The translations under genes and the position numbers were made by a program. Below the pieces are notes generated by a model. That model saw only the letters and a list, made by a program, of their open reading frames with translations. It was not told where the DNA came from and made no database searches. Of a stretch of 34,324 bases of DNA, positions 1 through 34,324 are shown one piece after another. Position 1 is the stretch's first letter; each line of letters begins with the position of its first letter. This DNA comes from an uncultured Pelagibacteraceae bacterium (GTDB lineage: Bacteria > Pseudomonadota > Alphaproteobacteria > Pelagibacterales > Pelagibacteraceae): the NCBI GenBank assembly GCA_902519945.1, contig CABYLY010000009.1:1-34324 (forward strand), written 5' to 3'.

Positions 1-942
1 ATCCTTTACTTTTATATCTTCGTGTAAAAATTTACCGAATAAAGACTCTTTTGAAACAAGAATATCTTTTAATCCATCATTAGATAATTTTTTAGCATTT
101 AAAAAATTAATCTTTTCACCTAACTTTATTACAGTTTTACCAGTTTTTGCATCGATAACTTCTTCAGAGAAATTTTTTGCTTTATAATTCTCTGGATTAA
201 ATTTTGTTTTCCACTTTCCGTTTTTAGTATCAAAAATATAATTCTCGCTATCGTAAAATTCATTTACAATATCAGATTTACTGTAACCTAAAGCTAACAA
301 TAAAGTAGATGCTAAAATCTTTTTCTTTCTATCAATTTTAAAATATAAAAAATCTTTGACATCATATTCAAAATCTAACCAAGATCCTCTATTTGGTATT
401 ACTCTGCAATTAAATAGTAATTTTCCACTAGCATGAGTTTTCCCTTTATCATGATCAAAAAAAACTCCTGGACTTCTGTGCATTTGATTTACGACAACTC
501 TTTGAACTCCATTAGTAATAAAAGTTCCACTATTAGTCATCATAGGGACCTCTCCCATATAAACTTCTTGTTCTTTTGCTGAAAGAATTTCTTTAGTATT
601 ATTTTCTTGGTCTATGTCGTAAACAACTAATCTTAAAGTACATTTTAAAGCAGAGGAATAAGTTAAGCCTCGAGCTATACATTCTTCGACATCAAATTTT
701 GGTTTTTCTAATCTATAAGATACATATTCTAATGTTGCTTTATCATTTAAATCTTCTATAGGAAAAATACTTTTAAAAACTCTATCAAAACCTTTTGTCA
801 AATCGCCTAAGTCAGGTTTAAAATCAGTTAACTCTTTATATGAGTTTTTTTGTACTTCAATTAAGTTTGGTATAGATAATGTTTCTTTTAACTTACCAAA
901 ACTTTTTCTAATATTTTTTTTTTCAGTAAAAGATATTTGCAT
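1..942 (-). CDS. rpoB: RNA polymerase beta subunit, N-terminal part (cut by window edge)
   Basis: This is the first 314 codons of the RNA polymerase beta subunit; the frame stays open to base 1 and the rest lies outside the window. It starts at an ATG (940-942) and opens with a Tyr/Phe-Thr-Glu-Lys-Lys-x-Ile-Arg-Lys-x-Phe-Gly pattern, as beta subunits do. The protrusion/lobe region carries the conserved segment NGVQRVVVNQMHRSPGVFF at about residues 150-170, which contributes to the DNA channel and rifampicin pocket in the family. It is the last gene of the secE-nusG-rplKAJL-rpoB cluster, 55 bases after rplL. That gap holds a perfect hairpin. No Shine-Dalgarno sequence precedes the start. Confidence 0.97.
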   Translation of the reverse strand, partial: MQISFTEKKNIRKSFGKLKETLSIPNLIEVQKNSYKELTDFKPDLGDLTKGFDRVFKSIFPIEDLNDKATLEYVSYRLEKPKFDVEECIARGLTYSSALKCTLRLVVYDIDQENNTKEILSAKEQEVYMGEVPMMTNSGTFITNGVQRVVVNQMHRSPGVFFDHDKGKTHASGKLLFNCRVIPNRGSWLDFEYDVKDFLYFKIDRKKKILASTLLLALGYSKSDIVNEFYDSENYIFDTKNGKWKTKFNPENYKAKNFSEEVIDAKTGKTVIKLGEKINFLNAKKLSNDGLKDILVSKESLFGKFLHEDIKVKD

Positions 943-954
943 CAATGTTTAACA

Positions 955-975
955 CTGATTAATAAAATTAATCAG
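955..975 (-). promoter_or_regulatory. Perfect hairpin in the rplL-rpoB gap
   Basis: A 9-bp perfect inverted repeat (CTGATTAAT and ATTAATCAG) with a 3-base loop fills much of the 55-base space between the rplL stop and the rpoB start. No U-run follows it in the direction of transcription, so it does not look like a full terminator. In Escherichia coli the equivalent gap holds a partial attenuator and an RNase III processing site that set the ratio of ribosomal protein to RNA polymerase mRNA. A similar role here is inference from position. Confidence 0.55.
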
Positions 976-997
976 AGCTAAAAAAATCCTTTTTAAT

Positions 998-1363
998 TTA
1001 TTTAAGTTCTACTTTAGCGCCTGCAGCTTCCAATTTAGCCTTAATTTCTTCAGCTTCCTTTTTAGGAACACCAGTCTTTACTTCTTTAGGTGCACCCTCA
1101 ACTAAATCTTTAGCCTCTTTTAGGCCTAATGAAGTTGCTGCTCTTACTTCTTTAATGACGTTGATTTTTTTATCACCTGCAGAAACTAACATGATAGTAA
1201 AATCATCTTTATCCTCTGCTGCTGCCGCTGCACCTGCTGCTGCTGGTGCTGCTGCTGCCATTGGGGTAACGCCCCATTTTTCTTCTAATTGTTTTGAGAG
1301 ATCTGCTGCTTCAGCAACAGTCAAACTTGATAAATCTTCTATAATTTTATTTAGGTCAGGCAT
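998..1363 (-). CDS. rplL: 50S ribosomal protein L7/L12
   Basis: This 121-residue protein is the multi-copy stalk protein of the large ribosomal subunit, which recruits and stimulates the translational GTPases EF-Tu and EF-G. It has the family layout: an N-terminal dimerisation helix (about 1-30), an Ala/Pro-rich flexible hinge (about 35-50), and the globular C-terminal domain with the conserved IKVIKEVR-like, [10 protein letters not shown] and [11 protein letters not shown] segments. Length matches the family. It starts 3 bases after the rplJ stop, so the two are very probably translated in tandem from one mRNA. Hinge Ala codons are GCT/GCA/GCC-rich, which makes this stretch locally more GC-rich than its surroundings. 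Confidence 0.98.
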
Positions 1364-1366
1364 TTT

Positions 1367-1888
1367 CTACTCTTTAGGTTGTGTTTCAGAATTTTCTGGG
1401 GGTAAACTACTCATTTTTTCCGATCGTGCAAGCAAAATACTGACTAATTTTGATGCAGAAGCATTCAAAATACCCACAATATTTGCTCTTGCTTCGTCTA
1501 AAGTTGGTAAACTAGCTACATTTAATACTCCAGCTTGATCTAAAACCTCATTATCCATGATTCCACCAATCAATTTTAGATTTTCGTTATCCTTAGCAAA
1601 TTTCGATAAAATTCTTGCAGACATAATTGCATCCTCTCCAAATGCTACTGCTGTGGGTCCTGTAAATAATTTTGATAAATCTTTACATTTGGTTTTTTCT
1701 AGAGCTAATTTTGTAATTCTATTTTTTGTAATTTTGAAAACTATTCCATGCTCCCTCATTTTTGATCTTAATTCATCAAGTTGAGGCATCGTTAAACCTT
1801 GATAATGAGTTACCATAACTGCTTTACTATTTTCAAATTGTGCAGTCATTTCTGTTATATAATTTTTTTTTTGTTCTTTGTTCATCAT
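1367..1888 (-). CDS. rplJ: 50S ribosomal protein L10
   Basis: A 173-residue protein, the base of the ribosomal stalk that binds 23S rRNA and carries the L7/L12 dimers through its C-terminal helix. Recognisable segments are the N-terminal HYQGLTMPQLDELRSKMRE region, the KITKNRITKLAL segment and the FTGPTAVAF motif. Two adjacent ATG codons (1886-1888 and 1883-1885) could both act as the start; the first is used here. Only 6 bases separate it from rplA, so an L10 leader of the E. coli type, if one exists, must lie inside the rplA coding sequence. C-terminal helix residues are followed by a polar tail. Confidence 0.97.
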   Translation of the reverse strand: MMNKEQKKNYITEMTAQFENSKAVMVTHYQGLTMPQLDELRSKMREHGIVFKITKNRITKLALEKTKCKDLSKLFTGPTAVAFGEDAIMSARILSKFAKDNENLKLIGGIMDNEVLDQAGVLNVASLPTLDEARANIVGILNASASKLVSILLARSEKMSSLPPENSETQPKE

Positions 1889-1894
1889 AAAAAT

Positions 1895-2581
1895 TTAAAT
1901 ACTTTTTCCTATTTTTAATTTATACGAAACACCCATTGTTGAGGTTACAAAGGCTGACTTAACTAATTCACCTTTTACAGTATTGTTAGACTTTTCTTTC
2001 TCAAGAGTTTCAATTATTGCATTATAATTCTTAATTAGTTTATCATCAGCAAAAGATTTTTTACCGATACTTACACCAATATTTCCATCTTTATCATTTC
2101 TTATTTCTGCTTGACCAGATTTCGCATCTGTTATTGCTGTCTTTAAATCCTCAGTTACTGAACCTAGTTTTGGGTTAGGCATCAAGCCCTTTGGACCAAG
2201 CACTTTTCCTAATTTAGATAATTTAATCATCATAGAAGGTGTGCAAATCAATTTTTCAAAATTAATTTCTCCATTTTTAATCTTTTCAATAAAATCATCA
2301 CTCCCAACAATATCTGCACCAGCTGACTTTGCGTCAGCGGATTTTGAGTCCTCACAAACTACTGCAACTTTAACTTTTTTTCCTGAACCACCAGGAAGAT
2401 TTACTACAGTTCTTATATTAATCTCATTTTTCTTTTGTTTATTATTAATTTGAAAACTTAAATCAACCGACTCATCAAATTTTGTTGTGCAATTTTTTTT
2501 AATTATAGGAATTAATTTTTCAATTCCCTCAGCAGGTAATTCAGATGTTTTTTCTGGTAATTTTTTAAATCTTTTGGACAT
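1895..2581 (-). CDS. rplA: 50S ribosomal protein L1
   Basis: This 228-residue protein is L1 of the mobile stalk near the ribosomal E site; in many bacteria it also represses its own operon by binding the mRNA. The diagnostic L1 signature is visible around residues 120-150 (KLGKVLGPKGLMPNPKLG), preceded by a Gly-Ser-Gly-Lys-Lys-Val-Lys-Val-Ala-Val-type segment and followed by the IGVSIGKKSF-like stretch. Length is the family norm. Two bases separate it from rplK. No L1-binding mRNA mimic could be placed upstream of rplK, because nusG and rplK overlap there. Confidence 0.97.
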   Translation of the reverse strand: MSKRFKKLPEKTSELPAEGIEKLIPIIKKNCTTKFDESVDLSFQINNKQKKNEINIRTVVNLPGGSGKKVKVAVVCEDSKSADAKSAGADIVGSDDFIEKIKNGEINFEKLICTPSMMIKLSKLGKVLGPKGLMPNPKLGSVTEDLKTAITDAKSGQAEIRNDKDGNIGVSIGKKSFADDKLIKNYNAIIETLEKEKSNNTVKGELVKSAFVTSTMGVSYKLKIGKSI

Positions 2582-2583
2582 TA

Positions 2584-3015
2584 TTAATCTTTAACCTCAA
2601 TACCCATAGATCTCGCTGAGCCCGCAATAATTTTTACTGCCTGTTCTAAATCTATAGCATTTAAATCATTCATCTTTTGTTTAGCGATTTCCTCTGCTTG
2701 TTTTTTGGTAATAGATGCTACTATATTTCTACCTGGTTCTTTTGAACCACTTTTTAATTTAGCTGCTTCTCTTATGAAAAAAGATGCTGGTGGTGATTTA
2801 ATCTTGAAATCAAATTTTTTATCTTTATAAACCGTAATTTCCACAGGAACAGGTTTCCCTGCTAATGATTTAGTTTTATCATTAAAAGCTTTACAAAACT
2901 CCATAATATTTACTCCTCTTTGACCTAAAGCAGGTCCTACAGGGGGAGCTGGGTTTGCTTGACCTCCTTTTATTTGTAATTTTATAAATCCACTTATTTC
3001 TTTTTTTGCTGCCAT
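2584..3015 (-). CDS. rplK: 50S ribosomal protein L11
   Basis: This 143-residue protein binds the GTPase-associated region of 23S rRNA and forms the base of the factor-binding centre. It shows the L11 hallmarks: the N-terminal [20 protein letters not shown] segment with [15 protein letters not shown], and a C-terminal RNA-binding domain ending [15 protein letters not shown]. The start ATG shares one base with the nusG stop (TAATG arrangement), so translation is probably coupled to nusG. rplA follows after 2 bases. Confidence 0.98.
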
Positions 3016-3545
3016 TAACTAATTTTTTCCACTTGGTTATATTCTAATTCAACAGGAGTAGGTCTACCAAAAATAGATACTGAAACTTTTAACTTAGATT
3101 TCTCTTCGTCAATTTCTTCAACCATTCCACTAAATGATGCGAAAGGACCATCAACAACCTGAACTTTTTCACCAACAGTATATTCTATACCAGACTTTGG
3201 TTGCGCTACACCATCTTTTATTTGTCCTAAAATCTTTTCAATTTCTTTGTCGGAAACAGGTACTGGCATTCCTTTAGTACCTAAAAAACCACTTACTCTT
3301 TTAATGTTCTTTATCATGTGGTAAATACTGTTATCCATCTCACTTTTAATTAAAACATATCCTGGAAAATATTTTTTTTTTCTTTGTATTCTTTTTCCTC
3401 TTTTGACTTCTGTAACATCATGAGTTGGAACAATTATTTCATCAAATTTATCAGCTATTTTTGCTTTATCAGCCTCTTCTTTTATAAGACCAGCTACTTT
3501 ATTTTCAAAACTCGAGTGCGATTGAACAATATACCAGTTTTTCAT
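3015..3545 (-). CDS. nusG: Transcription termination/antitermination factor NusG
   Basis: NusG (176 residues) rides on RNA polymerase, suppresses pausing and links it to Rho or to the leading ribosome. The N-terminal NGN domain begins [15 protein letters not shown] and contains the FPGYVLIK segment near residue 65; the C-terminal KOW domain contains [19 protein letters not shown] at about 125-145. Length is normal. The ATG shares a base with the secE stop and its stop shares a base with the rplK start, so secE-nusG-rplK form a coupled string. This is the standard bacterial order. Confidence 0.98.
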
Positions 3546-3736
3546 TATATGCTCACTTTAAGAAGTATATCCAAAAAAAATTTCAAAAGTTGATCTAACA
3601 ATAGAAAAAAAAGTGACATCACTACCGCCATTGCAAAAACCATTAAGGCTCCTTGCAAGGTTTCTTTGCCAGTTGGCCAAGTAACTTTAAATGCCTCTTG
3701 TTTTACTTCTTGTATAAATTTAATCGGGTTTCTCAT
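3545..3736 (-). CDS. secE: Preprotein translocase subunit SecE
   Basis: A 63-residue single-span membrane protein that clamps the SecY channel in the inner membrane. The short form typical of alphaproteobacteria is seen: an amphipathic N-terminal helix with KFIQEVKQEAFKVTWPTGKE, then one hydrophobic helix (about residues 32-55). The start chosen is the ATG at 3734-3736. The frame runs open for 25 more codons upstream, but that extension is the complement of tRNA-Trp and cannot be protein. The gene lies directly after tRNA-Trp and is joined to nusG by a one-base overlap. Confidence 0.95.
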   Translation of the reverse strand: MRNPIKFIQEVKQEAFKVTWPTGKETLQGALMVFAMAVVMSLFFLLLDQLLKFFLDILLKVSI

Positions 3737-3750
3737 AATTTTTTTATATA

Positions 3751-3826
3751 TGGCAGGAGCGGAGGGACTCGAACCCTCAGCCTCCGGTTTTGGAGACCGG
3801 CGCTCTACCAATTGAGCTACACTCCT
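3751..3826 (-). tRNA. trnW: tRNA-Trp (CCA anticodon)
   Basis: A 76-base cloverleaf on the minus strand: acceptor AGGAGTG pairs with CGCTCCT, the D arm is AGCTC..GAGC, the anticodon stem CCGGT/ACCGG encloses the loop CTCCAAA (anticodon CCA), and the T loop is TTCGAGT. The 3' CCA is encoded. It sits between tuf and secE, 9 bases after the tuf stop and 14 before the secE start, so it must be cut from a shared transcript. Confidence 0.97.
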
Positions 3827-3827
3827 A

Positions 3828-3845
3828 TATAGAGTTTACTCTATA
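3828..3845 (-). promoter_or_regulatory. Hairpin enclosing the tuf stop codon
   Basis: A perfect 7-bp inverted repeat (TATAGAG and CTCTATA) has a 4-base loop that contains the TAA stop of tuf. It ends directly before tRNA-Trp and no U-run follows, so a processing or mRNA-end-protecting element is more likely than a terminator. The role is inferred from position only. Confidence 0.45.
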
Positions 3846-5026
3846 ATTTTCGTTACGACTCCAGCTCCAACTGTTCTTCCACCTTCACGTATCGCAAAAT
3901 TTAATTTTTCTGACATCGCAATTGGTGTAATTAATTTAACTGTAAATTTGGCATCGTCACCAGGCATAACCATTTCTGTTCCAGCTGGTAATTCAACTTC
4001 ACCTGTTACATCTGTAGTTCTAAAATAAAACTGTGGTCTATATTTAGTAAAAAATGGAGTATGTCTTCCACCCTCTTCTTTTTTAAGAACATAGGCTTGA
4101 GCTTCAAATTTAGTATGTGGAGTAACTGATCCTGGTTTACACAAAACTTGACCTCTCTCAATATCTGTTCTTTCAACACCTCTTAAAAGAACTCCAACAT
4201 TATCACCTGCCTCACCTGAATCTAATAGTTTTCTAAACATTTCTACACCAGTACATACTGATTTTTTTGTTTCTCTAATTCCAACTATTTCTAATTCATC
4301 ACCAGTTTTAAGAACACCCGACTCTACTCTTCCAGTTGCAACTGTTCCTCTTCCTGAAATTGAAAAAACATCCTCAACTGGCATCAAGAAATCTTTGTCT
4401 TTAGGTCTGTCAGGTTGTGGAATAAATTCATCAACATTTTTCATCAATTCTAAGATTGAATTTTTACCAATCTCATCATCTCTACCCTCAACTGCTGCAA
4501 GTGCTGAACCTTTTGCAATTGGAGTTTTGTCTCCAGGAAATTTATAAGAAGTAAGCAATTCTTTAATTTCCTCTTCAACTAAATCGATCATTTCTTTATC
4601 GTCAACTTGATCCACTTTATTCAAGTATACACAAATTGCTGGAACACCAACTTGTCTTGCTAATAGAATATGCTCTCTAGTTTGTGGCATAGGACCATCA
4701 GCTGCATTAACTACTAAAATGGCACCATCCATTTGAGCAGCACCAGTAATCATATTTTTTACATAGTCAGCGTGACCAGGACAGTCAACGTGTGCATAGT
4801 GTCTTTTCTCTGTTTCATATTCAACGTGAGCAGTTGAAATTGTAATCCCTCTCTCTTTTTCCTCTGGAGCTTTATCAATCTGATCATACGCTACTGCCTG
4901 TGCACCACCAGTTTCAGATAAAACTTTTGTGATAGCAGCTGTTAAAGTTGTTTTACCGTGGTCCACATGACCAATTGTACCAATGTTACAATGCGGTTTA
5001 TTTCTTACAAATTTTTCTTTTGACAT
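3836..5026 (-). CDS. tuf: Elongation factor Tu
   Basis: EF-Tu (396 residues) delivers aminoacyl-tRNA to the ribosome as a GTPase. The G1 P-loop GHVDHGKT is at 19-26, the switch region holds RGITI, G3 is DCPGH, and G4 NKVD lies near residue 136; the two beta-barrel domains run to the conserved [12 protein letters not shown] close to the C terminus. Codon use is less AT-biased than in neighbouring genes, as expected for a very highly expressed protein. It is placed between tRNA-Gly and tRNA-Trp ahead of secE. It has one of the few clear Shine-Dalgarno sequences in the window. Confidence 0.99.
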
Positions 5027-5032
5027 TACTTA

Positions 5033-5039
5033 TTTCCTC
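5033..5039 (-). promoter_or_regulatory. Strong ribosome binding site of tuf
   Basis: GAGGAAA lies 6 bases upstream of the tuf ATG on the minus strand. It is worth noting because most genes in this window have no recognisable Shine-Dalgarno sequence; its presence here fits the very high expression of EF-Tu. Confidence 0.7.
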
Positions 5040-5066
5040 ATATTTATTTTTTGTTCAATTTTTTCT

Positions 5067-5140
5067 TGGAGCGGGTAAAGGGAATCGAACCCTTACATCC
5101 AGCTTGGAAGGCTAGCGTTCTACCATTGAACTACACCCGC
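5067..5140 (-). tRNA. trnG: tRNA-Gly (TCC anticodon)
   Basis: A 74-base cloverleaf on the minus strand: acceptor GCGGGTG pairs with TACCCGC, the anticodon stem CTAGC/GCTGG encloses the loop CTTCCAA (anticodon TCC), and the T loop is TTCGATT. The 3' CCA is encoded. It lies between tRNA-Tyr and tuf, the usual tRNA-Tyr/tRNA-Gly/tuf/tRNA-Trp order. Confidence 0.97.
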
Positions 5141-5185
5141 ACAACCCCAAGAGTTTCACTCCAGTTTACTTAAAACTTTATTAAA

Positions 5186-5271
5186 TGGTGGAGGGGGAAA
5201 GATTCGAACTTTCGAAGACCGAAGTCAACGGGTTTACAGCCCGCCCCATTTGACCGCTCTGGAACCCCTCC
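5186..5271 (-). tRNA. trnY: tRNA-Tyr (GTA anticodon)
   Basis: An 86-base class II tRNA with a long variable arm, on the minus strand. Acceptor GGAGGGG pairs with CCCCTCC, the anticodon stem GCGGG/CCCGT (one G-U pair) encloses the loop CTGTAAA (anticodon GTA), and the T loop is TTCGAAT. The 3' CCA is encoded. It is the first structural gene of the tRNA-tuf-secE-nusG-ribosomal transcript. Confidence 0.97.
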
Positions 5272-5275
5272 TTTT

Positions 5276-5289
5276 GGGGAAGTGTCCCC
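5276..5289 (-). promoter_or_regulatory. GC-rich hairpin just upstream of tRNA-Tyr
   Basis: A 5-bp stem (GGGGA/TCCCC) with a 4-base loop lies 4 bases before the 5' end of tRNA-Tyr on the minus strand. In DNA this AT-rich, a run of four G-C pairs stands out. It could guide RNase P or exonuclease processing of the leader. Function is not shown by sequence. Confidence 0.4.
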
Positions 5290-5319
5290 TTGTTCAATAA
5301 AGCTTCAAACAACATGCGT

Positions 5320-5347
5320 TTTATATATTTTATTTGTCCAAATGCAA
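5320..5347 (-). promoter_or_regulatory. Candidate sigma-70 promoter for the tRNA-Tyr/tuf operon
   Basis: On the minus strand TTGCAT (5342-5347) and TATAAA (5320-5325) are 16 bases apart, giving a predicted start near 5313 and a leader of about 40 bases before tRNA-Tyr. The region also separates this operon from the divergent rlmB gene. It was found by eye in AT-rich DNA, so chance matches are possible; no convincing promoter for rlmB was seen in the same 130-base gap. Confidence 0.5.
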
Positions 5348-5401
5348 CACGTGATTTAACAAGAAAATAATCAAAAAAACGTGTAAAACCTGGTTAAATT
5401 T

Positions 5402-6148
5402 ATGAATAAATCATCATTTTTTATTGTTGGGCAGCATGCTGTTATAGAGGCTCTTAGAAACCCTAAAAGAAAGGTTTTGAGGATTTTTTTAACAGAGGAA
5501 AGTAAAAAAAATATTCACAGACATAGTCCAAACAAAAACCTTCTAAATGACGTAAAGGTTTATTTTAAAACTAAAAAAGAATTAGATAAATACAGCACTA
5601 AAGAAAATTTACTTCATCAAGGTTATGTAGCTGAGATAGAACATTTGGAAAAACCAATCCTTAAAGAATTTATAAAAAATAAAAATAATATCACTTTAGT
5701 TTGTTTAGATGGAGTAACAGATCCTAGAAATATTGGTGCTGTAATTAGAAGTGCTACATCTTTTGATATAGATGGAATCATTATTAAAGAAAGACATTTT
5801 CCAAGTGAAAGTAAATTAATGTACAAGGCCTCAAGTGGAGCAATTGAGTATATGAATATTTTTGAAGTATCAAATATAAATTCTACCTTGAAAAATCTTA
5901 AAGATAAAAATTTTTGGGTTTATGGCTTTGATAGTAGCAGTAATAAAGATTTTACAAATATAAAATGGAAAGGAAATAATATTCTTTTATTCGGGTCTGA
6001 AGGTTTTGGTATGCATAAACATACATCTAAATATGCAGATTTTTTAGTAAAAATAGATATTGATAATAAGATAGAAAGCTTAAATATATCAAATAGTGCT
6101 GCAATAGTGTTTCATCACTTAAGTTATCTTAAAAAAATAGTTGATTAA
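5402..6148 (+). CDS. rlmB: 23S rRNA 2'-O-methyltransferase, TrmH/RlmB family
   Basis: This 248-residue SPOUT-class enzyme probably methylates the 2'-OH of a guanosine in 23S rRNA (Gm2251 in E. coli) using S-adenosylmethionine. An N-terminal substrate-binding domain begins VGQHAVIEALRN (9-20). The three trefoil-knot motifs follow: NIGAVIRSA (110-118), GSEGFGM (198-204) and SLNISNSAA (226-234). Length matches RlmB (about 245). It is divergent from the tRNA-tuf operon, and tRNA-Thr follows 29 bases after its stop. Assignment to RlmB rather than another TrmH relative rests on the N-terminal domain. Confidence 0.88.
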   Translation: MNKSSFFIVGQHAVIEALRNPKRKVLRIFLTEESKKNIHRHSPNKNLLNDVKVYFKTKKELDKYSTKENLLHQGYVAEIEHLEKPILKEFIKNKNNITLVCLDGVTDPRNIGAVIRSATSFDIDGIIIKERHFPSESKLMYKASSGAIEYMNIFEVSNINSTLKNLKDKNFWVYGFDSSSNKDFTNIKWKGNNILLFGSEGFGMHKHTSKYADFLVKIDIDNKIESLNISNSAAIVFHHLSYLKKIVD

Positions 6149-6177
6149 TTAACAAATACTTAATAGTTATTGCGCAT

Positions 6178-6253
6178 GCCCTTGTAGCTCAGCTGGTAGA
6201 GCAATTGATTTGTAATCAATAGGTCCGCGGTTCGAATCCGTGCGGGGGCACCA
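6178..6253 (+). tRNA. trnT: tRNA-Thr (TGT anticodon)
   Basis: A 76-base cloverleaf on the plus strand: acceptor GCCCTTG pairs with CGGGGGC (two G-U pairs), the anticodon stem ATTGA/TCAAT encloses the loop TTTGTAA (anticodon TGT), and the T loop is TTCGAAT. The 3' CCA is encoded. It follows rlmB and ends 10 bases from the converging surface-protein gene. Confidence 0.97.
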
Positions 6254-6263
6254 CTCTACTTTA

Positions 6264-8384
6264 CTAAAAATTATTACTAATAGTTACGTTTGTATTGTAA
6301 TCGGGAATATCACTAAATAGATTATAAGTTGAGTTTACTTTTAAATCATAATTGTTTATTTTATTTGTAAATTCTAAATTTGTTATATTTGAGTTATCAA
6401 TTTCAAATGATAGTTTCATGTCATCAATTGGAACATATCCAAATAGTAAATAAAACTCATTATAATATCCTTTACCACTAGCACCATATCTTTCAAAATT
6501 TGTAACTACTGACCAGCCTGTAATTGAGGTTACATCAAAACCATAACCAATCCTGTAATTGTGCTTAGATTTATTATTCGTTCTATAGTCATAGAATGTA
6601 CTTGAATCATTTATATAATAAAATTCTGCATTTGATGAAGGACTTAAATCTCCTACATATTCTAATCTTCCATGATGATTAGTTGTTTTTTCATCTTGTT
6701 GATTTGTAGTATCAAAAAGTACTCCAATTGTGGCTAGGGCAGATTTAATGTTTTGATCTTTATAAATCAATGCATCAGATAAACTATTTCCTAGCGTTGT
6801 TTTTTCTCTAAAAGCTTTTAATTGTGTGTATCCTAGATCAATTTTTATCCCTGGATTATAATTAAATTTTTCATCATGTAATCGTTTGCCAAAATTAATT
6901 GACCCATAAATCTGTTGTCCCTCCCTATTACCTTTTAAAGTATTTCCATTTATTACTCTTTTATGATCAACGTGTAATAAGCTTAAACCAACTACACCAT
7001 CTGTAAAAATTTCATTATCCCTAATTTTAGTTCCATATAGTGCTAAACTATAAGTATCTGTGTTTAGTTTTGTACCTTCCCCACCAATATCAACATTGTC
7101 ATTTCCATACTGAAAAACATAACCATACATCGTATCTCTGTCATCTTTTTTTATTTTATCTGCGCCTAATGAAATACCATAACTTTGAATATCTCTTGAG
7201 GATCCGCTTTTAGCACTCTTTTTACCTAAACTTAGTCGCCCCTCACTCCATCCGAACCAATCATCACTACTATAAGTTCTATCTTTTTCTTTTTTAAGAG
7301 TATTAAGAGCACTTACTAATCTTGCAACTTTTTGATTTGTAAAATCAATTTCAGCGTTCAAATTTGAGAGGTCGTCCTTATTTTTATGTCTCCTTAACCA
7401 TTCAGTTCTATGAAAAACGGGAAGTGTATTATTTTTTATAATACGTTTAGCTGACTCAACATTTGCTTCAATAATAGCTTTTACATCATCGTTAGTTGAT
7501 GCATCAACACAACTTATAGTTCCAGCACAGTCCACATCATATTCATAAATTGTATCCAACGTATCTCCCGTAACATATAGTTTTGTGAAATTTGATGAAA
7601 AATGAAATCCTCTCATAGTCCCTGTTTGAGAACTTACTGAAAAGGTTGTTGCTTGAAGAGTAATTGATGTAATATCGTAAGGTGCGGCCAACGAATATCT
7701 TTTAATATCATCATCTTCATTTCCTCCAAGATATAAAGTATTTCCATCTGCACTTAATTGTATATTTCTAACCTGTTCTTCATCAAAACTTGAACATACT
7801 TGATTAGTTGCTGTCGAAATATCCCAAGGGGTAGTTAAATCATATTGCCCAACTTTTTTATTTCCTTGACTAGCAACAAACACTCGGGTTCCATCGGGTT
7901 TAAAATCTAAACCTCTTTGCTGAACACTATCAAAGCATCCTGTCCTTATATTTTTAAAAGTAGTCCAAGATATAGTTGTCGTATCCCAGGGTGTAGAAAG
8001 TGTAAATTGTTCGATTGAAACTCTAGTACTACTATCACTTCGAATAATATACATCTCTGTCCCATCAGGCTTAAACTCAATTGCATGAGGATTGTCTATA
8101 ACTGATACAAGACCACCTTCAGTAACTGCTAAAAGTGTTTTTTTTGGGTTACTTGCAGTTGTTACGTCGAAAGGTGTTGTTAAGGTATACTCAATCACAT
8201 TTTGTGCGCCAGGATCTCTATCTTCGGTAACATATAGTCGCGTTCCATCAGGTTTAATAAAAATTCCTCTTAAACGACTAGTGTCCTCAGAAATATCTTT
8301 AGATTGTTTAAATTGTAAATTAGCAAATGAGTAAGAACTCATTAGAGTCAAAAAAAACACAATGAATAAAAAAGTTTTTTTCAT
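6264..8384 (-). CDS. Beta-propeller surface protein with autotransporter-like barrel (paralogue A)
   Basis: This 706-residue protein appears to be an outer-membrane protein that displays a beta-propeller. A signal peptide (1-21, cleavage after SFA) is followed by five repeats of 49-61 residues built on KPDGT-x-x-Y/F-V and Y-x-L-T/S-T-P-F/W-D-x-T-T; the Asp of each DG turn is at 46, 107, 164 and 213, with a degenerate fifth near 264. After a Cys pair (286, 292) comes a linker with EWLRRHK at 328-334. From about 376 a beta-strand-rich region (WSEG, GYVFQYGND, YGT, LGYTQL) runs to a C-terminal Phe, as in PF03797-type barrels that end in a BAM signal. The ligand is unknown. A paralogue lies at 9372-11495. 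It starts 30 bases after nadK and may share its transcript. Confidence 0.75.
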   Translation of the reverse strand: MKKTFLFIVFFLTLMSSYSFANLQFKQSKDISEDTSRLRGIFIKPDGTRLYVTEDRDPGAQNVIEYTLTTPFDVTTASNPKKTLLAVTEGGLVSVIDNPHAIEFKPDGTEMYIIRSDSSTRVSIEQFTLSTPWDTTTISWTTFKNIRTGCFDSVQQRGLDFKPDGTRVFVASQGNKKVGQYDLTTPWDISTATNQVCSSFDEEQVRNIQLSADGNTLYLGGNEDDDIKRYSLAAPYDITSITLQATTFSVSSQTGTMRGFHFSSNFTKLYVTGDTLDTIYEYDVDCAGTISCVDASTNDDVKAIIEANVESAKRIIKNNTLPVFHRTEWLRRHKNKDDLSNLNAEIDFTNQKVARLVSALNTLKKEKDRTYSSDDWFGWSEGRLSLGKKSAKSGSSRDIQSYGISLGADKIKKDDRDTMYGYVFQYGNDNVDIGGEGTKLNTDTYSLALYGTKIRDNEIFTDGVVGLSLLHVDHKRVINGNTLKGNREGQQIYGSINFGKRLHDEKFNYNPGIKIDLGYTQLKAFREKTTLGNSLSDALIYKDQNIKSALATIGVLFDTTNQQDEKTTNHHGRLEYVGDLSPSSNAEFYYINDSSTFYDYRTNNKSKHNYRIGYGFDVTSITGWSVVTNFERYGASGKGYYNEFYLLFGYVPIDDMKLSFEIDNSNITNLEFTNKINNYDLKVNSTYNLFSDIPDYNTNVTISNNF

Positions 8385-8414
8385 TTAAATTTCACTACAG
8401 TGGTCTATTTTATT

Positions 8415-9185
8415 TCAAGATGTTTCTCTTCTTATTTGTTCTATTTTAATTTTCTTTTGTAAACTTCTATTTTTGTCATATAAAAGATTAAATTTAATAT
8501 TCTTATTTGTTTTAATTATTATTTTTTTTGCATTTCTTACTTCAATATTATCAGCTACTGCACTAATAGGTCTTTTTTTAGCATTAAGATTTTTAATAGT
8601 TATTTTAGATCTATCACTTACTATTTTGCCTTTCCATCTTCGTGGTCTAAAAGCACTGATTGGTGAAATTGACAGCTTTTTTGAATTGAGACCCAAAATA
8701 GGTCCATGCACTGATAGATTATAAGCTGTACTGCCAGCTGGTGTAGAAACTAAAACACCATCAGAAACTAAATTTTTAATTAGTTTTTTTGATCCATAAT
8801 CTATTGATAGCGACGCTGCTTGACGGCTTTGTCTTAAGATTGACACTTCATTAATGGCTATATGTTTTTTACTTAGATTACTTTTATTGCTAACAGTCAT
8901 TTCTAGTGGCGAAATAGAAATCATTTTAGCTTTTGACAAATTTTTGATTAAATTTTTTGATGAATATTTGTTCATCAAGAAACCATAGTTTCCTGAATTT
9001 ATTCCATAAAAAGATTTTTTTGAATTTCTATTCTTTTTTAAAGTTTGAAGCATAAAACCATCACCACCAATAACAATTATTAGATTAGATCTCTTTATTT
9101 CATTTCTTTTTAATATTTTTACTAATGATCTTTTTATATTTGATGATCTGTTATTCTTGTCAGAAATAATTTGGATCTTACTCAT
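8415..9185 (-). CDS. nadK: NAD kinase
   Basis: This 256-residue cytosolic enzyme phosphorylates NAD to NADP. The family motifs are present in order: VIGGDG at 38-43 with FMLQTLK after it, the Gly-rich GINSGNYGFL (61-70), and the SDGVLVSTPAGSTAYNLS block that forms the nucleotide site. The start used is the ATG at 9183-9185; a 14-codon upstream extension is excluded because it is the complement of tRNA-Leu. Length is slightly short (usual 255-300), in line with streamlining. The gene is wedged between tRNA-Leu (5 bases upstream) and paralogue A of the surface-protein pair (30 bases downstream). Confidence 0.95.
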   Translation of the reverse strand: MSKIQIISDKNNRSSNIKRSLVKILKRNEIKRSNLIIVIGGDGFMLQTLKKNRNSKKSFYGINSGNYGFLMNKYSSKNLIKNLSKAKMISISPLEMTVSNKSNLSKKHIAINEVSILRQSRQAASLSIDYGSKKLIKNLVSDGVLVSTPAGSTAYNLSVHGPILGLNSKKLSISPISAFRPRRWKGKIVSDRSKITIKNLNAKKRPISAVADNIEVRNAKKIIIKTNKNIKFNLLYDKNRSLQKKIKIEQIRRETS

Positions 9186-9190
9186 TTTAA

Positions 9191-9276
9191 TGGTGCCCTC
9201 GGCCAGACTCGAACTGGCACTCCGCAAGCGGCAAGGATTTTAAGTCCTTTGTGTCTACCAATTTCACCACGAGGGC
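9191..9276 (-). tRNA. trnL: tRNA-Leu (TAA anticodon)
   Basis: An 86-base class II tRNA on the minus strand: acceptor GCCCTCG pairs with CGAGGGC, the anticodon stem AAGGA/TCCTT encloses the loop CTTAAAA (anticodon TAA), there is a long variable arm, and the T loop is TTCGAGT. The 3' CCA is encoded. It lies 5 bases before nadK and about 95 bases after paralogue B of the surface-protein pair. Confidence 0.97.
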
Positions 9277-9308
9277 ATTAATGAATTTCATGAGTATTTA
9301 TGCCAATA

Positions 9309-9337
9309 TTTATAATTGAACAAGAGTAATAAGTAAA
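9309..9337 (-). promoter_or_regulatory. Candidate promoter for tRNA-Leu/nadK
   Basis: On the minus strand TTTACT (9332-9337) and TATAAA (9309-9314) are 17 bases apart, with a predicted start about 25-30 bases before tRNA-Leu. It is the best match in the 95-base gap after the paralogue B stop. No stem long enough for an intrinsic terminator of paralogue B is visible there (only a 4-bp CTAG/CTAG repeat). This is a by-eye match in AT-rich DNA. Confidence 0.35.
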
Positions 9338-9371
9338 TTTTTTTATCTTATCCAATCTAGATCCTAGTTTG

Positions 9372-11495
9372 TTAAAATGTACTTACAATTTCTAGGTTTG
9401 CACCATATTCAGGTATTTGACTCATTAAGCTATAATTCGAACTCATTCTGATATCGAAACTATTTAAATCTTTCTCATAACTCAATGATGCTTTGTCATT
9501 ATCTAAAGTCATAGCATATTCAATATTGTCTGTTGGTATATAACCAAATCCCAAATATAAAGTATCACTATGAGCATTGTCACTTTGATTTCTCTCATAA
9601 ATAGTCATTATAGAAAAACCATTATCGGTTACTAAATCAAATCCAATATTTGCTATTAAGTTTTTTGAGTCTTGATCAATTGATTTTGTATATTCTGTAG
9701 TTTCCGATAGGTAACGATAAGTAGCATCTGAAGACGGACTAAAATCTACTCCAAGCTCTAATCCACCATTTGGTTTAAAAGTAAAAGTATTAAAATTTAA
9801 AATGTCACTGATGGTAAAGCCAGCAGATATCATTCCAGTTTCAATTGTTTGAGCTTTGTAAACTAAAGCTGCAGGGCCTTTTTCTCTATATTCGGACAAT
9901 TCTGTATAGCTTAAATCAATTCTTAAATTAGGAATAATATTCAAATCTTCTTTTTTATATTTTGTTAAGTAGTTAAGTGAGCCAAATATTTGTGCACCAT
10001 TTCTCTTTCCTGATCTGGTACTTCCCCCCCCTTTTCTAACATGATCAGTCTTTAAAGTGCTCACTCCAATGATACCTTCGGTAAATTTTTTATCATCATG
10101 TGGAAAAGTTCCATAAACAGATAAACTAAAAGACTCAGTGTCTAAATTAGTTCCAGATGTGCCGACATCGACTTCGTCATTACCAAATCTAAGAGCATAA
10201 CCGTATAATCTATTTTTGCTTATCTTTTTATCCATGCCAAGTGTAAAACCTTTGGTATTAATTTTTTTAGATGATGAAGTAGATGTATCTCCAGTTCTAC
10301 CAATACTTACACTACCCTCACTCCAAAATGACCAATGATCTGATAATTTGTCTAGAACTTCATTTGTTTTATTTGATATAGGAATAATGTTAGAAAGCGA
10401 TGCCACCATTGAATTAGAAAAGTTTAATCTTATATTTTGGTTACTTAATTGATCATTGGTTCTATGTCTTCTTAACCAATACATACGGTTAAGGACTGGA
10501 GTACTTGCTTGGATAGCAATTTGCTTTGCTGTTGCAGTTTGAGACTCGATTGAGCTTAAAATATCTTTACCCTCATCAGAAGTAGTTATTGGATCATCAC
10601 AAGCACCATCAATTACACTCCAATCACAACTTAGGTTAAATTCATGAACTTTATCATTATCATCATCAATGATAAACATTTTACTTCCATCATTACTAAA
10701 CACAACTTCTCTTGAATCTCCACTAACAGAACTTACAGTATAAGTGCCTTCAAGTGATAAAGTAGAAACATCATAAGGTGTAGTTAATTTAAACTGATTC
10801 ATCAAATCTAGTGCTAAAGATGGAACTTCGGAATTCATTAATGTAATGGTATACATTTTAGTACCATCGTAATTAAAAGTAACTCCATCTATGTGATTTT
10901 GAAAAGAAATTAGGTCTTCAGTATTAAGTTGGGTAACTCCTGAGCTAAGATCAAATGCTGTATCTAGTGAAAATTCATGAACACGCACTTGTAAATCATT
11001 TCCTACTCCAGCAATAAACATTCTGGTCCCATCATTATTAAATGCAATTGAATTAGCTCTTTGTTCTTTACCAACGAGACTATAAAAGCCATCAAATGAA
11101 GCAGTTGAAACATCAAATGCAGTGGTTAGTGACCAGTAATCTACTGACCTTCTACCACCATGGTTAACAATAAACATTTTTGTTCCATCGTTATTGAACA
11201 CTACTTGTGTTGGTACATGAGAGGCGTCACCTCCACTTACATGTACTACTTTAGTATTATTTACGGTTGCCGTTGAAATATCATATGCGGTAGTTAATGT
11301 ATGTTCGATAACTGCATCGACTTTTAATTCACTTCTTAAAGTATACATTTTTGTTCCATCATTATTGAACGTTAATCCAAAATAAGTGGATGCCTCGATT
11401 GATTTGCTTTGCACAAAGGTTGGCTCCGCTATAGCTTTGGAAAAAAATAAAGCTAAAAAAAATATGATGAAATGAATTTTATAAATATTTTTCAC
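9372..11495 (-). CDS. Beta-propeller surface protein with autotransporter-like barrel (paralogue B)
   Basis: This 707-residue protein has the same plan as paralogue A. A signal peptide (1-23, cleavage after AIA) is followed by five propeller repeats with FNNDGTKM-x-x-I and L-T-T-A/P-F/Y-D-x-S-T motifs; the DG aspartates are at 46, 103, 155, 210 and 269. A Cys pair (290, 299) and a YWLRRHR block (339-345) lead into a barrel-like region from about 388 (FWSEGSVSIG, GYALRFGND, YGT, DLSYTEL, GVDFSPSSDA) that ends in Phe. The start is a GTG at 11493-11495; an in-frame TGA lies just upstream and no closer ATG keeps the signal peptide. The repeats are more regular than in A. It is expected at the outer membrane; ligand and role are unknown. 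Confidence 0.75.
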   Translation of the reverse strand: MKNIYKIHFIIFFLALFFSKAIAEPTFVQSKSIEASTYFGLTFNNDGTKMYTLRSELKVDAVIEHTLTTAYDISTATVNNTKVVHVSGGDASHVPTQVVFNNDGTKMFIVNHGGRRSVDYWSLTTAFDVSTASFDGFYSLVGKEQRANSIAFNNDGTRMFIAGVGNDLQVRVHEFSLDTAFDLSSGVTQLNTEDLISFQNHIDGVTFNYDGTKMYTITLMNSEVPSLALDLMNQFKLTTPYDVSTLSLEGTYTVSSVSGDSREVVFSNDGSKMFIIDDDNDKVHEFNLSCDWSVIDGACDDPITTSDEGKDILSSIESQTATAKQIAIQASTPVLNRMYWLRRHRTNDQLSNQNIRLNFSNSMVASLSNIIPISNKTNEVLDKLSDHWSFWSEGSVSIGRTGDTSTSSSKKINTKGFTLGMDKKISKNRLYGYALRFGNDEVDVGTSGTNLDTESFSLSVYGTFPHDDKKFTEGIIGVSTLKTDHVRKGGGSTRSGKRNGAQIFGSLNYLTKYKKEDLNIIPNLRIDLSYTELSEYREKGPAALVYKAQTIETGMISAGFTISDILNFNTFTFKPNGGLELGVDFSPSSDATYRYLSETTEYTKSIDQDSKNLIANIGFDLVTDNGFSIMTIYERNQSDNAHSDTLYLGFGYIPTDNIEYAMTLDNDKASLSYEKDLNSFDIRMSSNYSLMSQIPEYGANLEIVSTF

Positions 11496-11553
11496 AACAA
11501 TTAATCATCAATACCTAATAAAAATTAGAAAAATGAGTGTTAAAATTTAAAAC

Positions 11554-11582
11554 ATTACAGTTGAAATGTCTAGGTAGGACAA
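11554..11582 (-). promoter_or_regulatory. Candidate promoter for surface-protein paralogue B
   Basis: On the minus strand TTGTCC (11577-11582) and TGTAAT (11554-11559) are 17 bases apart, within the 129-base gap between paralogue B and the divergent small membrane genes. The -10 matches the consensus at five of six positions and the -35 at four. Nothing else gene-like was seen in this gap. Confidence 0.35.
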
Positions 11583-11624
11583 AATTCATGATGAATATAT
11601 ATCTTTAATAGTTATTATTATCTA

Positions 11625-11834
11625 ATGAAAAGCAATATTGTTAAATCTCACTTAAAAAAAAAATCACAGGCAAAGCTTGCTTTATCAATTAGCCTATTTT
11701 TCGTGCTTTTAACCGCAACTGGATACCTCTTTAATTCTAAAGAAGTAATTTTTTTATTTTATATTTTTTGTTTTGTATTTCTCTACAATTTAGTAATCCA
11801 ATTTTTATTAGAAAGGTTTGATATTAAATCATGA
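11625..11834 (+). CDS. Small two-helix membrane protein of unknown function
   Basis: I do not recognise this 69-residue protein. It has a basic N terminus (KSHLKKKSQAK), a hydrophobic segment at about 17-36, a short polar turn with NSKE, and a second hydrophobic segment at about 40-62 rich in Phe. That pattern suggests two membrane spans with the N terminus inside. No Shine-Dalgarno sequence precedes the ATG. It overlaps the following tiny gene by ATGA, which supports both as a coupled pair. It is divergent from surface-protein paralogue B. Short length and compositional bias leave some doubt that it is real. Confidence 0.5.
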   Translation: MKSNIVKSHLKKKSQAKLALSISLFFVLLTATGYLFNSKEVIFLFYIFCFVFLYNLVIQFLLERFDIKS

Positions 11835-11968
11835 TAAAAACACTTATTAAATTAAAGATATTAAAATTAATACTAATTGGTGGGGTATCAACGGCTTATG
11901 TTTTTAAAAAATACTGTGATCAAAAAAACGAAGTTAAAAGTAAAAAAGAAAAAAAACTTTTAAATTAA
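11831..11968 (+). CDS. Tiny single-helix membrane protein, hypothetical
   Basis: This 45-residue reading frame starts at an ATG that overlaps the stop of the 69-residue gene before it (ATGA). It has one hydrophobic stretch (about residues 8-24, LKILKLILIGGVSTAYV) and a strongly basic, Lys-rich tail. The overlap and the membrane-anchor pattern argue for a real coupled gene. Its small size and an AT-rich setting, where Lys/Ile/Leu-rich frames arise by chance, argue against. Its 3' end overlaps the converging DUF4149-like gene by 9 bases. Confidence 0.4.
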   Translation: MIKTLIKLKILKLILIGGVSTAYVFKKYCDQKNEVKSKKEKKLLN

Positions 11969-12349
11969 AAGAAATACCAAACAAATCATTTGAACAAAAT
12001 TAATTACTACAGATATAAAGTGTGAATATTTAAATTTCTTATCCTGTTTTTCGTCCCTATATCTATTAATTAATGGCATTAATAAATAGTTTGATGTAGC
12101 GAATAGGATTGTGATCAATAAGATTAGATAAAAATCAACGCCTAATTTACTTAAAAATAAAAAGATTAGTAGGATAACGAAACTAATCGTTAAATTCACA
12201 TTATAATAAAAAGGAAATATTCTTCTAATAAACTTTCGAGCATTATCTTCATCTAAAGTAGTAAATACTACTGGAGCAATCACAAACGAGAAAAATAACA
12301 TTATCCCAAGAATCATTGCTGTTAAATAAATACTAACTTGTTCAATCAT
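11960..12349 (-). CDS. Four-helix membrane protein, DUF4149/TMEM205-like
   Basis: This 129-residue protein has four hydrophobic segments (about 5-27, 48-66, 70-92 and 107-129). The first contains GIMLFFSFVIAPVVFTTLD, close to the GxxxFFxFVVAPxxFxxLD pattern of the DUF4149/TMEM205 group. It is followed by FIRRIFPFYYNVN and, before the last helix, the RYRD and FKYSHFISVVIN segments, which also fit. The function of this family in bacteria is not established. Its start is 21 bases after the serine hydrolase stop, so the two may share a transcript. The family call is from pattern memory only. Confidence 0.6.
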   Translation of the reverse strand: MIEQVSIYLTAMILGIMLFFSFVIAPVVFTTLDEDNARKFIRRIFPFYYNVNLTISFVILLIFLFLSKLGVDFYLILLITILFATSNYLLMPLINRYRDEKQDKKFKYSHFISVVINFVQMICLVFLLI

Positions 12350-12370
12350 AAGTTAATTTTCAATTGAATT

Positions 12371-13723
12371 TTATCTACCGTTTTTTATTGGATCTATTAA
12401 AAGTTTTTTAACATTATATTTATATTTTCCGTCATTATAATGAATTGAATTAATTACAACTATTCTTGAATTTTCGACATCTATTAGAATTGCATTTCCT
12501 CCCCTACCAGCTAAGCCAAATACTGTTCTATTTTTTAATCCAGGGTAATCAAAATGGAATTGACCACCATATGACTTTGTACGGTTAAATTCTGGTTCAA
12601 CGTATTTTTTATTACCACCTGCTTGCATTTTACCATGCATATTTTTCGGTATTCTTCTTTCATGAATTTCTCTTAAATATTTACCAACACATGTATTATT
12701 TTGGTAATCATCCATCATAGCTTTTGCAAGTCTAAGCCAATCATGTCTAGTTAACCGGACCATAGAATGACCAATTCCCCATTCCTCAGAACCACTGTTC
12801 ATTTCAACAAATTGTACGTTGTGTTTGTTTTTAACTTTATTTTGAAAAATTTTGTTTAAAAATACTTTATAATTATCACCAGTTTTATGTCTTATGTAAT
12901 TATGAAGAATCATAGTAATTAAACCATTGTAGTTATAAACGCTTTTTGATTTTTCAGTATTTTGAAAATAGAAACCTATTGTGGTGTAAATATTATTTAC
13001 TTGATAATCGTAATCATTGTCTGCTTTTATGCCAGCACCATCTCCCCACTCGTAAATAACTTTTTGGTCACCAGGAGCCATATTTAACATATCAATTAAT
13101 TTTTGGTTATTATAAAGTGAAGTTTCTAAAACAGGCCAATCATCAATTGTGCTATCAATATTATCTATATAACCTTCACATATTGCATGACCTAAAATAT
13201 AGGACATCACAGATTTACCCATCGACATTGAAATTAACCTTGTTTCATCATTTACAAATTCTCCTAGTTTTTCTTTAGGAGAAATTTCATCTATCAATAT
13301 CTTTCCGTCTTGGAAGTATAAGTAGCTTAAAATACCTTTCGCTTTAACTTGTTTTTTTACAAATTTATCTTCTTGGCGATCAAATTCGAATTGATAAGGT
13401 TCATTAGCAGGTTTAATTTCGATTGGTTTCCATGAGTATGTATTAGGATCGCCAGTTAAATGACTAAAATTATATCTATAAAAATAATAAATTAATGTAT
13501 CGCGATTAGGATTTTTTTTATAAGGAATCTTCCATAACCTTTCACTTACTTTTAGTTTTAAATTATGTCTTGGAACCCCTTTTGCATCAGTATCTACATA
13601 TTGATTATATCCATTATCCAATAACCATTTAGTAAAAGTAGGATGAGAGCTTTTAGGATCTTTAGCTAATAGATGATTTGGTATCAAAAATATAATAAAT
13701 AGAATTGCAAATATTTTTTTCAT
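12371..13723 (-). CDS. Exported serine hydrolase, beta-lactamase/NylB-like fold
   Basis: This 450-residue protein has a signal peptide (1-20, cleavage after LLA) and the SxxK motif of the class C beta-lactamase/penicillin-binding superfamily: S167-M-G-K170 in SMSMGKSVMS. A Tyr/Asn-rich stretch, VYNYNGLI at 262-269, stands where the YxN motif is expected. Near the C terminus GLAGRGGNAILIDVE replaces the usual KTG-type box, as in 6-aminohexanoate-dimer hydrolase relatives (GxGGQ). It is therefore probably a periplasmic or envelope esterase/amidase rather than a true beta-lactamase; the substrate is unknown. It is divergent from the glucosylglycerate operon across only 39 bases. Confidence 0.72.
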   Translation of the reverse strand: MKKIFAILFIIFLIPNHLLAKDPKSSHPTFTKWLLDNGYNQYVDTDAKGVPRHNLKLKVSERLWKIPYKKNPNRDTLIYYFYRYNFSHLTGDPNTYSWKPIEIKPANEPYQFEFDRQEDKFVKKQVKAKGILSYLYFQDGKILIDEISPKEKLGEFVNDETRLISMSMGKSVMSYILGHAICEGYIDNIDSTIDDWPVLETSLYNNQKLIDMLNMAPGDQKVIYEWGDGAGIKADNDYDYQVNNIYTTIGFYFQNTEKSKSVYNYNGLITMILHNYIRHKTGDNYKVFLNKIFQNKVKNKHNVQFVEMNSGSEEWGIGHSMVRLTRHDWLRLAKAMMDDYQNNTCVGKYLREIHERRIPKNMHGKMQAGGNKKYVEPEFNRTKSYGGQFHFDYPGLKNRTVFGLAGRGGNAILIDVENSRIVVINSIHYNDGKYKYNVKKLLIDPIKNGR

Positions 13724-13762
13724 AATCTTTTAATTTTTTAATATTTTGTAGTAATTTAGATA

Positions 13763-14569
13763 ATGGATAAAAAATTTACAATCGTAATTTTTACTGATTT
13801 AGATGGTTCTCTTTTACATAGAGATACCTTTAAATTCGATACAATCAAAGATTATATAAAAAGTCTTATAAATAAAGGTGTAATTATTATTCCAAATTCT
13901 AGCAAAACAGAGAAAGAAATTGAAAAATTCAATGAAGAGCTTGGAGTAAATCTACCTTATATCTCAGAAAATGGATCATCTATTCATGGATTAAATTTAA
14001 TCACGTCTAACTTTCCAGATAAACTTGTTCTCAGTAGAGAGAAAGAGGAATTATTGAAGATTTTTGAAAATAAAGTTCCTGAAAAATTAAAGGAGAAATG
14101 TTTACAAATTTCAAAAATGAGTAAAAAAGAAAAAGAAAATATATTGGGGCAAAAAGATGAGAAGCTTAAAGATGCTTTAAATAGAAAATATACTTTACCT
14201 TTTTTATTTAATGGGGACAAAAATGAAAAAAATAGATTATTAAAAATATTAAATTCAAATTCTTTATCTCTTCAGGAAGGCGGGCGTGTATCTAATCTTT
14301 GTGATAATATTAACAAAGTAAAATCGATGAATAGAGTTATAAAAATTTTAAAAAAAACTGAGGATAAAATTAAAACAATAGCAGTTGGTGACAATTTCAA
14401 TGATTTAGAAATGCTAAGAAACTGTGATATTCCTTGTTTAGTATTTAATGATCAGTTTACGTTAGATCAAATTAATATTGAAAATCTTGTATTTTCAAAC
14501 AAGCCATCACCTGAGGGCTGGGCTGATGTGATTAAAATAGCCCTAGTTAAATTAGGCTTTAAAGACTAA
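13763..14569 (+). CDS. Glucosyl-3-phosphoglycerate phosphatase (HAD, MpgP family)
   Basis: This 268-residue HAD-superfamily phosphatase has the nucleophile motif FTDLDGSL (D12 and D14) and a C-terminal VGDNFNDLEML that supplies the metal-binding acids. The insert between them matches the mannosyl-3-phosphoglycerate phosphatase/YedP type. Members of this family remove phosphate from mannosyl- or glucosyl-3-phosphoglycerate. Because the next gene looks like a GT81 glucosyl-3-phosphoglycerate synthase rather than a mannosyl (GT55) enzyme, glucosylglycerate is the likely product. It is the first gene of the operon, 8 bases from the next start. Substrate is inferred from context. Confidence 0.82.
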   Translation: MDKKFTIVIFTDLDGSLLHRDTFKFDTIKDYIKSLINKGVIIIPNSSKTEKEIEKFNEELGVNLPYISENGSSIHGLNLITSNFPDKLVLSREKEELLKIFENKVPEKLKEKCLQISKMSKKEKENILGQKDEKLKDALNRKYTLPFLFNGDKNEKNRLLKILNSNSLSLQEGGRVSNLCDNINKVKSMNRVIKILKKTEDKIKTIAVGDNFNDLEMLRNCDIPCLVFNDQFTLDQINIENLVFSNKPSPEGWADVIKIALVKLGFKD

Positions 14570-14577
14570 AAAACCGC

Positions 14578-15798
14578 ATGAGTGATTTTTCACAAAATGG
14601 AGTAATCTCCACCTTGCATGACTTTGGCACAAAGTCTACTTCAGTTATTGAAAGTGAATTATTAAAATTTTCTGAACAGAGAAAAATGGAATTAATTTTA
14701 CCGTGTCTTTATTCTGAATTAGAGGGTACAGCTCTACCTAAAATAGTTGAAGAGATTAGTAAAACTAAATATCTAGATCACATAATTATTGGATTAGATA
14801 AAGCTAATGAAACACAAGCCAAAAAAGCTTGGAAATTTTTTAAAAAATTAAAAACTCCTTTTTCAATTCTTTGGAACGATGGTCCAAAGTTAAAAAAACT
14901 TGATCAAGAACTCCAAAAAAATAATCTTGCACCAAGTGAACTTGGTAAAGGAAGAAATGTCTGGTATTGCATTGGTATGTGTATTGCACGAGATAGTGCT
15001 CGTTCAGTTGCCTTACATGATTGTGATATTAAAACTTACGACAGAAGAATGCTTGCAAAACTTTTTTATCCTGTAGTTAATCCACTTTTTAACTTTGAAT
15101 TTTGTAAAGGATACTATCCAAGAGTGGCTAATGACAAAATGAACGGCAGAGTAGCTAGGTTACTTGTTTTTCCATTTTTAACTGCGCTAGAAAAAACAAT
15201 TGGTAACAGTGATTATCTAGAGTTCATGAAATCTTTTAAATATCCTTTAGCGGGTGAATTTTCTTTTAGAAGAAATGTTTTACCAGAGCTAAGAATATCT
15301 TCAGATTGGGGTATTGAAGTTGGTATTTTATCAGAAATGCAAAGAAGTTTTTCACCACAAAATATTTGTCAGGTTGATCTAGCTGATACTTACGACCACA
15401 AACATCAGGTTCTTTCAATTGATGATGAAACAAAAGGATTATCTAGAATGTCTATCGATATTATTAAAACTTTTATAAAAAAACTAGCTACTCAAGGTAA
15501 TACCTTCAGTAGAGAAAAATTTAGATCATTGAAAGCCACATATTACAGATCAGCACTTGATTTAATTGATATTTATAGAAGTGATGCATATATGAATGGA
15601 CTTAAATTTGATTCACATACTGAAGAAAAAGCTGTAGAGTTATTCGCAATAAATATTATGAAAGCTGGAGAAGCTTTTATATTAAACCCAATGGATACAC
15701 CTTTTATACCTACATGGAGCAGAGTAAAAAGTGCTATACCAGATTTTCTTGGAAGGTTAGAAAAAGTAGTAAATGAAGATAATAAAAAATACACTTGA
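14578..15798 (+). CDS. gpgS: Glucosyl-3-phosphoglycerate synthase (GT81)
   Basis: This 406-residue GT-A glycosyltransferase should join glucose from an NDP-glucose donor to 3-phosphoglycerate. Recognisable parts are the N-terminal FSQNGVISTLHDFGT, the donor-site segment LPCLYSELEG (41-50), GKGRNVWY (123-130) and the DxD-type metal motif HDCDIKTYD with D148 and D150. These resemble the bacterial/archaeal GpgS group that pairs with an MpgP-type phosphatase. Length is near that group's norm (about 390-410). Its TGA overlaps the next ATG (TGATG), so the downstream phosphorylase is probably translationally coupled. Mannosyl transfer is the main alternative and is less likely on the motifs. Confidence 0.85.
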   Translation: MSDFSQNGVISTLHDFGTKSTSVIESELLKFSEQRKMELILPCLYSELEGTALPKIVEEISKTKYLDHIIIGLDKANETQAKKAWKFFKKLKTPFSILWNDGPKLKKLDQELQKNNLAPSELGKGRNVWYCIGMCIARDSARSVALHDCDIKTYDRRMLAKLFYPVVNPLFNFEFCKGYYPRVANDKMNGRVARLLVFPFLTALEKTIGNSDYLEFMKSFKYPLAGEFSFRRNVLPELRISSDWGIEVGILSEMQRSFSPQNICQVDLADTYDHKHQVLSIDDETKGLSRMSIDIIKTFIKKLATQGNTFSREKFRSLKATYYRSALDLIDIYRSDAYMNGLKFDSHTEEKAVELFAINIMKAGEAFILNPMDTPFIPTWSRVKSAIPDFLGRLEKVVNEDNKKYT

Positions 15799-17519
15799 TG
15801 TTATCTCAAATAACCCAAAAAAAAATAAGATCTAAACTAAAAAATATTTACCAGCCTACTTCTTTAAAATCAGAAATTGATTTGATAAATAAAGAGATAA
15901 TCCAAATCATAAGAAAATTTAATAATCAAAACTCCAAAAAAAATAAAATAATTTCTGAAAAAACATCTATGGTGATTTGCTATGGTGATAGTTTACAATC
16001 TAATAATCAAAAATATCTTATTAAAAATTTTCAAAACTTTTATCAAAAAAAGTTAAAAAAATATTTTAATACTATTCATTTTTTACCATTCTACCCATCT
16101 AGCAGTGACAGCGGATTTGCAGTTAAAGATCATTATAAAGTTGATAACAAAATTGGTACTTGGTCAGATTTAAAAAATATTTCTAAAAAATGCGATATCA
16201 TGGCTGATATAGTAATTAATCATTCATCAGCTCGAGGTCTTTGGTTTAAGAATTTTTTGAAAGAAAAAAGACCAGGAAAAAATTATTTTTTAACAGTGGG
16301 CTCTAAATTTAATACCTCAAAAGTAGTAAGGCCTCGAGATCATAAATTACTCAAGAAAATTGATTTCTTTAATAAAAAGGACTTTCTGTGGAGAACTTTT
16401 AGTCCCGATCAAATTGATCTAAATTTTTATAATCCTAATGTTCTATTAAGATTTATTAAAATTATGATTAACCTCATTAATCATGGTATTACAATTTTTA
16501 GATTAGATGCGATCGCTTATCTTTGGAAACAAAGTGGTACCAAGTGTATTAATCTCAAACAAACACACGAAATAGTTAAGCTTCTAAGAATTATTTGTAA
16601 TAATTTAAAAGTTAAAACTTTAATAGTGACTGAAACAAATTTACCCGAAAAAGAAAATCTGAGTTATTTAGGTAAAAATGATGAAGCAAATTGGATTTAC
16701 AATTTTTCACTACCTCCGTTACTTATACATGCATTTTTATTTGAAGATAGTTCTTACTTGGTAAAATGGAGCAAGAATTTACCCAAATTAACAAATGACA
16801 ATTGTTATCTTAACTTTATAGCATCACATGATGGTATTGGTATAAGACCTACCGAAGGAATTTTAAATAACAACACACTTAAAAAATTTCTCAAGCGACT
16901 CAAAAAAAATGGCTCTAAATTCTCTTTTAGAAAAATTGATAAGAAATCAAAAAAAGTTTATGAGGCTAACATCACAATTTTTGATGCCCTTAAAAAAAGT
17001 GATTATGATAAAAAAGGTAAATTCTTATTAGAAAGATATATTTCAGCACACGCGATCATGATTGCTTTTGAAGGGGTTCCAGCAATTTACTTTAATTCAT
17101 TGTTCGGTACTTCTAATGATGAAGCAAAATTTGTAATTACTGGCAATAACAGAGATGTTAATAGATATAAATGGAATATACAAAATATTTTAAATAAACT
17201 TAAAAATAAAGAGTCAAAACAAAGTAATTTTTATCAAAATATTACTCATTTATTAAATATAAGAAGAAAACAAAAAGCATTTCATCCTAACGGTGCAAGA
17301 TATAATTTAAATTTTGGCTCAAAAATTTTTGCGTTTAAAAGAATAAGTTTAGATAAAAAACAATCTATAATTTGTATTACAAATCTGTCATCAAAAATAC
17401 AAAATATCACGTTAAATAAAACTTATCTTCGCTGGAAAAATTTAATTAAACTACAAAGTAAATTTGATAAACAATTAGTATTGGGGCCTTTTGAAACTAT
17501 TTGGCTAAGTAATAAATGA
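15798..17519 (+). CDS. GH13_18 sugar phosphorylase, probable glucosylglycerate phosphorylase
   Basis: This 573-residue alpha-amylase-fold enzyme belongs with the sucrose phosphorylase group. The nucleophile Asp is D237 in IFRLDAIAYLW, the acid/base Glu is E279 in VTETN, and the third acid is D345 in ASHDGIGIRP. The segment YLWKQSGTKCINLKQTHE (241-258) is the form I associate with glucosylglycerate phosphorylases and E. coli YcjM rather than with true sucrose phosphorylases. Reversible phosphorolysis would give glucose 1-phosphate and glycerate. A TTG codon directly precedes the ATG, but the ATG that overlaps the gpgS stop is the more natural start. Context with gpgS strongly favours glucosylglycerate as substrate; sucrose is the alternative. 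Confidence 0.82.
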   Translation: MLSQITQKKIRSKLKNIYQPTSLKSEIDLINKEIIQIIRKFNNQNSKKNKIISEKTSMVICYGDSLQSNNQKYLIKNFQNFYQKKLKKYFNTIHFLPFYPSSSDSGFAVKDHYKVDNKIGTWSDLKNISKKCDIMADIVINHSSARGLWFKNFLKEKRPGKNYFLTVGSKFNTSKVVRPRDHKLLKKIDFFNKKDFLWRTFSPDQIDLNFYNPNVLLRFIKIMINLINHGITIFRLDAIAYLWKQSGTKCINLKQTHEIVKLLRIICNNLKVKTLIVTETNLPEKENLSYLGKNDEANWIYNFSLPPLLIHAFLFEDSSYLVKWSKNLPKLTNDNCYLNFIASHDGIGIRPTEGILNNNTLKKFLKRLKKNGSKFSFRKIDKKSKKVYEANITIFDALKKSDYDKKGKFLLERYISAHAIMIAFEGVPAIYFNSLFGTSNDEAKFVITGNNRDVNRYKWNIQNILNKLKNKESKQSNFYQNITHLLNIRRKQKAFHPNGARYNLNFGSKIFAFKRISLDKKQSIICITNLSSKIQNITLNKTYLRWKNLIKLQSKFDKQLVLGPFETIWLSNK

Positions 17520-17527
17520 ATATCAAA

Positions 17528-18223
17528 TTAAAGTTTAAAGTTTTTACAATGAACTCTTTTGAGCGGGTGTTGACTATCTTCCTCATAGATTACATCAATT
17601 TTTTCAAAATATTCTGATAAACTATCTAATTGATATCGCTCAGTTGAAATATCAAAAATAAACTCAGTATTTTGGGTACACACCCTTCTTAATAAATCTA
17701 GATAATTTTCTAATGGATAATGAAAAGCCATTGATTTTATAGATAAGACTAGATCTATTTTTTTATCAATATTGATTTTTTCTTCAGCATTTTTAATAAA
17801 AATTTGTTCATCAAGTATATTATTTGCAAGAAGAACTTTTTTAGTTTCATTAAGATTGTTGTAGCTTTCATAGTTTTTTGAAAATCCATATTTTATTTTA
17901 AGATCAACTTTATTCTTATCAATTAAGAAAAAATTTGGTTTTTCATATTTTTGGGCCAAAAAAATATCCAAAATCGCTAAACCACAACCGATATCTAAGA
18001 TGTTTGAGGCATTTGATGGTAAAAAATTTTTTATTATCTCATATTCTTTTTCAAATAAATTTTGCACAGATTCATCTAGATTTTGATTTTGAAAAAAATG
18101 CACAAAAAAATTCGTAAATAAGAAACGTCCAAACCGTTTGCGTAATATTTTTTGTTTTTTGGAAAGAAGTTCGTTTCTTTGTAGAAGAATAAGTTTTTTT
18201 GATTTCTTATTTAATTTAATCAA
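17528..18223 (-). CDS. Class I SAM-dependent methyltransferase, substrate unknown
   Basis: This 231-residue protein has a Rossmann-type methyltransferase core: motif I NILDIGCGLAILD near residue 75, an acidic loop FLIDKNKVD near 100, and a motif-IV-like DLVLSIKSMAFHYPL near 165. A basic N-terminal region of about 60 residues precedes the core. No ATG occurs in frame upstream of motif I, and the frame begins at a TTG that overlaps the stop of the upstream gene (TTGA). TTG is therefore taken as the start. It converges on the glucosylglycerate operon with only 8 bases between the stops. The methyl acceptor cannot be predicted. Confidence 0.75.
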   Translation of the reverse strand: MIKLNKKSKKLILLQRNELLSKKQKILRKRFGRFLFTNFFVHFFQNQNLDESVQNLFEKEYEIIKNFLPSNASNILDIGCGLAILDIFLAQKYEKPNFFLIDKNKVDLKIKYGFSKNYESYNNLNETKKVLLANNILDEQIFIKNAEEKINIDKKIDLVLSIKSMAFHYPLENYLDLLRRVCTQNTEFIFDISTERYQLDSLSEYFEKIDVIYEEDSQHPLKRVHCKNFKL

Positions 18224-18621
18224 CTTAACAATGCTTTTTGTAAATATTTGTTATCTAAATCACAATCTTTATAACCTTGTTTAACAATATTTAAATAACG
18301 TTCTGTTGGAAATCTAAATGGAGTTTTTTTTACCATTGTATAAGTCATAACTTTTTTACCATAATAAAAAAAATAATATTTCTTATATAAAACAGGAAAA
18401 TCTTCATATACATCTAATTTTTTTTCATCACTTTTTGAAATCTCGTACAAACCTCCTGGCACTATTGAGTTTTTTTTAAACTCTATATCAGCAGCACGAT
18501 ATTTACTTCTAAATGTAAGTTTAAAATTTTTTAAATTAATTTTTTTTATAAAAATACTGTCCTTACATCTTCTTTTCATTTGAAAATGATGCAAATTACT
18601 ACCATATGCAAAATATAGCAT
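18220..18621 (-). CDS. Gamma-glutamylcyclotransferase-like protein
   Basis: This 133-residue protein has the GGCT/AIG2 fold signature: an N-terminal YFAYGSNL (3-10), the cavity-forming anchor, then GGLYEIS (56-62) and the probable catalytic Glu, E73, in KKLDVYEDFPVLY. Family members cyclise gamma-glutamyl groups to 5-oxoproline, or act on gamma-glutamylamines or glutathione. Which substrate applies here is not visible. It overlaps the cinA-like stop by one base and the methyltransferase start by four bases, so all three form one transcript. Confidence 0.82.
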   Translation of the reverse strand: MLYFAYGSNLHHFQMKRRCKDSIFIKKINLKNFKLTFRSKYRAADIEFKKNSIVPGGLYEISKSDEKKLDVYEDFPVLYKKYYFFYYGKKVMTYTMVKKTPFRFPTERYLNIVKQGYKDCDLDNKYLQKALLS

Positions 18622-19370
18622 TATCGATCTACAACTTCTATTTTCTTTTCTTTAACGAATTCTAAGATTTGAGAATTACAATTATCAATTTTTGATTGAT
18701 CTTCAGATCTAATAACAATAGAAACACCAAGCTTACCTGCATGAAAAAAAGGATAGCTTCCTATTTCAACTTCTTTATTTTGATCTTGAATTTGAGTAAT
18801 GGAATTTGCAATTTCACTCTCAACAGTTTTAAGACTTATTGTATGACTTAATATAGGTTCACCACCAACAATTCTATTTTTTAAACCACCTAACATCGAT
18901 TTTAAAATTGACGGCACTCCTGGTAAACAAAATACATTTTCAACATTAAATCCTGGTGCACCACTTGTTGGATTAAGAATTAATTTTGCATTTTCTGGCA
19001 TCCAAACCATTTTTTGTCTTCCCTCATTAAATTCACCGGGTTGATAATAAGCCTCTAATATCTTAAAGGCCTCTTTGTTTATTTCATATTTCAATCCAAA
19101 AGCTTTAGAAACTGACTCTGCCGTAATATCGTCATGGGTAGGTCCAATACCGCCAGAGGTAAAAACATAATCATTTTCTTTTCTTAAAAGATTTAGAGTA
19201 TCAACAATTTTTTTTTCAACATCAGGAATTACTCTAACTTCAGCAACTTTAACACCAATTGAGTTTAACCAAGTTGCAAGTGTACTTGTATTGGTATCTT
19301 TTGTTCTTCCGGAAAGAATCTCATTTCCTATAATTAATATTGCTGCATTAACTTTTATGTTTTTTGTCAT
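18621..19370 (-). CDS. CinA-family molybdopterin-binding (COG1058) protein
   Basis: This 249-residue protein consists of the N-terminal domain of CinA only. It shows AAILIIGNEILSGRTKDTN (9-27) and the FTSGGIGPTHDD segment near residue 68, both typical of the MoaB/MogA-like fold, followed by FCLPGVPSILKSML. CinA proteins of this type include ADP-ribose pyrophosphatases; the nicotinamide-nucleotide amidase domain usually found at the C terminus is absent. The gene is first in a minus-strand trio and its ATG lies only 20 bases from the divergent sfsA start. Confidence 0.85.
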   Translation of the reverse strand: MTKNIKVNAAILIIGNEILSGRTKDTNTSTLATWLNSIGVKVAEVRVIPDVEKKIVDTLNLLRKENDYVFTSGGIGPTHDDITAESVSKAFGLKYEINKEAFKILEAYYQPGEFNEGRQKMVWMPENAKLILNPTSGAPGFNVENVFCLPGVPSILKSMLGGLKNRIVGGEPILSHTISLKTVESEIANSITQIQDQNKEVEIGSYPFFHAGKLGVSIVIRSEDQSKIDNCNSQILEFVKEKKIEVVDR

Positions 19371-19390
19371 TTTATATGTATAATTTGAAA

Positions 19391-20089
19391 ATGGAATTTA
19401 CCAAGTCTTTATTAAAAGGCAAATTAATCAAAAGATATAAGCGTTTTTTTGTAGATGTAAAATTAAATAATGAAACGGTCACAGCTCATTGTCCTAATAC
19501 AGGTTCAATGAAAGGTCTGTTAGATGAAGACAATGATGTTTATCTTCTAAAACATGATGACCCTAAACGAAAGTTAAAATATAGCTTGGAAATAATAAAG
19601 GCACATCGAAACTTGGTTGGTGTGAACACTCATATGGCTAATAAAATAGTAAATCACGCCTTAAGGAATAATTTAATCAAAGAATTAAAAGATCAAGATA
19701 GTATTAAAGCAGAGGTTTTTTTTAATAAAGAAACAAGATTTGATTTTTTATTAGAAAAAAAAAGAAAAAAAAGCTTTATTGAGGTAAAAAATGTAACTCT
19801 TTTTAGAGATAAAAAAACAGCAGAATTTCCAGATGCTGTCACCGATAGAGGTTCAAAGCATTTACTTACCCTTATTGATGCCATAAAAAAAGGTTATAAA
19901 GCATACTTAATTTTTTTGGTACAGATCCAAAATATGGAAAATTTTAAAGTTGCTAAAGATATTGATAATAAATATTACGAAAACTATCTTATTGCTAAAA
20001 AGGCTGGTGTAAATTTTCTAGCTTATAGATGCAAGATAGATAAAAAGAAAATTATAATTGAAAAAAAACTAAAAATTATTGATGAGTGA
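19391..20089 (+). CDS. sfsA: SfsA family protein (sugar fermentation stimulation)
   Basis: This 232-residue protein matches SfsA: MEF at the N terminus, RYKRFFVDVKL, the TAHCPNTGSMKGLL block, then FDFLLE, SFIEVKNVTLF and FPDAVTDRGSKHLLTL. The Asp, Glu and Lys of the last segments resemble a nuclease-type active site, and SfsA has been discussed as a DNA-binding protein or nuclease; its true role is unsettled. The ATG at 19391 is chosen because it aligns with the E. coli N terminus (MEF) and avoids overlap with cinA; upstream TTG (19364) and ATG (19376) codons are in frame. The stop overlaps the map start. Confidence 0.93.
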   Translation: MEFTKSLLKGKLIKRYKRFFVDVKLNNETVTAHCPNTGSMKGLLDEDNDVYLLKHDDPKRKLKYSLEIIKAHRNLVGVNTHMANKIVNHALRNNLIKELKDQDSIKAEVFFNKETRFDFLLEKKRKKSFIEVKNVTLFRDKKTAEFPDAVTDRGSKHLLTLIDAIKKGYKAYLIFLVQIQNMENFKVAKDIDNKYYENYLIAKKAGVNFLAYRCKIDKKKIIIEKKLKIIDE

Positions 20090-20858
20090 TTATTCAGAAA
20101 AATTTGAAAAAATGAGGATTGCAGGAAAGCTTGCTTCCAGCACACTCGATATGTTGACTGACAATATCAAAGCAGGTATTAGCACAGCTCACATTGATAA
20201 ACTTGGTTATGAGTTCATAAGAGATAATGGAGGTTATTCTGCTCCTCTTTACTATAGGGGTTTTAAAAAATCCCTTTGCACGTCATTAAATCATGTTGTT
20301 TGTCATGGTGTTCCATCTGAAGATAGGATTTTAGAAGAAGGGGATGCTGTCAATGTCGATGTGACAGCAATTATAAATGATCATTACGGTGATACCAGCA
20401 GAATGTTTTGTATTGGAAAACCATCAGTTAAATTAAATAATCTAATCAACGCCACATACGACTCTATGATGAGTGCAATTAAAATATTAAAACCAGGTAT
20501 CAAGCTTGGTGATATAGGGCATGCAATTCAATCACATGTTGAAGAAAAAGGCTTTTCTGTTGTAAGAGATTTTTGCGGTCATGGTATAGGCACAACATTT
20601 CATGAGTCACCAAATATATTGCACTATGGTAATAAGAATACAGGAATGCCTGTGAAAACTGGAATGACTTTTACAATTGAGCCAATGATTAACGCTGGTA
20701 AATTTAATGTGAAGACACTTAATGATGGTTGGACTGCTGTGACTAAAGATAAATCTTTATCAGCGCAATTTGAACATACTGTTGGTATAACAGAAAATGG
20801 TTATGAAATCTTTACAGAATCTGTTAAAGGTTATTCAAAGCCCCCATATAATAATTAA
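20082..20858 (+). CDS. map: Methionine aminopeptidase, type I
   Basis: This 258-residue enzyme removes the initiator methionine from new proteins. Metal ligands of the pita-bread fold are visible: D93 (NVDVT), D104 (GDTSRMF), H167 (CGHGIG), E200 (IEPM) and E231 (QFEHTVGI). H75 in VVCHGVPS is the conserved substrate-site residue. Length equals the type I norm. The start used is the ATG at 20082, which overlaps the sfsA stop; a TTG lies one codon upstream. Its stop shares a base with the purB start. Confidence 0.97.
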   Translation: MSDYSEKFEKMRIAGKLASSTLDMLTDNIKAGISTAHIDKLGYEFIRDNGGYSAPLYYRGFKKSLCTSLNHVVCHGVPSEDRILEEGDAVNVDVTAIINDHYGDTSRMFCIGKPSVKLNNLINATYDSMMSAIKILKPGIKLGDIGHAIQSHVEEKGFSVVRDFCGHGIGTTFHESPNILHYGNKNTGMPVKTGMTFTIEPMINAGKFNVKTLNDGWTAVTKDKSLSAQFEHTVGITENGYEIFTESVKGYSKPPYNN

Positions 20859-22150
20859 TGATTAAAAGATATTCTCGAAAAGAACTTACTGACATTTGGT
20901 CCGAAGATAACAAATACAAAATTTGGCTAGATGTAGAAATAGCTGCTGCACAAGCAATGGAAAAATTAGGACAAATACCAAGAGGAGTATCATCGGTTGT
21001 TAGAAAAAAAGCAAAAATTAACGTAAAACGAATTCATCAAATCGAGGCAAAAGTAAAACATGATGTCATTGCTTTTTTAACTTCTGTAACGGAAAAAGCT
21101 GGTATTAAAGCAAGATATTTACACCAAGGAATGACTTCGTCTGACGTTGTTGATACAAGCTTTAATATTCAATTAGCTCAATCGGGTAAAATCTTGCTAA
21201 AAGATTTGGATGAAATTTTAAGAGTACTTAAAAAACAAGCTAAAAAATATAAATTCACTCCATGTATGGGTAGAAGTCATGGTATCCATGCTGAACCAAT
21301 TACTTTTGGATTAAAATTAGCTTCTTACTATGAAGAATTTAAAAGAAATAAGAAAAGATTAATTAGTGCAATTGATGAGATTTCCACATGTGCAATTTCA
21401 GGAGCTGTAGGAACTTTTGCAAATATAAATCCAAATGTTGAAAAGCATGTTGCTAAAAAACTTAAATTAAAAGTCGAGCCAATATCAACACAAATAATTC
21501 CAAGAGATAGACATGCTTATTATTTTTCAGTTTTAGGAATTATAGCAGGATCAATTGAGAGAGTTGCTACAGAAATTAGACATTTGCAAAGAACAGAAGT
21601 TTATGAATTACAAGAATATTTCTCTAAAAGTCAAAAAGGTTCTTCAGCAATGCCTCATAAAAAAAATCCAATATTAAGTGAGAATCTTACTGGCCTATCT
21701 AGAATGGTTAGAAGTGCAGTAATCCCTGCCCTTGAAAATATTGCTCTTTGGCATGAAAGAGATATTTCACATTCAAGTGTAGAGAGAAATATAGGACCTG
21801 ATGCTAACATAACTCTAGATTTTGCCTTAGTAAGATTAGCAAATATTTTAAATAATATGATTGTTTATCCAAAAAAAATGTTAATAAATTTAAATCTGAC
21901 GAAAGGATTAATTTTTTCTCAAGAACTAATGCTTGAACTTACCAAAACTGGTTTAAGTAGAGAAAAATCTTACAAAATGGTTCAAAATTATGCAAAAAAA
22001 TGTTTTGCTGAAAATTTAGATTTATTTGATGTCATTCAGTCTGATAAATATATTATGAAAAATGTTTCATTAAAAAAGCTAAAGTTAATTTTTAGTTATT
22101 CTAAACATTTCAAAAATGTAAATTTTATTTTTAGAAGAGTATTTAAATAA
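20858..22150 (+). CDS. purB: Adenylosuccinate lyase
   Basis: This 430-residue enzyme of the fumarase/aspartase superfamily catalyses two fumarate-releasing steps of purine synthesis (SAICAR to AICAR and adenylosuccinate to AMP). Landmarks are TSSDVVDT (93-100), H141 in GRSHG, and the mobile signature loop [11 protein letters not shown] (261-271) with its catalytic Ser. Length fits the shorter Bacillus-type PurB. It opens the purine run purB-purC-purS-purQ-purL, all on one strand with 1-4 base overlaps or tiny gaps. Confidence 0.97.
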
Positions 22151-22935
22151 TGAAAAAAGGCAAAAAACTTTATGAAGGAAAAGCAAAAATAATTTATGCG
22201 ACTTCAGATAAAAACATAGTAATTCAATATTTCAAAGATGATGCGACAGCATTTAATAATCAAAAAAAAAGCACTATAGAAGGTAAGGGAGTTTTAAATA
22301 ATCGTATTTCAGAGCATATTCTCTCAAATTTATCTCAAATTGGAATTAAAAATCATTTAGTTAAAAGGCTTAATATGAGAGAGCAGATAATTAAGCTAGT
22401 TGAAATAATCCCAATAGAATTCATTGTAAGAAACGTAGCAACAGGATCAATAACAAAGAGGCTGGGTATAGAAGACGGAACTGTTTTAAAAGAACCATTA
22501 ATTGAATATTGTTACAAGGACGACTCTCTTGGAGACCCTCTGATAGCTGAAGATCATATTTATGCATTTGAATGGGCAACAAAAAAAGAGATAGAAAAGG
22601 TTAAAAAAATGATCTTGAGAATAAATGATTTTATGATTGGAATGTTTAGGGGAGTTGGTATCAAGTTAATTGACTTCAAATTAGAATTTGGAAGATTAAA
22701 AGTTAATGGAAAAAATGAAATTATTCTAGCAGATGAAATTAGTCCTGATACGTGTAGATTGTGGGACTCTATTACTGAAAAAAAACTTGATAAAGATAGA
22801 TTTAGAAAAGATTTAGGCGATCTCATACCTGCTTATACTGAAGTTGCAAAAAGACTAGGTATTCTTCATGAGCAATCGAATGTATCTGCTGTAAATGTTA
22901 CTAAATTATCCTCAGTCAAAAAAAAAAATAAATGA
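22150..22935 (+). CDS. purC: SAICAR synthase
   Basis: This 261-residue enzyme joins CAIR and aspartate with ATP to form SAICAR. It begins [18 protein letters not shown], the ATP-binding strand-loop of the family, followed by [10 protein letters not shown], the [15 protein letters not shown] block and LIDFKLEFG, then [12 protein letters not shown] near residue 197. The C terminus has a short extra Ser/Lys-rich tail compared with the usual 235-240 residues. The start overlaps the purB stop, and the last bases overlap purS by four. Confidence 0.97.
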
Positions 22936-23174
22936 AAATATCTGCAATAATTACACTTAAGAAAGATGTATTAGATCCCCAAGGTAAAGTTATCCATCAA
23001 ACTTTAGACGGTATGGGTTTTAAAGATATAAATGAAGTAAGACAGGGAAAATATTTTGAAATTGAAGTAAAGGAAGAAGATCCTGAAAAAGCAAAAGATT
23101 TAGTCGAGAATATGTGTAAAAAACTTTTGGCGAATCTTGTTATTGAAAATTATAAAATTATTGGAACACAATAA
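22932..23174 (+). CDS. purS: FGAM synthase subunit PurS
   Basis: This 80-residue protein is the small structural subunit of the three-part formylglycinamidine ribonucleotide synthase (PurLQS), which helps couple the PurQ glutaminase to PurL. The family pattern is clear: [33 protein letters not shown], and [15 protein letters not shown]. Its presence with separate purQ and purL shows that this organism uses the PurLQS complex, not the single large PurL of enterobacteria. It overlaps purC by ATGA. Confidence 0.97.
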
Positions 23175-23177
23175 TTA

Positions 23178-23861
23178 ATGAAATCATCTGTAATAACCTT
23201 TCCTGGTTCAAATTGTGATCGAGATATGGATGTTGCGTTAAAGAAATTTGGATTCAAAAATACAATGGTTTGGCATAATGATAATGAATTACCAAAAAGT
23301 GATTTAGTTGTTCTACCTGGTGGGTTTTCTTATGGTGATTATCTTCGTTGTGGCAGCATGGCTGCTAAATCAAAAATAATGCAATCAGTCATCAATTTTG
23401 CTAAATCTGGTGGTTTGGTCATGGGTATTTGTAATGGATTTCAAATATTAGTTGAAACTGGGTTAGTGCCTGGTGTGCTACTTAGAAATAAATATCTAGA
23501 GTTTATCTGTAAAAACGTTTTTGTAAAATTAGATAACAAAGAAAATACTTATTTTAAAAATCTTGATAAAAAAGTTTTAGAATTTCATATTGCCCATAAC
23601 GAAGGAAACTACTTTTGTACAAAAGATCAATTAAAAGAAATTGAGGATAATAATCAAATAGCAATTTATTATTGCAATAATGAGGGTAAAGTTGAGGATC
23701 AATTTAACCCAAATGGATCTTTAAAAAATATTGCAGGAATTTTTAATAAAGAAAAAAATGTATTAGGAATGATGCCACACCCAGAAAGAATGATTGATCA
23801 AAGTTTATCTGGTGAAGATGGCTCAATTTTCTTTAAAAATCTAATTAATAATATCAAATAA
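23178..23861 (+). CDS. purQ: FGAM synthase glutaminase subunit PurQ
   Basis: This 227-residue class I glutamine amidotransferase supplies ammonia to PurL. The nucleophile is C85 in [11 protein letters not shown], and the His and Glu of the triad are in MMPHPERM near residue 198. The N terminus [16 protein letters not shown] and the oxyanion segment [14 protein letters not shown] (46-59) are typical. Three bases separate it from purS and its stop shares a base with the purL start. Confidence 0.98.
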
Positions 23862-26053
23862 TGGAAGTTAATGAACAAATAGCAATAGACCACGGTCTAA
23901 AGAAAGATGAGTATAAAAAAATTTGTGATCTATTAAAAAGATCGCCTAATCTTACAGAACTTGGAATTTTTTCTGCAATGTGGAATGAACACTGTTCATA
24001 TAAATCTTCAAGACTTCATTTAAAAAAATTACCCACAAAAGGAAAAAAGGTAATTCAAGGACCAGGAGAAAATGCAGGTGTCATAGACATTGAAGATGGT
24101 GATGCAATAGTTTTTAAAATTGAAAGTCATAATCATCCTTCCTTTATTGAACCATACCAAGGAGCTGCAACAGGTGTTGGGGGCATTATGAGAGATGTAT
24201 TTACAATGGGAGCAAGACCAATAGCTAATTTAAACTCAATACATTTTGGATCACCACAGCATAAAAAGACAAAAAATCTTTTACGTGGGGTTGTGCATGG
24301 AATTGGGGGATATGGAAATTGTATGGGAGTACCAACGATAGCTGGGCAAACATCCTTTGATAGTTCTTACAACGGAAATATTTTAGTTAATGCAATGACA
24401 TTGGGTCTTGTCAAAAAAAATAAGATTTTTTACTCCAAAGCTGCAGGTTTAAATAAACCTGTAATCTATGTCGGATCAAAAACTGGAAGAGATGGTATTC
24501 ATGGAGCTAGTATGGCCTCTGCAAGTTTTGATGAAAAGATTGAGGAAAAAAAACCTACAGTCCAAGTAGGAGATCCATTTACAGAAAAACTACTTTTAGA
24601 AGCATGTTTAGAATTAATGGCTGGAGACTCAATTATAGCTATTCAAGATATGGGTGCAGCTGGACTAACATCATCAAGTATTGAAATGGCCTCAAAAGGA
24701 AATCTGGGTATCGAAATTAATCTAGATAAAGTTCCTTGTAGAGAAACAAAAATGACACCTTATGAAATAATGCTTTCTGAAAGCCAAGAAAGAATGCTTA
24801 TTGTTTTAGAAAATGGAAAAGAGGATTTAGCAAAAAAAATATTTGATAAATGGAATTTAGATTTTGCTGTAATTGGTAAAACAACTAATACAAAAAAAAT
24901 TGAACTATTTTTCGATAACAAGCAAGTTGCTAACATACCCGTTAAAACTTTAGTTGAAGACTCACCAATGTATAATCGAAAATGGAAAAAAGCTAAATTA
25001 CCAAAAAAAAATAAAATTAAAAAAGATATTTATAAGAAATTAAATATAAAAGATGTTTTAAAAAAAGTTTTATCCAATCAAAATATTTGTAGTAAAGAAT
25101 GGATATGGAGACAATATGATCATACAGTTATGGGAGATACAATCCAAAAACCTGGAGGAGACTCTGGTGTTGTGAGAGTTCATGGCACAGATAAAGCCGT
25201 AGCTGCATCTGTTGACTCTTCAGCTGTTTATTGTTGGGCACATCCCCTTACCGGTGGCAAACAGGTTGTTGCAGAAAGTTGGAGAAATTTAATATCAGTT
25301 GGAGCAACTCCTATTGCAATTACAAATTGTTTAAATTTTGGAAGCCCAGAGAATGAGAATAACATGGGAGAGTTTGTTGAGTGTGTGCAAGGAATTGGGG
25401 AAGCGAGCAAATATTTGAATTTTCCAGTAGTTTCTGGAAATGTATCTTTTTATAATCAAACTAAAGAGGTGGGAATTAAACCAACGCCGTCAATTGGTGG
25501 TGTAGGTTTAATTAAAGACTATAAAAAAATGGTGACCATGGATTTCAAAAAGATTGATAATTTAGTTTTAGTCATAGGTAAAACCGAGGGACATATTGAT
25601 CAAAGTTTATTTGCTAGAGCAATTTTAGATGAAAAGAATGGTCCTCCGCCTGAGGTTAATTTATTTAATGAAAAAAATAATGGAGAGTCTTTATTAAATT
25701 TAATTAATAAAGATTATATTCAAAGTGCGCATGATATTTCTTTAGGAGGTCTTATAACTGCTATTAGCAAAATGTGTATTCAAGGAAATAAGGGAATCAA
25801 ATTAAAAAAAGCTAACAATTTTGTTAATGAACTAGAATACCTATTCTGTGAAGATCAGGGGAGATATATTATTGAAATTAAACCTGAGGATCTAAAAGAG
25901 GTAACTAATTTATTAGACAAAAACTCAGTTCATTATGATGAATTAGGGATTATTACTGACAAAGAGATGATTATTAATCAAAAGACAAAACTTACAATTG
26001 ACGAATTAAAGTCATATTATACAAATTGGTTAACAAACTATATGAGTGCTTAA
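23861..26053 (+). CDS. purL: FGAM synthase subunit PurL (small type)
   Basis: This 730-residue protein is the ATP-dependent synthase subunit converting FGAR to FGAM with ammonia from PurQ. It has two tandem PurM-like halves. Visible motifs are [12 protein letters not shown] near residue 42, the Gly-rich [11 protein letters not shown] and [20 protein letters not shown] segment, [13 protein letters not shown] near 268, and [11 protein letters not shown] near 433 opening the second half. Length matches the small type that requires PurS and PurQ. bolA begins on its stop codon (TAATG). Confidence 0.98.
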
Positions 26054-26283
26054 TGGCAATGGATCTAAAAGAAATTGAGAAACATATAAAAGAAGCATTA
26101 CCAGATGCTTTAGTTGAAATTCAAGATTTAGCTGGTGATGGTAATCATTATTCTGCAACTATCACATCATCAAGTTTTTCAGGTAAAAGTAAAATTGAAC
26201 AACATAAAATGGTTTATAATTCTTTAAAAGGTAAAATGGGTAATGAATTACATGCGCTTGCAATTAAAACAAAGGAACAATAA
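26053..26283 (+). CDS. BolA family protein
   Basis: This 76-residue BolA-fold protein has the C-terminal signature [19 protein letters not shown], with conserved Ser and His, and LHALAIKT after it. BolA proteins bind monothiol glutaredoxins and a shared [2Fe-2S] cluster and take part in iron-sulphur and iron homeostasis. The ATG on the purL stop (26053) is chosen; a second ATG two codons later is also possible, and an open stretch upstream only overlaps purL. grxD follows with a one-base overlap, which supports a BolA-Grx4 partnership. Confidence 0.93.
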
Positions 26284-26615
26284 TGAATGATCAAACAAAG
26301 AATTTAATAGAAAATCACATAGATAATAACGAGGTATGTTTATTCATGAAGGGAACTCCAGATGCACCACAATGTGGATTTTCAATGGCCGTATCTAATA
26401 TACTAAAGATTCTAGAAGTGAATTATAAAGGAGTAAATGTATTGGAAGACCAGTTATTAAGAGAAGGAATAAAAGTTTATAGTGATTGGCCTACTATTCC
26501 CCAGCTTTATATTAAAAAAGAATTCATTGGTGGTTGTGATATCATTAAAGAGATGTATGAGAGTGGTGAGCTAAAAAAAGTTTTTGATGATAAGAATATA
26601 AATTATAAGAAATAG
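26283..26615 (+). CDS. grxD: Monothiol glutaredoxin, Grx4 type
   Basis: This 110-residue glutaredoxin has the single-Cys active site CGFS (C31) in [12 protein letters not shown], with LFMKGTP before it and [19 protein letters not shown] after it, all hallmarks of the Grx4 class. Such proteins carry or transfer [2Fe-2S] clusters and complex with BolA, whose gene precedes and overlaps this one. It is the last gene of the plus-strand block and its stop lies 3 bases from the converging rpsD stop. Confidence 0.96.
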
Positions 26616-26618
26616 TTA

Positions 26619-27236
26619 TTATCTTGAATAATATTCAATTACTAAATTAGGTTCCATTACTACAGGATAAGGAACTTCTTCAAACTTAGGAATTCTTACA
26701 AACTTAAACTTCTTATTTTTTTCATCCATTTGAATATATTCTGGAGTTTCTCTTTCTTTATTCGCTAGGGCAATATCAACTATAGCTAATTGTTTTGATT
26801 TATCTCTTATTTCGATTGTATCTTCTTCTCTTACTAAAGCGCTTCCTATATTAATTTTTTTACCATTTACTTTAACGTGGCCATGATTAATTAATTGTCT
26901 AGCTGAGAAAATAGTTGTTGCAAATTTTGCTCTGTAAATGACTGAGTCTAGTCTTCGCTCAAGTAAACCAATTAAGTTTTCACTAGTATCACCTTTTAGC
27001 ATACTCGCTTTTTTATAAATATTTCTAAATTGTTTTTCATTTATATTACCATAGTAAGCTTTTAATTTTTGTTTTGCTTGTAATTGAATTCCATAATCTG
27101 AAGGTTTTGAAGTTTTCGTTTGACCATGTTGACCCGGTCCATAAGCTCTTGTGTTAAATGGGCTTTTCGGTCTACCCCATAGATTTACTTTTAATCTTCT
27201 ATCTACTTTGTGTTTAGAGTTTAATCGTTTTGTCAT
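26619..27236 (-). CDS. rpsD: 30S ribosomal protein S4
   Basis: This 205-residue protein is a primary 16S rRNA-binding protein that starts assembly of the small-subunit body. It has the S4 N-terminal domain ([14 protein letters not shown]) without the zinc-binding Cys cluster found in some bacteria, and the S4 RNA-binding fold with [16 protein letters not shown] and [14 protein letters not shown]. The C terminus ends EYYSR. It lies alone in a metabolic run, 28 bases after trmJ, rather than in an alpha operon with rpoA. Confidence 0.98.
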
Positions 27237-27264
27237 GTGATAGAGGGTCTTATAAACTTACTCA

Positions 27265-27990
27265 TTATTTTGTCAATCGACGTTTTTTACCTAAACTTGC
27301 AAATACACCAGATAATATACGTGTTTCTTTATCGGATAAGTCCATTTTATAAAAAATATTTCTAAGGTTCTCTAGCATTTTTGGTCTTTTTTCTTTAGGT
27401 CTAAAAAAATTTATCTCATCTAAATTATTAATACAAAGATTTAACATAGATTGTATTTCTTTTTTACTAGCTGATTTAACTTTTTTAGATTTTCTAAATG
27501 GAGCATTTTTTATTTTAAGAAGACTTGAAACGTATTGAGCAATTATGATTAAACTATGAGATAAATTAAGAGATTTGAAGTCAGGATTAGTTGGTATTTG
27601 TAAAGTATAACTCGCGTAGCTTATCTCGTCATTTGACAAGCCTGATGCCTCTGAACCAAATAAAAAACCAATTTTCTTTTTAAAATTTATTTTTTTTAAG
27701 TCCTCTAATTTAATGTGTTTAATATTCTTATTTCTAAATCTTGCAGAAGTGGCAATTAAAATATCTATTTTGTCTAAAGCTTTTTCTAGATTATCGTAAT
27801 TTTTACTATGACTTATAATATCTTTTGCTCCAACTGATGTAGCCAAAATTTTATCATTAGGAAAAATTGGTTTTGGATTAATTAAGACTAATTTCTTAAA
27901 TCTAAAGTTTTTTATAGCTCTGGCACAAGCTCCAATATTTTCTGATAATTGTGGTTTGTGTAAAATGAAAGAAATATTTTTTTCACTCAT
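27265..27990 (-). CDS. trmJ: tRNA 2'-O-methyltransferase, TrmJ-type SPOUT protein
   Basis: This 241-residue SPOUT enzyme probably methylates the 2'-OH of nucleotide 32 in the tRNA anticodon loop. The knot motifs are ENIGACARAIKNF (17-29), FLFGSEASGLSNDE near residue 110, and IPTNPDFKSLNLSHSLIIIAQY, whose NPxxxSLNLSH form is typical of TrmJ. A basic C-terminal region would serve dimerisation or tRNA binding. Its ATG directly abuts the cimA stop. Other TrmH-family targets cannot be excluded from sequence alone. Confidence 0.85.
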   Translation of the reverse strand: MSEKNISFILHKPQLSENIGACARAIKNFRFKKLVLINPKPIFPNDKILATSVGAKDIISHSKNYDNLEKALDKIDILIATSARFRNKNIKHIKLEDLKKINFKKKIGFLFGSEASGLSNDEISYASYTLQIPTNPDFKSLNLSHSLIIIAQYVSSLLKIKNAPFRKSKKVKSASKKEIQSMLNLCINNLDEINFFRPKEKRPKMLENLRNIFYKMDLSDKETRILSGVFASLGKKRRLTK

Positions 27991-29592
27991 TTATTTACTA
28001 GCAGGAGCGTTATCCTTAAATAGTTTATAATCTAAACTATCAATCAATGCTTTGAATGAAGCATCAATTATGTTTGTAGACACACCAATAGTAAACCAAT
28101 TTTTTCCTTTTGAATCTGTGCTTTCAATTGATACTCTGGTTACAGCCTCAGTCCCAGTATTTAAAATTCTTACTTTGTAATCAACTAGTTTTAAATCTTT
28201 TAAATATTTAGAATATTTTGCAAGTCTATCAACGTTTTGTCTTATAGCATTATCAAGAGCATTTACTGGCCCATTCCCCTCTCCTTCACACATAATTTTT
28301 TCACCATCAACTTCTAATTGTGCCTTTGCAGAGGATACAATTTCACCAGATTTATTTTTTTTTACCGAAACATCATATTCGTTAATTGAAATATATCTTG
28401 GTATTTCTCCAATGATTCTTCTAGCCAATAATTCAAATGATGCATCAGCACCATCATAACTATAACCAATAAATTCTCTATCTTTTACTTCGTCTAATAA
28501 TTTTTTAATTTTTGGATCACTTTCCTGAATGTTAACGTTGATACTTTTCAGTCTGGAAATTATATTTGATTTCCCAGATTGATCTGAAACAACAATATTT
28601 CGTGTATTTCCAACTTCTTCAGGATTGATATGCTCATAAGTTTTTGGATCTTTTTGAACAGCTGATACATGTAATCCTCCTTTATGCGAAAAAGCTGCTG
28701 CACCAACATATGGTAAATGTTGGTTGGGTTTTCTGTTTAAAATTTCATCTAATAATCTTGAACAATCAGTTAATTTTTTTATGTTTTCTGATTTTATTCC
28801 AATTTCAAATTTAGATGAAAAATCTTTTTTCAAAAAAAAAGTGGGTATTAACGACATCAAATTTGCATTTCCACATCTTTCACCTAATCCATTTATTGTA
28901 CCCTGAATTTGTCTAGCGCCAGACATCACTGCTGCTAATGAGTTGGCCACTGCATTACCTGTATCATTATGTGCATGGATACCTAAATTCTTTCCAGGAA
29001 TCACTTTTGAAACTTCATTTACTATTTGAGTAACTTCATGAGGAAGTGTTCCACCATTTGTATCACATAGTACTACCCATCTAGCACCTTGATCATAGGC
29101 AGCTTTAATACATTCAATTGCATATTTTGAGTTTGCTTTGTAGCCATCAAAAAAATGTTCTGCATCAAACATGAATTCTTTTTTTGCTTTAACAAAATGT
29201 TTAGCGCTATCGGAAATATTATCTAAATTTTCTTTATTTGTTATTCCTAAAGCAACATCAACATGGAAATCCCAAGACTTACCCACTAAACATACAGCAG
29301 AAGTATTTGAGTTCATAAGTGCTGATAAACCAGTATCATTTTCTGCACTTCGTCCTGATCTCTTGGTCATACCAAAAGAAGTTAATTTTGAATTTTTAAA
29401 ATTATATTTTTTTTGAAAAAATTCAGTATCTGTTGGATTTGCCCCAGGCCATCCTGCCTCTATATAATCCACACCAAGATTATCTAAAGCTAGAGCAATT
29501 TTTTCTTTATCCTCTAAAGAAAAATCAACACCTTGTGTTTGGGCTCCATCTCTAAGGGTTGTATCGAATATATATAATCTTTCTTTACTCAT
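27991..29592 (-). CDS. cimA: (R)-citramalate synthase
   Basis: This 533-residue enzyme of the isopropylmalate synthase family condenses pyruvate with acetyl-CoA to citramalate, opening a threonine-independent route to isoleucine. The TIM-barrel start has DTTLRDGAQTQGVDFSLEDK (10-29) with its catalytic Arg and Asp, the metal-site HAHNDTGNA near residue 205, and GLGERCGNANLMSL. A C-terminal LeuA-type regulatory domain follows from about 400. Length and the GAQTQG form fit the CimA group rather than LeuA or homocitrate synthase. It overlaps the cysS stop by four bases. Confidence 0.92.
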   Translation of the reverse strand: MSKERLYIFDTTLRDGAQTQGVDFSLEDKEKIALALDNLGVDYIEAGWPGANPTDTEFFQKKYNFKNSKLTSFGMTKRSGRSAENDTGLSALMNSNTSAVCLVGKSWDFHVDVALGITNKENLDNISDSAKHFVKAKKEFMFDAEHFFDGYKANSKYAIECIKAAYDQGARWVVLCDTNGGTLPHEVTQIVNEVSKVIPGKNLGIHAHNDTGNAVANSLAAVMSGARQIQGTINGLGERCGNANLMSLIPTFFLKKDFSSKFEIGIKSENIKKLTDCSRLLDEILNRKPNQHLPYVGAAAFSHKGGLHVSAVQKDPKTYEHINPEEVGNTRNIVVSDQSGKSNIISRLKSINVNIQESDPKIKKLLDEVKDREFIGYSYDGADASFELLARRIIGEIPRYISINEYDVSVKKNKSGEIVSSAKAQLEVDGEKIMCEGEGNGPVNALDNAIRQNVDRLAKYSKYLKDLKLVDYKVRILNTGTEAVTRVSIESTDSKGKNWFTIGVSTNIIDASFKALIDSLDYKLFKDNAPASK

Positions 29593-30932
29593 TTAAATTT
29601 CCACAGTGTTTTACCATCTTTATCCTCTAATAAAACACCTTTGTCTAAAAGCTCATCTCGAATTCTATCAGCTTCTTTATAGTTCTTATTTTCTCTAGCC
29701 TTATCTCTCAAACTAAGCATATTTTTAATTTCAGACTCAGTAAGTAATACTCTATTCTTTTTAAAATCATTCCATTGTTTGCTAGTTTCATTCATCAAAC
29801 CAATAAATTTACATGCTGAAACAAATAGGTCTACGTGTTCACCTTTATTAGCTTTTTCATATAACTTGTGAAGATTGGCAATATATCCAGGAGTATTCAA
29901 ATCTTCGTATAATGGTTTTAAAATTTCATCTGATATTTTGACAGATTTAAGATTTGATGAATAAACTTTATACCATTTATCTAGAGTACTTTCACAATCA
30001 CTTAAAAGTTTATCATTCCAATCCAATGGCTGTTTATAGTGAGCGCTCATTAAAGCCAGTCTAATTATTTGACCACTAATTTTATTTCTAAAATCTTTTA
30101 TCTTAAGAATATTACCTTGAGACTTTGCCATTTTTTCATTGGATAAGGTAATAAATGCATTGTGAACCCAATATCTTGCAAAAACTTTCGTATCATTTGC
30201 ACATCTAGATTGTGCTATTTCATTTTCGTGATGTGGAAAAATTAAGTCTATACCTCCACCATGTATATCAAATTCATCACCTAAAAATTTTTTTGACATT
30301 GCAGAACACTCTAAATGCCAACCTGGCCTACCTTTGCCCCAAGGTGAATCCCAAGCAGGTTCATCCTTATTAGATGGTTTCCATAAAACAAAGTCTTCTG
30401 AATTTTTTTTATTTTCACTAATTTCTACTCTTGATCCTGCAACTAAATCTTCTAACTTTTTATTAGATAATTTTCCATAATCAGAAAATTTTTTAACCTC
30501 AAAATAAACATGTTCTTTATTTTCATATGCAAACCCTTTATTAATTAAATCATTAATCATCTTAATCATAAGATCGATATACTCTGTTGCTTTTGGCTGA
30601 TGAGTAGGATTTTCGCAATTTAGAAACTCGCAATCTTTTAAAAAACTTGAAGTTACTTTTTCTGTAAGTTCTTTTGTTGAAATTTTTTGTTCCTGAGAAG
30701 ATTTGATAATTTTATCATCTATATCAGTTATATTTCTTACATAAGTTACTTTTGAAAAGTTATTTTTTAGTAATTTAAATAAAATATCAAAAATTACTAG
30801 CGGTCTTGCATTTCCTATATGAGGATCATCATAAACTGTTGGACCACAAACATACATTCCTACATTTTTTTTATCTTTAGGAGTAAAAAGTTCTTTTTTA
30901 TTACTTAAATTATTTGTTAAAAAAATATCCAT
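29589..30932 (-). CDS. cysS: Cysteinyl-tRNA synthetase
   Basis: This 447-residue class I synthetase charges tRNA-Cys. It has the HIGH-like HIGN at 38-41, and the zinc ligands are C29 (CGPTVYD), C209 (WHLECSAMS), H234 and E238 (HHENEIAQS), nearly identical in position to the E. coli enzyme. The KMSKS loop reads KMAKS (267-271). The C-terminal DALR-type helical domain is shorter than in E. coli (461 residues). It overlaps cimA by four bases. nadE lies 51 bases upstream. Confidence 0.98.
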   Translation of the reverse strand: MDIFLTNNLSNKKELFTPKDKKNVGMYVCGPTVYDDPHIGNARPLVIFDILFKLLKNNFSKVTYVRNITDIDDKIIKSSQEQKISTKELTEKVTSSFLKDCEFLNCENPTHQPKATEYIDLMIKMINDLINKGFAYENKEHVYFEVKKFSDYGKLSNKKLEDLVAGSRVEISENKKNSEDFVLWKPSNKDEPAWDSPWGKGRPGWHLECSAMSKKFLGDEFDIHGGGIDLIFPHHENEIAQSRCANDTKVFARYWVHNAFITLSNEKMAKSQGNILKIKDFRNKISGQIIRLALMSAHYKQPLDWNDKLLSDCESTLDKWYKVYSSNLKSVKISDEILKPLYEDLNTPGYIANLHKLYEKANKGEHVDLFVSACKFIGLMNETSKQWNDFKKNRVLLTESEIKNMLSLRDKARENKNYKEADRIRDELLDKGVLLEDKDGKTLWKFK

Positions 30933-30983
30933 ATCAGTTGATTAAGAAATATACCTTATTTGATGATTTGTTAATCTAATTGA

Positions 30984-31721
30984 TTAACTAGGAATTTTGC
31001 ATACAGGAATAGGGTCCATTTTATGCAAATTTTGTTTTCTAATTTTTTCGTATTTAGCTTTGTGAGGTGAGTCGGGATTACTCATTGCATCCTCTAATTC
31101 ATTGTAACTAAAACCAAGTTGTCCTTCGTCAGTCCTACCATCGTCCCATAAACCATCCGTTGGTGGAGCATCAATAATTTCTTTTAATATTCCTAATTCT
31201 TTCCCTAATTCCCAAACTTCGGTTTTATTACAATCTGCTATTGGTGAAATGTCTACTCCACCATCTCCATATTTTGTATAAAATCCAACACCAAAATCTT
31301 CCACTTTATTACCAGTACCAACGACAATTCCCTTATTTGCTGCAGCAACTTGATAAAGTGTTGTCATTCTTAATCTTGCTCTAGAATTTGCAAAACCATG
31401 TTCATTATCAAATTTATTTAATGTTAATGAAAAAGTCTCAAATAGTTTATCTAAGCTAATAGTGTGAGCCTCAACATTTTTAAAGTTCTTAACTAACCAA
31501 TTTTGGTGTTTTAAACTTAAATCATGTTGGCTTTCTATCTGTTTGATTGGCATGGTAAGAACTATTGTTCTTAAACCGGTCATAGCACTTAATGTACTTG
31601 AAACAGACGAGTCTATACCTCCTGAGATACCTATCACTAAAGATTGTGCTTTTGAAGGCATTCCTTCTGCATAAGATTTGATCCAATTTGATATAAATTT
31701 TATTTTTTCTTTAGGATTCAT
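30984..31721 (-). CDS. nadE: NAD synthetase, ammonia-dependent type
   Basis: This 245-residue enzyme amidates deamido-NAD in the last step of NAD synthesis. The PP-loop GISGGIDSSV is at 31-40, and the downstream VVGTGNKVEDFGVGFYTKYGDGGVD region and DGLWDDGRTDEGQLGFSYNELE are typical of the short form that lacks a glutaminase domain. It would therefore use free ammonia. NAD kinase, which acts next, is encoded elsewhere in the window (8415-9185). It lies 39 bases after the DAHP synthase gene. Confidence 0.95.
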   Translation of the reverse strand: MNPKEKIKFISNWIKSYAEGMPSKAQSLVIGISGGIDSSVSSTLSAMTGLRTIVLTMPIKQIESQHDLSLKHQNWLVKNFKNVEAHTISLDKLFETFSLTLNKFDNEHGFANSRARLRMTTLYQVAAANKGIVVGTGNKVEDFGVGFYTKYGDGGVDISPIADCNKTEVWELGKELGILKEIIDAPPTDGLWDDGRTDEGQLGFSYNELEDAMSNPDSPHKAKYEKIRKQNLHKMDPIPVCKIPS

Positions 31722-31760
31722 AATAATGTATTTAATTATCTCGATACAGATAGCAATAGC

Positions 31761-33140
31761 TTAAGATGCCGCTTGAATGGCATTTTTAGAATAGCTGCTA
31801 TTCTTTTTGATCTCATCTGAAATTAAAAAAGCTAATTCTAGGGCCTGATCTGAATTTAATCTTGGATCACAGTGAGTATGATATCTGCTTGATAAATCAG
31901 CATCTGATATTTTTCTTGCTCCACCTGTGCACTCTGTCACATCTTGACCAGTCATTTCAACATGTAGTCCACCTGCGTATGAACCTTCTGATTGATGAAC
32001 ACCAAATACATTCTTTACTTCATTTACCACATTGTTAAATGGTCTGGTTTTAAAACCAGTGGTTGATACTATTGTGTTTCCGTGCATCGGATCACATGAC
32101 CAAATAACATTAACACCTTCTTTTTTAATTCTTCGAATTAACTTAGGTAAAAACTTTTCTACATTTTGATGACCAAATCTTGAAATTAAAGTAATTTTAC
32201 CTTTTTCATTTTTTGGATTTAACACTTCACAGATTTTTGCAATCTCTTCAGGTTTAGAAGTTGGCCCACACTTTATACCTATTGGATTTTCTATTCCTCT
32301 ACAAAATTCAACATGTCCACCATCTAGTTGTCTTGTTCTATCACCTATCCATACAAAATGAGCTGATGTATCATGATATTCACCAGTTGTAGAGTCCACT
32401 CTAGTCATACTCTCCTCAAATGGTAAATGTAATGCCTCATGTGATGTCCAGAAATTTACAGTATATAATCTATTATTAAAATCTGAAGTTATTCCACATG
32501 CCTCCATAAAAGCTAATGCGTCAGCTATTTTATCTTCTAGATCTTTAAATTTTTTAGCCTGAGGACTTTTTTTAATATAATCTAAGTTCCATAAATGAAC
32601 TTTATTTAAGTCCGCAAAACCACCTTTTGAAAAAGCTCTTAAAAGATTTAGCGTAGATGCTGATTGAGAATACGCTTTAAACATTCTCTTTGGATCAGGT
32701 CTTCTAGCTTTTTCATTAAAATCTATTGCATTAATATTGTCACCTAAATAACTCGGCAGTTCTACACTACCCTGTTTTTCTGTTGGTGCACTTCTTGGCT
32801 TAGAAAATTGTCCTGCAATTCTCCCAAGCTTTACAATTGGTAAAGATGCTGAATACGTCATCACTAAAGCCATTTGAAGAATTACTTTAAAAGTATCTCT
32901 TATATTATCAGGATGAAATTCTGCAAAACTCTCTGCACAGTCTCCACCTTGTAATAAAAAAGCTTTACCATCAACTACTTTTGCAAGTTGATCTTTAAGA
33001 TGTCTTGTCTCACCTGCAAAAACAAGTGGCGGAAATGTTTTTAACTTATTTAAAACATTATTTAGTTCCTTTTCATCACCATACGTAGGTATGTGTTTGA
33101 CAGGATACTTTCTCCAACTATTTACTTTCCAATTTTTCAT
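31761..33140 (-). CDS. DAHP synthase, class II (plant type)
   Basis: This 459-residue enzyme condenses phosphoenolpyruvate and erythrose 4-phosphate in the first step of the shikimate pathway. It is the class II type: W-x-x-NSWRKYP at the N terminus, the metal-binding Cys in LLQGGDCAESF (C68), KLGRIAGQFSKPRS, WIGDRTRQLDG, GIKCGPTS and CDPMHGNT. The ATG at 33138-33140 is chosen over a TTG two codons upstream because it is the first ATG. It is not similar to the E. coli AroF/G/H class I enzymes. No Trp or Tyr leader peptide was seen. It lies 35 bases after glmS. Confidence 0.95.
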   Translation of the reverse strand: MKNWKVNSWRKYPVKHIPTYGDEKELNNVLNKLKTFPPLVFAGETRHLKDQLAKVVDGKAFLLQGGDCAESFAEFHPDNIRDTFKVILQMALVMTYSASLPIVKLGRIAGQFSKPRSAPTEKQGSVELPSYLGDNINAIDFNEKARRPDPKRMFKAYSQSASTLNLLRAFSKGGFADLNKVHLWNLDYIKKSPQAKKFKDLEDKIADALAFMEACGITSDFNNRLYTVNFWTSHEALHLPFEESMTRVDSTTGEYHDTSAHFVWIGDRTRQLDGGHVEFCRGIENPIGIKCGPTSKPEEIAKICEVLNPKNEKGKITLISRFGHQNVEKFLPKLIRRIKKEGVNVIWSCDPMHGNTIVSTTGFKTRPFNNVVNEVKNVFGVHQSEGSYAGGLHVEMTGQDVTECTGGARKISDADLSSRYHTHCDPRLNSDQALELAFLISDEIKKNSSYSKNAIQAAS

Positions 33141-33175
33141 GTTCAACTGAGGATTGTTGTATCAGAGTTTTTCTA

Positions 33176-34324
33176 TTATTCAACGGTTACCGATTTAGCA
33201 AGATTTCTAGGCTTATCTATGTCAAATCCTTTTTTAAGTGCTGAATAATAAGCTAATTTTTGCAAAGGAATTGTTAAAAGAAAGGGTAAAAGATCCTCAT
33301 TAGCACTTTCAACTTCTATTTTTTCCCAAATATTCTCTGAAACCACCTCGTCTCGACTTTTATTTGTTACTAATAAAACTTTTGCTCCTCTCGCAATTAC
33401 TTCCTGCATGTTTGAAATTGTTTTTTTATAATAGTTATCTCGTGGTGCTAATACAACAACTGGCATTCCTTCTTCAATTAAAGCTAGTGGTCCATGTTTC
33501 ATCTCACCAGCTGGATAACCTTCTGCATGAATATAAGATAGCTCTTTTAATTTTAACGCACCTTCCAATGCTATTGGAAAAGAAAACCCTCTTCCTAAAA
33601 ACATTGAACCTTTTGCTTCATTAAAAGTATTTGATATTGCTTGTATTTTGTTGTCTGTAGATAAAGTCTTTTCAACTAACTTTGGTAAAGATTTTAGATC
33701 TTTAAGTTTCTCATTAAATATCTCTTTTTTCAAATCTCTTCTCAATAATCCAAGTTTTAACGCTAAAATATATAGTATTAAAATCTGGCCTAAAAATGCT
33801 TTAGTAGATGCCACACCTATTTCAGTTCCACAATGTATTGGTAAAACAAATTTAGAGTCCCTTGCAATAGAACTTTCAATAACATTTACAACTGCACATG
33901 TTTTCATTTCATTTTGATTACACAAATCTAATGCTGCATAAGTATCAGCTGTTTCACCAGATTGAGATACAAACACATATAAAGTTTCTTTCTTAAATCT
34001 ATTTTTTCTATATCTAAACTCTGATGCGATATCCACACTTACATCTAATGAAGTAAGTTCTTCAAACCAATATTTTGCGAGTAAACAAGAATGATAAGCT
34101 GTTCCACAACCAATAAGGGTCACTGATGAAATTTCATTAGTTTTCCACGGAAAATTATAAATGTTGATATCATTATTTAACGTATCCACATACTCATTAA
34201 TTCCATTTTTTAACGTAGTAGGTTGTTCCTCTATTTCTTTAGCCATGAAATGTTTGTAATCGCCTTTATCATACTTCTCATCTTCCAAAGACAACTCTAA
34301 AACTTTTTTGTTTATCTTAGCTCC
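33176..34324 (-). CDS. glmS: Glucosamine-6-phosphate synthase, C-terminal part (cut by window edge)
   Basis: These 382 residues are the isomerase half of GlmS, which makes glucosamine 6-phosphate from fructose 6-phosphate for peptidoglycan and lipid A. The frame stays open to the last base, so the glutaminase domain (about 225 residues) lies outside the window; a TTG at 34292-34294 is an internal Leu, not a start. Two SIS domains are visible: GCGTAYHSCLLAKYW and VSQSGETADTY, then STKAF and GRGFSFPIALEGALKLKELS, ending with the catalytic-tail DKPRNLAKSVTVE. Confidence 0.97.
   Translation of the reverse strand, partial: GAKINKKVLELSLEDEKYDKGDYKHFMAKEIEEQPTTLKNGINEYVDTLNNDINIYNFPWKTNEISSVTLIGCGTAYHSCLLAKYWFEELTSLDVSVDIASEFRYRKNRFKKETLYVFVSQSGETADTYAALDLCNQNEMKTCAVVNVIESSIARDSKFVLPIHCGTEIGVASTKAFLGQILILYILALKLGLLRRDLKKEIFNEKLKDLKSLPKLVEKTLSTDNKIQAISNTFNEAKGSMFLGRGFSFPIALEGALKLKELSYIHAEGYPAGEMKHGPLALIEEGMPVVVLAPRDNYYKKTISNMQEVIARGAKVLLVTNKSRDEVVSENIWEKIEVESANEDLLPFLLTIPLQKLAYYSALKKGFDIDKPRNLAKSVTVE

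Follow-up and report, generated by a model that had tools for sequence, protein, structure and literature searches.

A putative operon for making and breaking down glucosylglycerate in SAR11, and the interchange of its degrading enzyme across the Pelagibacteraceae

Gene sets that place the synthesis of the nitrogen-free osmolyte glucosylglycerate (GGA) beside its breakdown are already known, and the operon described here is one of this sort. Prochlorococcus carries a GGA metabolism operon in which genes for glucosyl 3-phosphoglycerate synthesis lie together with those for recycling GGA to glucose 1-phosphate, with a putative transporter adjacent (PMC11631117). The glucosylglycerate phosphorylases (GGaP, EC 2.4.1.352) of Meiothermus silvanus, Spirochaeta thermophila and Escherichia coli (YcjM) share membership of GH13_18, a (T/S)ETN motif and a glutamate in loop A; in other bacteria, GGaP is often encoded next to glucosyl-3-phosphoglycerate synthase (GpgS) and glucosyl-3-phosphoglycerate phosphatase (GpgP), and its proposed role is the regulation of intracellular levels (PMC7178133). 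The Pseudoalteromonas plasmid pPBSW1 (L165) holds a cluster of HAD protein, GpgS and sugar phosphorylase, and GGA is also removed by the GH63 glucosylglycerate hydrolases (GgH), such as the mycobacterial GgH and Thermus TTHA0978. For SAR11, GGA synthesis was reported in 2025 as an offshore trait (PMC12636525). In the literature searched, in which subscription journals were thinly covered, we found nothing on a SAR11 GGA phosphorylase, on its exchange for a hydrolase or on a GGA importer.

The window, by which we mean the whole stretch of 34,324 nucleotides analysed, lies on contig C9 of a SAR11 (Pelagibacteraceae) genome of 1.01 Mb in 36 contigs that is 78% complete. Three intact open reading frames on the + strand span positions 13763-17519, and together they very probably form an operon for making and breaking down GGA. 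They encode a GpgP-type HAD-IIB phosphatase (13763-14569, 268 residues), a GT81-type GpgS (14578-15798, 406 residues) and a GH13_18 GGaP (15798-17519, 573 residues from its ATG). The tight run given in the preliminary description is exact, with 8 bases between the phosphatase and GpgS frames and a one-base overlap, TGATG, between those of GpgS and GGaP; a TTG at 15795, three bases 5' of the ATG, is a possible alternative start for GGaP that would lengthen the overlap to four bases. A search of genome contigs placed the close relatives of the window exclusively among SAR11 (Pelagibacteraceae) single-cell or metagenome genomes. No phage record matched the GpgP-GpgS-GGaP locus, and an Rfam scan returned tRNAs only and no riboswitch.

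The likeness to the Prochlorococcus operon lies in the joining of synthesis and recycling genes, although organism and background are different and the window locus has no adjacent transporter, unlike its close relatives, in which a four-gene ABC cassette adjoins GpgP-GpgS-GGaP (L138-L140, L156-L158). The pPBSW1 cluster matches the window locus in its three functions and in their order, and its GpgS is 60% identical to that of the window, but its HAD protein is longer (annotated at 4263-6008) and its phosphorylase just 39% identical. GpgS and GpgP are frequent neighbours of the GGaP enzymes of M. silvanus, S. thermophila and E. coli, as they are here; the window enzyme, a predicted GGaP, is 34% identical to YcjM.

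In the proposed pathway, the donor for GpgS would be a nucleotide sugar, probably the UDP-glucose that the GalU homologue of the genome produces, and its glucose would be passed to 3-phosphoglycerate; the HAD phosphatase would then strip the phosphate from the resulting glucosyl-3-phosphoglycerate to leave GGA. When less osmolyte is needed, GGaP would use phosphate to split GGA into glucose 1-phosphate and D-glycerate, and glucose 1-phosphate could then be returned directly to NDP-glucose by GalU, the glycosyl group being regained for one UTP. We infer the enzyme activities, the sugar donor, the direction of flux and the physiological trigger of the operon. The GalU homologue scores 245 bits, below the cut-off of its model, and adjoins a UDP-glucose dehydrogenase; it could be the source of UDP-glucose as well as the route by which glucose 1-phosphate is reclaimed. 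The sole phosphoglucomutase-superfamily protein found in the 78%-complete genome is GlmM. Of the earlier proposal that glucose 1-phosphate and glycerate are recovered by phosphorolysis, the recovery half can be followed in the genome as far as the phosphorylase step; no glycerate kinase was found in the window genome. Searches for kinases of the GckA type (PF13660) and GlxK type (PF02595) found none in this genome or in 15-17 relatives, and a P-loop kinase of about 300 residues that resembles eukaryotic D-glycerate 3-kinase (GLYK-like), with weak matches to PF00485, occurs in 9 of 13 relatives but was not detected in the 78%-complete window genome. The nitrogen-saving role suggested in the preliminary description was borrowed from cyanobacteria; it is a reasonable suggestion that would fit the offshore occurrence of GGA synthesis in SAR11 (PMC12636525).

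The arrangement of the three genes recurs across 90 SAR11 loci with the synthase, most of which were picked by GpgS similarity, so that close relatives are over-represented. GpgP, GpgS and GGaP follow in immediate series in 83 of these loci, and of the 90, 81 have a GpgS-to-GGaP spacing of -1 base and five one of -4; this recurrence of order and spacing argues that the arrangement is conserved rather than a product of chance. The dN/dS values of the three genes against eight close relatives, about 0.02-0.29, indicate purifying selection, which is strongest on GpgS (0.02-0.05). HAD, GpgS and phosphorylase functions are also clustered in Leisingera and Qingshengfaniella, with the phosphorylase gene convergent to the others, as they are in Pseudoalteromonas; galU lies directly upstream of the Qingshengfaniella cluster.

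The survey of 197 Pelagibacteraceae genomes found GpgS in 38, true GGaP in 29 (a count that leaves out three short partial matches with E above 1e-5) and a GH63-like GgH in 60. GGaP accompanies GpgS in 25 of the 38 GpgS genomes, and 36 of the 38 carry exactly one of GGaP and GgH. An example of the second kind is G143 (L104), which has GpgS and no GGaP; behind its two synthesis genes come a MalK/UgpC-type ABC cassette and the gene of a GH63-like enzyme that matches the glucosylglycerate hydrolase model NF047898 at 317 bits (cut-off 550) and PDB 2z07 at E 5e-93. The homologue of GgH fills the place of GGaP in other SAR11, although it belongs to an unrelated fold family with hydrolytic chemistry; the window itself has no GgH. 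Not one genome carried both degraders, compared with 8.8 expected among the 197 (Fisher p 1.3e-5, shared ancestry ignored), and among genomes of 90% completeness or more an overlap of zero has a probability of 2.3e-4, again with shared ancestry ignored. The GpgS tree requires at least three switches between GGaP and GgH. Because two unrelated enzymes trade places behind the same synthase, both would be expected to act on GGA and not on sucrose, and we regard the interchange as strong context evidence for GGA as the putative substrate of each. Together with the family models, the matches to GpgS structures and the GGaP motifs, it leaves the function first proposed for the three window genes, the making and recovery of GGA, well supported.

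The four-gene ABC cassette is of the sugar type by family (MalK/UgpC-type), and its genomic company suggests that it likely imports GGA. Its binding protein, encoded in L093 at 5743-7065, was found in 77 of the 197 genomes, 73 of which carry GGaP or GgH; most of the degraders come with the cassette, many of them in genomes that lack GpgS, and cassette and degrader are adjacent in many genomes, GpgS-less ones included (e.g. L096-L098, L141-L144). Sorted by gene content, 13 genomes have synthase, importer and GGaP, nine have synthase, importer and GgH, 12 (that of the window among them) have synthase and GGaP with no importer detected, and two have synthase and GgH with no importer detected; importer and GgH alone occur in 47, importer and GGaP alone in four, and a few genomes hold incomplete sets. 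No importer turned up in the 78%-complete window genome, or in several relatives of 97-99% completeness.

These distributions bear on the purpose of the phosphorylase. The turnover buffer proposed in the preliminary description is one of two readings, the other being the scavenging of external GGA, and the family seems to do both. Degraders lie beside the likely importer in relatives without GpgS, so that in SAR11 this family of enzymes could just as naturally serve the catabolism of foreign GGA. The phosphorylase of the window might then serve mainly to consume GGA from other plankton, with its place behind the synthase a convenience of co-regulation and internal turnover secondary. In keeping with this, a degrader (GgH in 47, GGaP in four) and the cassette occur without GpgS in 51 of the 197 genomes, and GGaP lies directly beside the cassette in eight (G027, G128, G075, G177, G077, G098, G158 and G123). 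However, no importer was detected in the window genome or in 11 others with GpgS and GGaP, several of which are at least 97% complete, so that their phosphorylase would be limited to internal GGA or to GGA arriving by another carrier, and we consider a mainly catabolic role possible but doubtful for the window. We lean, with some reserve, towards a view of SAR11 as producers, recyclers and scavengers of GGA, in which the ABC cassette imports it, GGaP and GgH are interchangeable and GGA is a carbon currency shared with the picocyanobacteria; the window genome would be that of a producer and recycler without importer. At the ocean surface, no heterotroph is more abundant than SAR11. Should its oceanic lineages make, recycle and import a nitrogen-free osmolyte that Prochlorococcus also produces, a carbon flux so far overlooked, between the two commonest types of marine cell, could be put to the test, with named genes to assay and to follow in transcriptomes.

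A further question is the sugar that the synthase pair attaches. Each of the three proteins falls short of the curated cut-off of the most specific model that it matches. The phosphatase reaches 162.4 bits against TIGR01486 (MPGP), just below the cut-off of 164.75, and 65 bits against PF08282 (HAD Hydrolase_3), and its best PDB match is the mannosyl-3-phosphoglycerate phosphatase 1wzc; the TIGR01486 model cannot separate GpgP from MpgP. The best NCBIfam model for the synthase is NF040724 (GpgS_Meth), matched over the full length at 357 bits (E 1e-106), below its strict equivalog cut-off of 700, and a Pfam scan of the same frame gave no match. A profile built from close SAR11 GpgS sequences alone matched nothing in the PDB. 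When the distant homologues of Pseudoalteromonas, Leisingera and Qingshengfaniella were included, the GpgS structures 7pdo/7p5l, 4y6n and 4ddz ranked above the sole MpgS, 3f1y, with 7pdo at E 2.9e-8. AlphaFold models were poor, the alignments being shallow (mean pLDDT 53 for GGaP and 36 for GpgS). These matches support a predicted GpgS rather than a GDP-mannose synthase. The resemblance of the phosphatase to MpgP would also suit a pair in which it is a true MpgP and the product is mannosylglycerate or a mixed glycoside, and certain GT81 enzymes, such as that of Rubrobacter (3f1y), use GDP-mannose as well as GDP-glucose. Yet the best models and structures for the synthase are those of GpgS, and the neighbouring degraders are of the GGA type (GGaP and the NF047898 hydrolase), an argument weakened by the ability of GH63 hydrolase to act on mannosylglycerate too; we judge this alternative improbable.

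The phosphorylase scores 176 bits against TIGR03852 (sucrose phosphorylase; cut-off 334) and also matches PF00128, and its best PDB matches are GH13_18 sucrose and glucosylglycerol phosphorylases. GGaP is set apart from sucrose phosphorylase by the (T/S)ETN motif at strand beta5 and by the loop-A glutamate, which replaces a glutamine, and the Meiothermus enzyme binds glycerate through Asn275 and Glu383 (PMC7178133). We aligned the window protein with E. coli YcjM (NC_000913, annotated as glucosylglycerate phosphorylase) and five diverse SAR11 copies. Both signatures are invariant in this set, the first being T278-E279-T280-N281 in the window protein and the second E389, within KVYEAN (PYEINV in YcjM), as are the catalytic residues D237, E279 and D345. 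These features support the annotation of the window enzyme as a probable GGaP rather than a sucrose phosphorylase. That it instead has nothing to do with the synthase and phosphorolyses sucrose, sucrose 6-phosphate or glucosylglycerol, a reading for which the top-scoring named model and PDB entries speak, is very hard to credit and was rejected on motifs and genomic context, for the loop-A motifs of those classes are missing where both GGaP signatures are present, and the enzyme is mutually exclusive with GgH and keeps company with GpgS. The numbering of the window protein runs six residues ahead of that of the Meiothermus enzyme at both N281 and E389, and this common offset fits their being the counterparts of the two glycerate-binding residues.

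The glucosylglycerate phosphorylase (GGaP) and the GH63-like glucosylglycerate hydrolase were found to be mutually exclusive when compared across SAR11. At one of the compared loci, L104 (positions 1945-8223), the place taken by GGaP in the window is occupied by the GH63-like hydrolase together with a four-gene MalK-type ABC cassette. An ABC cassette, comprising an ATPase, a binding protein and two permeases, adjoins GGaP at L093 (positions 3251-10033), where the GpgP-GpgS pair lies approximately 22-24 kb away on the same contig; we consider this cassette probably to be a glucosylglycerate importer. At L111, in genome G181, GpgS and GGaP are preceded by two tandem GpgP-like genes, one sharing 54% identity with the window GpgP and the other 44%.

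The glycerate kinase that is missing from the pathway has a candidate in a 309-residue P-loop kinase encoded at SAR11 locus L164 (positions 1330-2256), which is similar to the eukaryotic-type D-glycerate 3-kinase (PDB codes 1odf, 6ckg and 7xpc).

The reverse-strand gene before the operon (window 12371-13723) encodes a secreted-looking protein of 450 residues, which gave no match in Pfam or NCBIfam at an E-value of 0.001; in SAR11 loci L110, L128 and L138, related genes (49-52% identity) are found next to the ABC cassette or a short distance from it. Further upstream, an NAD-kinase-like gene (window 8415-9227) is flanked by two large reverse-strand genes (window 6264-8384 and 9372-11495). Each of the two has a C-terminal autotransporter beta-domain, and the N-terminal part of one weakly matches a beta-propeller. 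The content of the interval from the NAD-kinase-like gene to CinA-SfsA differs strongly among SAR11 genomes.
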